A DNA stretch of 62,533 bases. It comes from a virus. The notes below the pieces were generated by a model. That model did no database searches. It was given only the letters and a program-made list of their open reading frames with translations, and was not told the origin of the DNA. The translations under genes and the position numbers were made by a program. Where the stretch lies: the IMG/VR virus record IMGVR_UViG_3300022221_000007, positions 1 to 62,533 of that record. One strand, written 5' to 3'. This document shows, piece by piece, positions 1 through 62,533 of this stretch (the first letter of the stretch is position 1; each line of letters opens with the position of its first letter).

Positions 1-159
1 CGGTAAGAATTGCCAATCTTCTTCCTCAGTATCCTCTACTAAAAACTGCTTAGCGGGTTCAAAAGGCAATCTCATAACAAGGTCATTTAACTCAAACCCA
101 AAAAAGTCATGCTCTTTACGTTCTTCAATACGCTTTAAAATTTCTTCAGTTGTTCTCAT
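1..159 (-). CDS. Conserved phage protein, N-terminal part (cut by window edge)
   Basis: The frame is open from an ATG at 159 to the window edge, giving 53 residues (MRTTEEILKRIEER...). A GGGGAAA ribosome binding site lies 4 nt before the ATG. The opening Thr-Glu-Glu-Ile repeat, a DFFGFE segment near residues 18-23 and the motif RLPFEPAKQFL resemble small conserved proteins of unknown function found in many tailed phages. It is acidic and predicted cytosolic. The rest of the gene lies left of the window, so neither length nor function can be judged. It is the last visible gene of the leftward accessory array. Confidence 0.7.
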   Translation of the reverse strand, partial: MRTTEEILKRIEERKEHDFFGFELNDLVMRLPFEPAKQFLVEDTEEEDWQFLP

Positions 160-399
160 AAATTTCCCCTAAATTTGCTTCGGCTTCGCACCGGATTTGG
201 TTCACATTTTGACCACCTAAGCTGCGTTAATAGTTAGGCAACGCCTGTACTATACAGCTCAGTCCAAAACCACATGGCAAAGGAACATTGCAGAACTGCA
301 TAGGGTTTCAGTTTTTAGATTGCCTTCTCAACAGTCTCTAGGACAGAGTGAGAGGTCAGCTACGCCTGTTACATCACCACTCAAGAGGGCAGTCTAAAA
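160..399. other. Structure-rich intergenic gap
   Basis: No convincing gene. Arms at 313-324 and 388-399 form a 12-bp stem with one G-T pair, enclosing about 60 nt with further short hairpins. A separate hairpin at 245-257 has a 5-bp stem (CTGTA/TACAG) and a 3-nt loop, the geometry of N4 virion polymerase promoters. However, its purine-centred loop is on the strand that would drive transcription away from the neighbouring genes. Function unknown. Confidence 0.45.
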
Positions 400-582
400 T
401 TATTCTTGAATAAGTTGTTCAGTTAATGTTTCAGCTATTTGAGTAGCTATATTTGAATATTGATCAAGCAGGGCTGATGCTTCTGGCATACCATTGTTTC
501 TAGCGTCTACAGAGGATCCTGACATCAATGTAGCTAATTTACCTATGTCGATTAATGCCTTTGCTACGATTTTCTTGTTCAT
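400..582 (-). CDS. Small hypothetical protein, 60 aa
   Basis: A 60-residue protein starting MNKKIVAKAL, with a TTGGAG motif about 9 nt before the ATG, the usual ribosome binding site of this genome. It is mainly helical, with a Leu/Ile-rich first half and a polar C-terminus ending in TEQLIQE. It has no signal peptide, membrane span or metal-binding motif. It stands alone between two structure-rich gaps. I do not recognise a family. The call rests on the start signal and on agreement with the direction of its neighbours. Confidence 0.5.
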   Translation of the reverse strand: MNKKIVAKALIDIGKLATLMSGSSVDARNNGMPEASALLDQYSNIATQIAETLTEQLIQE

Positions 583-815
583 CTATGTCTACTCCAATTA
601 GTTGTTAGGGTGCTCTTAAAGAGTATATTTACAGCTTTTTTCACAGTTTAAGGAATTTACCTTTTCTTAACCGTTGGCAGGTACGATCCTACTTTGAGTC
701 TTCAGTAACTTAGACTCTTACGTCCTCTTAACTTAGTTACCCCGGAGTGGAACGTGCGCTTACTCCTCCGGCTTATGGAACACCAAGATATAATTATGAT
801 GTTGAATAATTAGAA

Positions 816-933
816 GCCCCAGGTGAGAGTCGAACTCACAATCTAACGTATCAGCACACACAGTGTTGGCTAGGTAGCTCGAACCGTACGTCAAAATTTA
901 TACGCGTGCTTTACCATTAAGCTCTACTGGGAC
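816..933 (-). tRNA. tRNA-like sequence with enlarged anticodon region
   Basis: On the minus strand a 7-bp acceptor stem (GTCCCAG with CTGGGGC, one T-G pair) closes a cloverleaf with a perfect T-arm (GTGAG, loop TTCGACT, CTCAC). The D-arm has GG in the loop and one A-A mismatch. A 5-bp stem CGTAT/ATACG sits where the anticodon stem should be, but its loop is 48 nt instead of 7. T33 is not where expected and no anticodon can be read. No CCA is encoded. It may be a tRNA with a roughly 41-nt insertion, a decayed tRNA, or a tRNA mimic. Confidence 0.4.
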
Positions 934-942
934 ACAAAACTA

Positions 943-1000
943 GGACCGGCAGCGGGGAATCGAACACCCGAACATGACTTATCAGTACGGTTCCGCCGGT
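943..1000 (-). other. Short tRNA-like element without a normal D-arm
   Basis: The ends pair as an acceptor-like stem of up to 8 bp (ACCGGCGG with CTGCCGGT). Near the 3' side a TTCGATT loop sits on a T-arm-like stem with one bulged base. The interior holds only about 22 nt with an interrupted hairpin, so there is no room for a D-arm plus a 7-nt anticodon loop. It directly follows the Nmad5-like gene in the leftward direction. It may be a degenerate tRNA or a structural mimic; chance similarity is not excluded. Confidence 0.3.
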
Positions 1001-1007
1001 TAAGTTG

Positions 1008-1607
1008 TTACTCAGATATTCCAAGAGCCTCGTTAAGACGGCTAGTGGTAAGTGCGGGGAAGTTAGCAATACCAACGCTAGGATCAGCAGCATAAGGAGG
1101 TAAGTAGCTACATCCTTCAGGCCAAACTTCTTTAAGCTGTTTAGTGGTAGTTACAGAATCAAGAATTTGTCGAGCTTCATCAAGAAGTTGATCCAGTTTA
1201 CTTTCCCATTCATCATTAGCTTTACTTTCAGCTTTTCCAGCATTACGCCATTCTTTCCACTGAACTCTAGAAATTTGCCCGATAGGGAATTGGTTATAGC
1301 TGCCATTACGCAAATATGCTTGCTTAACAGGATCCCCTTTTTCATCGTAAATTTTCATCCTGACTATTCCGCCTTGAGCAACAGCAACTGCGAAAGAATC
1401 AGATATGTTAACCAAACCAGTTGGCAAACCCTTAACCTGTTCCTGATACTTACCCATAAAACGGTTATAAATCTTAACGGCTATAGCAGATTCTTTAAGT
1501 TTTATCTGCAATTCAGTAAAAGGACGAGGATTTTTCTCAGTAAAGGCATCTCTGATTTTACTGATCATGTCGTCTCTAATACTTATGTTTAAACGAATAC
1601 TTTTCAT
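1008..1607 (-). CDS. Nmad5-like protein (putative nucleotide-modification-associated)
   Basis: A 199-aa protein with a charged helical N-terminus (MKSIRLNISIRDD) and a middle segment of short strands. The C-terminal pattern LKEVWPEG..YLPP......FPALTTSRLNEALGI resembles the end of proteins called putative nucleotide modification associated domain 5 (Nmad5). That family is tied to DNA modification by genomic association only; no enzyme activity is known to me. A ribosome binding site (CTGGAGAAAAAC) precedes the ATG. It is followed by tRNA-like elements and preceded by a structured gap. No hypermodification pathway enzymes are recognisable beside it, so the role is open. Confidence 0.5.
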   Translation of the reverse strand: MKSIRLNISIRDDMISKIRDAFTEKNPRPFTELQIKLKESAIAVKIYNRFMGKYQEQVKGLPTGLVNISDSFAVAVAQGGIVRMKIYDEKGDPVKQAYLRNGSYNQFPIGQISRVQWKEWRNAGKAESKANDEWESKLDQLLDEARQILDSVTTTKQLKEVWPEGCSYLPPYAADPSVGIANFPALTTSRLNEALGISE

Positions 1608-1931
1608 GTTTTTCTCCAGTTAATTAAATAAAAACACGGCCTTGTTTATCCCCAACTTAATGGTTCCAGGAATAGCTTAGCTGACCTTCCTGATTTAGTG
1701 GTCAGTACCATGTAGTAGCAGTACGTTGCCAGCGATCTGTATGTTCCTACCCACTCTTGCCTCTGAACAGAGGCGGTAACATACTAGTTTCTGCTTAGGC
1801 AAGCTCGCAGAAACTAATGATTTGTGCTCTATGAGGACTTTCACCCCTCTTACCGTAAGAGCTGACGGTCACTACATCCCGTGCTTATTCTGAGACAACT
1901 TATCCTCATTTAGGCCGGACCAGGAATTCTT
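1608..1931. other. Structure-rich gap with several nested stem-loops
   Basis: No gene seen. Two adjacent elements stand out. GTATGTT (1739-1745) pairs with AACATAC (1778-1784) and encloses a perfect hairpin, GCCTCT-GAAC-AGAGGC (1759-1774). Directly after it TAGTTTCTGC (1785-1794) pairs with GCAGAAACTA (1807-1816), a perfect 10-bp stem. A further TGACC/GGTCA pair lies near 1682-1705. The density suggests a structured RNA or a transcript-processing region. Confidence 0.5.
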
Positions 1932-2873
1932 TTATTTGTTTAAATCCATTACATTCATAAATGGAAATAAACCATTACCATTGCCACCACCACTCATAAA
2001 TTGAGGCATGGAAGATCCATCCCAATTCTTCATAGCTTCAGCTTTGGTAAGTTCAACTAGTTCAGGAGAAGATTTCAAAGCACTGGCCTGAGCTTTAAGT
2101 GCCGTAGCTTTAGCTTGACCTTCACGTTCAATAGCAGCAGCCAATTCAATCGACTCTACTTTAGTTTTGTGAGCTTGCGCATCAGCAGCCAATATGACTG
2201 ACTCAGCTTTACCTCGGGCATCCTGAATGGCTTTGTTAGCAGTAAAGGCAGATTCACGTTCAGCTTGTTCAGCCGTAGCTGCTCTTGCTCTTGCTGCAGC
2301 CACTTGTGCCAACTTACTTCGATAAGCATCTGAGAAAGTTAAATCAGATATTTGGAAGTCAGCGACCTGAATACCGTAGGTAGATACCGCTTCTTGAATA
2401 ACCTTAAGCACCTCAACACGAATCTCACCACGTTTATCTACTACGTCTTCAATAGAATATGCAGAGATAACAGCTTTAGCCCGGTCTTGAACCAAATTCC
2501 CCATTAAACGAGACTCGTAGTCAAAACTAGAACCAAACTGTTCATACAGCTTTCGTAAATTAGCGTCAGTACCGTTAATGCGGTGGTTAATAGTCATGGA
2601 GACACCAACAATGTTGGTACCGCCTTTTGTAGCTACTGACATCTGACTGTTAGTAGATTCGATACGGGTATCTGCAATATGAGCAGATTCAATGAAAGGC
2701 ATTTTGAAATGCAAACCAGGACCAGTAAAGCCACTAATTACGCCAAGCCGAGTTGTAACAGCACGCTGGTACTCAGAGTTGATATAAAAAGATGACATCA
2801 AGGTCACCAACAAAAACAAAGCAATTACCACATCCCGTACAGCTGAAACTAAAAGAAGTTCCTGCCGGTCCAT
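1932..2873 (-). CDS. SPFH/Band 7 (prohibitin-like) membrane protein
   Basis: About 313 aa from the internal ATG used here. A hydrophobic segment (about residues 12-32) anchors the protein. Then comes the SPFH/Band 7 domain: an EYQRAVTTRLG strand and the GPGLHFKMPFIE motif typical of prohibitin/HflK/HflC. An Ala/Glu/Arg-rich helical stalk follows (about 180-285), with a Gly/Asn-rich tail. Family members form rings on membranes and modulate proteases such as FtsH. In a phage this suggests control of host membrane proteases or of superinfection, which is inference. The frame stays open upstream to a TTG at 2915 with no good binding site. A better-placed ATG at 2929 opens another frame (see next entry). 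Confidence 0.85.
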   Translation of the reverse strand: MDRQELLLVSAVRDVVIALFLLVTLMSSFYINSEYQRAVTTRLGVISGFTGPGLHFKMPFIESAHIADTRIESTNSQMSVATKGGTNIVGVSMTINHRINGTDANLRKLYEQFGSSFDYESRLMGNLVQDRAKAVISAYSIEDVVDKRGEIRVEVLKVIQEAVSTYGIQVADFQISDLTFSDAYRSKLAQVAAARARAATAEQAERESAFTANKAIQDARGKAESVILAADAQAHKTKVESIELAAAIEREGQAKATALKAQASALKSSPELVELTKAEAMKNWDGSSMPQFMSGGGNGNGLFPFMNVMDLNK

Positions 2874-2929
2874 ATTCCGATCACTCGGGTAAGACGGATG
2901 GGGTGATTTTTCCAATAACGATTAAACAT
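2849..2929 (-). CDS. Possible leader peptide or frameshifted 5' end of the SPFH gene
   Basis: The best start signal in front of the SPFH gene (GAGGAAAAAACT before ATG) opens a 26-codon frame, MFNRYWKNHPIRLTRVIG..., not the SPFH frame. It ends inside the start region of that gene. It could be a translationally coupled leader. Alternatively, the SPFH protein really begins here and a frame change occurred by mutation, sequencing error or programmed shift. Its basic-aromatic character would suit a cytoplasmic stub ahead of a membrane anchor. Weakly supported. Confidence 0.3.
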   Translation of the reverse strand: MFNRYWKNHPIRLTRVIGIWTGRNFF

Positions 2930-3453
2930 AGTTTTTTCCTCGAAGACTAAAACAATTAATTTTTTGAAGGACTTTGGCGGGACTCGAACCCGCACACCCT
3001 AATTACGTCTAGCTGTTATAGGGAAGATAGTTACGACCATGAGCTAGGAGAGCCTACTTTATCAGCTCCCATCCATATTGGCTTAATCCACACCCCTGTA
3101 TACCAGTTCCAGCACAAAGCCCTTCAAAAAAGCCAGTGTTACGCCACTGGCATCGCATGTAATCCCCATGACGGGTCAACTAACAGCCACAATAGTTGAA
3201 TAGAAGGTTCTGTTTAACGAGCATTGGCTAAAACCGCCTCGACTTCAGTATGGAAGTTACATCCTCTCATTGAGTTAAAGAGCTGAGTAGGTTTGCTCCA
3301 TTAAACTTTTAATTCAGGACTCCCCCGTTCAAACATGACGGTGGTCGTTCCCAGGCCCGAACAGAGCCAAAAATACCGGCATATAACCGGTTAAGGTAAT
3401 CTCATAATGACCTGTTCTGTTGCCAGGTAGGTCAAACCCCTACAAACTAAATG
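2930..3453. other. Long structure-rich gap with a perfect tRNA-type T-arm
   Basis: No protein gene seen. On the minus strand a perfect T-arm (GCGGG, loop TTCGAGT, CCCGC; plus positions 2977-2993) is followed by CAAAGTC, an acceptor-like 3' end. A possible partner GGCTTTG lies near 3111-3117, followed by a D-arm-like CTG...GGTATA...CAG. This would give a molecule of about 150 nt with no clear anticodon arm. Other hairpins include GCCAGTG/CACTGGC near 3140-3163 and ACCGG/CCGGT near 3378-3395. Probably structured RNA, possibly derived from tRNA. Confidence 0.45.
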
Positions 3454-3783
3454 CTATGCAGCACGTAAAGCGTCAAGCACATCGAACATTTCAGCTTCGG
3501 TTGCCACATCAGCAAACGAATCATCGTATTCGGCATTAACCAATTCTTCACCAGTCATAGACGAAGCTTTGATTAATTCTTCAACATACCACTGCTGGCC
3601 ATCAAGGAAGTCCTTAACAGTCTTGCCTTCAGTTTCCAAGGCCTTAGCCGTAGCCAAGTTAGTCACGATCTGATCAATTTCTTCTTCAGAAAGATCAGGG
3701 CGAATGTTCAGATCCTTAATACGTTGGATCTTACGCTTGGCTTTTTTAAAGGCAGTGGCCAAAACCTGCTGATTACGTTCCAT
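3454..3783 (-). CDS. Hypothetical acidic protein, 109 aa
   Basis: The start is the ATG at 3783 (MERNQQVLATAFKKAKRK), placed by a GGAGAAACTT binding site just upstream. An in-frame ATG 48 nt further out lacks such a site. A basic N-terminal helix is followed by an acidic, helical C-terminal two thirds ending in LDALRAA. There is no membrane span or cysteine motif. It is transcribed just downstream of the phage RNA polymerase gene, with a gap containing a GAGATC-ACAT-GATCTC hairpin upstream. No family recognised. Confidence 0.65.
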   Translation of the reverse strand: MERNQQVLATAFKKAKRKIQRIKDLNIRPDLSEEEIDQIVTNLATAKALETEGKTVKDFLDGQQWYVEELIKASSMTGEELVNAEYDDSFADVATEAEMFDVLDALRAA

Positions 3784-4014
3784 AAGTTTCTCCTCGTATG
3801 GAATACCCAACACTGGGCAGTGCGAGATCACATGATCTCTTGATTTTCAAAGGTATGAGCGAATGCGAAGCTGTTTAGAGTGTCGAATCAAGTAAGGAAC
3901 TGCGGTGAATAGATACCTAATGAAATAGATTCCCAGCCAGTACTGGTATCAACTTAATCACCAAAACGGTGATGTGTAAGAATCAACCAGCACAAAACAA
4001 CCAGAAAACTTAGA
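3784..4014. other. Gap with hairpins downstream of the RNA polymerase gene
   Basis: No gene seen. A GAGATC-ACAT-GATCTC hairpin lies near 3824-3839 and an ATCACC-AAAAC-GGTGAT hairpin near 3957-3973. Neither is followed by a run of T on the minus strand, so they are not classical terminators. Confidence 0.4.
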
Positions 4015-6033
4015 TCAAGGCATCAGAAAGTTCACAGACTCCAACGCTTTGTTTGGGGCGTTGCCCACCAAAAGCTTTGGTGCTGGAACATAACGCTCTA
4101 ATCGATCAGCAATCTGATCAAGAGCATCTTGCATTAAATTGTTATCACGCAAGTAACTAAAGAATTCCTGACAAACTTTAGTCACTGCTTCAAACATATC
4201 CGGCATGACAATATAGTCATCATGCTTAACCAAGAAGGATTCACCTTTGTCCAACAGCATACGAGTAATTCTGCGAAGCAGAGTGCCATCGATACTGTGG
4301 GTCAAATTGGCAAACAACCCTCGAGTCTTAACATTGGTACCTTTATGGCTATGGGCAGTAGTGTTCTCACGACCAAAAATAGGCATACCTCTACGATCCA
4401 ATGCCAAAGGCATAGTAGCCATAATCTTGTATTCCTTATGGAATTTGCCCTCGATACGGGTAGATGCAGCAAAAACTGAGAACGGAGTACGTTCCATAAC
4501 GGCTTGGTGAAATGCAGTCAAACCATCATCAGTCTTCCACTTAAGAACATTCTGCGTGTTAGTAACCACATCAGCACCCCAGGCAGCAATCAAGTCAATG
4601 TTATCCACCTCAATACCGTAGGCTTCAACATTGTGCTGATCGACAGACTCAACCGTAAAGTCGTCAGGATTCTCGACATGATTGTGAAGAATCTTAACGA
4701 TAGTCTGAACAGAGGAGCCATGTAACAACGGAGTATGAATCTCTTTAACTGCTCTCCTGCCTAAGTGCATGACACCCTGAGCTGTACCAAATTGAGTATG
4801 AGAGTCATTAACACAATCCTGTCCCATTAGGTTGCCGGCAGTCAGCATCTGCTCTGAGCCACTACAAGAGGCCAGCATGATCAATCCTGAGTTAGTTAAA
4901 TCCTTACCCAACATATAATGGCAAGGAATACCTGCCAAAGTCATCTCAATAGCCCTAGCAGCCTTCAACACATTGATAGCTTCACCACAACGATCTTCAA
5001 ACTTACGGAACTTATCGTGGGTAAGTTCACTGTACTTAACACCCGGCAACGGAACATTTAAAGGGTCTTGCTCCAATGCCCAGATGTAGTCTTCATCACT
5101 AAACCGATTAACAGAATCAAGCTCAGTCATCTTTCCATATCGAGCATCACAAATAATGTGCTTGCAAGTGTTGATAGCTGACTCACCCAGGAGCTTAGGC
5201 TTGTAAGCATCCAACATAGCCACTTCAAATAACTTACCTTGAGGACGGAAGCCATAAAGGGCATTGGCATCATAATAGGTACGGTATCTGCTGCAGTGGT
5301 TAACCGGTAGATAAAACTTCTCCTTAGCAACCAACTCCTTAGCAGCAGCCATGTAATCCACGTTAAACCGTCTGTGACGCTTCACACGCTTCTCATTCTT
5401 AGTTTCGGCATGGTACAGAGCAGAACCCTTATAAAAGTGACTCAGGCGTTCCTCAGTCCATACATCAGACACCTTAAACGGTATAGATGCCTGTTCCATA
5501 TCCATTTGGATCTGATGACGAGGTAACCGTTCAAAGCCAACAAACTTAGACCGCACTATCCCAGGCTCGTCTTCATACCCAACCAAATGGTTAGTAGGCT
5601 CCGGTGTACCACCCAAAATAATAGTAGTCAGGTTGCGCTTACGAACATGACCAGTATCAGGATCAGTATGAGCAACAAGGTTAACCCGACTGGTAACAAT
5701 TTTGTTATCCAACATCAGCTCAACCAAAAGAGCTGCCATAGTGTGACTGACCAATGCCTTATCGAAGTTACTCATACCGGTAGGCCTACGGAACTTAAGG
5801 GCTCCCAGCTTTTTCTCAATCTTTCCTTCCAAAGACTCAATAGCCAACTCGTCATTGTTAGCTTTAAGATGCATAACAATTTTCTCGATCTTCTTACTGT
5901 TAGTTTCCCAAAACTCAGGAGACAAGAAGATCTTATGGGCTACCTTAGTAGGCTCAGCCATATTGGGATATGCCAGCTGGCACTCAGCAAAAGCTAGACG
6001 AAGGTTAGACAAACTAAACTTTAAAATTTCCAT
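4015..6033 (-). CDS. Single-chain phage RNA polymerase (N4 RNAPII-like, T7 superfamily)
   Basis: A 672-aa polymerase expected to transcribe middle phage genes. The ATG at 6033 is chosen because GGAG lies 8 nt upstream; an ATG five codons earlier overlaps that site. Motif A is GKDLTNSG with Asp378. Motif B has Arg426 and Lys430 spaced as T7 Arg627/Lys631. Motif C is HDD with Asp605. The position matching T7 Tyr639 in YGS is His438 in HGS. In N4, RNAPII is made of two chains (gp15 and gp16, about 30 and 45 kDa) whose summed size is close to this single protein. There is no N-terminal promoter-recognition domain of T7 size. It may need a recruiting factor, as N4 RNAPII needs gp2. Confidence 0.88.
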   Translation of the reverse strand: MEILKFSLSNLRLAFAECQLAYPNMAEPTKVAHKIFLSPEFWETNSKKIEKIVMHLKANNDELAIESLEGKIEKKLGALKFRRPTGMSNFDKALVSHTMAALLVELMLDNKIVTSRVNLVAHTDPDTGHVRKRNLTTIILGGTPEPTNHLVGYEDEPGIVRSKFVGFERLPRHQIQMDMEQASIPFKVSDVWTEERLSHFYKGSALYHAETKNEKRVKRHRRFNVDYMAAAKELVAKEKFYLPVNHCSRYRTYYDANALYGFRPQGKLFEVAMLDAYKPKLLGESAINTCKHIICDARYGKMTELDSVNRFSDEDYIWALEQDPLNVPLPGVKYSELTHDKFRKFEDRCGEAINVLKAARAIEMTLAGIPCHYMLGKDLTNSGLIMLASCSGSEQMLTAGNLMGQDCVNDSHTQFGTAQGVMHLGRRAVKEIHTPLLHGSSVQTIVKILHNHVENPDDFTVESVDQHNVEAYGIEVDNIDLIAAWGADVVTNTQNVLKWKTDDGLTAFHQAVMERTPFSVFAASTRIEGKFHKEYKIMATMPLALDRRGMPIFGRENTTAHSHKGTNVKTRGLFANLTHSIDGTLLRRITRMLLDKGESFLVKHDDYIVMPDMFEAVTKVCQEFFSYLRDNNLMQDALDQIADRLERYVPAPKLLVGNAPNKALESVNFLMP

Positions 6034-6141
6034 AGTATATTTCTCCATACTATTAATGTTGAGGTATACCTGATTAAACCATCAGGCAAGTGTGGTTGAG
6101 CACACTCCAAAGCCCTCTATATTTCAAAAGGGCAGGAAAGT

Positions 6142-6294
6142 TTACTCTACTTTGCCAACTTCAACTAAAGGACACCACTCAGGACGCATTCCGTCCTTCA
6201 CTTGGTCAGGGTGAATCCATACCTTGTGGTTAACTCCACAACTAGCTCGTTTACACGAGCCTGAGCCTGGATACGTGCATACCACAGTAACCAT
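6142..6294 (-). CDS. Small Cys-rich protein, about 50 aa (start uncertain)
   Basis: The frame reads MVTVVCTYPGSGSCKR then ASCGVNHKVWIHPDQ and ends ECPLVEVGKVE-like. Cys and His residues are spaced as in a small zinc-binding fold. The start is uncertain: several ATGs lie upstream in frame and none has a strong binding site. It overlaps the next small frame by some 44 nt. The two may be read by coupling or by a ribosomal shift. No family recognised. Confidence 0.4.
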   Translation of the reverse strand: MVTVVCTYPGSGSCKRASCGVNHKVWIHPDQVKDGMRPEWCPLVEVGKVE

Positions 6295-6340
6295 TAGACG
6301 CATGTTTTCTGTCACAACCGCCAACACTACATAACCGCAT
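6251..6340 (-). CDS. Tiny Cys/His protein, 29 aa
   Basis: A GAGGAG binding site sits 7 nt before this ATG. The frame has the pattern C-x4-C...YC-x2-H-x3-RLR, which resembles the zinc-binding leader found at the N-terminus of some phage HNH proteins. It stops after only 29 residues, while the overlapping +1 frame continues with more Cys/His residues. It may be a real micropeptide or the 5' half of a frameshifted zinc protein. It lies 1 nt after the HNH-like gene. Confidence 0.4.
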   Translation of the reverse strand: MRLCSVGGCDRKHASNGYCGMHVSRLRLV

Positions 6341-6341
6341 A

Positions 6342-6638
6342 TCAATACTCCTCGCTATGTTGAACCATGACAGCTCGGCACAGAGAGTGCGTAGCCCCAA
6401 GAGTAAGACCGGTGCCATGACTATGCTGCAAGTGAATAGGATATTTAAGAAAGCTGGGTGGAAACTGCTTCCAGTTAATTTTCTCAACCAGGATGTGCTG
6501 TGGTGGTTGAGCATACAAATCACACTTACACCAAAAGCACAGCCCTCGTTGCTCTTTGACGTACTGCTCTCGAACAGCCCGCCTCTCATTAATCGGTAAA
6601 CTGTGATAGTCCACCGGTAAATTGTACTTAGCCATCCT
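6342..6638 (-). CDS. HNH-endonuclease-like small phage protein
   Basis: 98 aa from the ATG with GGAGGATGAGG immediately upstream. A C-x2-C pair (LCFWCKCDL) is followed by a long insert and then KYPIHLQHSHGTGLTLGATHSLC, matching small phage HNH-type proteins in which the paired His residues lie in a beta-beta-alpha metal fold. Such proteins act as nicking or homing endonucleases, but activity here is not shown and the His arrangement is not canonical. It overlaps the upstream zinc-ribbon gene by 11 nt. Confidence 0.6.
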   Translation of the reverse strand, partial: RMAKYNLPVDYHSLPINERRAVREQYVKEQRGLCFWCKCDLYAQPPQHILVEKINWKQFPPSFLKYPIHLQHSHGTGLTLGATHSLCRAVMVQHSEEY

Positions 6639-6801
6639 CATCCTCCACCAGCTTAGTGTCACATTGAGAATCACAAACATCACACCACCGGCTATCATGA
6701 ACACCAACCAGGACCCAACAATCACCGTCTTCATCCCAACGAGCAGAAGCATCAGCTGTTACTTCATCAGAACCACAAACCGTGCAGACTATTTTAGACA
6801 T
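6628..6801 (-). CDS. Small zinc-ribbon protein, 57 aa
   Basis: Reads MSKIVCTVCGSDEVTADASA... with a second cysteine knuckle WCDVCDSQC near residues 39-47. The two C-x2-C pairs about 34 residues apart indicate a zinc ribbon. The ATG overlaps the stop of the upstream gene (TAATG), a coupled start, and the 3' end overlaps the HNH-like gene. Small zinc ribbons of this sort are common beside phage replication or transcription genes. Function unknown. Confidence 0.65.
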   Translation of the reverse strand: MSKIVCTVCGSDEVTADASARWDEDGDCWVLVGVHDSRWCDVCDSQCDTKLVEDEDG

Positions 6802-7535
6802 TAGAAATCCTCCTTTAAAACTTTACCTTCATTCACAGCCTTAATACCGATAGTCCAACCATTACAGTCTGTTTTAAAGTCTTCAGACTTAAGACGACGA
6901 CCATTATGGTAAAACGCTATAAATTGGTAGTCATGCGTAGGAACAGTACCTAAATCCACAGAATCCCAAAACTTACAAAAATCTTGCAGCGTATAATGAG
7001 AAATAACCTCTTCACCACTAACCTTCACATGCTTAACCATATAAAAATTAGAGTCTCTTTCCACGTGATCAGGAGTAAACTTACTAAAAACATAATCGTC
7101 AGAATGCCCAGACATAGCATAATCAATATCCTCACCAGGCTCTAACTCATGGTAGTCACCATTAGGCCAAACCATAAGATCACCACAGTAATCAGTAGCT
7201 TCACGAACTAACCCATCGATACTCACCGGAGCAGCACCTACTTCAAACTGAAAGTTAAGTACCTGAGTACCAGACACTGACATCACAGGGTAAACTTGCT
7301 TGTCCTCTAACAAGTAAATGAACTCTTCACCATCATTGATAGATCGAGACTCACACCCATCCAGGCCAAACAGAGTCTGACCTCTCAAGTGTGCTGCAAC
7401 CAAACGACAGGCTTTGGTACCGACCATCGAGTAGTTACTGCTCAAGGCATAAGCCAACCCTTCAGGACCCTCAGCCCGGTAAAATGGAACTACAGTGATC
7501 ATGCTTTTAAGACTTACTAACTGAAATACTTTCAT
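6801..7535 (-). CDS. Hypothetical protein, 244 aa
   Basis: A 244-residue soluble protein beginning MKVFQLVSLKSMITVVPFYR with mixed strand/helix character. The segments LVREATDYCGDLMVWPNGDYHE and FIAFYHNGRR suggest a globular domain. There are no signal peptide or membrane segments. It is separated by 1 nt from the preceding gene and overlaps the zinc-ribbon gene at its stop, so it belongs to a tight operon. I recognise no family. Confidence 0.6.
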   Translation of the reverse strand: MKVFQLVSLKSMITVVPFYRAEGPEGLAYALSSNYSMVGTKACRLVAAHLRGQTLFGLDGCESRSINDGEEFIYLLEDKQVYPVMSVSGTQVLNFQFEVGAAPVSIDGLVREATDYCGDLMVWPNGDYHELEPGEDIDYAMSGHSDDYVFSKFTPDHVERDSNFYMVKHVKVSGEEVISHYTLQDFCKFWDSVDLGTVPTHDYQFIAFYHNGRRLKSEDFKTDCNGWTIGIKAVNEGKVLKEDF

Positions 7536-7536
7536 T

Positions 7537-7806
7537 TTATCTCTCCTGCTCTAAAGCAATTAACATCATGTCTGCTGTCTTAACAGACACAGCAGAAAGT
7601 TCTTGAACAGTCAAAGAATGACCTTGCTGAGTACCAATCAAACCCTGCATTGCAGCCATAGCAAACTGCTCACGTTTAGTAAGGCCAAAACAAAAATGAT
7701 CATAATGACCTTCCTCTGCACGTTGAGATAGTTCCAAAGTTGGCAACCCCACTGCTGGCATATCCCCATTCAATTTAGCTCTCATTTTTACTTCTTCAGT
7801 TAACAT
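7537..7806 (-). CDS. Hypothetical protein, 89 aa
   Basis: The ATG follows a GGAGAAACA binding site. It resembles phage proteins of the type '...GLTKREQFAMAAMQGL...', with FGLTKREQFAMAAMQGLIG near residues 40-60 followed by a helical C-terminus ending ALEQER. Several unrelated phages carry this motif in short unassigned proteins. Soluble; function unknown. It heads the operon with the 244-aa gene. Confidence 0.65.
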   Translation of the reverse strand: MLTEEVKMRAKLNGDMPAVGLPTLELSQRAEEGHYDHFCFGLTKREQFAMAAMQGLIGTQQGHSLTVQELSAVSVKTADMMLIALEQER

Positions 7807-7857
7807 GTTGTTTCTCCAACGGTTATTTAAAAAAGGCCCCAGAAACGGAGCCTGAAT

Positions 7858-8265
7858 CTACACGGTAATGGCTTGAATTACAGGCACAACCTCATTGACG
7901 TTTAAAGGTAAGGCATTGAAATCACCCTCTGAACACCGAACATAGACAGGATTTGTGTAGTTATTACGGTCAAGTAACTCACAAACGGAGGCATTCAAAT
8001 TGCGGTCAAACTCAGAACTTTGAAGTTCCCTCAAAGCAACATAAGCCATAAACAATGGTATGTTCCACTGAGCAAAACAAGAACCTGAAGAATAGTCACC
8101 TTCAGGACCATTACGAGCAATAAGCGTCTTCTCTCTGCCAAGACAGAAATAAAGATCATGGCCATCATACTGACCAAGGAACATACACTTATCGCAGTCA
8201 TGCTCATGTAATGGACTGCACTTAGTCCGATGAGTGAACTTGCTAACGTCATAAATTAATGTCAT
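7858..8265 (-). CDS. Hypothetical Cys-containing protein, 135 aa
   Basis: Start at the ATG at 8265 (MTLIYDVSKF), preceded by GGAGGTGGGTC. It contains HEHDCDKCMFLGQYDGHDLYFC, a C-x2-C...C cluster that probably binds metal, then RNGPEGDYSSGSCF. The C-terminal half is helical. A similar CDxCxFxG cluster occurs in the 64-aa protein at 8659, so the two may be related zinc-binding proteins. Its 5' end overlaps the stop of the upstream gene by 17 nt. Confidence 0.6.
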   Translation of the reverse strand: MTLIYDVSKFTHRTKCSPLHEHDCDKCMFLGQYDGHDLYFCLGREKTLIARNGPEGDYSSGSCFAQWNIPLFMAYVALRELQSSEFDRNLNASVCELLDRNNYTNPVYVRCSEGDFNALPLNVNEVVPVIQAITV

Positions 8266-8488
8266 GACCCACCTCCACACCATCAAACATAATTACTTCA
8301 ACAGCACCATACTCAACATAAGTTTGGTGAGCCTTCTGCTCCTCAACCATCAAAGCGAATGCTGCTACCCTATCGTGACCACAAGCATCAAGAGCCTTAA
8401 GCCAAGCTTCCTTATCCATTGTATAGTCAACATGCTCATTAAAGGTTCCCACACACTTACGTGTAACAGTTAAATCAACAGTACTCAT
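8249..8488 (-). CDS. Hypothetical protein, 79 aa
   Basis: Start at the ATG at 8488 (MSTVDLTVTRKCVG), directly after a GGGAGAAATGT binding site. A short strand-rich N-terminus precedes a helical segment (KEAWLKALDACGHDRVAAFA) and an acidic C-terminus. No motif recognised. It belongs to the leftward small-gene operon. Confidence 0.6.
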   Translation of the reverse strand: MSTVDLTVTRKCVGTFNEHVDYTMDKEAWLKALDACGHDRVAAFALMVEEQKAHQTYVEYGAVEVIMFDGVEVGHDINL

Positions 8489-8498
8489 ACATTTCTCC

Positions 8499-8636
8499 CT
8501 AATTAAAAAGACCAGACTCAATGAGTTGGTCTTCAAAGTCTATTTGTGCCATACGCTTAGTATGACCCTTGCCAAAGAACCATGTTCCAGCTACGTTGGC
8601 ACAGTAATACCACCAACCATTATCGATATAAGACAT
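8499..8636 (-). CDS. Small hypothetical protein, 45 aa
   Basis: Reads MSYIDNGWWYYCANVAGTWF and continues to IESGLFN. GGAGAAACACT lies just before the ATG. It is aromatic-rich (four Trp/Tyr in a row-like cluster) and soluble. The ribosome binding site and fit into the gap between neighbours make it a credible gene despite its size. Confidence 0.55.
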   Translation of the reverse strand: MSYIDNGWWYYCANVAGTWFFGKGHTKRMAQIDFEDQLIESGLFN

Positions 8637-8658
8637 AGTGTTTCTCCACTAATTTAAG

Positions 8659-8853
8659 TTAATCGAACAGTGAAAACTGTTCGTGTTTTTCGGCTTCTTT
8701 TACTTCTACATAGATGTGGTGCTTGTCAGTATTAGTACAGGACATAGTACCATTAGGACAATCACTATGTGACTTACCCTGAAACACACAACCATCACAT
8801 GAACCCAAGTCATACACACTTTTAGGAGGAATTCTTACCAGTTTTATGTTCAC
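8659..8853 (-). CDS. Small Cys-rich protein, 64 aa
   Basis: The GTG at 8853 is taken as start because GGGAGAGTATT precedes it; frames extending further upstream lack a site. The protein carries GSCDGCVFQGKSHSDCPNG and a later Cys, four cysteines that could hold a zinc ion, and ends EHEQFSLFD. It shares the CDxCxFxG knuckle with the gene at 7858. Function unknown. Confidence 0.55.
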   Translation of the reverse strand: MNIKLVRIPPKSVYDLGSCDGCVFQGKSHSDCPNGTMSCTNTDKHHIYVEVKEAEKHEQFSLFD

Positions 8854-8935
8854 AATACTCTCCCTATTCACAAGGATCTGCCTCATCAGTACAGAGAGAT
8901 CATTCTCTGCAGACACCCAACTAAGGGTGTTTCGG

Positions 8936-9145
8936 CTAGTGAGCTTGAACAGTAATCACTGGCTCAGAAGTCACAACTAAGTGAACGCCAGTAACCACAA
9001 GGATTAAGAGTGTCAGTAACCAAGATCCAATCGTCTCAACTGACGTACCCTCAAGGAGTCCAGACACCATAAACAGGCTAATAAGGACCGAGACAACAAG
9101 ACTAATTACTAACAGGAACAGGCCAATGATAAATGCAGGTTTCAT
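8936..9145 (-). CDS. Small two-span membrane protein, 69 aa
   Basis: Start at the ATG at 9145 (MKPAFIIGLFLLVISLVVS) after TTGGAGAAATCT. Two hydrophobic segments, about residues 4-28 and 40-58, are joined by a short acidic loop. It could be an inner-membrane accessory protein such as an antiholin-like or superinfection factor, but nothing specific identifies it. A 7-bp stem, 3-nt loop hairpin lies 15-31 nt upstream of the ATG. Confidence 0.6.
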   Translation of the reverse strand: MKPAFIIGLFLLVISLVVSVLISLFMVSGLLEGTSVETIGSWLLTLLILVVTGVHLVVTSEPVITVQAH

Positions 9146-9159
9146 AGATTTCTCCAATA

Positions 9160-9176
9160 TGTACTCAGTGAGTACA
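9160..9176 (-). promoter_or_regulatory. 7-bp stem, 3-nt loop hairpin, possible vRNAP-type promoter
   Basis: TGTACTC-AGT-GAGTACA is a perfect palindrome with a 3-nt loop centred on G on the plus strand. N4 virion polymerase recognises 5-7 bp, 3-nt-loop hairpins with a central purine on the template strand. Here the plus strand is the template for leftward genes, so strand and loop type fit. The distance from the loop to the first template CC is not exactly as in N4. It lies just upstream of the two-span membrane protein gene. Confidence 0.3.
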
Positions 9177-9292
9177 GATTGTATGAATTTCGGACACATT
9201 GAGTGTCATCAACCTAGTGATATAGCTAGGTGGTTTATATAAGGTGAAGTTATAAGTGGACAGTATTGTAAGGCTTGTCCAGAGCCCTTGTA

Positions 9293-9625
9293 TTAGCTTG
9301 CTTGTGCAGCTTTCTTAGCTTCAGCATTAGCCTTACGCTTGGCAGCTGCTTTGGCTTTCTTCTCAGCGTCTTCATCGACTACTGGTGTTTCATCCATGAA
9401 AGCAATGAGGGATTCTGCGATTTCACTGACGTTCCGAGGCATTACCTCTAATGCGAGGTCAGCTGCTACTATGATGGAGCCAGTAACCACGGTGGCTGAG
9501 CGTACTACTAGTCTGCCAGTCTTCATGGCAGCAACGGCTACTGAACCGGCCAGCTCTGTGGTTTCACCAGCTGTTAGGATGGCTTCTGATTTAACTTCGT
9601 TTAGTACTTGAGTAAATGTAGTCAT
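9293..9625 (-). CDS. Hypothetical Ala/Lys-rich protein, 110 aa
   Basis: Start at the ATG at 9625 (MTTFTQVLNEVKSEAIL), after GGAGAAACATT. The N-terminal 75 residues are mildly hydrophobic and Val/Ala-rich. The C-terminus is a charged helix (EKKAKAAAKRKANAEAKKAAQ) of the kind that binds nucleic acid non-specifically. It is the first leftward gene from the divergent control region, so it is probably expressed early. No family recognised. Confidence 0.6.
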   Translation of the reverse strand: MTTFTQVLNEVKSEAILTAGETTELAGSVAVAAMKTGRLVVRSATVVTGSIIVAADLALEVMPRNVSEIAESLIAFMDETPVVDEDAEKKAKAAAKRKANAEAKKAAQAS

Positions 9626-9749
9626 AATGTTTCTCCAATTGACTTTGGTTTGGGTCCCATCTGCAGAATGCGGGGGGGTACCCTGTTGGTACATAGGATC
9701 ATTCCTATATACTGCATCTGCATAATTTTAAAAATTTGCTAATGGATTT

Positions 9750-9777
9750 TTGGTATAGTTTGCGTTACTACCATAAT
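9750..9777 (+). promoter_or_regulatory. Candidate sigma70-type promoter
   Basis: TTGGTA and CATAAT are separated by 16 nt in an AT-rich stretch, reading rightward toward the gene at 9836. The -35 matches 4 of 6 consensus bases and the -10 matches 5 of 6. The position at the divergence of leftward and rightward genes supports it. Confidence 0.4.
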
Positions 9778-9835
9778 ACCTTTCCTGTGGTAGACTGAAT
9801 GCGGTTAGTTAATATAAATCAATGAGGAAAAAACT

Positions 9836-10060
9836 ATGAGTGGTGTTAGCCCTAAAATCTATTTTGAGAATACAGATGCCGTGGCTGGTGCGGATATATT
9901 TGATGTGAGAACTCAGACAGCGATCCTGGCTGATTGGTTGGTAGCTAATTTATCGGATAACAAGATGCGAACAAGAGCTTTGAATTCTTTACGTCGAGTA
10001 GAGAGTGATGCTATTGAAGCAATTGTTTATGATATTGAAAATGGTACAACTCCGGTCTAA
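9836..10060 (+). CDS. Small hypothetical protein, 74 aa
   Basis: First rightward gene, with AATGAGGAAAAAACT before the ATG. It reads MSGVSPKIYFENTDAVAGAD; two predicted helices with LADWLVANLSDNKMRTRALNSLRRVES follow. It is soluble and weakly acidic, with no motif recognised. The isolated position at the divergent control region hints at a regulator, but this is inference. Confidence 0.6.
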   Translation: MSGVSPKIYFENTDAVAGADIFDVRTQTAILADWLVANLSDNKMRTRALNSLRRVESDAIEAIVYDIENGTTPV

Positions 10061-10098
10061 TAGTTATTAATAAAGTAATGCGAAGGAAGGTTAGTGAG

Positions 10099-10147
10099 AA
10101 CATTTGTGTTGAAGGAAGGAGCGCAGCGACTGAGTGACACAAATGTT
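10099..10147. repeat. 11-bp perfect inverted repeat
   Basis: AACATTTGTGT (10099-10109) and ACACAAATGTT (10137-10147) are exact complements with a 27-nt interior. The run GAAGGAAGG occurs just before and again inside the element. No T-run follows on the plus strand, so it is not a simple terminator. It may be an operator or part of a replication region. Confidence 0.6.
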
Positions 10148-10233
10148 TGAACTAAACTTTCTTGGTATTAGTTTATTAATATGTATGTTTCAAATAAAGC
10201 CCTGTGTATCCCCTTGGGATACCAGTATTAGGA

Positions 10234-10248
10234 CGAAGCTCCGCTTCG
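10234..10248 (+). promoter_or_regulatory. Hairpin with the N4 P2 vRNAP promoter core
   Basis: CGAAGC-TCC-GCTTCG is a perfect 6-bp stem with a 3-nt loop. On the minus strand the core reads GAAGCGGAGCTTC, which I recall as the template-strand hairpin of N4 early promoter P2, loop GGA included. With the minus strand as template, transcription would run rightward into the RepL/Tad2 operon. The bases at the predicted +1 do not show the template CC used in N4, so the match is to the hairpin only. Confidence 0.5.
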
Positions 10249-10297
10249 GATTAATGCTGAAGGGCGTAATACTCCTCGCAAAAGTAAAACCAAAAAA

Positions 10298-10372
10298 GGC
10301 ACACCACCACCCGTCTTTTATTTCATAAGAGGCAAAACCCCGTTTTGTCTTATTATGAAAGGGTGGTGTGCC
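10298..10372. repeat. Long hairpin/cruciform with 3-nt loop
   Basis: GGCACACCACC pairs with GGTGGTGTGCC, TTTCATAA with TTATGAAA, and GGCAAAAC with GTTTTGTC around a CCC loop (10339-10341). The left arm carries about ten extra unpaired bases. This is the longest hairpin seen in the window. It sits upstream of the RepL-like gene and could be part of an origin or a transcription signal. Confidence 0.6.
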
Positions 10373-10567
10373 AGTGCAAAAGCTTACGGTTATCTTATAC
10401 GGTTATTGAGAAAGAACGTCTTCGACGGTTCCCTTGGTCGCTACGCTCCCTGTAAGAGTATATAGGGAGAGATGGTAGATGTGCTGTAAGTCATTGATTC
10501 GTAAGGATTTAATTTTTCTAGGGGGTGACTGGGGTGTCTCTTTTTGTGGTCCGTGGTGTCACAAAAC

Positions 10568-10614
10568 GGGGTAATTGTGTTTACTAAGGAACACGTTTGT
10601 ACTACAATTACCCC
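10568..10614 (+). promoter_or_regulatory. Promoter overlapped by an 11-bp palindromic operator
   Basis: GGGGTAATTGT (10568-10578) and ACAATTACCCC (10604-10614) are exact complements. Between and over the right arm lies a good sigma70 promoter: TTTACT (10580-10585), 17 nt, TACAAT (10603-10608). The -10 box is buried in the right arm, the geometry of a repressor or autoregulated initiator site. It drives the RepL-like gene 40 nt downstream. AAGGAACAC occurs in the spacer and again at the gene's ribosome binding site. Confidence 0.6.
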
Positions 10615-10650
10615 TAAATCAGCCCCTAACGTATTCATTAAGGAACACAC

Positions 10651-11070
10651 ATGACCAATAAAGTGACACCTAAAGCCCGATATGGCGTAATCAACTTAGA
10701 TACCGGTGAGATTCAACCTTTCGATGTTTATGAGGGGAAGAAGGAAGGACGATGGGAAAAGGTTTATGCTCAGGCCTTGGTAGATATGCTCAACATCACG
10801 AGTGAAACCAAGACTAAGATTATTGCTTACATGATTAAGAATAAAGATTACAACAATGTCGTGATGGCATCAGTCAGAAAAATTGCCACAGAAACCGGAT
10901 GTAGCTCCCGTACCGTTCAAAGAACTTTGGATCTCTTAGTGGAGAATAGTTTTATTCAGAGATTGCAGAATGGGGTGTTGATGTTTTCTCCTCACATTAT
11001 GAGGACCGGAAGAACTGGCCAGGGTATTGCCGTAATCCGACAGTGGGAAGATGGCCAGAATTTTGAATAG
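10651..11070 (+). CDS. RepL-like replication initiator / winged-helix protein
   Basis: 139 aa with AAGGAACACAC as binding site. The order matches plasmid RepL proteins: YGVINLDTGEIQ at the start, then a conserved helix (VDMLNITSETKTKIIAYMIKNKD), a winged-helix block (IATETGCSSRTVQRTLDLLVENSFIQ) and an LQNGVLMFSP wing. RepL proteins initiate plasmid replication. In a phage the same fold can act as regulator. A palindrome overlaps its promoter, which suggests autoregulation. I know of no such initiator in N4, which replicates with its own polymerase and helicase. No integrase or partition gene is visible. Confidence 0.7.
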   Translation: MTNKVTPKARYGVINLDTGEIQPFDVYEGKKEGRWEKVYAQALVDMLNITSETKTKIIAYMIKNKDYNNVVMASVRKIATETGCSSRTVQRTLDLLVENSFIQRLQNGVLMFSPHIMRTGRTGQGIAVIRQWEDGQNFE

Positions 11071-11131
11071 TTGCAAACCAGTAGTTAAGTGTACTAGACT
11101 ATTCACATTAAATTAACCAAAGCAGAAAGAT

Positions 11132-11371
11132 ATGACTACTCAAACACCTATTGAAGCCTATTTACTAACATCCGAATCGAAGGCGGTTAAAGTTCTGCTT
11201 TGGCTGCTAAAGAACCGGGATAGAGAAAATATTATTATCACAACTCTGGATACTGTAGCTGAAGAGTGTGATGTAACTAAAGTAACCGTTAACCGGGTAT
11301 TCCAAAATTTGTATAAAGCAGATTTTTTGGTGAAGGTTAAGAACGGTCAATACAAACTGATGAAGGTTTAA
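11132..11371 (+). CDS. Small winged-helix DNA-binding protein, 79 aa
   Basis: An N-terminal helix (SESKAVKVLLWLLKNRD) is followed by a helix-turn-helix (TVAEECDVTKVTVNRVFQNLYKADFLVKV) and a short wing ending YKLMKV. The layout parallels the second half of the RepL-like protein upstream, so it may be a shortened paralog or a partner repressor. Its binding site is AAAGCAGAAAGAT. It is followed at 4 nt by the Tad2-like gene. Confidence 0.65.
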   Translation: MTTQTPIEAYLLTSESKAVKVLLWLLKNRDRENIIITTLDTVAEECDVTKVTVNRVFQNLYKADFLVKVKNGQYKLMKV

Positions 11372-11375
11372 GATT

Positions 11376-11924
11376 ATGTATGATAGAAATACTGATCCTT
11401 ATGGAGAGCTTTCCAAAGTAAGAATGCCAATAAACCCTTTGATTGAAGCTCCAACGTATATTGGCACCAAAGTGATTACAGGTGCTCCTATAACTTTAGG
11501 TGAGTACAACAAATACCGTGGTTGGGAAATGCCAAAAGATGAAGACCCAAGAACACCTGGGTACATTGTTGAATATCAGGATGGGGGTAAAGCTAATCAC
11601 CCAAACCATAAAAATTATATCAGCTGGTCACCTCGTAATGTGTTTGAAGAAGCTTATCGATTAACTGAAGGTTTGCCGTTTGGCCTAGCAGTAGAGGCGG
11701 CAAAGAAAGGTAAACGTATTGCCCGGTTAGGCTGGAATGGTGCTGATATGTTTGCTTTTATTGAAATGAACGAAGAACAGTTCCTGACTGTTTGGAAAGG
11801 TGAAGATTTCACTAATCATCCTAAACGTCCCTGTTGGTATTTGAAAACTGCACAAAATGATATTGCGACTTGGGCGCCATCAGGTTCTGACACACTAGCT
11901 GATGACTGGGTTATTTTAAATTAA
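11376..11924 (+). CDS. Tad2-like (DUF2829) protein, putative anti-Thoeris factor
   Basis: 182 aa. The C-terminal 85 residues carry the DUF2829 signature: FGLAVEAAKKGKRIARLGWNG, then DMFAFIE, and APSGSDTLADDWVIL at the end. DUF2829 proteins include Tad2, which binds the signalling nucleotide of Thoeris defence and blocks its effector. The first 95 residues (EYNKYRGW...GYIVEYQDGG...YISWSP) are an added domain seen fused to DUF2829 in other phages. Residues GWNG and the final DDW, typical of the binding pocket, are present. Its place in the first rightward operon fits early expression. Activity is inferred. Confidence 0.8.
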   Translation: MYDRNTDPYGELSKVRMPINPLIEAPTYIGTKVITGAPITLGEYNKYRGWEMPKDEDPRTPGYIVEYQDGGKANHPNHKNYISWSPRNVFEEAYRLTEGLPFGLAVEAAKKGKRIARLGWNGADMFAFIEMNEEQFLTVWKGEDFTNHPKRPCWYLKTAQNDIATWAPSGSDTLADDWVILN

Positions 11925-11936
11925 TTGGAGAAAACT

Positions 11937-12464
11937 ATGACTGAACAAAATGAAAGTACCGAACAGATGGTCCAGGACAAAAACTTGAATGCCCCTCGAA
12001 TGACTCCTGATGCAATTATGGGTCAGATTAAGGACACTACTTTTAAAGTGTTTGAAGGCTCCCAGCTAACGGTTTGTGTATTGACGTTGCAGAATGGGTT
12101 TACTGTTACCGGTGAAAGTGCCTGTGTGAGTCCTGAAAACTTTGATGCAGAGATTGGTCAAAAGGTTTCCCGAGAAAATGCCATTGAAAAAATCTGGATG
12201 CTGGAAGGTTATCGCCTAAAGCAGCACTTGTTTGAAGAATCCAACAAGGAAGCCAAGGGTTTCTTTGGTAGATTAAATGACGAATGTAATGAGCTGTTGG
12301 AAAAGAAAAACAAACTCGGTGAGTTCTTCAACACGGAAAAATTCCAGGAGCTAAGTTCTTCAGCCCAAAATTTGTTGACTGCTCAGCATGGCACAATGTC
12401 CAAATATGCGGAAATTCTAATTGCCAGGTTAGACCTCCTGGAAGTTGAAGATCACGCTGAATAA
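11937..12464 (+). CDS. Gp49-family protein fused to a crAss001_48-related domain
   Basis: 175 aa from the ATG after TTGGAGAAAACT. Residues about 25-95 match the phage Gp49 family: TFKVFEGSQLTVCVLTLQNG, GESACVSPENFDAEIGQK, and IWMLEGYRLKQ. The C-terminal 70 residues (GRLNDECNELLEKKNKLGEFF...FQELS...LLTAQHGTMSKYAEIL) resemble the coiled segment called crAss001_48-related. Both are widespread in phages and of unknown role. It ends the early rightward operon, with a terminator directly after. Confidence 0.75.
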   Translation: MTEQNESTEQMVQDKNLNAPRMTPDAIMGQIKDTTFKVFEGSQLTVCVLTLQNGFTVTGESACVSPENFDAEIGQKVSRENAIEKIWMLEGYRLKQHLFEESNKEAKGFFGRLNDECNELLEKKNKLGEFFNTEKFQELSSSAQNLLTAQHGTMSKYAEILIARLDLLEVEDHAE

Positions 12465-12472
12465 TTAACATG

Positions 12473-12495
12473 CCCGGTTATCCGGGCTTTCTTCT
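12473..12495 (+). terminator. Intrinsic terminator
   Basis: GCCCGG-TTAT-CCGGGC followed by TTTCTTCT. It ends the RepL/Tad2/Gp49 transcript on the plus strand. Confidence 0.75.
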
Positions 12496-12509
12496 ATTTG
12501 GAGAAAAAC

Positions 12510-12701
12510 ATGAGTTCAGACATTTTAAAATATTTTGATTATGACCATTTACCAAAAAAGTTACAGGAAGTGTCTAAGCCATTTCATGAGCTGGCACACA
12601 AAATGGATGAGGACTTAACCGGTTGTGCTGAACTGTCTGCCGGCCTCAGGAAATTGCTTGAAGCCAAAGACTGCTGTGTTCGTGCAGCGACTAATCCATG
12701 A
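12510..12701 (+). CDS. Conserved small phage protein, 63 aa
   Basis: Start at the ATG following TTTGGAGAAAAAC. It contains FDYDHLPKKLQEVSKPFHELA, an acidic middle and RKLLEAKDCCVRA at the end, a pattern common to short phage proteins of unknown function. It is helical and soluble. Its stop overlaps the next gene's ATG (ATGA). Confidence 0.7.
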   Translation: MSSDILKYFDYDHLPKKLQEVSKPFHELAHKMDEDLTGCAELSAGLRKLLEAKDCCVRAATNP

Positions 12702-12850
12702 AACCTGAGTTTAAACACTTACGTTGGGCTAGATTTCTGTGTTGGTTGAAGTATGGACACTATTCGGATAAAACAAAAAGTAGAAAAATGGCAAGTAGGT
12801 CTATGAACACTTGCCTTGTTTGTGGAATAGTAGAGGTGGGGCCAGACTGA
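12698..12850 (+). CDS. Small basic protein, 50 aa
   Basis: Reads MKPEFKHLRWARFLCWLKYG and continues to a C-x2-C pair (TCLVCGIVEV). Both ends overlap neighbours by ATGA-type junctions, indicating coupled translation. The basic N-terminus and single Cys pair are compatible with nucleic acid binding. Function unknown. Confidence 0.5.
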   Translation: MKPEFKHLRWARFLCWLKYGHYSDKTKSRKMASRSMNTCLVCGIVEVGPD

Positions 12851-13263
12851 TGGCATTCTTCAGGAGTCCTAATACCGGGCGAGTTTATGTTATTAAAATA
12901 ACTCTGCCCGGAGATGTTGTGGTCCATAAGATCGGGATGACAAATACTCCACGGTCTGTGGACCGCATGATGGAGATTCTCCGCTCCTGGTTTATGAGTT
13001 ATCGGTTTGTACCACATTCTGAGTTACGCCTGGATATGGCTTGTGGAAATCCAAGAGCATTGGAACAGCATATTCACAAAGTTTTAAAGAAACACCAATT
13101 TGTACCTAATGAAAAAGTTGAAGGTGGTACCGAGATGTTTACTGGTATCAATGAGTTCAGAGTTTTGCACTACCTTCGACAGTTTGATATAAGGAACTTT
13201 GAGGAACCATTGGGGCTGGCAGAAAGTGACTACGATGCACTGTGCCGGCTAATATCCCCGTAG
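12850..13263 (+). CDS. GIY-YIG-type nuclease domain protein (T5orf172-like)
   Basis: 137 aa beginning MAFFRSPNTGRVYVIKIT; GRVYVIK...VVHKIGMT followed by a conserved Arg region and an EQHIHKVLKK helix with Glu-Gln-His are typical of the T5orf172/Mug113 branch of GIY-YIG nucleases. It lies directly in front of the terminase genes, as in many phages, suggesting a role in packaging-linked cleavage or as a relic homing endonuclease. The earlier in-frame ATG at 12811 is rejected because the ATGA overlap with the previous gene places the start here. Confidence 0.7.
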   Translation: MAFFRSPNTGRVYVIKITLPGDVVVHKIGMTNTPRSVDRMMEILRSWFMSYRFVPHSELRLDMACGNPRALEQHIHKVLKKHQFVPNEKVEGGTEMFTGINEFRVLHYLRQFDIRNFEEPLGLAESDYDALCRLISP

Positions 13264-13277
13264 ATTCAAGAGCCGAT

Positions 13278-13994
13278 ATGAACGAACTTACTTTAGACCT
13301 TGTGCAGTCACAGTTGAAACCGAAACAACGCCTTCTTATCAGTGAAGAGACGGTAAAGGAAATTGAACTGCTCTCAAAAGATCCTGATTATGGTGAAGAG
13401 TTTCTTGATCTATATTTAGATCACTTGAATGTACTAAAGGAAACTCCTCGTGCAAGCCATGATCAGTACCTTAATGCCATCAAATTTTTTGGGTTGGTAG
13501 AAGCCGGCAATAGTCTGACTGATGCTTATATCAAAACTTTCCCGCAACGATATAAAGACCGGAGACGAAACCATCCTGATGCTGGAGATGGATCTAAAGA
13601 TTTCATGCGGAGTGAAGCCAGTAGGTTCAATAGCTCTAAGTTGGTTAATGAGATCCGGAAAGTAGCCTGTATCCCAATTCAGCTAATCCACCGGGGGTTA
13701 CTGCATGAAGCCATTCTGAACCAGGCACAGCTTATGCGTACTGCCAGGTCGGAGATGGTTCGACAGAAAGCCGGGGCAGTAATTATTTCCGAACTGAAAC
13801 CTCAAGAAGATACTGTTATTGCTGTGAAGGTAGAGGACGGATCGAAATCGGTTATTGAAGAACTCAGACTGGCAACAGAACGATTAGCCATTGCAGAACA
13901 ACAATCGGTTAAAGCCGGAATGCCGTTATCAGTTATTGCCTCAGCTAATGTGTACGAAGGTGAAATAGTCGAGGAAGAATCAGATGGGGATTGA
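13278..13994 (+). CDS. Small terminase subunit (putative)
   Basis: 238 aa from the ATG after AAGAGCCGAT. It is helical throughout: a segment YLNAIKFFGLVEAGNSLTDAYIKTFP resembles the DNA-recognition helix-turn-helix of small terminases, followed by a Lys/Arg stretch and a long helical oligomerisation region. Its 3' end overlaps the large terminase start by 11 nt, the standard arrangement. Assignment rests mainly on this position, since small terminases diverge fast. Confidence 0.75.
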   Translation: MNELTLDLVQSQLKPKQRLLISEETVKEIELLSKDPDYGEEFLDLYLDHLNVLKETPRASHDQYLNAIKFFGLVEAGNSLTDAYIKTFPQRYKDRRRNHPDAGDGSKDFMRSEASRFNSSKLVNEIRKVACIPIQLIHRGLLHEAILNQAQLMRTARSEMVRQKAGAVIISELKPQEDTVIAVKVEDGSKSVIEELRLATERLAIAEQQSVKAGMPLSVIASANVYEGEIVEEESDGD

Positions 13995-15606
13995 TCTCAG
14001 CACTGCGGTAGATTTGGATGAACGATTAAATCATATTGACTATAAATTTTTGGTTAACGATTATAAACCATCACTGTTTGCCTTTAAGTTCATTAACTTT
14101 ATTAAACTTGTCAATGGCTCTATGGGGGAAGAAAATAAGTCCCCGGTAATTCACTATGACATGTTAGACCAGATTGCTAAAGCTGACTCTGGAGCAAATG
14201 GTAATAGCAAAAGATTCTTCCAAAACCTATTTGTATCATTTCGTGGTTCTGCTAAAACTACTGCCCTTCATGAGTACATGATTTTGTACCTGGCTGTTTA
14301 TGGTCAGATTGAAGGTTTTGGCGAAGTAAACGTAGGTATGTATATTTCTGACACCATGGATAACGGTGTTAAGTCCATGCGTAACCAGTTAGAGTTTCGT
14401 TGGAGTAACAGTGAGTTCTTGCAGAAATATGTACCAGACGCTAAGTTTACTGATGTTCGCTGGGAATTTAAAAACCTGGACGGTAAGCGTTTAGTGTTTA
14501 GAGGATTCGGCGCCAGTACCGGTGTTCGTGGATTTAAAGAGTTTGGTGAACGACCTACTTGGTGTGGTATGGACGATTTAATGTCCGATAAAAATGCTGA
14601 ATCCCCAACCATTACTAAAGACATCCGGAACATCGTGTATAAAGCAGCTCGACAGGCTATGCACCCAAAACGCCGTATGATTGTTTGGACCGGTACTCCG
14701 TTCAACAAAAAAGATCCTCTTTACGAAGCTGCTGGATCTGGAGCATGGAATACTCGAGTTTACCCAATTTGTGAAAAATTCCCGTGCAGCAGAAAAGAAT
14801 TTGTTGGCGGATGGGAAGATCGCTTTGATTATGATTTTGTTAAGAACGAGTATGACAGCCTATTGGCCAGTGGTGAGATCGCTGCATTCAACCAGGAGCT
14901 TATGTTGAGAATTACATCTGATGAAGATCGATTAGTCCAAGAAGACGAATTGGTGTGGTACTCCAGAGATGCTGTTATCCGAAATAAGAGTAACTACAAT
15001 TTCTATATCACTACCGATTTTGCAACTGCTGATAGTGCCAGTAGTGACTTCTCAGTAATATCCGTTTGGGCATATAACAATAATGGTGACTGGTTGCTCG
15101 TAGATGGCTTATGCAAGCGACAATTGATGGATGCCAACATAGATGCCCTATTCCGCTTTGTGAGCATCTACAGGCCACTAGAAGTGGGTATTGAGATTAA
15201 TGGCCAACAAGGTGGTTTCATATCCTGGCTTAAACGGGAAATGGTTACCAAAAACATTTTCTTTAACCTGGCAGGTAAAGGCAAGACTGAGGGTATTCGT
15301 CGTACCGGTAGTAAAATTGAAGCGTTCAAGCTGTTTGTTCCAATTATAAAAGCGAAGAAAGTATGGCTTCCGGAAGAGATGAGGGAATCTGAGATCATTG
15401 TCGAACTGCTGGAAGAAATACGTTTTGCTACTAAAGAGAAATTTAAGTCAAAACACGATGACGTAGCTGATACACTATCGATGCTTCTGGATATTGAACC
15501 ATTTAAGCCAAGTGCTGAAACACCTACTGAATTTGTACATAGCGAAGATGGTCAGTACGCACTATTCCATGAAGAAGAAGATTATGGTGGCAGCACTATC
15601 TTCTAA
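13984..15606 (+). CDS. Large terminase subunit (N4 gp68-like)
   Basis: 540-aa packaging motor. The N-terminal ATPase has an atypical Walker A at about residues 79-87 (SFRGSAKTT) and Walker B ending WCGMDDLMSD. The C-terminal RNase H-like nuclease carries TDFATADSASSDFSVISVW (first catalytic Asp) and KHDDVADTLSMLL (final Asp pair) near residue 500. Length and order match N4-like terminases. It powers DNA translocation through the portal encoded at 24176. Mutations are not evident. Confidence 0.95.
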   Translation: MGIDLSTAVDLDERLNHIDYKFLVNDYKPSLFAFKFINFIKLVNGSMGEENKSPVIHYDMLDQIAKADSGANGNSKRFFQNLFVSFRGSAKTTALHEYMILYLAVYGQIEGFGEVNVGMYISDTMDNGVKSMRNQLEFRWSNSEFLQKYVPDAKFTDVRWEFKNLDGKRLVFRGFGASTGVRGFKEFGERPTWCGMDDLMSDKNAESPTITKDIRNIVYKAARQAMHPKRRMIVWTGTPFNKKDPLYEAAGSGAWNTRVYPICEKFPCSRKEFVGGWEDRFDYDFVKNEYDSLLASGEIAAFNQELMLRITSDEDRLVQEDELVWYSRDAVIRNKSNYNFYITTDFATADSASSDFSVISVWAYNNNGDWLLVDGLCKRQLMDANIDALFRFVSIYRPLEVGIEINGQQGGFISWLKREMVTKNIFFNLAGKGKTEGIRRTGSKIEAFKLFVPIIKAKKVWLPEEMRESEIIVELLEEIRFATKEKFKSKHDDVADTLSMLLDIEPFKPSAETPTEFVHSEDGQYALFHEEEDYGGSTIF

Positions 15607-15644
15607 ATAGTGTTAGTATTCAAAAATTACTGAGGGGATAAATC

Positions 15645-16265
15645 ATGAATGTAACAGAAGCCATCGTGATGCTTATTGAAGCAGAACTAAAACAATTAAG
15701 TGTCAAAGATGACCAATTTGCAGTCATGGGGTATCTTAATATGGGAGTTTTAGAGCTCCACAAAAGATTCCCGATATGGAAAGAGACTGCCACAATAACC
15801 ATGGTAGAAGGCACAACGCGGTATAAGCTAGATGGTATCGACGCTAATGTGACCATAGACCTTTCTGATCATGATGTTTTATTTATTGAAGAAGTCTTAG
15901 ATGACGAAGATGAACCAATGTCATTAAACGATGATAAAGATTCTCTTGGCGCTATGACCCCTAAACCGCATATTTTGGACATTCCGGTACCAGTTCTAAC
16001 TGGCGATATTAAAGTCGGTTACCGGGCTTCTCCGAAATTTATGACTCTGGAAACTGACATAATCCCTATCCCTCCTCAGTTTTATGAAGCCCTATTCAAC
16101 TACGTTGGGTACAGAGGCCATGGTTCAGTTAAAGGAGATATTAAGTCTGAGAACAATACCCACTATATGAGATTTGAAAAAAGTTGTAATCTTATAGACA
16201 TGAAAGGACTAAGATCTCCAGACAGCCTACACTCTCACAAGTTTATCGATAGAGGTTTCGTATAA
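15645..16265 (+). CDS. Head-tail adaptor-like protein
   Basis: 206 aa after GAGGGGATAAATC. The pattern is that of phage adaptor proteins at the portal-tail junction: a helical start with VMGYLNMGVLELHKRFP, TTRYKLDGIDANV, a segment of the type IKVGYRASPKFMT, then IPIPPQFYEALFNYVGYRGHGSVKGD and a terminal helix. It lies right after the terminase, where N4-like phages place a tail/neck protein. The next gene overlaps its stop (TAATG). Confidence 0.65.
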   Translation: MNVTEAIVMLIEAELKQLSVKDDQFAVMGYLNMGVLELHKRFPIWKETATITMVEGTTRYKLDGIDANVTIDLSDHDVLFIEEVLDDEDEPMSLNDDKDSLGAMTPKPHILDIPVPVLTGDIKVGYRASPKFMTLETDIIPIPPQFYEALFNYVGYRGHGSVKGDIKSENNTHYMRFEKSCNLIDMKGLRSPDSLHSHKFIDRGFV

Positions 16266-16618
16266 TGCCAACTGTAGATCTCAAAGAAATGGTTCGAGGT
16301 GACACTTATGGGATCACCATGAACTTTAAGACCAAAGACGGAACTCCTATAGACGTTGAGGGTAGAAAACTAACCTTCACGATGAAACACCACTGGTCTG
16401 AGCCTGATGTAGACTCAGCTATACAAAAAGTAGTTGACCTGGTAGCCCCGGATGTTTCTGCCCAGAATGGGCAAGCTTATATTTTACTGTCTACCGTAGA
16501 AACCGATGTCACTCCAAGTAAGTATGTTTATGACATCCAAATGGTTAACGGAGCTATTGTAACCACACTGCTTAAAGGTAATATTTTAGTCAGTGGTGAT
16601 ATTACTCAAGGGGTATAA
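16265..16618 (+). CDS. Small beta-rich tail-associated protein, 117 aa
   Basis: Beta-strand-rich: RGDTYGITMNFKTKDGTPIDVEGRKLTFTMK matches the N-terminal barrel type seen in baseplate or fibre-attachment proteins (BppU-like layout), followed by alternating strands. Probably an attachment module for the fibre genes downstream. Function inferred from composition and context. Confidence 0.55.
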   Translation: MPTVDLKEMVRGDTYGITMNFKTKDGTPIDVEGRKLTFTMKHHWSEPDVDSAIQKVVDLVAPDVSAQNGQAYILLSTVETDVTPSKYVYDIQMVNGAIVTTLLKGNILVSGDITQGV

Positions 16619-16620
16619 CC

Positions 16621-17127
16621 ATGTGGGCTGCTGGTGATTTAGAAATAGATGTCATTATTGACGAAGGTCCGATAATTGAAATAATCGAAGATGCTGGGGC
16701 TACTATTGACGTAACCTTAGTAGCTATCGGTGACATTGTAACTGAGATGACTCAAGTAATTGATGTGAGCATCCCAAATGATCCGGCTATTCTGCTAAAG
16801 TCCATACAGATGGTGAAAATGCAGGATGTGTTAGTTACTGCCTTTTCCGTAGATGGATTAGTTGATCGAGGTAAAATGCTTCGTTTTGACAACGCAAATC
16901 CTGTTACCGTCACTATAAATTTAGATGGTGTTTACCCAGCTACAGGAAATATCGTTTATTTTACCCAGGTAGGTCTTGGCCAGGTAAAAATCGTAGGTGC
17001 TCCGGGAGTAACTATTGAAACACCAGACGGCAATGCCACAAGAGTAAAACACTCAGTAATTGCTGCCGTGCAAACGTACCAAAATAAATGGCTGCTTATG
17101 GGCGATCTTAATTACTATGTGGTATGA
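16621..17127 (+). CDS. Tail fibre-associated beta protein, 168 aa
   Basis: The first half is very acidic and Ile-rich. The second half carries TVTINLDG.....GNIVYFTQVGLGQVKIVG and NKWLLMGDLNYYV, a beta module found at the end of many phage tail proteins. It continues the fibre locus. Structural role likely; receptor unknown. Confidence 0.6.
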   Translation: MWAAGDLEIDVIIDEGPIIEIIEDAGATIDVTLVAIGDIVTEMTQVIDVSIPNDPAILLKSIQMVKMQDVLVTAFSVDGLVDRGKMLRFDNANPVTVTINLDGVYPATGNIVYFTQVGLGQVKIVGAPGVTIETPDGNATRVKHSVIAAVQTYQNKWLLMGDLNYYVV

Positions 17128-17587
17128 CGATTTTAAAGAACGTGGTGCTCAGTGGATAATGCCTTTAAGAGTACGGGCTAAAGCAATAACAAGTAAACTT
17201 TACCCTTTGTGGATTATGGATTCAGTCAAATCAGAAGGTAAAATTGTATCCTCACACGTTAGAAGACTAGTTCACATACCTGAAACCTTTACAGGTTTTG
17301 TAGATTCAGCAGGGTCTTTGGTGTCAGCAACTGTCAAAAGCATAGTAAATATATTACCGTGGACTCAGATCGATAGTGCAAAAGGAGAGGGTAAAGTTAC
17401 AAACGCCGCAGTGAGACAGGTAGTAAAAATAGTAGCTCCAGAAGACCAAATCACAATTAACATAGAATCAGCAAAAGCTGATGGAAAAGTTACAGCCGCA
17501 ACAAACAGAAGGGTGGTAGTAGAAGCCACTTTATTTACAGACAGTGTAACCGCAGCAGGTTCAGTTACAGAGGCCAGTGTACTATGA
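17117..17587 (+). CDS. Repeat-containing fibre locus protein, 156 aa
   Basis: Start at the ATG that overlaps the previous stop (ATGTGGTATGA). The body has several copies of a short unit of the form DSAKGEGKVTNAAVRQVVKI / ESAKADGKVTAATNRRVVV, about 30-40 residues apart. Such tandem strands are common in phage fibres or adhesion modules. No better identification possible. Confidence 0.6.
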   Translation: MWYDDFKERGAQWIMPLRVRAKAITSKLYPLWIMDSVKSEGKIVSSHVRRLVHIPETFTGFVDSAGSLVSATVKSIVNILPWTQIDSAKGEGKVTNAAVRQVVKIVAPEDQITINIESAKADGKVTAATNRRVVVEATLFTDSVTAAGSVTEASVL

Positions 17588-18558
17588 CAATTACCAAAGA
17601 GATTCCTGTCGGCATTGCAGGGTACTTTAAGATAGAAGTAAGAAATTCCGAAGGTAAGGTAGTCAAAGAACTTCCTTGGCAAAAAAATGAAATTCTCGAC
17701 TCAGGCCTTAGATCACTACATGATTCTGCTGAATCTGCAGGATTAGGACTGGGAAAATATTGCGTTGTCGGAACTTCTGCTGATGCTGTGGATGTGGCAT
17801 TGGATACTGGCGTTAAAGCTCAGTTAGGCTCCAGAGTAGTTATGACGACTTATACTTCTAATCGAACCGGGGAATACTTTGCTAAAACATCAGAGTATAA
17901 CTGGGCAATTGGGGATACCACCGGAAACATAGCAGAAGTAGGTATTACTAATTCTACATCCACCCGTTTTCTGACTAGAGCTAGAATTAAGGATGCTTTA
18001 GGTGTTCCCACTACTATTACAGTACTAGCTGATGAGCAGCTAAGGGTCTACTACGAACTTAGGTTGTATTGGCCTATGTCAGATTTAGTAGAGATTATAA
18101 ACGTAAATGTAGGAACAGTAGCGGCTCCTGTTTGGGTAGCTACTACAATGACCACTAGACCCCTATACATAGGATCTGCTACTGGGTGGGATATATACCA
18201 AGGCAGTGGAGATGCTTTGTTTGCCCATGAGGCTGTTAGTAATTACACCGGATGGTATTCTTATGGTAGTGATATGGCTTTGGCTTTAGCTTCCGCAACT
18301 ATTCCTTCAGGAACCTTTATTGGTCAAGCTAGATATGATGCTACTTTTGTAACTCTATATGATCCTGCGCATACAACTTTTGAAATGACGGTGCCTTCTA
18401 CAAAATGGAATGTTGCAGGAGGTATTGGAGGTATGAAGTGGTCAGCTAGAGGAGACTTATATAGAACATGCTGGCAAACTAAAATAGATCCTCCTCTGCC
18501 AAAAACTAATCTGGATGTGGCAACAGTAAACTTCAGAATATCGGTTACTAGGCAGTGA
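17584..18558 (+). CDS. Tail fibre / tail tip protein, 324 aa
   Basis: The N-terminus (EIPVGIAGYFKIEVRNSEGKV, then WQKNEILDSGL) matches proteins whose first domain binds the tail, with a long beta-rich and aromatic C-terminal part (SDLVEIINVNVGTV, GWYSYGSDMALAL). It overlaps the previous stop by ATGA. Likely a structural tail protein. Confidence 0.65.
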   Translation: MTITKEIPVGIAGYFKIEVRNSEGKVVKELPWQKNEILDSGLRSLHDSAESAGLGLGKYCVVGTSADAVDVALDTGVKAQLGSRVVMTTYTSNRTGEYFAKTSEYNWAIGDTTGNIAEVGITNSTSTRFLTRARIKDALGVPTTITVLADEQLRVYYELRLYWPMSDLVEIINVNVGTVAAPVWVATTMTTRPLYIGSATGWDIYQGSGDALFAHEAVSNYTGWYSYGSDMALALASATIPSGTFIGQARYDATFVTLYDPAHTTFEMTVPSTKWNVAGGIGGMKWSARGDLYRTCWQTKIDPPLPKTNLDVATVNFRISVTRQ

Positions 18559-19136
18559 TAGAGATTATATCAGAAAGGTTAGGAGGACTTTTTCTCCCTC
18601 CGGATGACAGAGCGTCCGGGGAACCTATAGATTATGAGCTCGGAGGAATTGGTATAGGAGATTCTTCTGAGGGTAGTACTTACCAAATATGGGTAGCTAT
18701 TACCGATGGGGTAAGTATATGGATACACCCAGAAAACTCTCCGGAAACTAAAACGTATATAACTTCAGGGGATGGCATTACCTTTATAGCGTTAGCATTT
18801 GATCAGCTAATGAGGCCAACAGTAGCTTATACTGATAATACTGGAACAAAACTATACTGGTATGATTCAATAATCCAAGATTACACTACGACTACTTTTC
18901 CAGGAGCTAAAAGTCCAAAACTTACTTTGGATTTAAAAAACAAAACCGCCAGTGATTCTGGTTTAAGTGATATACAGTTTTTTTATATAAAAAATAATAA
19001 AGTTTACCACCGTACCCAAAGAGATCGTTACGGGATAGAATATGATTTAGGGGGAGGGGAAGCGCATAGAATTTCAAGAGTAGGTATGTGTGCTGATTGG
19101 AGACTCAGAGTGGAAGTATTCTTTAGAACGGAGTAG
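18555..19136 (+). CDS. Tail locus protein, 193 aa
   Basis: Uses a GTG start overlapping the previous TGA (GTGA), so translation is probably coupled. It is beta-rich, with TYQIWVAITDGVSIWIHP and YTDNTGTKLYWYDSI, strands resembling blades of a propeller-type fold. It is cysteine-poor except near the end. Probably part of the tail fibre assembly. No family recognised. Confidence 0.55.
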   Translation: MIEIISERLGGLFLPPDDRASGEPIDYELGGIGIGDSSEGSTYQIWVAITDGVSIWIHPENSPETKTYITSGDGITFIALAFDQLMRPTVAYTDNTGTKLYWYDSIIQDYTTTTFPGAKSPKLTLDLKNKTASDSGLSDIQFFYIKNNKVYHRTQRDRYGIEYDLGGGEAHRISRVGMCADWRLRVEVFFRTE

Positions 19137-19139
19137 CGA

Positions 19140-20936
19140 ATGGCTGTCAGTAACGTAATTTATTTTGAAATAACCAATGATCCATCAATATTGCTTGCAA
19201 AAATTGTAGCTGATGGTGCGTTGATATACGCAGCTATTGACCATGACCATGAAACAATAGCCCCAAGCTACCTTGATTTTAATTCAGACTTTCCTGCACC
19301 AGCCCACAAAGAAGGTAGGGTATTTTATGATAACGAAGCAAATACCTTAGCCTACTACAATGCTGAAGCTGAAGTTACTATGCAGATTGGTAAAGAGCTT
19401 TGGGTGTCTGTTCATAACGCAACCGGAGTCACTATACCTGATGGGGCTGCGGTAACTGTTACAGGTATTACTCTAGGAGGAGTTCTTGAAGTAGGTTTGG
19501 CAATAGCTTCAGATAGAGTCTCTGCACTTAATACCATAGGTATAGCCACGCACAGCATCGAGCCTGGAACAGAAGGGATAGCGACTACGGCAGGTACGGT
19601 AAATGGCGTAAACACTGTGGCGTACACGGAAGGAGCTGCTATTTGGTTGTCGGACTCTGTTCCTGGTGGGTACCAAGAAACAAGACCTAAAGCTCCCTGC
19701 TATGAAGTTCGTATGGGGGGTATTGAAAAATCCCATGCAACAGAAGGTAAGATATACGCTGAAGTTCGTATTATCGATAATGACCATGATAATAACGCCT
19801 ACTACAACGGGTCCATACTAGAGCCTAATGAGGTTCATATCCATTGTGATGGTCTTACTGTGCAATGTGAAATTCATAGTTTGGCAGCTAACAATAGAAT
19901 CTCTGCAATCATAGACCAGGACTACATCAGTATACTGGATAACACAATTATAGAACTGACCGTAGGGACAGACTCGGTACCTGTGGAAAACTGGGTTTAT
20001 ATAGATAACACGGGGGTTATAAGCAAAAGCACTTCAAGTTTCCCTACTTCTGCTCAGTACATACCAGTAGCTCGGGTAGTAGTCCCTTCTGCAGCCACAG
20101 CACAGACTTATGGAGTTTACAAAAGTCATGCTTATACCGATCATCTTCAAGGTACAAGTGGTCAAGGACACTTGAGCCATGTAAATGCCTGGATAAGAAA
20201 AAGACCAGCAGGTTGGCAGAATGGTGTTGTTCTTACTCAATCAGTAGCTGAAGGTGTTGCTGCAGCCAGTATAGGACTGTCTTACACCTCCGGAGTTGTA
20301 GCACAACTTCATGATCATACTTTTCCTGCTTACGACACGGCAATAAAGCCGGCAGCTATTGTAAACAGCCCAATACCTTACCAACAAGTAAACGGTATAA
20401 GCCCAGCTATTGATACCGATGGTCAAGGAGTTTTAATAGGAAACAATAAGTATTACAACTTAGTAGTCTGGGGAGTAATGTCAGAAGAGGATTCGGCATG
20501 TAAGATATTCTTCAACTTACCTTCAGGATCCTACACTACTGAAAGTTTGGCAATCGATGATGTACATGACACAGCCTCTTACGTAATACCTAATGAGTAC
20601 AAAGGTGCTGGGTTTTTAATTACCAGGTTAACAATACAGCGCACTAATACGACAGTTACAGTAATACCTGGGGGTACTAAAGATCTTAGAGGTGCAATAT
20701 CATCTTTAGGTGGTGTAGCAATACTCGGTGGAAGTGGTATTACTTATTTTGATAACCTAATAGATACACCAGTTAACAAAACAGGACAAGCTTTAAAACA
20801 TGTCAGGGTAGATGCTACAGAAACAACCCTTGAGTATTTTGATCCAGGCTACAACACGGTAGCAGAGATAAACGGTGGGGATTCTCTTGACAACCAAACA
20901 GACACTGTATTAGGAGGAAGTTCCCTTGGGTACTAA
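19140..20936 (+). CDS. Tail fibre protein, 598 aa
   Basis: A large beta-rich protein. Residues 40-70 carry FPAPAHKEGRVFYDNEANTLAYYN, a tail-binding repeat found in phage fibres. The region 80-180 (LWVSVHNATGVTIPDGAAVTV...) resembles capsid/tail beta modules, and the C-terminal part is Gly/Ser/Thr-rich. It ends with a short linker, and its stop overlaps the next fibre gene. Likely a structural fibre subunit. Confidence 0.75.
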   Translation: MAVSNVIYFEITNDPSILLAKIVADGALIYAAIDHDHETIAPSYLDFNSDFPAPAHKEGRVFYDNEANTLAYYNAEAEVTMQIGKELWVSVHNATGVTIPDGAAVTVTGITLGGVLEVGLAIASDRVSALNTIGIATHSIEPGTEGIATTAGTVNGVNTVAYTEGAAIWLSDSVPGGYQETRPKAPCYEVRMGGIEKSHATEGKIYAEVRIIDNDHDNNAYYNGSILEPNEVHIHCDGLTVQCEIHSLAANNRISAIIDQDYISILDNTIIELTVGTDSVPVENWVYIDNTGVISKSTSSFPTSAQYIPVARVVVPSAATAQTYGVYKSHAYTDHLQGTSGQGHLSHVNAWIRKRPAGWQNGVVLTQSVAEGVAAASIGLSYTSGVVAQLHDHTFPAYDTAIKPAAIVNSPIPYQQVNGISPAIDTDGQGVLIGNNKYYNLVVWGVMSEEDSACKIFFNLPSGSYTTESLAIDDVHDTASYVIPNEYKGAGFLITRLTIQRTNTTVTVIPGGTKDLRGAISSLGGVAILGGSGITYFDNLIDTPVNKTGQALKHVRVDATETTLEYFDPGYNTVAEINGGDSLDNQTDTVLGGSSLGY

Positions 20937-22119
20937 AATACTGATAAGACAAGATATAGAAGCCAATTGGGTAGTTAACAATCCAGTAGTAGCCGCAGGG
21001 GAATGGGCGTACTCAACAGACACGAAAAGAGTCAAGTTGGGAGATGGAAGCACTAGCTGGAATTCCCTGGTGTATGATGCAAATAAAGCAGTAGATATTG
21101 AATCTATTGTGTCTCATGATAACCTTCAAAATATAAATGCTAATCAGCATATTGACTGGACGTTAACTGCTGGAGCAACTATACACGTAGATAATCTTCC
21201 CCCTATTACTATTACAGATACTTTCGTGGTTGCCAATGAAACAGCGATGTTAGCATTGATAGCTCAAACAGGGGATGTTGCTGTTAGGTCCGACGAGAAA
21301 AAAACATACATACTTAAAGGTACAGCTCCTACATTACTCTCAAATTGGGAGTGGTTACAATCTCCAACAGACTTAGTTTTATCAGTAGCAGGTAAGACTG
21401 GTGCTGTAACTTTAGATATGGCTGATATTACTGATGCAGGCACAGCAGCCACAGCAGACGTGACGACTAGCGCAACGGATACTACAGCGGGGCGTGTGTT
21501 AAAGGTTGGTGACTTTGGGGTTGGTGCGTATTCTAGCCAGCTCATTACAGCAAGCCAAGTAGAAATTGACGATTATAGTTTTGGAGCAAACGGAGCAACC
21601 TACAGAGTAGTTAGTCCAACGGGGGTTTCGGCAGGGACGTATTTATTGAAAATTAACAGGTCATCAGCTAGTAATAGTGTGTTTCAAGAGCTGATGACAA
21701 TGAATGTTAGTAATTCAAAATACACAAGAATGATGAATAACTCGACTGGCGTTACGCCATGGGAAGAAATCTGGCACAGTGGTAACTTAAACTTCAGGAA
21801 ATTCAGCAGCAATGGTGTAAGTGGGCGAATTATTGCTACGGGCTTTGCGCGTTCAGCAACAGAGGCGGTTTTCCAGTTCCATGTCGGCTATACTGAAGCT
21901 GTCAGCATTTTAGATATTCTTGTAACTAGCACATTCTCTATTCAAACTTATGCGGTAGGTGTAAACGTGGCGACGAATATTCAGGGCATTCAAATGAGCT
22001 TATTAAGTAATGGCGGGGTGACTGCTTTAATTCGTATTGGTAGCCTATCAGGATTGACAGGTGGGGACGGATTGTACTTAATAACAGAAACAACGACATC
22101 GGAAATAGAATTTATTTGA
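20926..22119 (+). CDS. Receptor-binding tail fibre with Mtd-like N-terminus
   Basis: 397 aa with a TTG start overlapping the previous stop. The N-terminus KILIRQDIEANWVVNNPV then GEWAYSTDTKRVKLGDGS matches the Mtd N-terminal domain, a fibre attachment module. A helical/beta shaft follows (VLKVGDFGVG near residue 190). A knob-like region carries the pattern YRVVSPTGVSAGTYLLKIN...YTRMMNNS..TPWEEIWHSGN, typical of pyocin/fibre knob domains. The C-terminal 120 residues are probably the receptor-binding tip. The next gene encodes a fibre chaperone. Confidence 0.8.
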   Translation: MGTKILIRQDIEANWVVNNPVVAAGEWAYSTDTKRVKLGDGSTSWNSLVYDANKAVDIESIVSHDNLQNINANQHIDWTLTAGATIHVDNLPPITITDTFVVANETAMLALIAQTGDVAVRSDEKKTYILKGTAPTLLSNWEWLQSPTDLVLSVAGKTGAVTLDMADITDAGTAATADVTTSATDTTAGRVLKVGDFGVGAYSSQLITASQVEIDDYSFGANGATYRVVSPTGVSAGTYLLKINRSSASNSVFQELMTMNVSNSKYTRMMNNSTGVTPWEEIWHSGNLNFRKFSSNGVSGRIIATGFARSATEAVFQFHVGYTEAVSILDILVTSTFSIQTYAVGVNVATNIQGIQMSLLSNGGVTALIRIGSLSGLTGGDGLYLITETTTSEIEFI

Positions 22120-22129
22120 GGCTAATTAG

Positions 22130-22507
22130 ATGAAAACTGAACTTATAGATGGTCGAATTGAGGTCGTGTCTCAAATTTCAGAAGATACTGTTCGCAAAAC
22201 ATACTACACAAAAAACGAATCCGGTGATTACGTTGCAGGTGAAAGTGATCCATTGGATTTAACTGATGTCACATGGCTCACTGACGAAGACAAAGCAGCC
22301 GAAGCAGCACAACAGCTAGTCGATACAGAATCGGCTTGGGTAAAAGCAGAGCTAGAAAATTCAGACGTTGAAGTGCGAAAACATGAGGACTCAGCACCTC
22401 GCGCAAAGGGTGCAGATGTTCAAGTGTGGCGCACTTATCGCAATGAGTTACGGAATTACATTCAAGGTGGTGTTATTTCAACTGACAAACCAGTGAGACC
22501 AGTATGA
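22130..22507 (+). CDS. Tail fibre assembly chaperone-like protein
   Basis: 125 aa with an acidic, helical layout ending VQVWRTYRNELRNYIQGG, the WRTYR-x-LR pattern of Tfa-type tail fibre assembly proteins. It follows the fibre gene at 10 nt, the usual place for such a chaperone. It probably helps fold the fibre tip and is not a virion protein. Confidence 0.7.
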   Translation: MKTELIDGRIEVVSQISEDTVRKTYYTKNESGDYVAGESDPLDLTDVTWLTDEDKAAEAAQQLVDTESAWVKAELENSDVEVRKHEDSAPRAKGADVQVWRTYRNELRNYIQGGVISTDKPVRPV

Positions 22508-22574
22508 GTAAACTGTACCAGAGGTAAATCATCATATATACTCCAAATATTCGTCAACTAACCGGTTACTGTAT

Positions 22575-23003
22575 ATGAAACATTATTGCTTCCATTTTGT
22601 TTATCCTGAGAGAATACCAGAATGGATTACTGCAATGGTTTTAGTTGGTTTTGGAATATCCTTCTCTTTACCGGGAGAAACATTATCTGTTGATGGGTAC
22701 CATGTGTTAGCAGATATAGGATTGACAGATTTTTATCTCGCAATGTTTATGACAATACTGGGTGTGCTAAGGTTAGTAGCCCTATATATTAATGGATCAT
22801 GGAAGAGAACGCCCACAATTCGGATGTATGGCGCTATAGTTGGTGCCGCAGTATTCATGTCCTTTGCCGTGGGGTTTTTTCTCCCTATCGTAACTAAAAC
22901 CATGCCACCGAATACGGCATGGGGGACGTACCTAATCCTGGCACTCTGGGATATTTACGCAAGTTATAAGGCGGGAAATGATGTTAGAGCTACTAGAAAA
23001 TAA
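22575..23003 (+). CDS. Multi-span membrane protein, lysis locus
   Basis: 142 aa with about four hydrophobic segments (near residues 16-34, 52-74, 86-106, 112-130) and the conserved-looking loop GVLRLVALYINGSWKRTPTIRM. Proteins with this motif are found near lysis genes in podoviruses but have no defined role; a holin or antiholin function is possible. It overlaps the next gene. Confidence 0.6.
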   Translation: MKHYCFHFVYPERIPEWITAMVLVGFGISFSLPGETLSVDGYHVLADIGLTDFYLAMFMTILGVLRLVALYINGSWKRTPTIRMYGAIVGAAVFMSFAVGFFLPIVTKTMPPNTAWGTYLILALWDIYASYKAGNDVRATRK

Positions 23004-23295
23004 TGCAGCAGTCCTTGTGGCTATCATCGGTGCTGTTGGAGCTGCAATTGCAGCAATAGTAGCAGCATCAAGAGGGTATAAAGCTACCCCAAAGAATATT
23101 CCTACCGGAGCTTCCTCTGGGTGTTCATCTAATGTACTTGCAGCTGTTGACCATTTACATGAAGATATCAGTAAAGTAGTAGAGTCTTTAAACACGATGA
23201 AGTCACAACATGCAGTAATGCAAGACACTTTGAACAAAGCGTATACAAAGATAGATAACATAGATGTTAATGTAAGAGTTATACGGGAGAAGTAG
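22978..23295 (+). CDS. Single-span membrane protein with coiled coil, 105 aa
   Basis: A hydrophobic segment near residues 11-30 (AAVLVAIIGAVGAAIAAIVA) is followed by a 70-residue helical, coiled-coil-like tail (LHEDISKVVESLNTMKSQ...). This is an Nin/Cout or Nout/Cin anchor with rod, as in i-spanins. Lysis locus position supports a spanin or holin accessory role. No separate lipoprotein partner is evident. Confidence 0.55.
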   Translation: MMLELLENNAAVLVAIIGAVGAAIAAIVAASRGYKATPKNIPTGASSGCSSNVLAAVDHLHEDISKVVESLNTMKSQHAVMQDTLNKAYTKIDNIDVNVRVIREK

Positions 23296-23296
23296 T

Positions 23297-23731
23297 TTGA
23301 AAAAAATACAAGATTATGTAGTCAGAGGCCAGGACTCTCAGGGAGCTGGTTGGTTTGGAGCACCAAGAGGTGACCGACTTCATAATGGCGTAGATTTAGT
23401 ATGTAGTGACAGAGAACCGGTATGCGCTTTTCTTCCCGGTACTGTGACTAAGATTGGCTTCCCTTACAGTCCAGACTTACACCCGGACAAAGCTCATCTA
23501 CGCTATATCCAGGTAGACACCGACGGAAATCAATTACGGTACTTCTACGTTAAGCCAAGAGTAAAGCTTGGCCAAAAAGTAGGTATGAATGAAGTTTTGG
23601 GAATATCTCAGGATTTGACCAAAATGTACCCAGGCATTACCCAGCATTTTCATTTTGAAATCCGTGATCCGAGTAAAGAAATTATTCGTCCAAGTTTAAT
23701 GTTTCCAGGAGTAGAAGATGGGAATTCTTGA
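23297..23731 (+). CDS. M23-family endopeptidase (endolysin)
   Basis: 144 aa, TTG start after GAGAAGTAG. It carries the M23 zinc ligands HNGVD (first His and Asp, about residues 32-36) and HFHFE (second His pair, about 117-121). M23 enzymes cut peptide cross-links of peptidoglycan. It is short, without a cell-wall-binding domain or signal peptide, so release would depend on a holin. The adjacent 3-TM protein is that candidate, overlapping its 3' end by 14 nt. Confidence 0.85.
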   Translation: MKKIQDYVVRGQDSQGAGWFGAPRGDRLHNGVDLVCSDREPVCAFLPGTVTKIGFPYSPDLHPDKAHLRYIQVDTDGNQLRYFYVKPRVKLGQKVGMNEVLGISQDLTKMYPGITQHFHFEIRDPSKEIIRPSLMFPGVEDGNS

Positions 23732-24155
23732 TAAAATATTTAGTTCAAAAAAGGTAATCGAAGATGTCACTGAAAGTGTTATTAAATCAGGGGATGCTCT
23801 CATATACACCAAGGAAGAAAAGGAAGCAGGAAGAGGTGATTTACGTGAACGGCTTCTTAAACTGTATGAACCCTTTAAACTTATACAGCGTTATCTGGCT
23901 ATTTACTACTCCTGGATTTTTGGCTTTACTTTTGTAACAACCTTCATATTGTCTATTTTTGTAGGTTTTGGGAAAGTACCAAAAGAAGTGTTAGATAACG
24001 TCATATCAGTAGCAACGGCCTTTAATATTGGATTAATTTGCTTGGCCATTGTAGGATTCTATTTTGGTGGTGGAGCAATAGAAGGTGTTGTTACAGCTAG
24101 AGCCCAGTCCCAACCTAAAGATATGCAGAAATTAACAAAAGAAATTAACAACTAA
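23718..24155 (+). CDS. Holin of the 3-TM type (GTA holin-like)
   Basis: 145 aa. An amphipathic N-terminal half (residues 1-55) precedes hydrophobic segments near 65-85 and 93-125, with a polar C-terminus. This layout with LLKLYEPFKLIQRYLAIYYSWIF resembles the family named holin of 3TMs, for gene-transfer release. It overlaps the endopeptidase gene and precedes the portal gene. Confidence 0.65.
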   Translation: MGILDKIFSSKKVIEDVTESVIKSGDALIYTKEEKEAGRGDLRERLLKLYEPFKLIQRYLAIYYSWIFGFTFVTTFILSIFVGFGKVPKEVLDNVISVATAFNIGLICLAIVGFYFGGGAIEGVVTARAQSQPKDMQKLTKEINN

Positions 24156-24175
24156 TTTCCCCGGAGATAACCATA

Positions 24176-26173
24176 GTGTCTGAAGCAATGAACCAAGATG
24201 AAAGCCCTAACAAGAAGCTTAATAAAGCAGAATTGTTAAAAGCCTTCAAAGCTGATATGAAGTCAGCAGATACTCTCCGTCAGGAAATGGTAGGTAAGGT
24301 TGAAAATTGGAGAGCACAATATGATGGTGACCCTTACGGTAACGAAGTAAAAGGGAAATCAGCTATTGTGTCCCGTGACATTAAACGTCAGGATGAATGG
24401 CAACATGCTTCGGTAAAAGACCCATTTGTTTCTGGATCAGACATTATTCGCTGTAACCCAATAACGTATGAAGACCGTAAGGCAGCAGAACAAAATCAGT
24501 TAGTTCTTAACTACCAATTTACTCGTCAGTTTAATCGGTATGCGTTTATGACTGATGTTGTAAAACTTTATTATGCCGAAGGCACAGTTATTTCAAAAAC
24601 TTCTTGGGATTATGAAGACAAGAAAGAAACGGTAGATATGCCTATTTTTGAACTTGATCCGTTAACAATGGAACCGGTTCAGGTAGGTACAAGAGAAGTA
24701 GAGCAATTGGTAGTTATAACTAACAGACCCCATGTGGAACTATGCCGTATTGAAGACATCTACATAGACCCTACTTCCATGGGCGATATCGATAAAGCTC
24801 AGTTTGTTATTCACCGATATGAAACAGACCTTAGTACTCTTAAGCAGTCAGGTAAGTATAAAAATTTAAATAAGCTGGCTAAAACAATGGCCGGTACCGA
24901 TGGTGATGACTACCAAGAAGAAGATGACACAAACTTCAGATTCCAAGACCAAGCCCGTAAGAAAGTTTTAGCTTATGAGTATTGGGGAAAATACGACGTT
25001 AACAATGACGGAATAGCTGAACCAATCGTTTGTACCTGGGTAGAAGACGTAGTGATTCAACTGCAAGAAAACCCTTATCCGGACAAAAAGATTCCATTCC
25101 TGGTCACTAAAAACAACTCAATACCTTTCAAGATGCACGGTGAAGCAAACGCTGAGCTTATTGGCGATAACCAAAAAGTAACCACAGCTATTAAGCGTGG
25201 TATTTTGGACAACATGGGTAATTCAAACAATGGTCAGAAAGGTATTCGTTCTGGTGCATTGAGTGACCTAAACAAGAAACGATTCTTGAACGGTAAAAAC
25301 TTTGAGTTCCAGGGTAACGTAACAGATTTCTTTGAAGGTGCTTATAACCCACTACCAAACAGTGTGTTTCAAGTCATGGACATGCTCAATGGGGAAAATG
25401 AGTCCATGCTCGGTGTTAAGAGTTTCAGTGGTGGTATAAGTGGTTCTGCTATGGGAAGTACTGCCAGAGCTGCTGGAGGAGTACTGGACGCAGTTTCTGT
25501 CCGTAGATTGGACATCGTAAGGAACTTAGCCGAAAACCTTATCAAACCTCTTATGCGTAAGTGGATGGCATATAACTCTGAGTTTTTACAACCAGAAGAA
25601 ACTGTGCGGATTACTAACGAGGATTTTGTACCGGTAAAACGTAATGACCTGCATGGACTGGTAGATATAGAAATTGAAGTAACTACCGCAGAAGATAATA
25701 GTGCTAAAGCCCAGGAGTTAGCGTTCTTGCTGCAAACCCTGGGTCAAGGTATGGACCCATCGATGCAAAAAATGATAATGGGTCAAATAGCTAAGCTTAA
25801 CAAGATGCCTGACCTAGCTAAGCAAATTGAAGAGTTCCAACCTCAGCCTGATCCTTATATTGAAGAAATGAAAATGCTTGAGATGGAAAAACTCAAAGCT
25901 GAAATTAAAGAACGTCTATCTCGGGCTAACGAAAATGCTGTTGATATTCGGGCTAAGATTGCTAAAGCAGCTCTTGATGAAGCTAGAGCAAGACACCTTG
26001 GCTCTGATGCTGACCTTAAAGACCTGGAGTTTTCCGACAGGGCTCAGGGCAAAGACCTTGAAAAAGAAATAGCTCGTAAAGACCATGATAGAGGTACAAA
26101 ACTAATGGCTCAACATGCTGGAGATCAAACAAAGAAGCAGTTGAAAGCTGCTGATGTGTTGACCAAGCAGTAA
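24176..26173 (+). CDS. Portal protein (N4 gp59-like)
   Basis: 665 aa with GTG start after CCGGAGATAACCATA. Typical N4-like portal features: KGKSAIVSRDI early, QNQLVLNYQFTRQFNRY, the cysteine-containing ELCRIEDIYIDPTS strand, and SGSAMGSTARAAGG near residue 425, then a long helical barrel. The last 100 residues are a charged coiled coil. It forms the dodecameric DNA gate with the terminase encoded at 13984. Confidence 0.9.
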   Translation: MSEAMNQDESPNKKLNKAELLKAFKADMKSADTLRQEMVGKVENWRAQYDGDPYGNEVKGKSAIVSRDIKRQDEWQHASVKDPFVSGSDIIRCNPITYEDRKAAEQNQLVLNYQFTRQFNRYAFMTDVVKLYYAEGTVISKTSWDYEDKKETVDMPIFELDPLTMEPVQVGTREVEQLVVITNRPHVELCRIEDIYIDPTSMGDIDKAQFVIHRYETDLSTLKQSGKYKNLNKLAKTMAGTDGDDYQEEDDTNFRFQDQARKKVLAYEYWGKYDVNNDGIAEPIVCTWVEDVVIQLQENPYPDKKIPFLVTKNNSIPFKMHGEANAELIGDNQKVTTAIKRGILDNMGNSNNGQKGIRSGALSDLNKKRFLNGKNFEFQGNVTDFFEGAYNPLPNSVFQVMDMLNGENESMLGVKSFSGGISGSAMGSTARAAGGVLDAVSVRRLDIVRNLAENLIKPLMRKWMAYNSEFLQPEETVRITNEDFVPVKRNDLHGLVDIEIEVTTAEDNSAKAQELAFLLQTLGQGMDPSMQKMIMGQIAKLNKMPDLAKQIEEFQPQPDPYIEEMKMLEMEKLKAEIKERLSRANENAVDIRAKIAKAALDEARARHLGSDADLKDLEFSDRAQGKDLEKEIARKDHDRGTKLMAQHAGDQTKKQLKAADVLTKQ

Positions 26174-26240
26174 AGTCTGCTATAACATGCAGATACTTGT
26201 AACAAACTAAACCACTAACCGGACTCAAAAGGTAAACTAA

Positions 26241-26573
26241 ATGAGCAACCAAGAACAGATCGAACTAGAAACAATTGAAGTAGAACATCACCGTACAATG
26301 GGTGAAGCACTAATACGCCTAAAAGAAAATGAAGATTTTAAAACTGTAATTATGGATGGTTACTTAGGCCAGAGTGTAAAGTCTTCAGTCAGCTTGCTTG
26401 CTGTTCCTCAGATTAAAGCACAAGGGCGTAGAGTAGACATTATGGAAGACCTAGTTGCTGCGAGCAACTTAAAGTACTTTTTCCGTATGGTTGAAAATTT
26501 CTACCAGGGTGTTGTTAATCCAGTTCTTAGCGATGAAGAAGAAGCTGAGAGAGCTGAGCAGGGAGAACACTAA
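26241..26573 (+). CDS. Small virion-locus protein between portal and scaffold
   Basis: 110 aa, helical and acidic, with TIEVEHHRTMGEALIRLKENEDFKTV and FRMVENFYQGVVNP. In N4-like phages a similar small gene (gp58 position) lies between the portal and scaffold genes. The stop overlaps the scaffold start (TAATG). It is probably a head-assembly accessory; no motif defines it. Confidence 0.65.
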   Translation: MSNQEQIELETIEVEHHRTMGEALIRLKENEDFKTVIMDGYLGQSVKSSVSLLAVPQIKAQGRRVDIMEDLVAASNLKYFFRMVENFYQGVVNPVLSDEEEAERAEQGEH

Positions 26574-27703
26574 TGTCAGAGCAGCTAACGGAAGAAGATG
26601 TATTCAGTAATGATGTAGACCCGTTGGATGGTATTCGTGAACTTCGTAGAGCAGAAGGGGTAGCTGAAGAGGATCTAATTGCTCCTGCAGATTCTGTGTT
26701 AGCTGCTGATTCTGATATTAAAGACGAATTACCAGTCGATACAGATTTAGATGCATTTGAAACTCCGGCAGAACCAGAGGCCAAACTGGATGAAATTAAG
26801 GATGAAGAGGAAGATACCCCTCTGGAAAAAGACCCGAAAAATGCTGATGACCCAGAAGTTATTGACGGTGATGAAAAACAGAAACCTGACAGCACTGAAA
26901 CAGCAAAATTAAAGTTTAGAGCTAATGGTCAGGATTTTGAGTTTACCCCGGAAGAAGTTCAAGCTCAGTTTGAAACTGTGTTTGGTCAAGCAATGGATTA
27001 TACTCAAAAGCTTCAAAAAATTGCTCCTTACCGAAAAATGATTTCGGCTATTGAAGAAGAAGGTATTACCCAAGAGCAATTAAATATCGCTATCGATGCG
27101 TTAAAGGGTGACAAGGGTGCTCTAACAAAATTGTTAGAAGCAAACGATATTGATAAGTATGATCTTGGTAACGATGAGGAAGCCCCTTACGTTCCAGGTG
27201 ACTACGGTAAGGAAGAAAGTCAGCAGGAGTTAGCTCAAGTGGCTTCTATTATAGCTGCTGACCCAGAATATAAAATAACCGTCGATGTCATTGATAATCA
27301 ATGGGACGGTGAATCCAGAGATGTGTTGCGTAAAAACCCTAAATTTATTCAGGGACTACATAATGACATAAAATCTGGTGTGTATGCTGAAGTCGCTGTA
27401 GAAGCGATGAAAATGAAAGTTCTCGATAGAAATTCCAAGTCAGACATAGAATACTACATGCTTGCAGGTCAGCAGCGTTCAGCTAATCAACAAACCCAGA
27501 ATGCCCAGGGAAATGTTGATGCTCTGAACAAGCAGACACAAGATGCAGTAGCTAAAGCTGATACGGCATCATCAGAGGCTCAACAGAAACGTGCTGCCAC
27601 CTCCACTGGAGCAAGGGCTGATCGTAAAGGAGTTGTCGACTACTTAGATGACAACGATGAAGACTATGACGCATGGTACGCAAAATTGCAGGCCAGCGTT
27701 TAA
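26573..27703 (+). CDS. Scaffolding protein (putative)
   Basis: 376 aa, strongly acidic in the first 110 residues (Glu/Asp-rich, many Pro), then FRANGQDFEFTPEEVQAQFETVFGQAMDYTQKLQKIAPYRKMI and a Gln/Ala-rich C-terminus. This composition and the place directly before the capsid gene are those of N4 gp57-type scaffolds or tape-like head assembly proteins. The FTPEEVQ block is a frequent scaffold motif. Confidence 0.8.
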   Translation: MSEQLTEEDVFSNDVDPLDGIRELRRAEGVAEEDLIAPADSVLAADSDIKDELPVDTDLDAFETPAEPEAKLDEIKDEEEDTPLEKDPKNADDPEVIDGDEKQKPDSTETAKLKFRANGQDFEFTPEEVQAQFETVFGQAMDYTQKLQKIAPYRKMISAIEEEGITQEQLNIAIDALKGDKGALTKLLEANDIDKYDLGNDEEAPYVPGDYGKEESQQELAQVASIIAADPEYKITVDVIDNQWDGESRDVLRKNPKFIQGLHNDIKSGVYAEVAVEAMKMKVLDRNSKSDIEYYMLAGQQRSANQQTQNAQGNVDALNKQTQDAVAKADTASSEAQQKRAATSTGARADRKGVVDYLDDNDEDYDAWYAKLQASV

Positions 27704-27729
27704 ATCGCACTTACTGAGGATTACCTCTC

Positions 27730-29025
27730 ATGGTACAACAAGTATATGGTGTAACCGACCGTAAAACCGGTGATTCATCTCACGGACAAAACACAATTGT
27801 CCATTATTATGACAAAGCTGGTGTCAAAGCCGCTAACGCAATTGCTGTCTATGCACAGTTTGCTGACCGTCGATCTATGCCACTTAAAATGGGTACTACC
27901 TATAAAGTGTCTAAATGGTTGCATATCTATGACCGTGAAATTGGTGATACGGATTTTGCATCAAAAGGTTATTTAACTGCTCGTAACATCGCTGATGTTT
28001 CTGCGGGTTTAACCGCTGCAGGTTTGGCCGAAGGTGCTGGTGCAGTAAACCCAACTTCAATCAAGAAAGTTACCATCTCTACTGAGTTCGCTCGTTATGG
28101 TGAGATGATTGACTATACTGATGAAGTTGAAATGTTTGCAGAAGACGCTGTGCAAGTTCATTACCGTGAAGAGTTAGGCTTACTAGCTAACCGTCGGTCT
28201 GAAGACTTAATCCAGTTGGACATGCTGACTACTACAACTGCCATGTACTCTGGTTCGGCTACTTCGTTGATAACTGTTGGTACAGATATTTCTGATACTG
28301 CTGCAACAAGCATCGACGGTACTGATGATGACTTGGTTCGTGTTTCTTACGATTTAATTCGTAAGGGTGTTCGTAAGCTGGTTCGTAACCGTGCTGAAAA
28401 GAACACTTCAATCGTGACTGGTTCTACTAAGATCGATACACGTACAGTTAACAAAGCGTTCTACGCTATTGTTGGTCCAGAAGTTAAGTTTGACCTTGAG
28501 TCTTTAACTCGAAGCTCTGGTACTGCTGCTTCTGATAGTACTGAATACGTTTATGTCCCAGCGTATAAGTACGCAGATGCTACTAACCTGGCTGAAGGCG
28601 AAGTTGGTGCAATGAACGATGTTCGTTTCATCGAGTCTGAGTCTGCGGTAGTTTATGCAGGTGCTGGTGCTAAGACTCCTGGTGCTATTCCTGGTACCGA
28701 TGGTCAGTACTTAGGTGCTTTGTCTCAGACAACTCATGATGCTGCTTCTGCTGCCGCTCTTAACACCTTAACCGGTGGTTCTGCCTATGCAGCTTCTGAG
28801 TCACGTTTTGACGTTTTCCCGATCTTATTCCCAACTAAAGGTAGTTTCGCTACTGTTGGTCTAAAAGGTCATGGAAAAATTAAATTCAACGCTCAGTCAC
28901 CTGGTAAGATCGAACTGATCAACCCATACGGTACTAAAGGCTTCTTTAGTTACAATATGTGGTATGCGGGTATCATCCTTCGGGAAGAGCGTCTGTTGAA
29001 AATGTTGGTTGCTGCTTCGGCATAA
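27730..29025 (+). CDS. Major capsid protein (N4 gp56-like)
   Basis: 431 aa, HK97-fold capsid subunit of the N4 gp56 family. Recognisable segments: VYAQFADRRSMPLKMGTTYKVSKW near residue 40, ATISTEFARYGEMIDYTDEVE-like block near 120 and an N-arm without an obvious protease site. Codon use (Gly GGT, Ala GCT) is biased as in highly expressed genes, more than in the neighbours. It is followed by a terminator, matching the need to overproduce this product. Confidence 0.93.
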   Translation: MVQQVYGVTDRKTGDSSHGQNTIVHYYDKAGVKAANAIAVYAQFADRRSMPLKMGTTYKVSKWLHIYDREIGDTDFASKGYLTARNIADVSAGLTAAGLAEGAGAVNPTSIKKVTISTEFARYGEMIDYTDEVEMFAEDAVQVHYREELGLLANRRSEDLIQLDMLTTTTAMYSGSATSLITVGTDISDTAATSIDGTDDDLVRVSYDLIRKGVRKLVRNRAEKNTSIVTGSTKIDTRTVNKAFYAIVGPEVKFDLESLTRSSGTAASDSTEYVYVPAYKYADATNLAEGEVGAMNDVRFIESESAVVYAGAGAKTPGAIPGTDGQYLGALSQTTHDAASAAALNTLTGGSAYAASESRFDVFPILFPTKGSFATVGLKGHGKIKFNAQSPGKIELINPYGTKGFFSYNMWYAGIILREERLLKMLVAASA

Positions 29026-29036
29026 GCCATAACTTA

Positions 29037-29061
29037 AAGCCTCCTCCGGGGGGCTTTTCTT
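29037..29061 (+). terminator. Terminator after capsid gene
   Basis: AAGCC and GGCTT arms with inner C/G pairs, followed by TTTTCTTT. Partial readthrough would feed the downstream virion genes. Confidence 0.65.
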
Positions 29062-29082
29062 TACTGATAAAAAGGATCTACC

Positions 29083-29637
29083 ATGACTGATCGTGAAAAA
29101 TTAATTGAAACAGCTAATGAGCTTGGCCTTGAATTTAAGGGCAACATCTCCAATACAAACTTGCAAGAATTGGTAGACAACGCTCAAAACCCTAAAGACG
29201 CTGGTGAACAAAACACTATTGAAAAACCAGAGGTTGTAACATCTCCAACTGGTGCTAAACCTGTTGCGCAGAAGGAAGAAAAAGCTCCTTCAAAGTCTTT
29301 AGACAAAGATGCTCGTCGAAGACTGAAAGTTGCTAACTCTAAGAAAAAAGCGTTAGTAAAATCAATTGTTACGCTGACTAATAAAGATCCTCGTGAAAAT
29401 ACGTCAGTCACCACTGTACCTTTAAGTGTTGAAAACCAATTCTTTTCTGTTGCCCGTATAGTTCCATTGGATGTTCCTGTAGAACTGGAAAAATGTTTAA
29501 TTGACTTAGCCGAAAGCACTATGATGGCACTACATCGTGACGAAATTATCAAAGGTGAACGTACTGGTAATAAAGTTACCGTACAAGTGAAGAAATTTGC
29601 TGTAAGCTACTCAAAAGAACAAGCTGACTCAGAGTAA
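29083..29637 (+). CDS. Virion-locus protein with HeH/LEM-like N-terminus, 184 aa
   Basis: The first 35 residues (LIETANELGLEFKGNISNTNLQELV) look like a HeH/LEM-type helix-extended-helix motif, common at the start of phage head-associated proteins. A Pro/Lys/Glu linker follows, then a beta-rich domain ending VTVQVKKFAVSY. It is placed right after the capsid gene; a head decoration or completion role is possible. Confidence 0.6.
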   Translation: MTDREKLIETANELGLEFKGNISNTNLQELVDNAQNPKDAGEQNTIEKPEVVTSPTGAKPVAQKEEKAPSKSLDKDARRRLKVANSKKKALVKSIVTLTNKDPRENTSVTTVPLSVENQFFSVARIVPLDVPVELEKCLIDLAESTMMALHRDEIIKGERTGNKVTVQVKKFAVSYSKEQADSE

Positions 29638-29644
29638 ATAAAAA

Positions 29645-30175
29645 ATGGCTGACATAAAATTAGAAGACCTAACTAACGCTACTACAGTTTCTGACGGTAC
29701 TGGTGTACTTGATGTATTGATGAAGACAATCAATCTTCATGTTGTAAAGCAGTTCGATATGGGACGCATTACGGGTCCTGAATACGCTACTGTTTACGTT
29801 GGTGCTCTACAGTCAGCCATATCTGAATCAATTAAATTCTTGCTTGGAGAGCAAGCTGCAGGACTCCAAGCAGATCTTCTTGAAGAAAAAATTGAAAGTG
29901 AAAGAAAGAATAATGGCACCGATGGAAGTATTGATAAAAAAGATGCTTTAGTTGATGCACAAGCTCTTGGGTTCAAACTGGACGCTAAACAAAAACTGTT
30001 AAAATCAATGCTTGACGGTTTCGCAGTTAACGCTTCAGTTTCTGGAACTCTGGGTAATGTACCTGAGACAACTCTTGATGGTTCTATTGATCAACTATCC
30101 CAGGAAATACTGAGTGATCTTAACTCTTTGGTTACAATCCAAACTGTTCCTGAAACTGCTGAAATAGAAGCATAA
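29645..30175 (+). CDS. Virion-locus helical protein, 176 aa
   Basis: Helical, with DVLMKTINLHVVKQFDMGRITGPEYATVYVGALQSAI and FLLGEQAAGLQADLLEEKIESERK, then a charged region. Proteins with this segment are found between capsid and tail genes in N4-like phages (gp55 position). It is probably a virion component. Function unknown. Confidence 0.65.
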   Translation: MADIKLEDLTNATTVSDGTGVLDVLMKTINLHVVKQFDMGRITGPEYATVYVGALQSAISESIKFLLGEQAAGLQADLLEEKIESERKNNGTDGSIDKKDALVDAQALGFKLDAKQKLLKSMLDGFAVNASVSGTLGNVPETTLDGSIDQLSQEILSDLNSLVTIQTVPETAEIEA

Positions 30176-30193
30176 CCACAAACAGAGAAAACT

Positions 30194-32986
30194 ATGGCAT
30201 GGAACCCGTTTAAGTCAGTAGTTAATTTCTTTGTCGATGTTGTGGAAACTACTTATGAAGCCATAGTAGATGCTGTCGAATGGACTTGGGATAATATAAC
30301 TTACCCCGTTATTGAGGGAACATTCTACTTACTTGGTATAAAAGCAGAAACTGTAGTACAAGTGGATAAAATCACCACTAAGATTATGGGTGATGACGTT
30401 TCTCAAACAGTAAAGAAAACTAAAGTTAAAGCGGTTATTGAATACATATCGTCTAATGAAAGTTTTTTTAACGTATACATGAGGAACATGAATACCGCAA
30501 AAGCACAAGTCAGCGCATACCATAACTTCGGAGAGAACACTTACACCTACGGGCTCCCTACACTAACTGTTTATGGAAAAATAATGGATTTGGCAGCGGT
30601 AAAAACTGCTATTGACTTAGACCTAACTATAAATTCCACGGTAGTATCTGCTAATCAGGTAGCTCCACTACTTCGACAAAAAACTGAATACTATTTGCAG
30701 GAAACTGCCCCCTACAATTATAAACCCGGACAAAACCTATTAAGCTATAATGATTCCTGGGGAAACAGTAGGGAATGGGGTTTTGATTCCGTTGTAGATA
30801 ATATTACGGACTACACCGTAAGTATCTCCAGAACAGCTACGAGAAACCACTTCTGGATTTATGGACCAGGAACGGTAGTCGAAGGGGATAGTGCTACCTA
30901 CACAATCTACTCGAGTAGTTTGATACCTACCGGTAAATCGTTACCTATCAATTTAATTTATAGTGGTACAGCAGTAGATGGGGTAGATTTCACATCCGTT
31001 GCACAAGTAACAATGCTGGCTGATACTGATTCTGTTCAGGTAGTCATACCGACTACTGAAAATACTGCTCCTCACGTAGCTCGTAATCTCATTGTTGAGA
31101 TTGGCAGCTTAGATAATGCCTTAGATGTTTTTGATGATCCAAGTATTTACCCTTCACTTAAATCAGTAGATACCAATATAACAGACGATGAAGGTGTTAT
31201 TTTAACAATGCCTTATGGTTTAGTTAACGAATCTGATACCAGTATTACCATTCCTGTGAAACTAGAAAATGCAGCAGCTGGGGCTTTTACTGTTGATTAC
31301 AGTTTTGTGGATGGAACAGCTGTTGGTGTTGTAGGTGGAGGTTCTGGGAGTGACTACGACTCAACTCCTGGGACTTTAAACTTTGCAGGTACTGGAAGTG
31401 AAATACAAAATATTGTCATACCTATCACTGTAGATGCCCTGGATGACGACCAAGAAGTATTTACCGTAAACTTGACTAACTGTTCAGACCCGGCAGTAAC
31501 GCTAACTAGCACAAGCATAGTGATATGGGATGGTACTTCTGATCCAATTACCGGACCTGTAGTATTGAACGACTCTTTTACTATTGCTCCAATAGTCAAT
31601 AAGAACGTAGTTATGGCTAAATACCATGAGGCAGCTAACCCAGCTACTGATTGGTATCTATGGAGATATGATCAAGATTTAGGTACTTACCCAGACGTAA
31701 AAGCCAAGGAGGAAACCTTTACTGACCTGGACATGCTGCCTGTAGCTATTCTTAGAAAGAATAAAGTAAATATTGTTCCAGAAGACCCATCTTACAACCC
31801 GACTAATCAAATGTTGAAAAGACTTCAAATGAACTTAAAGGATGTGTTGGCCAACATAGATTCTGAAGATAACCCACAACCGGGTGTTGATGATTGCTAC
31901 ATAAACTTTGCTGTCAGTCCTCAAGACAATAACAGAATGGTATCCAGGTTAATGTTTAGGATGTTCTACATGTTCCATGTGGATCTTCTTCTCGTTAGTG
32001 ATACTGGAGAGTACAAAGCAACTTTTGTTGAGCAAGATATTAACAATGCTTTTATATGGTCTAGTTTTGAGTGGAATCCGGATCAAGTAGGTGACTTAGG
32101 AATTCCTATTGGTGACTACAAACATACCGTAGTCCCAAAAAGTGGTTCAGGAGAAGATGAAATACCATCCAAACTAATAATGCAATACCAAAAAACAGCC
32201 AACAGCTATGACGAAATAGTGATAGGGGCGTTAAACTCAGTAACGGCTATATCTTATGGTACTCACCATAATGTTGTACTAAAAACAATTACCGATAGTG
32301 CATTAACCTTACCAGTGTCTTACCACATACTTAAAGAATTAACTTTTGAAGAACAACTTGAAGTATATGGATACATGTTAAGGTTAGACTTCACAGCTAT
32401 TGAGGTAACTCATTTAGAGTTTTATGAAACACAGTTATTTGCAGATTTTTTTGAATTTGCAATGATTGTAATAACCATACTTTCTCTAGGTTCCGCAGGG
32501 TCATTAGCGGCAATAGCCACACAACTAGTTACCCAATATTTACTAATGGAACTAGTGATGTTTGTGGCAGAAGAAACGGGAAATGAAGTTCTCGCAGCAG
32601 TAGTTGGTGTAGTAGCCGCAATAACTTTAGGAAACACCAGCGGGTTGAAACTTGGTAAGTTGGTGAATGCTGAAGACCTACTTAAGGTAACCACTAACTT
32701 TGCGCAGAACTACTCTATTGCAGCTGGTGTCAGTATGGAAAAGTTGCAAGGAGATATGGAAGAATTTACCAGTGTGTATGAGCAACGTCAGAAAGACTTT
32801 GAAGATGTTGAAGAAGAGTTGGAGTTAAATCTTGATGCTACATTTCTTGTAGGACTTCAGTCAGTAAACACTCAGCTATACAAAGCCGTCCAAAACCAAT
32901 ATGATTATGACACCATCTTCAATGGTCCGGACATTAACGTATCCCGGTTCGTAGACACTCAGTTGAGCAAGTCTCAAATTATTTAG
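30194..32986 (+). CDS. Large virion protein with two Calx-beta-like domains
   Basis: 930 aa. An aromatic amphipathic N-terminus (MAWNPFKSVVNFFVDVV) is followed by two Calx-beta-type repeats at about 230-330 and 345-450 (GPGTVVEGDSATYTIY...GTAVDGVDF; LVNESDTSITIPVKL...DYDSTPGTLNF...TVDALDDDQEVFTVNL). A long mixed region follows, then hydrophobic segments near 755-820 and a helical C-terminus. It lies where N4 places gp54. Calx-beta modules bind calcium and often mediate adhesion. The hydrophobic part could enter the host envelope on ejection, which is inference. Confidence 0.75.
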   Translation: MAWNPFKSVVNFFVDVVETTYEAIVDAVEWTWDNITYPVIEGTFYLLGIKAETVVQVDKITTKIMGDDVSQTVKKTKVKAVIEYISSNESFFNVYMRNMNTAKAQVSAYHNFGENTYTYGLPTLTVYGKIMDLAAVKTAIDLDLTINSTVVSANQVAPLLRQKTEYYLQETAPYNYKPGQNLLSYNDSWGNSREWGFDSVVDNITDYTVSISRTATRNHFWIYGPGTVVEGDSATYTIYSSSLIPTGKSLPINLIYSGTAVDGVDFTSVAQVTMLADTDSVQVVIPTTENTAPHVARNLIVEIGSLDNALDVFDDPSIYPSLKSVDTNITDDEGVILTMPYGLVNESDTSITIPVKLENAAAGAFTVDYSFVDGTAVGVVGGGSGSDYDSTPGTLNFAGTGSEIQNIVIPITVDALDDDQEVFTVNLTNCSDPAVTLTSTSIVIWDGTSDPITGPVVLNDSFTIAPIVNKNVVMAKYHEAANPATDWYLWRYDQDLGTYPDVKAKEETFTDLDMLPVAILRKNKVNIVPEDPSYNPTNQMLKRLQMNLKDVLANIDSEDNPQPGVDDCYINFAVSPQDNNRMVSRLMFRMFYMFHVDLLLVSDTGEYKATFVEQDINNAFIWSSFEWNPDQVGDLGIPIGDYKHTVVPKSGSGEDEIPSKLIMQYQKTANSYDEIVIGALNSVTAISYGTHHNVVLKTITDSALTLPVSYHILKELTFEEQLEVYGYMLRLDFTAIEVTHLEFYETQLFADFFEFAMIVITILSLGSAGSLAAIATQLVTQYLLMELVMFVAEETGNEVLAAVVGVVAAITLGNTSGLKLGKLVNAEDLLKVTTNFAQNYSIAAGVSMEKLQGDMEEFTSVYEQRQKDFEDVEEELELNLDATFLVGLQSVNTQLYKAVQNQYDYDTIFNGPDINVSRFVDTQLSKSQII

Positions 32987-33076
32987 TAAATTGTACTAGT
33001 CTTAGGATTAGGAATTTTTAATAACTGAGTCAGGCAAGACTCAACAAAACCCGGACATCCGGGAGGAGTGTAACTT

Positions 33077-33496
33077 ATGGTAGAGTCTCTAGCAGATCTA
33101 TATAAATTTGGTAGCGGAAGAGAAGCCGGACTAGCTGAACTTGGCACAAACCAAATAGGATTACCTCAAGGTAATGGTGTTTGGCAAGGTATGAAAAACT
33201 TCGGAGGTAAGACCGGAGATTTCTTGACTTCAGACAAATTTGCCAACGGTATGCAAGGCATCACAAGCTTAGCTGGTGCTCTTAGTGCTTACAAGCAACT
33301 AGGCCTTATGGAAGATCAGTTTGATCTTAATAAAGGGTTAGCCAATAGAAACCTTTCAAACCAGGCAGCAACACTGAACCCTCAACTACTTGATCGGGCA
33401 AAAATGCAAGCTCAAATGTACGGTAATGCACCGGGGTCAACAGGCTATTCTTTAGCTGAGTCTAGTGCTCCACGTGTTGATGGTTCTGCAATATAA
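33077..33496 (+). CDS. Small internal virion protein, 139 aa
   Basis: It is preceded by a CCCGG-ACAT-CCGGG hairpin and a GGGAGGAGTG binding site. Residues 60-95 (GMQGITSLAGALSAYKQLGLMEDQFDLNKGLANRNLSNQ) resemble the T7 gp14-like pattern of core proteins that sit at the base of the ejection complex. It is followed by the larger internal proteins, as in T7 gp14-gp15-gp16. Confidence 0.6.
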   Translation: MVESLADLYKFGSGREAGLAELGTNQIGLPQGNGVWQGMKNFGGKTGDFLTSDKFANGMQGITSLAGALSAYKQLGLMEDQFDLNKGLANRNLSNQAATLNPQLLDRAKMQAQMYGNAPGSTGYSLAESSAPRVDGSAI

Positions 33497-33514
33497 CAAC
33501 TTATAGGTGATAAA

Positions 33515-35299
33515 ATGGCTACTCCACTACTTTGGCGTGATGCCCAACTTCAAAATACCAGCTTAAACCCCAATGCAGCATTGGGTGTTGCGTCTGGAGC
33601 TGCTGCTGCCTTAAGTAAAAATATCGCAGATCGAAAACGGTTAGCGCTTGCGCAGGAAAAACTACTTTCTGATGAAGCCTTTAGAAACAAACAACTAGCT
33701 TCTAATGAAGCTCACAGAAACCGTTTGCAAGACTGGACGGAAGGTGCTCAACAACGTGAAATGGATCTTACCTCTCGCAGAGCTAAAGACGCTCAGAAAC
33801 TGCTAAGTGGGTTTGAGGATGAAGCTCGAATAAACATTGTGGATGTAAATCCTGAAGAACTGGTAGCTCTTAAAAACCAGGAATTAGCCGGTGGTCCTTT
33901 GTTTAGAGAAAGTGGTCCTTCACAAGGCAACCGTGTTGTAAGCCCACAAGACACTTCAGGTAGATTCAGACTTGAAGACTATGACCAATTAATGTCAGAT
34001 TCTCGTAACCTTGTTAACCAGGCTAATGCTGAAACTCGTGCTAATCCTTCACTATTTGTGGACCCTAATACTATGAAGCGTCAGGTTACTCAGCAAATGC
34101 GTGAGAAAGGGTACAAAGACGAAAACATATCACCATTGTTGGGAAGTTACTTTGCTGAACATTTCCCAACTGCAGACCCTGCCCTAGCTCAGGAAGTAAT
34201 CAAAGGAATCAACGCAGAAAAGACTGCAGCTGAGTTATTTGGGGATAAGTTTGTAGCTGATGCTAAAAGTGGTAACTTTGGTTCTGGTTCTGGAGGATCA
34301 AACTCAGAAATGCACAAGGACTTCACTTCAGTAGATAACTACCTTGAAGCGAGAAAGTTCAAAAAAGGAAGTGAAGGCTTCTTTGATAATTGGTTCGATG
34401 AAGATGTTTATGAAGACGATATTCGTACCTACACAACAAGAATGGCTAACTTGAAAGTTCCACCTCCAGTAGCTCTAAGTCTGCTAGATGGAATGATTAA
34501 AGATAAGGAACTTTCTCAAGATCAGTTCTTAAGCGACGAAAATTTTGGAAAACTAGCAGCAGCAGCTCAAATCCGTATGGGTGGTATGGGTTCTGGTCAA
34601 ACAGGAAATCCTGCTGACTTAATAAAATTGTTCAATATGGGTCAGGAAGATAAGAAAAACAGAATTGGACAAGCATTAGCCAGTACCCAAATGAGACAGG
34701 TAACTCCCGAACAACGACGAGCTTCAGTGTTTGGAAACGAAGCTGTTCAACTCGGTCGTCGTGATCAGCCATCTGATCCGGTAGTTGACATCTCTAATGA
34801 CCAAGGAAGTATTGATAGCGGAGTAGACCAACTACTCGGTGTACAACCAGAAGAGGTAACTCAACCAGGTAAATTATCTGCTGTTAACCAACGTATTGAA
34901 GATGTTAAAGCAGAAAAAGCTGCTGATCGTGCTGAGCAAATAGCTAATCTTCAGGAATTTGCTAGACAGTATGCTCAAGAAGGGGATACCCAGGCAGAGC
35001 AACAAACATTAGATAAAATTGAAGAGCTGAAAAATTTTGGCAATACCCCTAAAGAAAAGGTTGCTGATAAGCCAGTACTTGAGAGTGGTTCTTTCTTTAA
35101 AAACCTAGGAAACAAAAGTGACTCTGTTTTTAGTCCTAGAGTTCTAAGAGAGTTGCAACAGAAACCTACTTCAGCTTTGAAGCAAATGCTGAAAACAAAT
35201 AAGTACACTCCTGAAGTATTAGCAGAGCTGAAGGAAATTATTAAATCGAGAGAATCTCAGAAATCTTCGGGCAATAGACTCTTTGGCGAACCGCAATAA
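33515..35299 (+). CDS. Internal virion protein, 594 aa
   Basis: Helical, Gln/Ala/Asn-rich protein. N-terminal LGVASGAAAALSKNIADRKRLALAQEKLL and repeated SNEAHRNRLQDW-type heptads suggest a coiled rod, comparable to T7 gp15 or N4 gp52-type core proteins. The C-terminal 100 residues are basic. It probably assembles with the polymerase proteins inside the head. No enzymatic motif seen. Confidence 0.6.
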   Translation: MATPLLWRDAQLQNTSLNPNAALGVASGAAAALSKNIADRKRLALAQEKLLSDEAFRNKQLASNEAHRNRLQDWTEGAQQREMDLTSRRAKDAQKLLSGFEDEARINIVDVNPEELVALKNQELAGGPLFRESGPSQGNRVVSPQDTSGRFRLEDYDQLMSDSRNLVNQANAETRANPSLFVDPNTMKRQVTQQMREKGYKDENISPLLGSYFAEHFPTADPALAQEVIKGINAEKTAAELFGDKFVADAKSGNFGSGSGGSNSEMHKDFTSVDNYLEARKFKKGSEGFFDNWFDEDVYEDDIRTYTTRMANLKVPPPVALSLLDGMIKDKELSQDQFLSDENFGKLAAAAQIRMGGMGSGQTGNPADLIKLFNMGQEDKKNRIGQALASTQMRQVTPEQRRASVFGNEAVQLGRRDQPSDPVVDISNDQGSIDSGVDQLLGVQPEEVTQPGKLSAVNQRIEDVKAEKAADRAEQIANLQEFARQYAQEGDTQAEQQTLDKIEELKNFGNTPKEKVADKPVLESGSFFKNLGNKSDSVFSPRVLRELQQKPTSALKQMLKTNKYTPEVLAELKEIIKSRESQKSSGNRLFGEPQ

Positions 35300-35308
35300 G
35301 GAATCAGT

Positions 35309-38227
35309 ATGGGTATTTTTGACAATCTGGTAGCTGCACAACAAGATCCTTACAGCGATATTCTTGCGCCTAAGAAAACTCTGTTGCAAACAAAACAGGA
35401 ATTATTGGCCAGTAAGATGGTCGAGAAAGAAGATAACTTCGATCCTAACATCGGCTCTCTAGCTGCCTACGACGAATTAACTCGTCAGGGTGGTGAAGAT
35501 ATAGGGTTACTGGACTTAGCTGAAGCCAGCCTATATAGAGGAGCTGGTAACATTGCTGATGTTGGTAAAGATGTCAGTAATGCCATATTTGGAAGTGAGT
35601 TTGATTCTGCTGCTGATACCGGATACTCAAATCCTGAACTTGCAGACATAGCTGCCGGGGTATCTCCGGAAGATCGTCAAGCTTTCCAGGCTAAACAGGG
35701 GCAAGTACTTACTGATGTAGCTGAAGGTGATTACTGGTCTGCAGCTAAGAATGCTGCTGCTGTGGGTTTACCTACTTTGGCTGATAGTGCTGCTTCCCTT
35801 GCTGAAATTGCTATAGGAACAGCTGCTGCCCCTATAGCCGGTGCAGGGGCTGGTTTACTGGCCAAGAAAGCAAAAGATATAACTAAGGGTATTGTTGGTA
35901 TTAGCAACGCTTACAGCAAGGCTGAAGAGGCTGTAGCTGCAAAGAAAGCTGCTAAGACTCTTAGCAAAAGTATGGAATTCCTACAGAATCGTAAGAAAGA
36001 TGCAGCTCGAACAAGCTTAATGACAGCTGACATGGTTCAGCAACAACGTAACGAGTATAAAGAACAGAATAACGGTGAAGAACCATCTGCAGCTCGTTTA
36101 GCTACCATGGTAGTGACCACATCTCTGCTCGCATCTCTTGAAGTACCGATCATCAACAAACTATTTGTGCCAAAAGTAGTTGGTAAAGCCAAAGTACTAG
36201 ATAAGGCTGGTAAGCAGGTTACTGACCCTAAACTTCGTGAACAGTTTGTTGCCGAAGCAAAGCGTATGATGAACTACGTTGAGGAAGGTACTCTCGAGTC
36301 TATTGGTAAGAGAGTTCTGTCAGGTACCGGGAAAGTCTTTGCAGCTGGCGGAGCTGAAGCAGCACAGGAATATGCTCAGACCTGGGGTGAGATCCTAAGC
36401 GTTAAAGTAGGTAATGATGAAGCTCAAGGTTTAGTTGCTTCCATGATCGAAGAAATTACCGATATGGAAAATAGAAACCAGGCAACTACCGGTGCATTCT
36501 TAGGTGGAGCTGCTGGTGGAGCAGGTAAAGCTGTTATCTCTGGACCAGCAGTTGCCGGTGGAGCAATATTCGATACCGGTAAAGGAATTACTAAAGCTGC
36601 AGCTAAACAACTGGATGTACGTAGGTTGGCTAAAGGCAATAAGCTCATATCTGCTGAAAAACAGGAAGAGATCCGACAAGATCATGAACTTCGTGAAAAA
36701 GTTCATAAAGAGCTCGAAGCTGATAGAGCTCAGAAAATTGATGCACTCAGCACCGCTAAGAGTATTGATGACGTAACTGACGAAGATATACGAAGAGACT
36801 TAGTTAAGTTTGCCAATAACCAGAACCTTAATGATCCGGAAGTATTCGAGAACGCTTTACACAAGACAATACGAAATTTCGGAGGCCAGGTTAAAGCATC
36901 AGCAGTTAAACTTCAGGCTGTTACTGCAGGTAAGCAAGCCAAGGAAGCAGGAACTGCTGTTGTCAGAGAAATCGGTAAGAAGGTTAATGTCTCAAAAGAA
37001 GATATTGAACGGGTTGCCAAAAAAGCTAAAGCGCTCGGTATTGAGGCTATTGAGGAAATTAAAGATTTCGAGAACTCAGGAACAATTGGTTTAGTAGAAG
37101 CTGCTATCGAATACGGGGGTGTAAAAGGTAAAGAAGGCCAACGTATGCTGGTTAAAGCTGTTAAAAACAGCAGCCCAGCTGTTATCGAAAGTGTGGCTAA
37201 AGCCATTAACAATCAACTTCCGGATACTGCGATAGAACTGCGTAAACTAGCTGCTTCACAGGAAAAATTCCTAGAGCAGGAAGAACGTCGTAATGCGTCA
37301 TTGATCGATTATGAATCCATTCCTGAAACTATTAGGGAAATGGCTGCTGTTGGTAAAATACATAAAGGAAGTATTTCCTCTGCTTTATATGAAATTTTGG
37401 ATACTGCTGCTGCAAGGTTTGAAGATACCAAATCGATAGACACCATGGAAAAGGCTATAGCAGCTTATGAAAATAGTGCTTCTACGGAAGACTTGGACAA
37501 GTATTCTGCCAGGTTAAAATCGGTGAAGAAAAAGCTGGCTAATTCCCGTAGAGAAATTGATGACACAGTAATCAAGAAAACAGCAGCTAAGATTAAAGAA
37601 ACAGTTACTGAAGCAGTAGATAAGTTTACCCCTGGAACTGTTGAAGCCTTTAATAAATTAGGCAAAAAAGGTGAAGAGGCTATTGAGTCTTTAGACCTAA
37701 TACTTTCTGATGTTGTGAGTGGTCAAAAACGTACTCGACGTAAGATTACAGATCCTGGTGATGACAGCATCAAATACACAGTAAACTTAACGGAAACAGG
37801 GGTTAAGTTCGCTGAAGGTTTAATGGCAATGTCCACGGACACTAAAGGAGCTGTTGACGAAGATGCTGCGCGTAAAGCCCTAGAGATGGCTGCTGATGAT
37901 TTAGCTGAGGCTTTAGTCAGCACACCCGCACTGGTAGTTCATTTAGCTAATCATTTTGGAGTATCAGATCCTAAAGCTGTCATGGCCTTATTGGTTAATG
38001 TGGTACCTACACTCAGCACAAAAGAGCGTTACAGCAAACTTTTAGAAGTAGCCGAAAAAGCTTTAAAACCTGCGGAAGAAATTCAAGTAACAGAGGTGGA
38101 GGAAACTGGTAAGGTTACAGTAGACAAAAATGATGATAATGTTCCATACCAAGACACTAAAGCATCTAAAGATCTTCGTGAGATATTTATCAACGAAGTA
38201 TTAATGAAAGCCAAACTTTGCCCGTGA
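35309..38227 (+). CDS. Virion RNA polymerase N-terminal part encoded as a separate gene
   Basis: 972 aa, close in length to the N-terminal domain (about 1000 residues) of the N4 virion RNA polymerase, and of the same composition: a short acidic start, Ala/Gly-rich hydrophobic stretches near 145-195 and 385-420 (GAFLGGAAGGAGKAV), then long amphipathic helices. It ends 7 nt before the catalytic gene. Both frames are closed by stops within TGAGTAA, so no simple readthrough joins them. In N4 this region is thought to assist DNA and polymerase entry. It could instead be a distinct internal protein (gp51 position). Confidence 0.65.
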   Translation: MGIFDNLVAAQQDPYSDILAPKKTLLQTKQELLASKMVEKEDNFDPNIGSLAAYDELTRQGGEDIGLLDLAEASLYRGAGNIADVGKDVSNAIFGSEFDSAADTGYSNPELADIAAGVSPEDRQAFQAKQGQVLTDVAEGDYWSAAKNAAAVGLPTLADSAASLAEIAIGTAAAPIAGAGAGLLAKKAKDITKGIVGISNAYSKAEEAVAAKKAAKTLSKSMEFLQNRKKDAARTSLMTADMVQQQRNEYKEQNNGEEPSAARLATMVVTTSLLASLEVPIINKLFVPKVVGKAKVLDKAGKQVTDPKLREQFVAEAKRMMNYVEEGTLESIGKRVLSGTGKVFAAGGAEAAQEYAQTWGEILSVKVGNDEAQGLVASMIEEITDMENRNQATTGAFLGGAAGGAGKAVISGPAVAGGAIFDTGKGITKAAAKQLDVRRLAKGNKLISAEKQEEIRQDHELREKVHKELEADRAQKIDALSTAKSIDDVTDEDIRRDLVKFANNQNLNDPEVFENALHKTIRNFGGQVKASAVKLQAVTAGKQAKEAGTAVVREIGKKVNVSKEDIERVAKKAKALGIEAIEEIKDFENSGTIGLVEAAIEYGGVKGKEGQRMLVKAVKNSSPAVIESVAKAINNQLPDTAIELRKLAASQEKFLEQEERRNASLIDYESIPETIREMAAVGKIHKGSISSALYEILDTAAARFEDTKSIDTMEKAIAAYENSASTEDLDKYSARLKSVKKKLANSRREIDDTVIKKTAAKIKETVTEAVDKFTPGTVEAFNKLGKKGEEAIESLDLILSDVVSGQKRTRRKITDPGDDSIKYTVNLTETGVKFAEGLMAMSTDTKGAVDEDAARKALEMAADDLAEALVSTPALVVHLANHFGVSDPKAVMALLVNVVPTLSTKERYSKLLEVAEKALKPAEEIQVTEVEETGKVTVDKNDDNVPYQDTKASKDLREIFINEVLMKAKLCP

Positions 38228-38234
38228 GTAAATT

Positions 38235-41200
38235 ATGCCTAACTTTTGTATTCCAGAGTCACAAATAGAGCAACTTCTTCGTAAAGTTGATATGAAAACT
38301 ATCAATGAATCTCAAGATAAAGAAGCTCGCATTAATATTTTTGATATTACTGCAGACATGGTTCGTGAGGTTATCACCAGCGGAAAAACAACGGCTATCG
38401 ATGATAAGCTTATATCCAGACCAGTACGCCAGAAGCTTAATGACGCTCTGAAGATTGACCCGGTTATGGATAAAAAAGTTAAAGCCTTTATCCAAAACCT
38501 ATCTGTTCAACACGCAGTAGAAACATCTGATAACCCTAATGTGAATAAGGCTGTTGCAGATAGAACGCTTAGGCAGGGCGGTACAGCCTTAAAAGAGATC
38601 ATGGATTCCATTGCGGGTGAGATAAATAAAGCAGCTAATAACGGTCTTAAAGTTACTGAAGTCAGTAACAAAGGACACCTACCAAACCTACCTCTTCACC
38701 GAGTTGCAGCCTCAATCGGCCGTAAAATCATGTACACCCAAGGTTTACGTTTTAAGAAAGCTGGTGGTGAGCAAGATCAGAATCTTAGTGCCTGGGTTGA
38801 AACCATGTATTACGCAACAGGCATGTCAGCTATTGAGAACCTGGAGAAAAACGGGTTCCTGACAATACATGAAGCTGGTACCGGTAAAATGGTAATTAAA
38901 GATTACCTGGACTCAATCGACTCTGAGCAAAAATTTGGTCCTGAAGATAAGGTAACTGATAGCATTCCCTCATTGGAACTGAACTTAGAAGCCTTTGGTG
39001 TGGAAACAACCGCAGCTAAACCTGCTAAAGAGATGGCTTTCTTTACAGATTTTGGTGCTGATGTTAGAGGGACTGAGTTAGGTGCCTATGACCAGGTTCT
39101 TAGAGCTATTGGCCTACTGTCACAACCTGCAACCTTCACCATGCCTAACATTGGTGAAGATGGCCCTGCTACTGAAAGTGATCGACATAACAATGATGTT
39201 TATGATCCCGGTGAAGTTATCAACAAAGCTCGTAAGGAAATTGGTGAAAACCCTACGTTCCTTCAAGGTAGTATTCATTCATTCTTCCAACAGCTTCATG
39301 AGCATCTTAAAGATGAAGATATGAGTGCTGCTCAGTGGTTGTCAGGTATTGAGGATAAAACTAAGCTGCAGAACCTATTCGGCTTAGAGCCCTACAGTGA
39401 TGCCTTAGCAGGGCAAGCCAGTGCAGCAGGAAGAAAGCTTTCTAAAAGCACTCCTCTAAATGATGTTATCGAGTATTATGACAGGCTTAAAGGCGATAGC
39501 CCGGTTCCTATCTACATGAATATGTTTGCCGGCAGAAACGCTCGTCTTTACTACGATAACAGCATATTGAATCCTCACAGCTCAAAACTTATCAGACATG
39601 CTATGGCGGTAGATCCCTATACCGTTAAGGTAGATTCTGATGCTTTCAAGTTCATGGTCGGCAAGGTAGCTATTCTTTTAGGCATGGAAGAAGATACCGG
39701 TGCGGTTATGGGTAATGGCAAAGTTACCGAACAAAGTAAAAAAGTTGACCGGGCTCTTGAAGCCTACATGAAATTTAGTTCTGCAGGGTCACTTAATAAA
39801 AAATTAGTTCAGCTAACAAAAATGAGTGAAGAATTTCCAAAGTTAGATTTTTCAGAACTAGTGTCTACCCTGGGGGCAGTACAGGATATCCAGGAGGGTC
39901 TGCTATCTGGTGAAGTAACATCTACTTACATGGTAAGTACTGATGCCACAGCTTCTGGTGGTCAGCTTACTTTCATGCAGGCTATTGGAGCAGACACCAA
40001 TAACGAGGAAGACTACGTTGAGCTAATGAAACAGCTTGGACTCTTCAAAGGCGAGAAGGAGGGTTCTCTTGAAGGCGTAGAAGACGTATATGGGATACTT
40101 AAAAGACGGTTAGAATTCTTTACTGAGAATAAGCAAGATCCTGATGCTCAGTCAGTAGCTGATACCCCAAAAACTGCAGCAATACGATCTACCGTTAAAA
40201 AGATCCAAAAAGTTCTGTTTGAAAATGACATAAGAAATATGTCAAAAATTCCAACTATGACTTTTATCTACCAGCAGACTAAAGGTGGTGCCAGGTCTTC
40301 AATGTCTAAAGACTTCGCTGACATGATTATTAAACAGCTTAGAAACCCTGTGATATCAAAAGATTTCAATGAACTAATTGATTTGGTTAATGAAATACTT
40401 GGCCATGATGAGAAATATACTACGCACCAAAGTTCTTATAAAAAACTGTTAAAGAACAGAGACTTAGATCTTGAACTTCGCACGAAAATTGCTGCTTCAG
40501 GTACTCCTGACTTTTTATATGACACACTAACGTCATCACTGACTAACAAGTACCTTAAAAAGTACCAAAATCGTGCTAAACGCATATTCGAGTTAGTTGA
40601 TAGTGAAGATGCTCTTAAAAATATAAGAGTAATGCCTGCCAGCTACGTTTTGTCTAATCCTTTAAAAGAGGGTGAGAGCTATACGTTGGAACAGTATGAA
40701 AAATATGGTTTAACCATGGGCAAGCAGTTTGAAGTACTTAACAATGTTGCCGGTGTTGATGTGCTTACTCGACCTGACAAGAATAGAGATACTGTTATGG
40801 GTGTGTCTTACATTCATGGAGCAGATACCTCTAATTTGTATCGATCTACTGAGGGTCTACCCACTAAGCACAAAACTGGACTAATCGTTGTACATGATGC
40901 TGTTTACTCAAGCCCTGAGTTGGTGATGGAGTTTGAGAAGAACTATGTTGAGGAAAATCGTCAGTTAGCGCTTAACTACGATATTCATGAGCAGGTTTTA
41001 AAATCTGTTGCTGCTTATGGTGGAAATACGTTGACTAGTAAAGCAAACTATACTAATCTAGTTGCAGAAGTCGAGGCAAGCAAAGCCCGTAAACAGCAAC
41101 TTTTGAAGGATAGTGAGAATGGCTACAATACTGAAACAACTAGCGTTATTGGGGACAGAATTGATTTTGAAGGAATTGACACAAAAAGTCCGTCAAGAAA

Positions 41201-44200
41201 AACGAGCACTGGAACCCAAACCAGTACGCAAGGTAAAGGCCAAGCGAAAAGCGGTAAACGCACTGCACAAAATGGCAAGCCAAAAACCAAAGCGTTCTCA
41301 AAACAGAGTGCATTAGAAATAATGGAGTCCTTATCTGAGGACTCTACTCTTATTCAGAAATTCCTATCTGCCAACCCTTCCGGTGTTAAAAAAGGTGATA
41401 CACCTCAGTACAGCACCAAAACTGATGTAATCACCATTGCCGGAGTAGATCCAAGAACAGGTAAAAAAGCTACCAAGAAAAAGCTGGTAGAACTTGTTGA
41501 ACATGAAGTTGTTCACAGCCTGACTTCTGGGATCGTATCCGATTGGGTATCAAACAAAAAATCCAGTGTTTCTGCAAACATGAATCTCGCGTATATCGAT
41601 AAGGCTGTTAAACGCCTAAGCCGGTTACGTGACCATGGTGAATTGAAGTTACCTAAAGCAGCAGCTGAAAGGGTTAACTACGTTTTAAACTCTCTTGAGG
41701 ATGATATAAGAATATCTGAGTTTATTGCCATAATGAGTACAGAACCTGAAACAGCTAAAGCCGTTTATAAGGTTTTAGGGAATGACCGTGGCAATCTCGA
41801 TAAGATCATTGAAAAGGTGGTAGCTAAGGTAAGAGAAATTTTAGCAACTATTACTGAAAAAGACTTTGAAACTTACAAGGTAGATAGTGAGAAATTGTAC
41901 TCAGCTGTTAACCAAGTCATTCAAGATGGTCAGTCTAGTCGTGAAGGTGATATTAACGCTCACAGAGCCTTAATGTCCTTGAGCAGCAATACAGAGCTAT
42001 TCGCAGCAGACCCTAACAACATTCTTAAAGAAGCCAGAGGAGCCGTTAACTACATAAACGCCGCAGTGGTTAGAAACATTAATGATCCAGCTGTTCGTAA
42101 AGCAGGTGATCTCACCAAAGCTATGGACAGCTACTTGAAAGTTAACTCTCCTATGTACCGTAGAGCCCTTCAACGCTTAAAGGGCATATACGACGATTCA
42201 GAGGCGTTACAGAGCTTAGTCCATAAAATCACAAATGCTGATATTAACAGTGAAAAGAAAAATGAAGTCCAATCGCTGTTTGTTGCATTAAGAGCTACTA
42301 AAAATGAGGTAATCAGTAAAGAGCTTGAAAAATTCAGTGCTATTACCAGTAAAATGTCTGATGAAGAAAAAGAAGCTTTCTTTGACTTCACGCACAAAAT
42401 GGCAATGCAGGACTACTTTCTGTTTGCTGAAGAAGTTACCGACATCGATGCTGAGATAGCTGAGATTGAAGAAATGCATTTTGACAAGCAGCAAGTGGAG
42501 TCTTTAGAGTCTATTGTCAGCATGAACGTAGATGATGAAGTTACTATGCGTACTCACTACAATGTAGATTCAGTAGGGTTCTCAGGAGAACTTAAAAATC
42601 ATGCCAGAAAATTGGTAGTTCTAAAATCTATCAAAAAGCTTGGCGAAGACCGGTTTAACTCGATGAAAGAAAATACTGAGTTAATGGAGCTAATCCGGGA
42701 TAACACCCTGGCTCATGAAGCGTTAATCGCTGAAGGTAGTCTTCAGAATAGTATGGTTCGAGATCACAAACTAAAAGATACTTACGCTGAACCAATAACA
42801 GCTATTGCTATCACTATGGAAGATGCTGATAAGTTCAGTTACACGGAAAAGTCTGGTTGGACAATGGTAGTTAAACCTACAAAAGATAGGTTGGGGGTGG
42901 TTTACAGAAAAGAAATTGACGGGACTTACCAGGAAGGGATGTTTACCGACATCAGAACTGAGAGTGGCGACATTACTGTAAAGGCTAAGCACAGAGACAT
43001 GCCTGGTGTGGTAAAAGTAGGTGACCGGTATAAGCTGATTATCTCTCAGAAAGACAAGGAAAAAATGGGATTAGTTAAAGATGCTTCTCAGAGCTTGGTT
43101 AGAAGCATGGCTCACACCATGACTATTAAAGAATCTGAGGGTATCCGGAATAAGCTACTGGAAAAAGATACTTATTGGGATATGAACGAAAAGAACATGG
43201 AAGATTTAAGAACTATTATTATGGACCCTAAACGGGATCACCCATGGTTCTTAGGAGCTAAAGAGGGAGTTATTTATGATGATTTACCCGCAAAAGTAAA
43301 AGCCCGGTATATGCCAATTGCTTCTACTAAACTTTCTGATTCTGCTAACTTTGACCAAAAAATTCAGTATGTCCGTAAAGACATAAGTTACTGGTTAGTT
43401 GGAGCAAAAGAAGAGTCATTAGCTAAGGATCCAAAACTTAAGTGGGCATTGCGAATCACTAAGGACTTAATAGCAGGGGCTAAAATCGGGATGGTAGTTA
43501 CTAACCCGGCTAAGATTTTGGCGGATAATATGTCTAACGTAGCTTACCTGGGTGTTATGGGAGTTGATCCATTAACAATACAGAAAAACTACCGGGAAAT
43601 CAGTAAGCAGTATAACGATTATCAGAAAGCTAAAAACATTCTGAATAACCTTCGAGTTAAGGCTTATGCTAATCCTAAAAAATATGGCAATCAGATAAAG
43701 CAGATGGAACGTAAATTAAAAGAAATGCCGGCGAATGGATTTGTCGAAAGAGGTTTTGTAAGTTCCATGGGTTCTGAACTGGTTATGCAGACGAATGATC
43801 CATCTTCAGGATTCAAGAGTGATATTGATACAGTTCTGAAAACAGTACTCCAGGACAAGTCAGGCAAGCATAACAAGGTAGCTAAATTCCTAATGGACTT
43901 TTCTAAGTATGGGAATGTTGGAATGGAAGACTTTTTAGAAACCTGGGCTAAACCTTTTGGAAAACTGGATTCGACACAAGTTATAGAGAGCGAACTGGAA
44001 AGAATGGCTGAAAGACTGAGACACATTAAGTCTGAAGACGATGTAGTTTCCTATATGCACCAGTACTTAAACAGTCCTGATAGTGAATTCGTTAAGCTTG
44101 GAAGTCACATGACGGATCTAACGGATATTTTAGCAAAAGAAACTTACTACAGATATTTAGTAGAAGAAGGAATGGATGCTAAGAAAGCGGAACTGGAAGT

Positions 44201-44501
44201 TATTGATTCATTTCCGGATTATAAGGAAGGATTGCCAACAAGAGTTAAGCAACTAAGTGATGTGGGTATTTTGATGTTTCCTACTTACTGGCTTAGAGTC
44301 CAGAAAGCAATCTACCGAATGGCTAAAAATAAGCCAGTTAGTTTTGGTACGGAAATGGTAATTGAAGAGATGGCTGAAATTGAAGCACCTACAATATGGG
44401 ATGCTAATATTTGGAATAAAGCTACCACGTTCCATGGCCTATTCCACACCCCTTGGCAAAATATTGGGGTTAACAGTTTAATACCTAAGTACATCTACTA
44501 A
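38235..44501 (+). CDS. Virion RNA polymerase, catalytic chain with embedded zincin domain
   Basis: 2088 aa. The polymerase core lies in the first half: TxxGR-type region AGRNARLYY...NPH near 430, motif A STDATASGG with Asp570, motif B Arg667-Lys671-Tyr679 with exactly T7 spacing (627/631/639), motif C HDA with Asp888. Then a MPTase-PolyVal-like zincin: HEVVH at 1090-1094 and EFIA near 1162. A long helical C-terminal region (1200-2088) has no known motif and in N4 is needed for packaging. It is injected with the DNA in N4 and transcribes early genes from hairpin promoters. Start ATG lies 7 nt after the preceding stop, with a weak GTGAG signal. Confidence 0.88.
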   Translation: MPNFCIPESQIEQLLRKVDMKTINESQDKEARINIFDITADMVREVITSGKTTAIDDKLISRPVRQKLNDALKIDPVMDKKVKAFIQNLSVQHAVETSDNPNVNKAVADRTLRQGGTALKEIMDSIAGEINKAANNGLKVTEVSNKGHLPNLPLHRVAASIGRKIMYTQGLRFKKAGGEQDQNLSAWVETMYYATGMSAIENLEKNGFLTIHEAGTGKMVIKDYLDSIDSEQKFGPEDKVTDSIPSLELNLEAFGVETTAAKPAKEMAFFTDFGADVRGTELGAYDQVLRAIGLLSQPATFTMPNIGEDGPATESDRHNNDVYDPGEVINKARKEIGENPTFLQGSIHSFFQQLHEHLKDEDMSAAQWLSGIEDKTKLQNLFGLEPYSDALAGQASAAGRKLSKSTPLNDVIEYYDRLKGDSPVPIYMNMFAGRNARLYYDNSILNPHSSKLIRHAMAVDPYTVKVDSDAFKFMVGKVAILLGMEEDTGAVMGNGKVTEQSKKVDRALEAYMKFSSAGSLNKKLVQLTKMSEEFPKLDFSELVSTLGAVQDIQEGLLSGEVTSTYMVSTDATASGGQLTFMQAIGADTNNEEDYVELMKQLGLFKGEKEGSLEGVEDVYGILKRRLEFFTENKQDPDAQSVADTPKTAAIRSTVKKIQKVLFENDIRNMSKIPTMTFIYQQTKGGARSSMSKDFADMIIKQLRNPVISKDFNELIDLVNEILGHDEKYTTHQSSYKKLLKNRDLDLELRTKIAASGTPDFLYDTLTSSLTNKYLKKYQNRAKRIFELVDSEDALKNIRVMPASYVLSNPLKEGESYTLEQYEKYGLTMGKQFEVLNNVAGVDVLTRPDKNRDTVMGVSYIHGADTSNLYRSTEGLPTKHKTGLIVVHDAVYSSPELVMEFEKNYVEENRQLALNYDIHEQVLKSVAAYGGNTLTSKANYTNLVAEVEASKARKQQLLKDSENGYNTETTSVIGDRIDFEGIDTKSPSRKTSTGTQTSTQGKGQAKSGKRTAQNGKPKTKAFSKQSALEIMESLSEDSTLIQKFLSANPSGVKKGDTPQYSTKTDVITIAGVDPRTGKKATKKKLVELVEHEVVHSLTSGIVSDWVSNKKSSVSANMNLAYIDKAVKRLSRLRDHGELKLPKAAAERVNYVLNSLEDDIRISEFIAIMSTEPETAKAVYKVLGNDRGNLDKIIEKVVAKVREILATITEKDFETYKVDSEKLYSAVNQVIQDGQSSREGDINAHRALMSLSSNTELFAADPNNILKEARGAVNYINAAVVRNINDPAVRKAGDLTKAMDSYLKVNSPMYRRALQRLKGIYDDSEALQSLVHKITNADINSEKKNEVQSLFVALRATKNEVISKELEKFSAITSKMSDEEKEAFFDFTHKMAMQDYFLFAEEVTDIDAEIAEIEEMHFDKQQVESLESIVSMNVDDEVTMRTHYNVDSVGFSGELKNHARKLVVLKSIKKLGEDRFNSMKENTELMELIRDNTLAHEALIAEGSLQNSMVRDHKLKDTYAEPITAIAITMEDADKFSYTEKSGWTMVVKPTKDRLGVVYRKEIDGTYQEGMFTDIRTESGDITVKAKHRDMPGVVKVGDRYKLIISQKDKEKMGLVKDASQSLVRSMAHTMTIKESEGIRNKLLEKDTYWDMNEKNMEDLRTIIMDPKRDHPWFLGAKEGVIYDDLPAKVKARYMPIASTKLSDSANFDQKIQYVRKDISYWLVGAKEESLAKDPKLKWALRITKDLIAGAKIGMVVTNPAKILADNMSNVAYLGVMGVDPLTIQKNYREISKQYNDYQKAKNILNNLRVKAYANPKKYGNQIKQMERKLKEMPANGFVERGFVSSMGSELVMQTNDPSSGFKSDIDTVLKTVLQDKSGKHNKVAKFLMDFSKYGNVGMEDFLETWAKPFGKLDSTQVIESELERMAERLRHIKSEDDVVSYMHQYLNSPDSEFVKLGSHMTDLTDILAKETYYRYLVEEGMDAKKAELEVIDSFPDYKEGLPTRVKQLSDVGILMFPTYWLRVQKAIYRMAKNKPVSFGTEMVIEEMAEIEAPTIWDANIWNKATTFHGLFHTPWQNIGVNSLIPKYIY

Positions 44502-44504
44502 AAT

Positions 44505-44522
44505 AAGGGGCTTTCGCCCCTT
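44505..44522. terminator. Bidirectional terminator between convergent blocks
   Basis: AAGGGGC-TTTC-GCCCCTT lies between the last rightward gene and the first leftward gene. T-runs follow on both strands (TTTTACTC rightward, TTATTTTAG leftward). Confidence 0.85.
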
Positions 44523-44527
44523 CACTT

Positions 44528-45205
44528 TTACTCTTGACCGAAACGCCTGGCACCGAACTTAGGTGCTGCAGCAGTTGTCGCACTAGAAGTATCACCGGTC
44601 TTACCCGATTCTTTACGCCCACTAGCAATCCAAGCAGCAACCTGCTCAGGAGTAACACCGTCTTGGTAAGTCACGTTATTCACGTACTTCATTTCAGCTT
44701 CATAACCTTTACCGGCTTCAGTACCGTTAACGATTTCTTCAGCCGTAGCATTGTCAGAAGCACGGAAGAAAGCTTTGATAACTTTCTTTTCAGTGATGGC
44801 ACCATTGTAGAAACCATATTCCATCTGGATACGCATTAAGATTTCAATATCCGCTAAATCTTCCAGAGCAGTAACAGTCTTCATAGCGCTGTTCTTACCG
44901 ATAGGTAGCTCAACTTCAACAGGATCTGCAACTTCGTCCAAACCGGCAATAATCATCATCTGGTTAAACACCTTGGCGCCGATAGTGTTTGGAGAACCAT
45001 CGTTGTTTGTAACACGAAGGTTACCGTAGATAATTTGCTTTTGGCCTTGATGGTCAATAAACAGATCAACAGTAGTTGAACCGCCTTTTGAAATACTAAC
45101 TACGGGGGCTAGAACTTTGACCGGGTAAACACCAGATCCCGTAATGTGGTTACTACCACCTTGTTTAACATCTTCTTTCTTTTTGCTTGCTGTAAAAAAT
45201 GACAT
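44528..45205 (-). CDS. Single-stranded DNA-binding protein (N4 gp45-like)
   Basis: 225 aa beginning MSFFTASKKKEDVKQGGSNH, an opening typical of N4 gp45-family SSBs. Central strands (VYPVKVLAPVVSISKGGST, QKQIIYGNLRVTNNDGS) indicate an OB-like fold. The C-terminus is Ser/Thr/Ala-rich and ends in a short aromatic-acidic tip (RRFGQE). N4 gp45 stimulates replication, recombination and host RNA polymerase at late promoters. Its location beside the vRNAP gene and the RecA-like gene fits. Confidence 0.8.
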   Translation of the reverse strand: MSFFTASKKKEDVKQGGSNHITGSGVYPVKVLAPVVSISKGGSTTVDLFIDHQGQKQIIYGNLRVTNNDGSPNTIGAKVFNQMMIIAGLDEVADPVEVELPIGKNSAMKTVTALEDLADIEILMRIQMEYGFYNGAITEKKVIKAFFRASDNATAEEIVNGTEAGKGYEAEMKYVNNVTYQDGVTPEQVAAWIASGRKESGKTGDTSSATTAAAPKFGARRFGQE

Positions 45206-45242
45206 GTTTGTACCTCTCAGAGATTAAAGGGTGTCACCCCTA

Positions 45243-45431
45243 TTATTTTGCAGCAGAATTGCTACTTGATTTTGATAACATACCACTCAGTCTTAAGACT
45301 TCGCGTTCAAGACCCTCAACATAGCGAATAGTCCGACGTAAGTCAGAACGCAAATCACCATAGTGAGGATCTTGTCTAAGATCCACCAGACGGTATTTTA
45401 TATCTGGTTTGAATTGGATCACAGACTCCAC
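45243..45431 (-). CDS. Small basic/acidic helical protein, 62 aa
   Basis: Charged helical protein (YRLVDLRQDPHYGDLRSDLRRTIRYVEGLEREVLRLSG). GTG start; the frame could also begin three codons later at a GTG following GGAG. It overlaps the end of the ATPase gene upstream. No family recognised; probably a cofactor of the surrounding recombination genes. Confidence 0.5.
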   Translation of the reverse strand: MESVIQFKPDIKYRLVDLRQDPHYGDLRSDLRRTIRYVEGLEREVLRLSGMLSKSSSNSAAK

Positions 45432-46081
45432 TCACTCGCTTTACTTTGTTTAGTTTTAAGCATGTTAATGTGGTCCTGAAGATTGAAAGTTTCACATGGC
45501 ATGTTTTCCGGAAGCTCAGCTACCGTTGTACGAGAAGCCATTTTTGCATTTCGGAAATGAACAACACGCTGTTTGCCCTTAAGTTCCAAAAATATAGCTT
45601 CGTCCACTTCAGAAAGGATTCCTCCCTTCTTACCATAACTACCGCCGGCATTAACCAATGAGTAACCAGTAGTCTCTTCACTATAAAGCGCATGAGATAC
45701 CATCACCACATTGAAAGTCGGGGTTAAGTCACGTTCAATGAAATCAACAATTTTCTTGATTTCAGTATTAACTTTACCATAAGGAAAAGATTTAACTTGC
45801 TCCAAACAGTAACCTTCTACGTCCAACAAAATTTTGGAAATAGAATCGATTGCGATTGTTTCCGGAAGCTCACCCATCTTATTGTCATAGGCATGGATTT
45901 TGTCCGATACAATTTCAATAAATTGGTCTGCTGAAGTAAAATCTGGAACATTTACGTGTGCTTGAGGAAACGGGTATTTCTTACCGTCTCGTGCAACCAC
46001 AAGTGCTTTTTCCAAAGACTGCAACAGCGTAGTTTTACCTATGTTTGGTAAACTACTGATTAAGATTTTTACTTTACTCAT
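45419..46081 (-). CDS. RecA-like ATPase, Sak4-type recombinase
   Basis: 220 aa. Walker A PNIGKTT at about residues 12-18, Walker B ETIAIDSIS near 75-83 and a later VVMVSHALY strand belong to a RecA/AAA_24-type core without extra domains. Sak4 proteins are short single-strand annealing recombinases that work with a phage SSB, which is encoded next to it. It may pair with the PD-(D/E)XK nuclease two genes upstream in transcription order. The N4 counterpart is probably gp44. Confidence 0.75.
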   Translation of the reverse strand: MSKVKILISSLPNIGKTTLLQSLEKALVVARDGKKYPFPQAHVNVPDFTSADQFIEIVSDKIHAYDNKMGELPETIAIDSISKILLDVEGYCLEQVKSFPYGKVNTEIKKIVDFIERDLTPTFNVVMVSHALYSEETTGYSLVNAGGSYGKKGGILSEVDEAIFLELKGKQRVVHFRNAKMASRTTVAELPENMPCETFNLQDHINMLKTKQSKASEWSL

Positions 46082-46090
46082 TGAAACTCC

Positions 46091-46327
46091 TTACTTCTTA
46101 TTTGTGTTTGAAATGGCTTTAGCTATAGAAAGGAACAGGCTGATTATTATACCTGCAATAATCCCAGTGAGCATTCCAATAAAGGTACCAAAAAACAGGA
46201 AAGTCAGAATACCTGAAACTATGACGTCAGTCTGCCAACTAAACCTTAAAAACTTCCCGATTCCCATCTTGAACAGCAAGATGATGAATGCAAAAGCTGT
46301 TAAAAATGACGTCAAAAGAATGTCCAT
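46091..46327 (-). CDS. Small two-span membrane protein, 78 aa
   Basis: Reads MDILLTSFLTAFAFIILLFKMG; two hydrophobic segments (about 4-20 and 34-66) around a short polar loop. Its ATG overlaps the stop of the upstream 57-aa gene (TAATG). It may be an inner-membrane factor. No motif. Confidence 0.55.
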   Translation of the reverse strand: MDILLTSFLTAFAFIILLFKMGIGKFLRFSWQTDVIVSGILTFLFFGTFIGMLTGIIAGIIISLFLSIAKAISNTNKK

Positions 46328-46500
46328 TAGCTATTCTCCGTAAATGGTTTCAAGGCTCTGTCAGTGCAGTCTTGGCAACGAAAAATTTTGTGACGTTTAC
46401 ACTGAGCAACGGCCTTACCTAGCTTAATGTAAAAATGCTTATTAAGCGCTTTCTGCTCGGCAGTGTCTTTGCTCAGGTCAGTGTACGATACCCAGGACAT
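46327..46500 (-). CDS. Small zinc-finger-like protein, 57 aa
   Basis: Reads MSWVSYTDLSKDTAEQKAL and then a basic region with CKRHKIFRCQDCTDRALKPF: three Cys and one His in a probable knuckle. GAGGAGTAGTTT precedes the ATG. Small nucleic-acid-binding protein is a fair guess; no family recognised. Confidence 0.55.
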   Translation of the reverse strand: MSWVSYTDLSKDTAEQKALNKHFYIKLGKAVAQCKRHKIFRCQDCTDRALKPFTENS

Positions 46501-46503
46501 AAA

Positions 46504-46677
46504 CTACTCCTCATGCAACAGATCAACATCTTCAGTTTCACCTGTATCAAAGTTTGCAACAGTAAAATACACAGCTTCACTACCTTTTTCTTGCTGAGTT
46601 TTTAACGCTTCTTCAGCAGCTTCTCTGGGAGTATCAGCCTCAATGTCAATCTCCCAAGCTACTCGGAATTTAGTCAT
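46504..46677 (-). CDS. Small acidic protein, 57 aa
   Basis: Reads MTKFRVAWEIDIEADTPREA and continues to VDLLHEE. Composed of a strand-helix-strand unit (DTPREAAEEALKTQQ, EAVYFTVANFDTGE) like many small phage proteins that adopt a DUF-type alpha/beta fold. A GGAGTAGTTT site precedes the ATG. Function unknown. Confidence 0.55.
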   Translation of the reverse strand: MTKFRVAWEIDIEADTPREAAEEALKTQQEKGSEAVYFTVANFDTGETEDVDLLHEE

Positions 46678-46680
46678 AAA

Positions 46681-47475
46681 CTACTCCGGACGCAAACGAG
46701 GATCATGGAAAATTATGTGAGCCAGATCAGGTCGTTCATTGTAGAACTCAACAGTATCGACAGCCAACTCGAGCAACCCGGAGATAAATTCAAAGTCTTC
46801 TTCAGTAATTGACTCGGTTAATACAGTCACTTCAGGCGGATAAGACTTCAAAGGCTTACCTGTCTTCTCACTAATTTCACCTTCGATATGACGGTTAACG
46901 TACACCAGGCGAATACGAGTGACTTCGTAACCCAATTTTCTGAGAATGTAAGCGTAGACCAGCAACTGATACTTATAGTAATAAGGAATCGTTTTAGGCT
47001 TAGTCTTAGAATGGTAAGTTTTGTAATCGACAACCATACATTCTTCTTTTACACCCTGGAGTGCATCCAAAGTGCCAGCAGCGTAGTAACCGTCTTTAAC
47101 TTCGGCACAGTGCTGAGTTTCAACTTCCAGGTAGTTATGTTCAAGAACATAGTCATTAACTAATGTCTCTGCCATAGCCTGATAGTTACCACGAACAACT
47201 GCACGATCATAGTCATCATGCTCGTCTAAAGAATCGATGTAGTCTTCGATGTCTCTATTACTTACCTGCTCACCTTTGGCAACTTTCTCCGCACAGTAAT
47301 GCACGATTGTTCCAATTACAGTGGAAGTACTATGAGAAAATTCTTTCTCTCCAAGCACTTCTGAACGAAACCAAGCATGAGGCTTATCCACAAATTTAGA
47401 AAAAGCACTTGGGCTGAATTTCATCTTACCGCCTTCAGGTATAGGGGTAGATACATAAGCTAGTGGGTTAGTCAT
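46681..47475 (-). CDS. PD-(D/E)XK family nuclease (RecB/Cas4-like exonuclease)
   Basis: 264 aa. The core reads HYCAEKV near 59, GTLDALQG near 133, VVDYKTYHS near 149 and YKYQLLVYAYILRKLGY near 167: the D-x(n)-D-Y-K triad plus the QL-Y helix of RecB/Cas4-type nucleases. No C-terminal Fe-S cysteines are present, so it is closer to phage exonucleases. Coupled by ATGA to the DNA polymerase gene upstream. A role in recombination or in degrading host DNA is likely. Confidence 0.75.
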   Translation of the reverse strand: MTNPLAYVSTPIPEGGKMKFSPSAFSKFVDKPHAWFRSEVLGEKEFSHSTSTVIGTIVHYCAEKVAKGEQVSNRDIEDYIDSLDEHDDYDRAVVRGNYQAMAETLVNDYVLEHNYLEVETQHCAEVKDGYYAAGTLDALQGVKEECMVVDYKTYHSKTKPKTIPYYYKYQLLVYAYILRKLGYEVTRIRLVYVNRHIEGEISEKTGKPLKSYPPEVTVLTESITEEDFEFISGLLELAVDTVEFYNERPDLAHIIFHDPRLRPE

Positions 47476-49283
47476 ACTGACTCCTCTGATTTTTGTTTCG
47501 GGTTAAAAATGTCATTTAAAACCTCCTGTATATCTTCGACTGAAGCATTGTTTCTAATCTTGTGTAGATCAGCCCAATTTAGGCCAATCTCACCTTCTGC
47601 TTCATTATGAATAATTTCGTCCTCTAAGTACTGGACACACATAATTTCAATAAGGTTATCGTTTACCCATTTAATGACTTCAGCGTCTGCACGAACATAC
47701 GTGTAAATACTGTCATAAATGGTTGAGTTGATAGCAACATCATTTTCCATTCCTGCTTCACGGATTCTGTGGTTCATCTCGTTAACAGCAATAAGAGTCA
47801 GTATGCTCCAGAACTGAACAGTTCCGTTATTAAGCGTTCTAATGTCTTTATCTGCATCGTCTGTGTATAAACGACAGCCCAGACCCAGGTGGATGTAACC
47901 TTGATCACGAGCAGTAGGTAAAACATAGTTTTCACGGTAGTGAGTGATACCCGGATAAAGAACATTGTGGTAGTTATCAAAAATTTCTTGAGTAATCACA
48001 CCACCTTTATGAGCATCAGGGAATCCACCGTAAGCCAACTTAAATGTTGGAGCTTTAGAGTTTTGGCGGAACACCAAAATTTCTTTATTCTTTTCATCCA
48101 CTTTAACCATGAAAGCTCTAACGAAAGCTACCTGATCTTCGTCGTAAACCATATTAAGTATCTTAGATATGGCATTAGTGAAGTAACCACAAGCGTTCAA
48201 TGAGTGACCATCCAGGCCCTTCAGGAAGATATTGCACTTGTTAGTATCACCAGACAGATTTGCAATCACTCGATCTTCGAGAGCACTTAAATCTGCGGTA
48301 TAAACAACGAACCCTTCAGGAGCCTTGAAACAGCGTTTAAGTGGTTTTGCATAGATAGAGCCAGTACTAGGTGCATTCAACAAGTTTGGGCTGTTGGATG
48401 TCAGACGGAAGCTCTTAGCCCCAAATAACTTAACATTCCCATGAAGAACTCCATCAACCGTAAAGGTGTCAAAAGCTTTTAAAAAGTTAGATCGAATTAT
48501 TCCTCCAAAGGAATGGTCAATCATAGCTTGCAAAGCTTCCAGAAGATCAGGATCTTCCTTTTCCTTGTAAAGCTGTTCGATAACCTTTCTTGGCCAAGAG
48601 GCTTCACCAGTTTTGGCAGAAAATTCAACAGGCTCAATTTTGAGCATCTCAAAAAAGCCTTTCATCTGTTTGTTACTTCCCGGATTAAACCCGTCAAGCA
48701 CTACAGGCTGTTCAGCTTTTTCATAACGAGGTCTGTTCCAAAGTTCAAGTTTATACTTTGCCAGGTTTTTCATACCCTGGATGACATTACTGTTTTCACT
48801 TAATGAGCGTTTTTCAATAACAGCAGTGATAAAAGCAGATTTCAGAAATATGTTGTACTTTTTAAGATCAGCTACTGACCATTTTTCCTCACAGTCCTTA
48901 GTTCGGCCAATACTTTTTAGGTAAGTATTAACCACCCAAGTTCTATGAATCATATCGTTTGGTTTATAGGACTTAAGGTAATAGTCCAAGTCTCTAATAG
49001 ATTTGGTACATTCTTCTGCATGAGCTTTTTGTGCTGCAGGCCTACGGTAATCCTGGAACTGAGCAATTAGAGTATTGGCAGCTAAAGTTTTCTCTACCTG
49101 ATCAAGTACTTCATCGATTGTATGACGCAAATCCTCCACAGCATCTTGATCGATGTGTAATCCAACACTCATCATGTCAATCATGTCAGGAATGAAATGC
49201 TGTACAAAATTTTCATAGAAATATTCTGGACCAGGATCGTAATCTGCAGGAAAAGGAACCGGTAAATGTTGAATAGGTCGCAT
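47472..49283 (-). CDS. Family A DNA polymerase, polymerase domain only
   Basis: 603 aa. It has motif A YTADLSALEDRV, motif B RQNSKAPTFKLAYGG and motif C YDSIY (Tyr in place of the usual His), as in T7/Pol I enzymes. No exonuclease motif is present; the 3'-5' exonuclease is encoded by a separate gene (49728-50381) with two small genes between. The N-terminal 200 residues are helical and lack the exonuclease motifs. It is overlapped by the previous gene at its ATG (TAATG). Confidence 0.9.
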   Translation of the reverse strand: MRPIQHLPVPFPADYDPGPEYFYENFVQHFIPDMIDMMSVGLHIDQDAVEDLRHTIDEVLDQVEKTLAANTLIAQFQDYRRPAAQKAHAEECTKSIRDLDYYLKSYKPNDMIHRTWVVNTYLKSIGRTKDCEEKWSVADLKKYNIFLKSAFITAVIEKRSLSENSNVIQGMKNLAKYKLELWNRPRYEKAEQPVVLDGFNPGSNKQMKGFFEMLKIEPVEFSAKTGEASWPRKVIEQLYKEKEDPDLLEALQAMIDHSFGGIIRSNFLKAFDTFTVDGVLHGNVKLFGAKSFRLTSNSPNLLNAPSTGSIYAKPLKRCFKAPEGFVVYTADLSALEDRVIANLSGDTNKCNIFLKGLDGHSLNACGYFTNAISKILNMVYDEDQVAFVRAFMVKVDEKNKEILVFRQNSKAPTFKLAYGGFPDAHKGGVITQEIFDNYHNVLYPGITHYRENYVLPTARDQGYIHLGLGCRLYTDDADKDIRTLNNGTVQFWSILTLIAVNEMNHRIREAGMENDVAINSTIYDSIYTYVRADAEVIKWVNDNLIEIMCVQYLEDEIIHNEAEGEIGLNWADLHKIRNNASVEDIQEVLNDIFNPKQKSEESV

Positions 49284-49558
49284 TAGTAAAGTCCTGCAGA
49301 AGGTTCAGGAAACAGTAAAGGTAGTTGTTGAAGATTAGTGTTAACGCCATTTTGTACCTTGAAAATATAATCCTTAACCTCTTCCTTTGTAATGTTAAAA
49401 CGATGACGGTAGCCTGAAATGTGGTTTCCATCAGAACCTATAACTTCAACGAAGTAGTCATCCCTCATTAAGTTTAATCTTGCCCTCACTACTTCGTAGG
49501 TTTTACCTACAGTCAGCCTATTCTCATAATTCTTGTTGTTCACACACTTAATTTTCAT
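49283..49558 (-). CDS. Small protein between the two DNA polymerase genes, 91 aa
   Basis: Start at the ATG overlapping the zinc-ribbon stop (ATGA). MKIKCVNNKNYENRLTVGKTYEVV and later YRHRFNITKEE give a small beta-barrel-like pattern seen in short phage proteins. An in-frame ATG 48 nt upstream lies inside the neighbouring gene and is not favoured. Function unknown, but it sits inside the split polymerase operon. Confidence 0.6.
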   Translation of the reverse strand: MKIKCVNNKNYENRLTVGKTYEVVRARLNLMRDDYFVEVIGSDGNHISGYRHRFNITKEEVKDYIFKVQNGVNTNLQQLPLLFPEPSAGLY

Positions 49559-49731
49559 GGTTTTGCCCTCGCTATCTGAGCGTGTAACAAATAAACATCC
49601 CGCCACTCATGACAACATTCCAGGCAATTCATTTCTTGGTAGGCATAACCAGTATCAGCATTAAAACTACCCCCTTCTATTTCAGAACTCTTGCATTTAG
49701 GGCATTTGTCAGTCACAACATTTGTAGTCAT
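49555..49731 (-). CDS. Small zinc-ribbon protein, 58 aa
   Basis: Two C-x2-C knuckles (DKCPKCKSSE near residues 10-13, NCLECCHEW near 39-42) with strands between: a classic zinc ribbon. The ATG overlaps the stop of the exonuclease gene (ATGA). It may help recruit the separate polymerase and exonuclease chains to DNA, but this is only suggested by position. Confidence 0.65.
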   Translation of the reverse strand: MTTNVVTDKCPKCKSSEIEGGSFNADTGYAYQEMNCLECCHEWRDVYLLHAQIARAKP

Positions 49732-50381
49732 TTTCGCATCTCCTGAATCATCTCCCAGAGCTTGAATGTAGCTGCACCATCAGTAGCTGAGTACATTAGG
49801 AAATCGGGATCTCTAAGATTTTTAGGTTCGTAATCTTCATGGACAGACCAACGAGGATCATAGAAACTACCCATCAACTCTTTTAAACCAATTTTAGCCT
49901 TCCAAATAGACACATGGTTTATCAAACACTTAGCTACCAGTGAAGTGTCAATGTAGTTTAACGGGTACTTGTTAACTCGATGTTTCATTAACTTGAGATC
50001 AAATAAGGCGTTATGTACAAGGAGCAAACCCTTATACCGACTAATCCAATCCCAAATAAATAGTTCCAGTTGCGGATTGTCACACACAAAAACAATACTG
50101 TGAGAATTTGAAGTTCCAAATATGAAATGCGTTACTCGAACTAAAGACGGAAAGGATAGTCCTGAGTTGTTAGCTACCAGTAATGATAATCGTTTATGCT
50201 CTTTACTGATGTCAGGATTCTTCAAAAGTTCTTTGGCTTCTTCTCGATCTTCAGGAGTGTAAACGCCCCTACCTTCAGTATCGAAACTGAGCACAGGTAG
50301 ATCTTCCAGCATTTTCATAGCCTTAGCTATATGAAAACGAGTGCTGTAATGCTGGTAAGTAACTTTAATAACTTCAGACAT
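49728..50381 (-). CDS. DnaQ-like 3'-5' exonuclease (separated proofreading domain)
   Basis: 217 aa. ExoI motif LSFDTEG (Asp-x-Glu), ExoII LLVHNALFDLKLM (Asn...Asp) and ExoIII YSATDGA (Tyr-x3-Asp) form the DEDDy set of Pol I-type proofreading domains. In the usual family A phage polymerase these lie on one chain with the polymerase domain; here they end 445 nt before it. Length is that of an isolated exonuclease domain. Confidence 0.88.
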   Translation of the reverse strand: MSEVIKVTYQHYSTRFHIAKAMKMLEDLPVLSFDTEGRGVYTPEDREEAKELLKNPDISKEHKRLSLLVANNSGLSFPSLVRVTHFIFGTSNSHSIVFVCDNPQLELFIWDWISRYKGLLLVHNALFDLKLMKHRVNKYPLNYIDTSLVAKCLINHVSIWKAKIGLKELMGSFYDPRWSVHEDYEPKNLRDPDFLMYSATDGAATFKLWEMIQEMRK

Positions 50382-50821
50382 TTAAACTCCTAAATTTAGC
50401 TGTCAAACTAAAACCTTGGATCATAACGTGCGTACTCCTATTGGTCCCGGAAACCTCAAGTACGGTTTGATTACACCAGAGCTATGGATTTACGCAATTA
50501 AGGCTACCTCACTCGATACCAAAGAATTAGCCGACAAGTTTAGTTTGTTTTTACTTTGCGCTTCAGGTAAACGCCTAAAGTCTTAAGAGCACTACACCCA
50601 CAAAGTAAAAACAAGTTAAGTTTGTTTTGCTTTACAGTTCCGTCGTACTTGGGAACTTTACAGGCAGAGTTCGCTACCACATAAAGCAAAACAAGTTTGG
50701 CTGATTAACCTTTAACACCCTTTGAGCCAAGGCACAGGAACAGGCGAGCTTGAACCGGTTACACAATCGTTCTGTATGTGTTTGGGTATCTCAAATAGGT
50801 GTTAAAGGCCAATCAAATTCT
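50382..50821. other. 440-nt gap with three successive long stem-closed elements
   Basis: No gene seen. Element 1: TTGTTTTTACTTTG (50545-50558) with CAAAGTAAAAACAA (50601-50614), 14 bp. Element 2: TTGTTTTGCTTTA (50622-50634) with TAAAGCAAAACAA (50682-50694), 13 bp. Element 3: CCTTTAACACC (50709-50719) with GGTGTTAAAGG (50798-50808), 11 bp. Interiors of 42, 47 and 78 nt contain further hairpins, such as AGTTC/GAACT in element 2 and TTTGAG/CTCAAA in element 3. The closing stems of elements 1 and 2 resemble each other. Confidence 0.6.
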
Positions 50822-51022
50822 TTAGTTGGTTCTGGCTATCTCAGCCTTAGTTCTTAAATCTTCCATTGCCTCTCTTCCGGCAATTTCAACTACTTCTGCT
50901 GGTGTGTAGTGACGATTACCATCAATAGAAGCCATAGCCCAACCTTCACCGTGTCCATACTGAGATACGGGATACACGTTAACGGAAACTAGCCTACTAA
51001 ATTTTGTAAAAAACTGAACCAT
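50822..51022 (-). CDS. Small hypothetical protein, 66 aa
   Basis: Reads MVQFFTKFSRLVSVNVYPV and ends EDLRTKAEIARTN. TGAGGTGATTTT precedes the ATG. Contains YTPAEVVEIAGREAMEDL, a helical segment found in small phage proteins. No family. It is the last gene of the primase operon. Confidence 0.5.
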   Translation of the reverse strand: MVQFFTKFSRLVSVNVYPVSQYGHGEGWAMASIDGNRHYTPAEVVEIAGREAMEDLRTKAEIARTN

Positions 51023-51031
51023 AAAATCACC

Positions 51032-51433
51032 TCAGTATTCGATAAGTCCGTTAAGGTCGTTGTCAAAAAATTTACCCCCAATATTCTCATTAATAAATGC
51101 TGGATCAAATATAGCATCGTAATGAAATAGTAGAGCAGTTTCTAAGTAGGTAGCTGCTTTCTTGCTGGAACATTGGTAGATAATTTCTTTGGTTTTAATT
51201 TCCAAACCTAATATTTTTCCATGACTGCCTTCATAATCTTTAAATGGAAGTGCGGTCATAATACGCCTTGATCGTTTATAGCCTTTCAAAGGAGGCTTCT
51301 TACGCATCGATCTAACAGTCTTCTTGCCTATGTAAGCTTGACCATTAACGTAATCAATACGGTATACAAAATCGGTACAATCTTCAAGCAGATCGTCGTG
51401 ACAACTTATTTCTTTACCTTTGTACAGCCACAT
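51032..51433 (-). CDS. GIY-YIG-like putative endonuclease (SegE-type)
   Basis: 133 aa from the ATG at 51433; a longer in-frame start lacks a site. FVYRIDYVNGQAYIGKKT is the GIY-YIG strand pair (Val-Tyr...Tyr-Ile-Gly), followed by a basic KPPLKGYKRSRR segment and a C-terminal part with ATYLETALLFHYDA, where the Glu can be the metal ligand. This is the layout of the putative SegE-like GIY-YIG family of phages. It could act as a mobile endonuclease or in DNA metabolism. Confidence 0.6.
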   Translation of the reverse strand: MWLYKGKEISCHDDLLEDCTDFVYRIDYVNGQAYIGKKTVRSMRKKPPLKGYKRSRRIMTALPFKDYEGSHGKILGLEIKTKEIIYQCSSKKAATYLETALLFHYDAIFDPAFINENIGGKFFDNDLNGLIEY

Positions 51434-51477
51434 ACTAAATCCCTTAAAGTGAAAAGGAGCCAAGAGGCTCCCTATTT

Positions 51478-53682
51478 TTATTGCATACGGCGTAAAGCCG
51501 GTTCGACTAAAGTTCTTTGCAATCGAACATTGTCTAACTTATCTACCCAGTAGTTATTAATCTCACTGGCCAGATTTCGGACGTACTTAGAGTCAGCACC
51601 GAGGTCAATAGCGTAAGCTAAAGCACGGTACATAAGAACAGAGCGTTCCCCTCTTTCAGCATTGAAGGCAAAGGCAAAAGTTTCACGAGGATCTTCCAAC
51701 TTCAGGATTTTCTCTTTAGTTGGTAAGCTCTTAGCGGGTTTTGGCTTCTCTTTTAGCCTTAGAGCAGCTTTCTCTAACAGGAACTTAGTCTTCAGTGTTT
51801 GACCTTCTAACTGAGACAGTACATTCCTGTTAGCAAAACTTAAGAAGATCTGACTTTGAGGTAAGACATCAATAACAAGTCCTAACTCCTCAGCTATTTC
51901 CTCCAGGAAACATTTCCACATGCGTTCATCAATATCGACAACTGAATCCAACTCCATAACTACTCGGAATTTAAATTCATTATCTGGGTCACTGGTACGA
52001 GCAACATAATGGTTATAGTCGCTTAACAGTGTGTGAGCCTCTTCATCAGTTAGCATAGACTTATCAATGTCTAACACAACAAATTTGGTACCACCCACAA
52101 GGTTGTCTTTCTTACGAACACCATCAGTGAAAGCAAAAGAACAGTAAACAGCATTTTCCTGCAACAGTAGCTGTAAATCCGAAAAATCAGTTTCAAAAAA
52201 TTCGTAACCGTCTTTCGAGTTAATAGCCATGTGCTCTTTCAAAGCAGCACCTGTTAAGCTGGTTTGGAAAATTTTGTAGGAAACTCCCACAATATCAGTC
52301 TTCACCAACTCTCTGTACTGAATACCTCCTTCCTGAACCGTGTAAGAGCCTTCCTCATCATAAGAGTTAGCCATCGTACATAGTTCATCTACCTTGCCCT
52401 TACTCGAACCAGTCCCTGTCACATAAGACAGTTTTCTTAATTCATGCAAGGATAGAAAGAACTCACCTTCTTGCGCTTTAAACCGGCACATATCTGCCAG
52501 TTGCTCATAAGGCTCTTTAACTAACTCACGCTCAAAAGAACTTAAGTTAGGCGCCAGTAGCTCAACAGTGTTTATTGCATAAGCATAGGTGTTCTCAGAA
52601 ATAGACAACTCTCCTGCCAAAATCGCATAGCTACCTGCTAACTTTAGTGCCAACCACTGTTTATGTTTTCGACTAAGTTTGGAGATAGGGTACTTATTTG
52701 GCATATCATCAGAAAGAATGGAATTATATTCCAAATACACATCGAACAACTTATCTGCTTCTGGGGTTACTTCCAAGGGTATCTGAGTTGTAGATTCAAC
52801 CAAACTACTAGTCAAATCCGACAGTGTTTTCTGAGCAGCCAATACACGAGTACGTTCCTTTTCCTTTAACTCATACAATTCATCAATAGATTTGATTTTC
52901 AGTCGAGGAGGAATTTCAGGAGTAAACGTGAATATGCTTCTTCGTGCTAACTGAGTGTTAAATACCAGTTTGAACCGGTTTTTAATCTCGTTGTTAAACA
53001 ACAAAGCTTCTTGAGAACCAAAGAACAATGCATTCACAGGTAGATTCTTGACTGTTTGAGTCTGGTTCTCCTGGGACTTCACAATTTTTGGTGGAATATT
53101 TCCAAGGTCATAAGCCACAGCAATGGTTTTGATAATATCTACCATGGAACCATTAGCTTGTAACTCAGAACCAATCTCAGACGACAAAATAGAGCCAGCA
53201 CCTATCGGATTTTGGCCAATTTCCGCAAAGTGATGCATTAGTCCCTCAACAGTACCTAAACCAGCTTGGAGTGGTTTTGGTTCGTTGTAGTACTTACGCC
53301 ACTCTTCCGGACCTTCTCCTTCCAATCTGGCCAGGTTTTCAGCTTTAGTTCTTGCAAACTCCCGTCTCTGGTCCTCAATCTCCTCGTACCCAATACGGAG
53401 AGCTTTCCGTAAAGTACTAAGAGATTTATCTTTTGAAGTACCAGAAGCACTTAAAGCAAAAACGATAGCGTTAGTCGGTACTAGCGTGTCATCGTATAAT
53501 CGAATAGATTTACGCAAGTGCGAAGTAAAAGTTATCAGTTCTGCCAAAACAATGGCCAGTTTAAGTTTGAAGGGTATTTCACCGGATATGGTATCAATAC
53601 CCTTCTGAACTACGTCAGGGAAAGAGCCAACAGAATTGGTTCTCGCCTTGACGTAATCTTCCAGAAGTTTTTTGGTTTCCAT
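51478..53682 (-). CDS. Archaeo-eukaryotic-type primase with helicase-like N-terminus
   Basis: 734 aa. The C-terminal third has the AEP/PrimPol pattern VVLDIDKS (Asp-x-Asp), KFRVVMELDS, and a later SFANR segment, typical of phage replicative primases (N4 gp43 type). The N-terminal half looks like a DUF3987 helicase domain with degenerate P-loop (LSASGTSKDKSLS instead of GxxxxGKS). No intact ATPase motif is seen. If correct, the polypeptide is a primase with an inactivated helicase module. It heads the replication cluster. Confidence 0.75.
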   Translation of the reverse strand: METKKLLEDYVKARTNSVGSFPDVVQKGIDTISGEIPFKLKLAIVLAELITFTSHLRKSIRLYDDTLVPTNAIVFALSASGTSKDKSLSTLRKALRIGYEEIEDQRREFARTKAENLARLEGEGPEEWRKYYNEPKPLQAGLGTVEGLMHHFAEIGQNPIGAGSILSSEIGSELQANGSMVDIIKTIAVAYDLGNIPPKIVKSQENQTQTVKNLPVNALFFGSQEALLFNNEIKNRFKLVFNTQLARRSIFTFTPEIPPRLKIKSIDELYELKEKERTRVLAAQKTLSDLTSSLVESTTQIPLEVTPEADKLFDVYLEYNSILSDDMPNKYPISKLSRKHKQWLALKLAGSYAILAGELSISENTYAYAINTVELLAPNLSSFERELVKEPYEQLADMCRFKAQEGEFFLSLHELRKLSYVTGTGSSKGKVDELCTMANSYDEEGSYTVQEGGIQYRELVKTDIVGVSYKIFQTSLTGAALKEHMAINSKDGYEFFETDFSDLQLLLQENAVYCSFAFTDGVRKKDNLVGGTKFVVLDIDKSMLTDEEAHTLLSDYNHYVARTSDPDNEFKFRVVMELDSVVDIDERMWKCFLEEIAEELGLVIDVLPQSQIFLSFANRNVLSQLEGQTLKTKFLLEKAALRLKEKPKPAKSLPTKEKILKLEDPRETFAFAFNAERGERSVLMYRALAYAIDLGADSKYVRNLASEINNYWVDKLDNVRLQRTLVEPALRRMQ

Positions 53683-54512
53683 TAGGCACCCACTTTCTCA
53701 AGAACATCAGAAAAGAAAGCGATCTCATCAAACCTAGAACCAATATTCATAACACCAGTAAGGTCAACTGGAATGCCATAACCACTAGCAAGATCTTTAC
53801 CGTAGAAAGATTCCAAAATTGCAAAGTAGAATTTACGCAACAACCGTTCATTAACGACTGAGGACATAATCTCTACAGACTTCGGATCTTTGTGAGAGAA
53901 CAAAGGAATGCTCGAAAAGAAATTACGAGTGTCATTACCATTTTCGTCTTCAGCACAGTACCTGTCTGGGAACACCAACGTAATCTTAATAAAGATGTGT
54001 TGACGTTCCAGTTCTTCGATAGTGGCCAAAAGCTTAGCGGTATTCCTCCGAACATCCTCATCTGCAACGCCATGGTAATAGCTGATGCTGACATACAGCT
54101 CGTAGAAAAAATCCACATACTCTTTTGAGGGAGTAATAACGCAGTCCGGCTCACCGGCAGCATATTTACCTACGTCGACACCGACGTTAGTACCGTCAAC
54201 GCTGTATTGGTAAGCTTCATAAACTTCTTCAGTAATCAAACCCCGTTTATGAAGGTTGCTTCTGACCAAGTTACGAATTTCTGCTCTCTCAGTTTCAGGG
54301 AAATTAGACTTACCCAGCATTAAGTCAGACAAAGCTTCCCGGTAGCTAACACCACATTTTGAGTCTTCACGCTGAGTAAGCTTGGATACATGGTGTTTAA
54401 AGTGGTCGAGATTTCGGAAAGCTACAAAATCTCTAGCTCCCATCTCAGAATCCCAGGCTTTCGGAAAAATATCCGGAAAAGGGAGTTTTGTATCAAATTT
54501 TGAGTAAGTCAT
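53682..54512 (-). CDS. Conserved phage protein, 276 aa (DUF7192-like)
   Basis: Contains SVDGTNVGVDVGKYAAGEPDCVI near residue 100, a pattern I associate with a conserved phage family (DUF7192) encoded beside an AAA ATPase. It is helical and soluble. In N4 the counterpart at this place is gp25, paired with the gp24 ATPase. The product may be the partner of the ATPase encoded 14 nt away. Exact role unknown. Confidence 0.6.
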   Translation of the reverse strand: MTYSKFDTKLPFPDIFPKAWDSEMGARDFVAFRNLDHFKHHVSKLTQREDSKCGVSYREALSDLMLGKSNFPETERAEIRNLVRSNLHKRGLITEEVYEAYQYSVDGTNVGVDVGKYAAGEPDCVITPSKEYVDFFYELYVSISYYHGVADEDVRRNTAKLLATIEELERQHIFIKITLVFPDRYCAEDENGNDTRNFFSSIPLFSHKDPKSVEIMSSVVNERLLRKFYFAILESFYGKDLASGYGIPVDLTGVMNIGSRFDEIAFFSDVLEKVGA

Positions 54513-54525
54513 TTTGTTTCCTCAG

Positions 54526-55374
54526 TTAAAAAGGTGGAACTTGTTCTCCAGCTTTAGCTTTAGGTTGTCTTGGTAAAGTTACTTCGACACCAGACTGTTT
54601 AACGACCAGTTCTGCTAAGTCAAACAGTGTCTGACATTCGCTTTGATCAGTATACTTTGGAAGAGTTTCTAAAAACTTTTCATACTTCTCAACAACTAGT
54701 TCATTATCTTCACCCACAATTCTGTGAACAAAACCATCGAGTAGGCCAAGATCTTTACGTTGCTGAAATCTCATACTATCACGCATGGAAACTACAACCG
54801 ATGAATTAACTTCCCGGAGTACTTCCCGTAAAGCAGTAATATGGCGATGAGTATCAGAGTCTACCAAAGTCTTTTCTAGCTGCTCATCACGCTGAACTAG
54901 TATCTGGTCAAAACGGTCAAGAGTAGCTGCATCAAGTTTAGCTCTACCAGTATAGTGGGCATGTTCGTTTTGAGGATTAGCAGTAGCTACCAAACGGAAG
55001 TCTTTGTGCAAATCAATAAGACCATCCGGAAATGATATAAATCCATTCTCAATAGTATTGAGTGCTAGTAACACGTTGGGATCACCAGCATCCATCTCGT
55101 CAAGAAGGTACATACCACCTTGCTCAGCAGCTTTTCTGAGTAGTGATGGTATGTACACACCACTAACATTCATAAAGCCTAACAAATAAGACAGAGTGGT
55201 CTGACGAGTCATAGAAACACTGTAAAAAGGTAGTTTAAGTTCCTCAGCAATCTGTTTTGCCATGGTAGTTTTACCACTACCCTTTTCACCGGTCAAAAGA
55301 ACGGCAATACCCGCGTCGATAAGCGTTTTAGCTTCATCGTATTTTATATGATGCATACTTAATTCGCTCCTCAA
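54526..55374 (-). CDS. AAA+ ATPase of the MoxR/dynein-like type (N4 gp24-like)
   Basis: 282 aa. Walker A LTGEKGSGKTT at about residues 26-36, Walker B MYLLDEMDAGD near 89, sensor 1 FRLVATANPQN near 127 and an Arg-finger region LDRFDQILVQ near 150. This is the MoxR-type AAA+ layout, often a chaperone for complexes. It overlaps the 197-aa gene (ATGA-type) and precedes the DUF7192-like gene. Confidence 0.85.
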   Translation of the reverse strand: MRSELSMHHIKYDEAKTLIDAGIAVLLTGEKGSGKTTMAKQIAEELKLPFYSVSMTRQTTLSYLLGFMNVSGVYIPSLLRKAAEQGGMYLLDEMDAGDPNVLLALNTIENGFISFPDGLIDLHKDFRLVATANPQNEHAHYTGRAKLDAATLDRFDQILVQRDEQLEKTLVDSDTHRHITALREVLREVNSSVVVSMRDSMRFQQRKDLGLLDGFVHRIVGEDNELVVEKYEKFLETLPKYTDQSECQTLFDLAELVVKQSGVEVTLPRQPKAKAGEQVPPF

Positions 55375-55964
55375 GCATTAGGGTTAGCAGCAAAAACAGC
55401 ACGAGTAGGATCGGCATGTTTTTCATTAGAAAGTACTGTTTCATGCAGGATGAAAGCTCTAAGGTCACTGTAACTGTAAAAAGTTCTTGGAGTTCCAGTG
55501 TCGGAAAAACTTATGTAATTTGGTAAATTGTTTAAGATTTTATCCATAGTCTCTTCGAGTAATGGAAAGGGGTATGAAGTATAAGTAGCCCAATCAGGGT
55601 GACCTCTCATAACCAAGAGAAAAACCAGCAAGTCTTTACTATCAAGATCATACAGTTCCTCAGAAGTTCTGTTAACACGATCAGCCTCGATATATCGGGC
55701 AAACGATAGGTAAAACTCTAAGTCTTCACCTTCAATACGGCAGTCCTCAAACTGAACGGTTAAGTTTTCATAAAGGGCTTCTACCGACATGTCTTCCAGA
55801 GTTTTTACATATTCACGAATAGGGCCAATACCGACTTTTAAAACCAGGTTGAATACAGAAGCTATAAGCTCAAATTTCATACCTTTACTTCGGGACAACA
55901 ATGTTGCGTAAATATGAATAGGAGTAGATTTTTCGACAACGAAAGGAAGAAATTTATTAGCCAT
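55371..55964 (-). CDS. Hypothetical protein, 197 aa
   Basis: Helical protein (MANKFLPFVVEKSTPIHIYA, FELIASVFNLVLKVGIG, LLVFLLVMRGHPDWATY) with no membrane span of full length. It overlaps the AAA+ ATPase gene by 4 nt, so the two products are probably made together and may interact. No family recognised. Confidence 0.55.
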   Translation of the reverse strand: MANKFLPFVVEKSTPIHIYATLLSRSKGMKFELIASVFNLVLKVGIGPIREYVKTLEDMSVEALYENLTVQFEDCRIEGEDLEFYLSFARYIEADRVNRTSEELYDLDSKDLLVFLLVMRGHPDWATYTSYPFPLLEETMDKILNNLPNYISFSDTGTPRTFYSYSDLRAFILHETVLSNEKHADPTRAVFAANPNA

Positions 55965-56020
55965 AAATCACCTGAAAAAATAAACCCCCATTCCTGGGGG
56001 TATTAAAAAACTACCTAAAC

Positions 56021-56365
56021 TTACAGGTAGTCGAACTTAACGCCTGAATCAACATTAGCCAACAGAGGATTGGTAGCGATAAGCTCCTCGATCTTCTTGT
56101 TGATATTGATGCCAGGGTTTTGCTGTTCAGCTTCAACAGCTGCAGCTTTGATAAAGCCAAGCTCAGAACGTAACATTTCAACTTTGGAAGCAGCTTCCAA
56201 ATGAATGAAAGGCATAGATCCATGAGCAGTGTTGACGAAAGGAGCTTTGATTTCAGCTTCTTCATTACCGTAGTTCTTACGAGCACCGGCAACTAACTCA
56301 GCAACTTTTTCCAGCTTGTCTTCAGCTGCAACATCTTTTTCGGTCAAAATTTTAGTCAATGACAT
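56021..56365 (-). CDS. Small acidic helical protein, 114 aa
   Basis: MSLTKILTEKDVAAEDKLEK and PFVNTAHGSMPFIHLEAASKVEMLRSE... A helical protein with a central HGSMPFIHLEA stretch. A GAAGGAAATAAAA binding site precedes the ATG. No family, no catalytic motif. Confidence 0.6.
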   Translation of the reverse strand: MSLTKILTEKDVAAEDKLEKVAELVAGARKNYGNEEAEIKAPFVNTAHGSMPFIHLEAASKVEMLRSELGFIKAAAVEAEQQNPGININKKIEELIATNPLLANVDSGVKFDYL

Positions 56366-56420
56366 TTTTTATTTCCTTCATATATTTCCCACAAAACTAT
56401 GCAGTGCGGGATACTGCGGT

Positions 56421-57824
56421 TTAGCTTACTAATGCACTAGCGTTTTCCAGATTGACTCCTGCTCTGGAGCAGGCCACATAGTAACATCGGTAAACTACCA
56501 GATCATCATGGTTCTGTATTCCACCATTTTCTCTGATAGACTGGATGCGACTATTGAGGTCTTCAGCCAAGATTACAGTTTCAAACTCTAACCCCTTGGA
56601 AGTATAGACAGTAGCGATAGTGTAGTTCGTATCGACTTCTGCCTCTTTAGCCCGTTTATACAGGTCAAAGATATTAATGTTATTACGTTGAAAGTGAAGT
56701 AGAAGATTTACAGCAGTTTTAGTTTCCTGGTCTTCAAGGTTGTCTAGTAAGTGCTGAAAGTAGCTTTGACTACGCTTTCGATTTTTCTGGTACCTCTTAA
56801 ACTCAGTTTCCAGATGTTTATACTTTTTCTGGTAGACTTCTTTACCAGTAGATGATGAAACAATAGCTAAAGGGTAAGCAAAAATTTCAGATATTTTTCG
56901 CAGTAAATGAAATCCTTTGCGTTCTTCTAACCGCTGACTAATTGCATGAACAATTTTGGCATTAGTCATAGTGCAGATTAAAGTCTTACCATTTCTTACA
57001 GGTTCGTCAGTACCGATAAACGTAAAGTCATCACTGACATCTCTACGCATAAAGGTTTGAATGTCTTTTGCAATCTCTTCACTGCACCGAAAAGAACGAG
57101 TTAGCGGAAACACTGTAGCCTCATCACCTAATAATTCAAAACCGTCTACTAAGTTTAAGAAATCATAAATAGCCTGGTTAGTTTCACCAAGCCCTAATTT
57201 TTTAGGAGCTTCAATAAGTTTAAAGATTTCCAATGCAACAGCTGTTGTGTCGTTAATCTCATCAAGAATTACCAAATCATATTTACACTTAACAGTGCCT
57301 TCCACCAACATAAGGTGGAAATACTTTAACAGGAAGTTAAATGACGGATTAATTTCTTTAGCAGCCATTTTCTCAATATACTGAGTAGCTAGTCTTGCCA
57401 TCATCGATGAATCATCGTGGTGCTCAAAGAATTCTTCCATGTAGTCGTACATATCAGTAGATGCCGATACATAAAACTGGTTAATTGAGTCAATAATTTC
57501 GTACTTAAGCGCATACGAAATATCTTCAGTAATACAGGAATAAGATATATCACTAATTTCCTGTTTAGGCTTAACGTACTTATAAGCCAATGCGTGAAGT
57601 GTCTTACACTCCATGTTAGTTCCGTAGAAAGTGGCATTACCCTCTTCTACAATAGCTTTATTGAATGCGGTATACAGGCCAGTCTTAGGCTTAAGTACAT
57701 TCACAACTTGTTTAGCTATGAAAGTTTTACCGGTACCTGCACCTGCAGATACTAGGACAATCCCAGTAGTTTCGGGATCTCCTACATGATCTAAAACATC
57801 ATGTTGTTCAGGTGTGAATTTCAG
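56421..57824 (-). CDS. UvrD/Dda-type DNA helicase (N4 gp37-like)
   Basis: 467 aa from the ATG after CGAGGTAATT. Superfamily 1 motifs: Q motif FTPEQHDVLDHV, I VSAGAGTGKTF, Ia LYTAFNKA, II VILDEINDT, III LGETNQAIYDF, IV FPLTRSFRCS, V/VI with VYTSKGLEFETVI and CYYVACSRA. This is a complete 5'-3' or 3'-5' helicase core, close to phage Dda/N4 gp37-type enzymes. An upstream in-frame extension has no ribosome site. Confidence 0.88.
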   Translation of the reverse strand: MKFTPEQHDVLDHVGDPETTGIVLVSAGAGTGKTFIAKQVVNVLKPKTGLYTAFNKAIVEEGNATFYGTNMECKTLHALAYKYVKPKQEISDISYSCITEDISYALKYEIIDSINQFYVSASTDMYDYMEEFFEHHDDSSMMARLATQYIEKMAAKEINPSFNFLLKYFHLMLVEGTVKCKYDLVILDEINDTTAVALEIFKLIEAPKKLGLGETNQAIYDFLNLVDGFELLGDEATVFPLTRSFRCSEEIAKDIQTFMRRDVSDDFTFIGTDEPVRNGKTLICTMTNAKIVHAISQRLEERKGFHLLRKISEIFAYPLAIVSSSTGKEVYQKKYKHLETEFKRYQKNRKRSQSYFQHLLDNLEDQETKTAVNLLLHFQRNNINIFDLYKRAKEAEVDTNYTIATVYTSKGLEFETVILAEDLNSRIQSIRENGGIQNHDDLVVYRCYYVACSRAGVNLENASALVS

Positions 57825-57899
57825 CATAATTACCTCGAAAAATTTAAAGCCCGTTTCGACCAAGAGTGGGCAAAGCTCCAAGAAACCAAAGCAGTAGTG

Positions 57900-58295
57900 C
57901 TACTCTGGGGGTCTGGGAATTTTACCTGCCACTAAACCAGTCACATGGTGAATTCTTCTACCTACGTAGTCAGTGTCTAACTTATAACCCATAGCTACCT
58001 CACCAATACACATGTCTTGAATTTCAGCTAGTAATTCAAGCTGCTTTTCATTCTCTGTCTTTAGCTGCTCAATCATCTTTCTGGCTGCGATGGCTTCACA
58101 TTGATCGACACAAGGCGCATAGCCTGTTGGTGGTTTACCATCGGCCTTTGCTGCTTGCCATATTCTAAACATCTCGTTAACTCTAACTGACTCAGCACCT
58201 AGCATTGGATTTAGTGTCATGTAGGCACTGTCTTTGTACCAAATGTCCCCATTATAAAGATTAACCTTTTTTTCAAACGCCGCACGATCACTCAT
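57900..58295 (-). CDS. Hypothetical phage protein, 131 aa
   Basis: MSDRAAFEKKVNLYNGDIWYKD..., with YDC-type Cys-poor body and YAPCVDQCEAIAARKMIEQL near residue 80. Pattern suggests an alpha-helical accessory protein. No recognised domain. GAGAATGAACA precedes the ATG. Confidence 0.6.
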   Translation of the reverse strand: MSDRAAFEKKVNLYNGDIWYKDSAYMTLNPMLGAESVRVNEMFRIWQAAKADGKPPTGYAPCVDQCEAIAARKMIEQLKTENEKQLELLAEIQDMCIGEVAMGYKLDTDYVGRRIHHVTGLVAGKIPRPPE

Positions 58296-58328
58296 TGTTC
58301 ATTCTCCGCTACCAAGTAATTAGTCATT

Positions 58329-58415
58329 TCAGTTATTGCCAGCTCTATAAATTCCTAAAATTGCCTCACAGTGAATTCTATAAAATGCCTCAAAAGCCTC
58401 TCTATCAATACTCAT
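58329..58415 (-). CDS. Possible micropeptide, 28 aa
   Basis: Reads MSIDREAFEAFYRIHCEAIL... and stops after 28 codons. It overlaps the end of the DUF4326 gene, with AGGAGGGCTTTACAG upstream. Start-like phage motif MSIDREAFEAF is often the opening of longer helical proteins, so this may be a truncated gene. Weak. Confidence 0.3.
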   Translation of the reverse strand: MSIDREAFEAFYRIHCEAILGIYRAGNN

Positions 58416-58761
58416 CTGTAAAGCCCTCCTGTTGCTTACTGTAAGGCATACCACCGTTACCCAGGTGAATATCAACATATTCTTTAATTACGTCACAATG
58501 ACAAGCACGGGGAGCACACCAACACCCTAAAGTAATATCTCCAGCATCTGCAGCAATACAGATGTCAGATAGCATCTCCAGAAAACCCGGAGGAGCAAAG
58601 TCAGGATTTAAATTTTGGTGAAAATAAGATTGGTAAAGTTTCAATACAGAAGATCTCTGTATTTCGTTATTAAGAATAAAAGGGTTTCCTAAAGGAGATG
58701 CTCGATCACAACGAAAAGTTGGAGAACTATTTACCCTCAGATTCACTACTGTCACTGTCAT
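58405..58761 (-). CDS. DUF4326 family protein, 118 aa
   Basis: VVNLR...FRCDRASPLGNPFIL, then a helix, then GDITLGCWCAPRACHCDVIKEY match DUF4326, a small alpha/beta family of phages with conserved Asn-Arg, GNPF and CWC-x-P...CHxD residues. Function not established. Overlaps the small membrane protein gene upstream. Confidence 0.75.
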   Translation of the reverse strand: MTVTVVNLRVNSSPTFRCDRASPLGNPFILNNEIQRSSVLKLYQSYFHQNLNPDFAPPGFLEMLSDICIAADAGDITLGCWCAPRACHCDVIKEYVDIHLGNGGMPYSKQQEGFTDEY

Positions 58762-58861
58762 CTTCAGAGTCTCCGTAAAGGGTTTTCAAATCTTTTTTCC
58801 AAACATCAACACAGATGATAAGAAAACAAAAAATAAGAAAAAAGAAAACAAGTAATTCCAT
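58727..58861 (-). CDS. Small single-span membrane protein, 44 aa
   Basis: Reads MELLVFFFLIFCFLIICVDV followed by an acidic Asp/Ser tail. The hydrophobic N-terminus spans the membrane once. The ATG overlaps the stop of the preceding gene and the 3' part overlaps the DUF4326 gene. Function unknown. Confidence 0.5.
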   Translation of the reverse strand: MELLVFFFLIFCFLIICVDVWKKDLKTLYGDSEDDSDSSESEGK

Positions 58862-58862
58862 C

Positions 58863-59087
58863 TCAACTACCTATCTCATTAATGAAAAATTCAGCATGCT
58901 GCCCAGCACGTTTCATACTGTACTCAGCACGATTTTTATTAGAGGCTACACGATCAATATCATAAAGAAGACCCTCAACCAATTCAGTTAAATTCTTTAG
59001 GTTTTCAAACCTTTCATTATCAGTATGAGTTTCACCAACAGGCTCAATTGGTCCTATAAGTTTTGAAACTATTTCATGTACATCCAT
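58863..59087 (-). CDS. Small helical protein, 74 aa
   Basis: Soluble helical protein (MDVHEIVSKLIGPIEPV..., NLTELVEGLLYDIDRVASNK). No motif. The ATG is placed next to a stem-closed intergenic element upstream. The start GGATCTCCGGA is weak but no other start fits better. Confidence 0.5.
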   Translation of the reverse strand: MDVHEIVSKLIGPIEPVGETHTDNERFENLKNLTELVEGLLYDIDRVASNKNRAEYSMKRAGQHAEFFINEIGS

Positions 59088-59099
59088 AGGATCTCCGGA

Positions 59100-59182
59100 A
59101 AGCCTGACTGAGTGCTTCAGCTACTAGCCGAGCATTCTCGGTTGTTAATAACCATTTAACGAAGTTATACTCAGTCAGGCTT
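59100..59182. repeat. 14-bp stem-closed element with cloverleaf-like interior
   Basis: AAGCCTGACTGAGT (59100-59113) and ACTCAGTCAGGCTT (59169-59182) are exact complements. The 55-nt interior contains CCGAG-CATT-CTCGG (59128-59141) and GGTT/AACC, giving a multi-branched fold on either strand. It is not followed by a T-run. Same type as the elements at 50.5-50.8 kb. Confidence 0.7.
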
Positions 59183-59185
59183 AAA

Positions 59186-59407
59186 CTATTTACGTTGATT
59201 GTAAGAAAAGCCAACCAACTCTATTCGTATACGCACTGTGTTAAGAGCCTGCTCCAGTTGGTCATAAGCTTTTTGATCAATATCTAACTCAGTACCAACC
59301 TCAAGTTGGCTAAGCTCATGTGAAAGCATAGACACCTCTCTGGACAGATTCTGAACACAAACAGGTAATGCTTTGAAAGCTTCTTCTTGTTCGGGAATAT
59401 CTACCAT
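59186..59407 (-). CDS. Small helical protein, 73 aa
   Basis: Helical coiled-coil-like protein (LPVCVQNLSREVSMLSHELSQLEV, YDQLEQALNTVRIRIE). Coupled to the preceding gene by overlap at the ATG. No family. Confidence 0.55.
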   Translation of the reverse strand: MVDIPEQEEAFKALPVCVQNLSREVSMLSHELSQLEVGTELDIDQKAYDQLEQALNTVRIRIELVGFSYNQRK

Positions 59408-60003
59408 CAGTCCTCCTTAGCTACCCAAGGTGGGATAACCATATTGGTGTAATAGGGATCACCGATACTGATTTGGTGAGCTCGTTCATCACACAAATGT
59501 TTAATTTTGGTGTAATCCATAATACGAGATTCTTCAGGGCTCATACCTTCATCAGTCTTAGTCCGGAGAATGCGCTTAACAATATCTGCATCCCAGGGAT
59601 TGAGAGCATATTCCAACCATATAAACCAAGGCTGAATGTTCTTTTCAGCATAGTTACTATTGCCGACATTGTAAGAATGATGCTTAGCAGTAGCTAAAGG
59701 TCTGTCTTCAGGGTCACTGCCTGAACTTTGCATAGCTTCTATCTGTGCAATATTCAGAATGCTTCGAGGGATGCTAGAACCGATACCTTTTACACTAAAC
59801 TTATCTGCCTCTTCCGGAGTATTTCGGGTACCAGACAAATCTTCGGATGCTCGCTGGTAATTCTCAAGCTCAGCAGATAGTTGATCTACCAGGTTATAAA
59901 GGTTTGCGTGTGCTTTGTCTTGGCAAGACTCTTCAGGATCTGGAAGCTCAGCATTCATGGCATTCGATATAATGGTTATTTTTTTAATAAGATAGTTATG
60001 CAT
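59407..60003 (-). CDS. Hypothetical phage protein, 198 aa
   Basis: The C-terminal half carries NYAEKNIQPWFIWLEYALNPWDADIVKRILRTK and later MDYTKIKHLCDERAHQI, a conserved phage pattern seen near nucleotide metabolism genes. The N-terminus is helical and acidic. I cannot assign a function; DUF3310-type proteins have a related layout. GAGGTTTTCCT precedes the ATG. Confidence 0.55.
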   Translation of the reverse strand: MHNYLIKKITIISNAMNAELPDPEESCQDKAHANLYNLVDQLSAELENYQRASEDLSGTRNTPEEADKFSVKGIGSSIPRSILNIAQIEAMQSSGSDPEDRPLATAKHHSYNVGNSNYAEKNIQPWFIWLEYALNPWDADIVKRILRTKTDEGMSPEESRIMDYTKIKHLCDERAHQISIGDPYYTNMVIPPWVAKED

Positions 60004-60048
60004 AGGAAAACCTCTACAGAGTTAACTGCATTAATTTAAAGTAAGTAT

Positions 60049-60222
60049 TTAGGAATTTTTAGGGTTGAAGTCTTTGCAGGATTTATCGGTAGTAGGCATT
60101 TGAATAAGTTGTGTTCCAGAATGAAACGCTTCCCAATAACCTTTACTACACCCTGATCGAGTGTAACTTTGGCCATAAGCAGGTTTTCTTTTGAAGTTTC
60201 TGGAACACAATCGACAATTCAT
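60049..60222 (-). CDS. Small Cys-rich protein, 57 aa
   Basis: Reads MNCRLCSRNFKRKPAYGQSY, with C-x2-C at the start and two further Cys (SGCSKGYW, DKSCKDF). Basic and probably metal-binding. A CCTTCTCT stretch precedes the ATG, so the start signal is poor. Gap and length support a gene, but only moderately. Confidence 0.45.
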   Translation of the reverse strand: MNCRLCSRNFKRKPAYGQSYTRSGCSKGYWEAFHSGTQLIQMPTTDKSCKDFNPKNS

Positions 60223-60231
60223 AGAGAAGGT

Positions 60232-60459
60232 TTATACCTTAAAAAATTCTTTCATACCACCAGTACCATGAAGAGAAGCACCATCAGATAAACGAATTGC
60301 TGTAGGGATACCTCGAACACGGTGTTTTTGAACACGTTCAGCATCTTCAGCAGCCATAACAAACTCAAACTTAACTCCGTTATTTTTAGCGAAGTCTTTC
60401 ATAGTCCCACAGTGAGCACAGTCTTCTGTAGCTGCACCAAAAATTAAAAAATCTGACAT
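60232..60459 (-). CDS. Thioredoxin/glutaredoxin-like protein
   Basis: 75 aa. The motif CAHC at residues 14-17 and GIPTA with the cis-Pro near 51-53 define a small thioredoxin fold. Phages use such proteins as reductant for ribonucleotide reductase or as polymerase factor (T7 uses host thioredoxin). No reductase gene is visible here. Binding site in the AT-rich stretch upstream of the ATG. Confidence 0.8.
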   Translation of the reverse strand: MSDFLIFGAATEDCAHCGTMKDFAKNNGVKFEFVMAAEDAERVQKHRVRGIPTAIRLSDGASLHGTGGMKEFFKV

Positions 60460-60485
60460 ATTTTTGATATTCCTTATAAATTTTT

Positions 60486-60547
60486 AAAAAAGAGTTCTGA
60501 GAATTTGTTTTCGCAGACAAGTAGATAGTAACCCAGAACTCTTTTTT
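60486..60547 (-). terminator. Stem-closed element ending in T-run (terminator or small RNA)
   Basis: AAAAAAGAGTTCTG and CAGAACTCTTTTTT are exact 14-bp complements around a 34-nt interior. On the minus strand the 3' arm ends in T6, as in intrinsic terminators, but the loop is unusually long. It could also be the terminator-bearing body of a small RNA. Confidence 0.55.
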
Positions 60548-60561
60548 AATCATTTACAAAA

Positions 60562-60583
60562 AATCCCGCTTATTCGCGGGATT
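60562..60583 (-). terminator. Intrinsic terminator
   Basis: AATCCCGC-GAATAA-GCGGGATT on the minus strand is followed by TTTT. It ends the transcript of the genes upstream (60.6-62.5 kb). Together with the element next to it this makes a tandem terminator. Confidence 0.75.
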
Positions 60584-60594
60584 CCTTTTTGCTT

Positions 60595-60903
60595 TTAATA
60601 GTTTGGTTTTAAATTTCGCCAACCAACCTCAAACTTTGCCACCATCGCTTTAAGTGCAGTTTCAGTTTTGGTCCTAACAGCGAATACGCCTTCCGGCTTT
60701 ATCGATCGTCTGCTAAGAAATAGTGTTATAAGAGAAAACAGCAGTACGGAAGCAACGAAAGCTTGAACAGCACTTACCGGCATTACAGCCATGTAAGGCG
60801 TATCAGAGCTAACTGATGCAGCCGAAACCATTACTGAGTTAATTGTTGGCAGAAACATAACTGCAGACACAATTAACACCAGCAGGATAAACAGTTTTCG
60901 CAT
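60595..60903 (-). CDS. Membrane protein, 102 aa
   Basis: Signal-anchor-like N-terminus (MRKLFILLVLIVSAVMFLPTI) and a second hydrophobic segment near 46-66 (AVQAFVASVLLFSLITLFL), then a basic C-terminus. Probably an inner-membrane protein with a periplasmic loop. No family. Confidence 0.55.
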   Translation of the reverse strand: MRKLFILLVLIVSAVMFLPTINSVMVSAASVSSDTPYMAVMPVSAVQAFVASVLLFSLITLFLSRRSIKPEGVFAVRTKTETALKAMVAKFEVGWRNLKPNY

Positions 60904-60976
60904 ATATCAATCCTCTTTTTTATTGGTTAAGGTTGGGTGGAACTACATTAATAACAAAAAAGTTAACTAAGGTAAA

Positions 60977-61165
60977 CTATTTCTGAAGTTTACTGCAATC
61001 GTAAACAGGAACAGCACGACCACTATGGTTAATAATAATCATTGTAGTTTTTGTACAAGTTTCTTCTACTTTTAAAACTCTACTTCTTGCGGAGTATATT
61101 CCATAAACTGCAACAGTAAGCAGGGTAGCTACTGCACATACAACTAGCCAGTCAGAAGTTTTCAT
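60977..61165 (-). CDS. Small membrane-anchored protein, 62 aa
   Basis: Hydrophobic N-terminal segment (residues 6-24, WLVVCAVATLLTVAVYGIY), then a periplasmic-looking tail with two Cys (ETCTKTT, YDCSKLQ). Could be a lipoprotein-like or disulfide-bonded accessory. ATG overlaps the stop of the upstream gene. Confidence 0.55.
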   Translation of the reverse strand: MKTSDWLVVCAVATLLTVAVYGIYSARSRVLKVEETCTKTTMIIINHSGRAVPVYDCSKLQK

Positions 61166-61332
61166 TCTTCTTTACCATAAGCTTTAAGTACTGACTTCGC
61201 AGCAAACTCCGCGTTGTGGCTAGAAATTCTACTTGTACTGATATCTGTAAGGCACTGTTTATAGGAATTAAGTTTTTCAACAAGTTTTGTGTAATCGTCA
61301 AAACTCATAGTCACTTCGGTAGTTACCGCCAT
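61162..61332 (-). CDS. Small hypothetical protein, 56 aa
   Basis: Reads MAVTTEVTMSFDDYTKLVEK, helical, ending KAYGKEE. The stop overlaps the ATG of the next gene (ATGA). The short start signal GAGTAAGTT fits this genome poorly, but the overlaps on both sides support a gene. A second ATG eight codons in is an alternative start. Confidence 0.5.
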   Translation of the reverse strand: MAVTTEVTMSFDDYTKLVEKLNSYKQCLTDISTSRISSHNAEFAAKSVLKAYGKEE

Positions 61333-61335
61333 AAC

Positions 61336-61635
61336 TTACTCCGCTAAGCCTAAGGCTTTTGAGTACGCATAGTACTTATCAACCTTCACAGTTTTCATAG
61401 TAGTACGTCGTGGATTTTCAGAAAAATCATAACCAAAATCATACCGGCTGTTTAAAATCCGGATGTTATCAATTAGATCGTTGATTTCAGTATGAAGACG
61501 TTCCCGGTTAGAAACTCCAATTGGCGGGTAGATTTCATCAAAACCAAAATCTTTAGTTTTGTTTACCATTTGAGCAATTTCACCAGCTTCTTCAGCAAGC
61601 TTTCCTAACAAGTATTGCAATTCAGTTTGAGGCAC
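61336..61635 (-). CDS. MazG-like NTP pyrophosphohydrolase
   Basis: 99 aa. It holds KLAEEAGEIAQM (Glu-Glu-x2-Glu helix) and HTEINDLIDNIRIL (Glu-x2-Asp helix), the metal-binding pattern of MazG-type enzymes that hydrolyse NTPs or (p)ppGpp-like nucleotides. Phage homologs probably tune nucleotide pools or the host stress response. The ATG is preceded by GGAGTAAATAG. Confidence 0.75.
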   Translation of the reverse strand: MPQTELQYLLGKLAEEAGEIAQMVNKTKDFGFDEIYPPIGVSNRERLHTEINDLIDNIRILNSRYDFGYDFSENPRRTTMKTVKVDKYYAYSKALGLAE

Positions 61636-61638
61636 TAT

Positions 61639-61839
61639 TTACTCCTTCCATTTTCCCGTATGTGAATTAAAGTTTTGAAGTTCTTTTTTAAGTGCTTTTA
61701 GAGTTTCCGGGTGTACTTTAGCTACTTTAAGTCTGCCTGCACAAAGTTGAGAAGTTTGAGCTACAGCTCTGTTAGCAATTCTTATTTGCCTTAAAGCCTC
61801 ATCACGGGTTCTTTCAATATCAAAATAAGAAAGAGTCAT
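61639..61839 (-). CDS. Small helical protein, 66 aa
   Basis: Basic helical protein (MTLSYFDIERTRDEALRQIRIANRAVAQTSQ...). No motif recognised. It fits tightly between neighbours and starts after GGAGACTAGTTT. Confidence 0.5.
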   Translation of the reverse strand: MTLSYFDIERTRDEALRQIRIANRAVAQTSQLCAGRLKVAKVHPETLKALKKELQNFNSHTGKWKE

Positions 61840-61842
61840 AAA

Positions 61843-61983
61843 CTAGTCTCCCATATCCTCATTACCGTCTTCCCAACCGTCATACCAAAATTCAGCATCG
61901 AGTCCAGAATACGGACAACTATTTTCACCCTCAAAAGCAGCAGATTTGCCTTCATCATAAATTGCTTGTTGTTCAGGAGTCAT
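61843..61983 (-). CDS. Rmf/CrpP-like small protein, 46 aa
   Basis: Reads [20 protein letters not shown], then NSCPYSGLDAEFWYDGWEDG. The opening YDEGKSAA...CPY...WYDGW pattern matches the Rmf/CrpP fold (ribosome modulation factor-type) found in phages and bacteria. A role at host ribosomes is possible but untested. Confidence 0.55.
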   Translation of the reverse strand: MTPEQQAIYDEGKSAAFEGENSCPYSGLDAEFWYDGWEDGNEDMGD

Positions 61984-62254
61984 CTTCAGCAACCTCCAAC
62001 TTAATTTGAACATTGTTCTCAGCCGTTAAAGGCTCGCAGGAAGAGACAGCGTAAACATACATGCCCATATCCCAGCAAGCGTCCTTGTCAGGAAATTCTT
62101 CAAAATCCGGAGTATCATGGCACTCACCATACAAAGCTGCTTCCATAGCTTCCTGCTTAGTATCAGCAGTAACTACATGGGTAGCATTTTTCTCAATATC
62201 ACCCAGGGTTAGTTCAAGTTTGACTAACCAATAGTTTTCAATTTGTTCACTCAT
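61973..62254 (-). CDS. Hypothetical protein, 93 aa
   Basis: Alpha/beta protein: [39 protein letters not shown] and a C-terminal acidic strand. The central unit resembles the small fold DTKQEAxExA found in phage proteins and in the 57-aa protein at 46504. The ATG overlaps the stop of the deformylase gene (ATGA). Confidence 0.55.
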
Positions 62255-62533
62255 GCGATAGTCACTCCATTTAAGTGATCGATTTCATGTTGCATAACAA
62301 AAGCAAGAAAACCTCTTGCATCGATTTTAACCGGTTCCCAATTCTCATCGAATCCGGTAACTACAACACGTTTATGACGTTGCATATCTACCGATTCCCC
62401 AGGAAAAGATAAGCAACCTTCACCAAAGCTGGTAACTTTCTTACCGGGAGCTTTAGCGATAATAGGATTGATAATGGCAGTTCGAGTTGCACCATAGTTA
62501 ACTACGATAATACGTTCCAAGAGTCCTACTTGT
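62251..62533 (-). CDS. def: Peptide deformylase, C-terminal part (cut by window edge)
   Basis: The frame runs off the right edge; the first visible codons read [14 protein letters not shown], the end of motif 1. Motif 2 EGCLSFPG and motif 3 [10 protein letters not shown], holding the Cys and both His metal ligands and the catalytic Glu, are present. Deformylases remove formyl from nascent proteins. Phage versions are known, mainly in cyanophages and vibriophages. The true start lies right of the window. Confidence 0.9.

Follow-up and report, generated by a model that had tools for sequence, protein, structure and literature searches.

The window, a 62,533-base IMG/VR record, follows the overall plan of Escherichia phage N4, with an early block on the minus strand, a late block on the plus strand (10.65-44.5 kb), and the gp69-gp68 order downstream. 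An ORF encoding 2088 amino acids (38235-44501) sits where Alteromonas phage PT11-V19 has its large 'RNA polymerase'. Two ORFs related to the RepL family were found in tandem on the plus strand (Table 1). The first one encodes a full-length RepL (PF05732; E = 1e-25, 90.6 bits versus a cut-off of 20.3 in a Pfam profile search), of which residues 4-133 align to positions 6-136 of the 164-position profile, covering the N-terminal region and the winged helix. The second one encodes a truncated RepL-like winged helix (E = 5e-7, 29.8 bits versus the same cut-off of 20.3) that covers profile positions 56-114 only and, being without the N-terminal region, lacks the full-profile feature. A preliminary description of this DNA had proposed a RepL-like protein followed by a small winged-helix relative, to be checked by an HMM search against RepL; this search confirmed both, as both ORFs matched PF05732 above the cut-off. 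On sequence grounds, membership of the RepL family is solid. The window RepL is 45-60% identical to its counterparts in two Alteromonas phages, namely 59-60% to that of PT11-V19 and 45-46% to that of R22Y. AlphaFold2 predicted a winged-helix core for RepL (mean pLDDT 77.1) and a winged helix for the small paralog (pLDDT 89.5). The nearest solved folds to the RepL models were MarR and IclR regulators, with no neighbour at E ≤ 0.001 among the solved structures, and such predicted fold neighbourhood does not decide between an initiator and a regulator. Upstream of the paralog gene, the TTG of the -35 box and the TAnACT of the -10 box were invariant in four aligned genomes. The same promoter layout was seen by eye in the IMG/VR loci L027, L028, L037, and L055, a clear -35 box being present in some of the loci inspected only. 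Directly after the RepL pair, a protein with a Tad2-like (Thoeris anti-defence) domain is encoded (11376-11924).

Table 1. Features at and around the repL locus; coordinates are those of the window unless another genome is named.
Feature	Position	Strand	Basis
Type II hammerhead ribozyme	8872-8937; PT11-V19 (L001) 4388-4457; R22Y (L006) 16397-16462; L032 2239-2304	-	Rfam
Terminus-associated element GGGTCCC-N-GGGGGGTA	9652-9680	+	Homology with R22Y; marks likely genome end
AGTATATAGGGAGA element preceding the AT-rich block	10457-10470	+	Single match in window; alignment
AT-rich block GTAAGTCATTGATTCGTAAGGATTT, proposed unwinding element	10486-10510	+	Single match in window
Two degenerate 22-bp repeats, iteron-like	10523-10566 (10523-10544, 10545-10566)	+	Spacing and position as in PT11-V19, R22Y, L008
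Inverted repeat, left arm (GGGGTAATTGT)	10568-10578	+	Sequence; not conserved in relatives
Sigma-70-like repL promoter candidate TTTACT-17-TACAAT	10580-10608	+	9 of 12 consensus bases
Inverted repeat, right arm (ACAATTACCCC), overlaps -10-like hexamer	10604-10614	+	Sequence
RepL-family protein, 139 aa; proposed replication initiator	10651-11070	+	PF05732, identity to relatives, AlphaFold2
Small-paralog promoter TTGCAA-N18-TAGACT	11071-11100	+	Conserved in four aligned genomes
RepL-like winged-helix paralog, 79 aa; proposed modulator	11132-11371	+	PF05732, tree, AlphaFold2

Phage records with a match to the window terminase numbered 474, N4-like phages such as LIT1 among them, and in 440 the match spanned 80% or more of the query; a tblastn search with the 139-residue RepL matched five of 50,697 phage records, namely PT11-V19, R22Y, Pseudoalteromonas phage HS1 (two entries), and an inovirus. 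A RepL profile search of 21 chosen records gave ten matches, i.e., PT11-V19, R22Y, HS1, six IMG/VR genomes selected for their previously established RepL or paralog gene, and, below the cut-off, Burkholderia phage HN02. No match to this profile was found in N4 (NC_008720) and, HN02 being the eleventh, in ten of eleven other N4-like phages (LIT1, PG11, SBP1, pVa5, pVco-5, JSF3, Pollock, DSS3phi2, 1.188.B, and MIF8), in agreement with the earlier statement that N4 has no such initiator. An IMG/VR search with the terminases of four RepL-bearing phages retrieved 35 loci, 37 being tabulated with the window and R22Y. RepL and/or the paralog was present in 24 of the 37 loci, all 13 others having less than 2.6 kb of upstream sequence; the loci with at least 4 kb upstream were positive throughout (14/14, window included), a count to which L044-L046 and L050/L051 contribute apparent near-copies, L027 a weak match, and L028 no more than the paralog, an unassigned 148-residue protein taking the RepL position there. 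Relatives were missed when viral contigs were scanned with single RepL and paralog sequences and were found by alignment-based scans.

RepL occupies the same place in the window, PT11-V19, R22Y, and the terminase-anchored IMG/VR set, a group of marine N4-like phages: it opens the late gene block and precedes the terminase gene. PT11-V19 and R22Y share with the window RepL plus the small paralog, their order and place, and the upstream block described below, the upstream repeats being clearer in these two phages. HS1 and the IMG/VR loci L009 and L010 likewise carry RepL within a phage genome; unlike in the window, RepL heads a helicase/primase module in HS1 (a 37-kb circular record) and L010. 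A tree built from 37 proteins placed the small paralogs in one clade (100/99), which was joined to the RepLs of RepL-only phages (97/95). The RepLs of N4-like phages were not one clade, that of L008 grouping weakly with the HS1 group (80/83). Tailed-phage RepLs and paralogs were split from plasmid and inovirus sequences (98/92), several branches being long. This tree suggests that RepL has been exchanged at a fixed place and that the paralog derives from an earlier RepL.

Upstream of repL, the inverted repeat GGGGTAATTGT/ACAATTACCCC is perfect over 11 bp, and five of the six bases of the -10 box of the repL promoter candidate lie within its right arm. The 590-bp non-coding region contained three 11-bp inverted repeats versus 0.006 expected from dinucleotide shuffles, and the whole window contained 19 overlapping 11-mers (seven distinct inverted repeats) versus 1.4 expected, so that the repeat is above chance for its region, yet not unique within the window. 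The promoter candidate is not significant alone, since a scan of the window found six sites of this quality versus 8.1 expected from shuffles. From the initial proposal of a promoter with its -10 box in a perfect 11-bp palindrome, the repeat and the overlap thus stood, whereas the promoter did not rise above shuffles. The further proposal that the palindrome is an operator was not borne out. In the alignment of upstream regions, no copy of the palindrome was present in PT11-V19, R22Y, or L008, which share another layout; being unconserved in relatives, it is a poor operator candidate, and as a general operator it was rejected, being private to the window genome.

The four aligned upstream regions share a TATATA-type sequence, an AT-rich block (TAAGT-N-TGAT-N-TAA), and a stretch around CACAAAAC. 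In the window, the left-out score of the block (GTAAGTCATTGATTCGTAAGGATTT) ranked first among 125,018 positions, and in the relatives, inspection by eye showed ATATA-purine stretches like AGTATATAGGGAGA ahead of the block. When each locus was searched with a 25-nt model of this block, the block was the top-scoring position in all seven leave-one-out cases, and also in 7 of the 11 N4-like loci that had been held out. These included L028, in which the block is kept upstream of the 148-residue protein (4313-4759), which has no Pfam match and takes the place of RepL. The model missed the held-out loci L044, L050, L024, and L027, as well as HS1, L010, and Moritella. On the better strand, its peaks in 12 control N4-like loci spanned approximately 1.4-10.8, a range that includes the held-out scores of L041 (4.1) and L053 (9.2). 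Among the matches listed from scans with an 18-mer of the block, none of 120 viral loci and one of 100 genome loci had RepL downstream; such matches are dominated by chance, and the block alone is therefore not diagnostic. BLAST searches of the block against phages gave E-values of 0.06-0.7 only. A block match near the genome end of Lactococcus sk1, where the accessible part of PMC3445015 places an origin, was dropped as not significant.

Next to the block, repeats with a period of 22 bp occur. Of 16 N4-like RepL upstream regions, eight had 22 as their top lag with 13 or more matches out of 18, versus 20 of 2091 other 250-bp stretches; 22 was not the top lag in the remaining eight, nor in HS1, L010, and the inovirus. 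In this test, the anchors of L059, L048, L050, and L025 were shifted by eye ahead of an intervening ORF, and Staphylococcus pSh1187-5 (L073) was left out. In L032, L033, L008, and L037, the repeats are 20-bp imperfect palindromes with spacings of 22 and 32 bp. At a lag of 22, which ranked third among 53 lags, the repeats of the window gave 11 matches out of 18 (p = 0.076 from shuffles), a level attained by 9.6% of the window's own 250-bp stretches, and no dyad above the palindrome score was found in them. The repeats of the window are thus degenerate, and the case for them rests mainly on homology, from which we infer that they may be functional. As judged by eye and without statistics, the half-sites vary with the recognition helix of RepL, being GTGAC-like with RTVQRT in the window and PT11-V19, GGAC with KTVSRT in R22Y, and TCCCA with GTISNV in L008; the recognition helix of the small paralog is nearly constant (TKVTVNRVF). 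This fits RepL, and not the small paralog, as the candidate binder of the repeats.

The locus adjoins a probable genome end. The two ends of the R22Y record carry an exact 335-bp terminal repeat, which the accessible part of the R22Y paper gives from PhageTerm (PMC11705849). The repL gene of R22Y starts at 644, 309 bp inward of this repeat, and its 22-bp repeat array lies approximately 200 bp inward. The GGGTCCC...GGGGGGTA element lies within the R22Y terminal repeat (280-308) and was found upstream of repL in 13 of 17 RepL loci, the four misses having at most 1.5 kb of upstream sequence; it was present in none of 11 control N4-like loci and, unlike in the window, was not found in the stretches of N4 searched. 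By homology with R22Y, the element of the window places the genome end probably near 9.4-9.7 kb. The element could also be a packaging signal or an early promoter.

RepL plasmids such as pOM1, pMVIS41, pSK37064, and pHELV-5 share with the window the initiator family and repeats directly upstream of repL. Indeed, a lag of 22 was the top or joint top repeat upstream of repL in all six RepL plasmids tested (Moritella pMVIS41, Butyrivibrio pOM1, Campylobacter pSma2 and pHELV-5, and two Priestia plasmids). The AT-rich block is clearly common to the window and Virgibacillus pSK37064, which gave the best plasmid match to the phage block stretch (E = 4e-3), just upstream of repL; there, the block-like match is followed by palindromic 25-bp repeats, not 22-bp ones. 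Seven plasmids were checked for the block, which was recognised clearly in one and moderately in one. Of the 22 plasmid matches to the block stretch, a location upstream of repL was established for the top one only; another is a gene of Pantoea. The other 20 are nearly all one 2,953-bp plasmid that recurs across hosts (e.g., NZ_CP077993.1; one record of 3,292 bp) and matches the block stretch at 84.6%. Unlike these plasmids, the window and its relatives represent lytic phages of 62-71 kb with their own polymerase, primase, and helicases, in which repL adjoins the terminus and has a truncated paralog.

As far as its accessible text goes, PMC5703833 groups RepL (pfam05732) with the rolling-circle initiators, as proposed for the pSN2 plasmid family. 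It also mentions that a small basic ORF often accompanies RepL, that the DNA-binding specificity underlying incompatibility may be reflected in variation at RepL residues 85-95, and that copy control by RepL is unstudied. The phage RepL could accordingly start rolling-circle replication, and a tyrosine (Y39) is indeed invariant in 15 aligned sequences. However, the 139-residue RepL has a single histidine, which makes an HUH motif impossible, and the 22-bp repeats upstream of plasmid repL genes form an iteron-origin layout, so that a rolling-circle mode is improbable for the phage. The repeats in all six plasmids moreover question the filing of RepL under rolling-circle replication and point to an iteron-like origin. 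A Campylobacter RepL plasmid reported without iterons and suspected of rolling-circle replication (PMC11389370, accessible part) runs against extending this iteron reading to RepL in general.

The reading preferred here, with a probability of roughly 0.6, is that RepL initiates replication from an iteron-type origin close to the end of the genome, the case being strongest in the relatives and weaker in the window. The region of 10.45-11.37 kb would then amount to a plasmid-type replicon within the genome of a lytic N4-like phage. RepL dimers would bind the 22-bp-spaced repeats just upstream of repL, assist in melting the AT-rich block next to them, and bring in the helicase, primase, and polymerase that the phage encodes among its early genes. 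Replication would begin where the late genes begin, a short way inward of the genome end. The paralog, which has its own conserved host-type promoter, may modulate RepL or the origin. The observations behind this reading are the match of RepL over nearly the full profile, its order and position in the relatives, the presence of RepL or the paralog in 14/14 loci, the 22-bp repeats in phages and plasmids and their palindromic form in four loci, the ranking of the block and its match upstream of repL in pSK37064, the closeness of repL to the terminal repeat of R22Y, and the helicase/primase-type genes that follow repL in HS1 and L010. Against it stand the weak repeats of the window, the absence of a top lag of 22 from half of the N4-like loci and from HS1, L010, and the inovirus, the 25-bp repeats of Virgibacillus, the recognition of the block in two of seven plasmids only, the chance-dominated 18-mer scans, the location of RepL with the late genes instead of the early replication genes, and the fact that most N4-like phages do without RepL. 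Also, the AT-rich block could be a promoter instead. To our knowledge, little has been defined about how N4-type phages start to replicate their DNA, and none of the papers searched has both 'RepL' and 'Schitoviridae' as whole words. A candidate initiator and origin beside a terminal repeat can be tested in the existing isolate R22Y on Alteromonas marina.

The main rival, already raised in the preliminary description and still live although unlikely, is a repurposed transcription regulator acting on the tandem sites ahead of its own gene, which, with the small paralog as a partner, would time late transcription or repress itself. The place of RepL at the head of the late genes, the sites directly upstream of the promoter candidate, the MarR and IclR fold neighbours, and the two winged-helix genes in tandem agree with such a role. 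N4 late genes are transcribed by the host sigma-70 polymerase, according to the accessible part of PMC4496689, so that a DNA-bound regulator would make sense there. However, 22-bp repeats also precede plasmid repL genes that are annotated as replication genes, the block is present at a single site of the window, in contrast to a promoter shared by late genes, and winged-helix matches cannot tell initiators from regulators.

As to the separate replication mode envisaged initially, its origin-control part survives in the block and the 22-bp repeats, whereas a phage-plasmid phase, i.e., a circular element maintained by RepL, found no support and is very improbable. The plasmid-type initiator and the R22Y terminal repeat, which could recombine into a circle, are compatible with it. 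However, 41 mostly early minus-strand ORFs of the 62.5-kb record, which is probably incomplete, matched no partition, repressor, or integrase family at E ≤ 1e-4, and R22Y is described as lytic and without lysogeny genes in the accessible part of PMC11705849. The same 41 ORFs included members of the peptide deformylase, SPFH/Band 7, Nmad5 nucleotide-modification, and GIY-YIG endonuclease families.

A broader, tentative, and rather improbable extension of the initiator reading is that, in this N4-like clade, RepL and its own palindromic iterons form an initiator cassette that is swapped as a module between the fixed terminus element and the terminase genes, the block staying in place and a truncated earlier RepL being kept as a small regulator. 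RepL replicons of plasmids and phages would then generally have 22-bp iteron origins and not rolling-circle origins.

Several other elements occur around the locus. A perfect vRNAP-type hairpin with a GGA loop (10234-10248), of the sort seen at N4 early promoters, has no second example in the window and points towards repL; this hairpin and the palindrome are missing from PT11-V19 and R22Y. A control search of the first 9 kb of N4 gave three vRNAP-type hairpins, which we take to be the known early promoters of N4. A role of the window hairpin as an early repL promoter was rejected, since the relatives are without it and its start-site base differs from the one required by PMC4496689 in its accessible part. 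Two large imperfect hairpins were present in the non-coding stretch as well, one with 50-nt arms that are 80% complementary (10060-10186) and one with a GGCACACCACC/GGTGGTGTGCC stem (10298-10372) that would end in T on the minus strand. Five tRNA genes lie just upstream of repL in L008 (6098-6497). Finally, a type II hammerhead ribozyme above the Rfam cut-off was found in the early block of four of nine sources scanned, that of PT11-V19 lying just upstream of the early RNA polymerase gene.

Follow-up and report, generated by a model that had tools for sequence, protein, structure and literature searches.

An N4-type virion RNA polymerase encoded in two genes, with lone cysteines at the cut ends of both chains

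The virion RNA polymerase (vRNAP) of coliphage N4, gp50, is a single chain of 3500 amino acids in which an N-terminal domain (NTD; residues 1-907), a low-complexity linker of about 100 residues (907-1006), the polymerase itself (1007-2101), another linker (2102-2123) and a C-terminal domain (CTD; 2124-3500) follow one another (PMC12633501). In a virus record of 62,533 bases from a marine phage, the whole of which is called the window here, the chain is instead cut at the first of these linkers, with a cysteine on each side of the cut. This locus raises the question of whether one polymerase has genuinely been divided between two genes and, if so, how two chains might act as one. The features concerned are as follows:

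35309..38227, + strand: vRNAP chain 1, the N-terminal domain, 972 aa, ATG start; homologue of N4 gp50 residues ~1-1000
38235..44501, + strand: vRNAP chain 2, single-subunit polymerase and C-terminal domain, 2088 aa, ATG start; homologue of N4 gp50 residues ~1010-3500
38225..38237, + strand: junction TGAGTAAATTATG, comprising the chain 1 stop, an in-frame TAA ahead of chain 2 and the chain 2 ATG
39543..40898, + strand: residues 437-888 of chain 2, with the catalytic motifs

An earlier note on this DNA had described a 972-aa and a 2088-aa gene lying 7 nucleotides apart, with a junction that closes both frames, and the open reading frames were found exactly so. At the junction, GCCCGTGAGTAAATTATG, the TGA at 38225-38227 ends the frame of chain 1, and the TAA at 38229-38231 shuts the frame of chain 2 ahead of its own ATG at 38235, the second gene standing in a +1 relation to the first. 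Since there are stops in both frames, the two reading frames cannot be fused by an error of one base or by a simple frameshift. Given the 7-nt spacing, translation of the chain 2 gene is probably coupled to that of chain 1.

To what proteins do the two products correspond? The reference profile was built from 15 intact Schitoviridae vRNAPs of 3062-4093 amino acids. The profile of the chain-1 family (four sequences) is co-linear with the N-terminal domain of these proteins (hhalign 93.7-94.7%, E 2e-7 to 6e-8), reversed and column-shuffled control profiles scoring 0.0-0.4%, and hhalign gave no match of the same family to gp51 or to the polymerase/CTD profiles. The chain-2 family matches the polymerase plus CTD, at positions 1172-3426 of the full profile (hhalign 99.9%, E 3e-36), and residues 1742-2046 of chain 2 match phrog_2206, a C-terminal domain profile. 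Six catalytic residues of chain 2, namely R437 in the TxxGR region, D570 in motif A, R667, K671 and Y679 in motif B and D888 in motif C, are invariant in 35 aligned vRNAPs. The best PDB match found by Foldseek for residues 1-1001 of chain 2, modelled with AF2, was the N4 mini-vRNAP 2PO4 (E 9e-14), the model being of moderate quality (pLDDT 61, TM ~0.44 to N4) and its input alignment having included N4 itself; the model of chain 1 was too poor for use (pLDDT 46.8, pTM 0.25). Profiles of the split clade alone matched no vRNAP among PDB sequences by hmmsearch, and N4 was reached from this clade only through profile-profile and fold comparison. At this level of comparison the two genes together are confirmed as encoding an N4-type vRNAP. 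The profile-profile alignment that the earlier note had suggested thus bears out its assignment of the 972-aa product to the vRNAP N-terminus; the 2088-aa gene does begin the catalytic part, and the chain is interrupted where the polymerase domain starts, close to the N4 linker, in line with the split near a domain boundary that had been proposed. The role of ejection domain given there to the 972-aa chain would hold by analogy with N4. Residues 1090-1094 of chain 2 (window 41502-41516), in the CTD, form a zincin-like motif, HEVVH; HExxH also occurs in the CTDs of Alteromonas phage PT11-V19 and of the IMG/VR contigs L009 and L146, and EEVVH or EEVAH in phage AD45 and contig L147.

The genes upstream were compared with the Schitoviridae operon order gp53-gp52-gp51-gp50:

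30194..32986, + strand: gene in the gp53 (tail plug) position, 930 aa, with a Calx-beta domain (Pfam E 8e-11); PHROG_2220 profile match
33077..33496, + strand: small gene of 139 aa in the gp52 position, product free of cysteine; placed by synteny
33515..35299, + strand: 594-aa gene in the gp51 position, product free of cysteine; placed by synteny only

Gene order and sizes fit this operon, with a profile match (phrog_2220) for the gp53-position gene only; profile comparison detected no gp51 homology for the 594-aa gene. The window shares with coliphage N4 gp50 the NTD, the T7-like single-subunit polymerase motifs, the CTD, by gene order a place downstream of genes in the gp53, gp52 and gp51 positions, and an almost complete lack of cysteine. 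No near DNA relative of the chain and its flanks was present among 50,697 phage records, and no tRNA was found in the window. Elsewhere, 133 bases at window 2976-3108 are 78% identical (E 3e-18) to an unannotated site of Synechococcus phage S-CRM01.

Relatives with the same cut were found at the protein level. In tblastn searches chain 2 was matched over its whole length by Alteromonas phages vB_AmeP-R22Y (PP212876; 37.6%) and vB_AmeP_PT11-V19 (OP751378; 36.4%), in both of which chain 1 matches the gene directly upstream; these two phages have the same split, junction cysteines and an identity of 38-40% in the polymerase chain. PT11-V19 encodes 1000 + 2082 aa separated by a 3-nt gap in the same frame, and R22Y 1008 + 2083 aa with a TAATG overlap in a -1 relation. 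Scans of IMG/VR with either window protein alone gave no match; with alignments as the query they succeeded for the polymerase chain, and the lineage L008-L010 proved to have the same split (969 + 2046 aa where complete, 3-nt gap). A scan of genome contigs found no relative. R22Y has been published solely with its 2083-aa vRNAP, and the accessible part of its open-access description (PMC11705849) mentions neither a missing NTD nor cysteines.

Split vRNAP genes have been explained differently: for pSb-1 and AD45-P1, Zheng et al. 2023 proposed read-through or a gene-calling error (PMC10654107), and AD45 is marked in GenBank as a 'potential frameshift'. Could the two frames of the window likewise yield a single protein through readthrough or frameshifting, or result from a sequencing error within one gene? 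The stops that close both frames at the window junction speak against this, as do the ATG and the terminal cysteine that each chain has of its own. Moreover, the boundary between NTD and polymerase persists at 30-48% identity although the frame relation takes three different forms, which rules out a sequencing error as well as any single conserved recoding signal; no one recoding event would serve the same-frame, +1 and -1 arrangements and the TAATG overlap alike. We regard such an explanation as extremely improbable. Judging from these comparisons, the split vRNAP is real and common to a small group of phages, the two cultured members of which infect Alteromonas, and the split itself gives a known protein in a new form.

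The cysteines of the two chains set them further apart from the known pattern. That N4-type vRNAPs lack cysteine has been on record since Kazmierczak et al. 2002 (cited in PMC2784036), the absence being explained by the need to pass via the tail and the oxidising periplasm; the trait is in print for the vRNAPs of N4, roseophage, LUZ7/LIT1 and Achromobacter phages, and is tied there to entry through tail and periplasm. All 15 reference vRNAPs are free of cysteine, as are the gp51-position proteins. Among 92 intact IMG/VR vRNAPs, 86 have none, and their 322,526 residues hold 10 cysteines, as against some 2,400 expected at 0.75%, the frequency in 196 control proteins; the first 30 residues of each vRNAP were omitted from this count because start codons had been assigned mechanically. 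The other open reading frames of the window contain 1.03% cysteine, spurious frames included. Two rare exceptions to the cysteine-free rule come from one and the same metagenome: the vRNAP at L029:5742-14807 has a single internal cysteine at residue 1350, and the sequence at L027:9899-16393 has one at residue 508 of its second reading frame. N4-type vRNAPs are otherwise single chains of ~3000-4000 aa without cysteine; the window has 972 + 2088 aa and one cysteine per chain, both at the junction:

38219..38221, + strand: TGC codon of Cys971, the second-last residue and only cysteine of chain 1
38247..38249, + strand: TGT codon of Cys5, the only cysteine of chain 2

The corresponding lone cysteines are residues 997/1000 and 6 in PT11-V19, 1004/1008 and 6 in R22Y, and 967/969 and 3 in L009, so that the Cys971 column is invariant in the four-member NTD family and the Cys5 column in the four-member polymerase family. 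Against the open-access literature searched, the lone junction cysteines are a new finding, and one that goes beyond the earlier note.

The surprising part is their recurrence where the protein is cut elsewhere. Phages AD45-P1 and P2 encode 2495 + 1409 aa, cut at the polymerase/CTD linker, with a lone cysteine third from the end of the first chain and another at residue 4 of the second. Contig L147, 50-58% identical to AD45, is cut between polymerase and CTD into 2802 + 1394 aa, its lone cysteines being the last residue of one chain and residue 4 of the next. AD45-P1 (NC_021532) and L147 thus resemble the window in having two chains with lone terminal cysteines but differ from it in the linker that is cut. 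In the contigs L146/L065 there are three chains, of 2344, 970 and 1271 aa: the first is NTD plus polymerase, the second an SF1-type helicase (AAA_19 and AAA_30, E 1e-15) and the third the CTD. The cysteines of L146 lie at 2343/2344 in chain 1, at 3 and 970/970 in chain 2 and at 3 in chain 3, so that the middle chain alone has one at both ends, as a linear string of three chains would need. The helicase chain, which is SF1/PIF1-like and is encoded between the polymerase and CTD genes at L146:7080-9992, seems to add a further module to the ejected polymerase. L151 is a further AD45-type contig whose end precedes the junction, and L036:585-8333, from a different lineage, encodes a polymerase-plus-CTD chain of 2582 aa with a single cysteine, Cys7, and no NTD partner on its contig.

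Taken together, 8/8 junctions have a cysteine in the last 5 residues upstream and in the first 6 downstream, with no other cysteine in the chains; the eight represent about three deep lineages and are not independent events, and which gene breaks were genuine splits was judged by the author from the sequences without blinding to cysteine. In the control proteins a cysteine occurs within the first 7 residues in 5/196, within the last 5 in 3/196 and at both ends in 0/196. Six further candidate splits (pSb-1, L027, L032, L037, L053 and L054) were set aside on account of a frameshift, with coding-like sequence running on in shifted frames, of ambiguous bases or of a lone in-frame stop. Five of these error-like breaks (pSb-1, L027, L032, L037 and L054) have no cysteine pair. 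The sixth, L053, has two cysteines near the end of its first reading frame, which ends in CC; coding-like sequence goes on in two other frames, which points to indels, and it was judged to be frameshifted after the cysteines had been seen. The 'potential frameshift' region of AD45-P1 (L011:20624-32348), with its terminal cysteines, most likely contains two real genes, of 2495 and 1409 aa.

In a phylogenetic tree the four members cut between NTD and polymerase form one clade and AD45 with L147 another, both with full support, and L146 stands on a long branch. The tree fits one origin of splitting or several; since the cut sites differ, at least two distinct fissions are needed.

Why should cysteine be placed at the cuts of a protein that otherwise lacks it? 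What the sequence itself shows is that the polymerase is split, that both parts are homologous to the vRNAP, and that lone cysteines mark the junction and recur at other cuts. From this we infer that a disulfide forms, that both chains are packaged and threaded, and that reduction brings about release; the cysteines at the cut ends probably link the pieces covalently again, which is more specific than the earlier note's statement that two separate proteins 'must assemble in the head'. As a whole, we consider it likely that the vRNAP of the window, encoded by two genes cut at the NTD/polymerase linker, is packaged as both chains, disulfide-joined into a string and, once in the cytosol, reduced. 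Both the NTD chain and the polymerase chain would enter the head, and an interchain disulfide between the cysteine near the NTD C-terminus and that at the N-terminus of the polymerase chain would restore one N-to-C string, in which the NTD could go ahead of the polymerase through the narrow channel of tail and envelope. The reducing cytosol would then cut the bond and free the polymerase-CTD chain from the membrane-bound NTD. It counts against this reading that the bacterial cytosol, where heads are assembled, is itself reducing; oxidation would have to wait until after lysis or take place in the periplasm.

Other uses of the cysteines were weighed. The chains could stay separate, held together non-covalently or ejected in turn like T7 gp14/15/16, with the cysteines serving homodimerisation or anchoring. 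Several separate proteins are indeed ejected by other phages, and crassvirus virions contain three separate RNAP-associated proteins, gp47/gp49/gp50 (PMC10172136); these are likewise multi-chain virion transcription proteins, described as a large multi-subunit RNAP and likened here to the split vRNAP by description only. Homodimerisation, however, predicts neither a head-to-tail placement nor two cysteines in the middle chain alone, whereas the cysteines are confined to the cut ends, on both sides of every cut, and occur at both ends only in the middle one of three chains. We consider this possibility unlikely. Alternatively, the two cysteines might bind metal with other residues or enable a ligation, by a split intein or native chemical ligation, and a cysteine near the start of the downstream chain does recall expressed protein ligation; yet it stands at positions 3-6 and not at position 1, Pfam reveals no intein domain in the window chains, and two cysteines are few for a metal site, which makes this reading very improbable. 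Re-joining by disulfide accounts for where the cysteines stand better than do homodimers, metal binding or ligation.

As to redox genes, the window has one candidate:

60232..60459, - strand: glutaredoxin-like protein, 75 aa, with CAHC and GIPTA; weak Pfam match

This protein is a possible redox partner of the junction cysteines. Elsewhere, AD45 has a thioredoxin and the L147 contig a glutaredoxin domain; no redox genes were found in the records of PT11-V19, R22Y, L008 and L146, and thioredoxin is also present in one phage with an intact vRNAP. A redox gene consistently accompanying the split was sought and not found, which counts against the disulfide reading. Since some split phages have redox proteins and others do not, oxidation by the host or the environment is likelier than a dedicated phage enzyme.

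In N4 the NTD has been proposed to remain in the membrane, with the linker tethering the polymerase to it, and the CTD acts as an inhibitor of the polymerase (PMC12633501). By analogy, reduction of a joint at the first linker would release the polymerase, and reduction at the second would relieve it of its inhibitor. The wider proposal, which we hold to be about evenly balanced between true and false, is that of a modular, redox-cleavable ejection string of two or three chains, with an SF1 helicase in one lineage, joined head to tail by disulfides between terminal cysteines. Its joints would hold while the string is threaded and open in the host cytosol, a cut in the NTD linker freeing the polymerase from its membrane anchor and a cut in the CTD linker freeing it from the autoinhibitory CTD.

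Surveys that demand vRNAPs of >2500 aa (PMC10654107) would miss this split architecture, and behind at least one GenBank 'frameshift' there is probably a genuine gene boundary. The split forms offer a testable rule, namely that cysteine flanks the cut on either side and is absent elsewhere. They would also open to test how a polymerase of >300 kDa passes through a channel of ~35 A and whether this needs continuity of the chain, as well as whether release of the NTD and CTD is required for early transcription.
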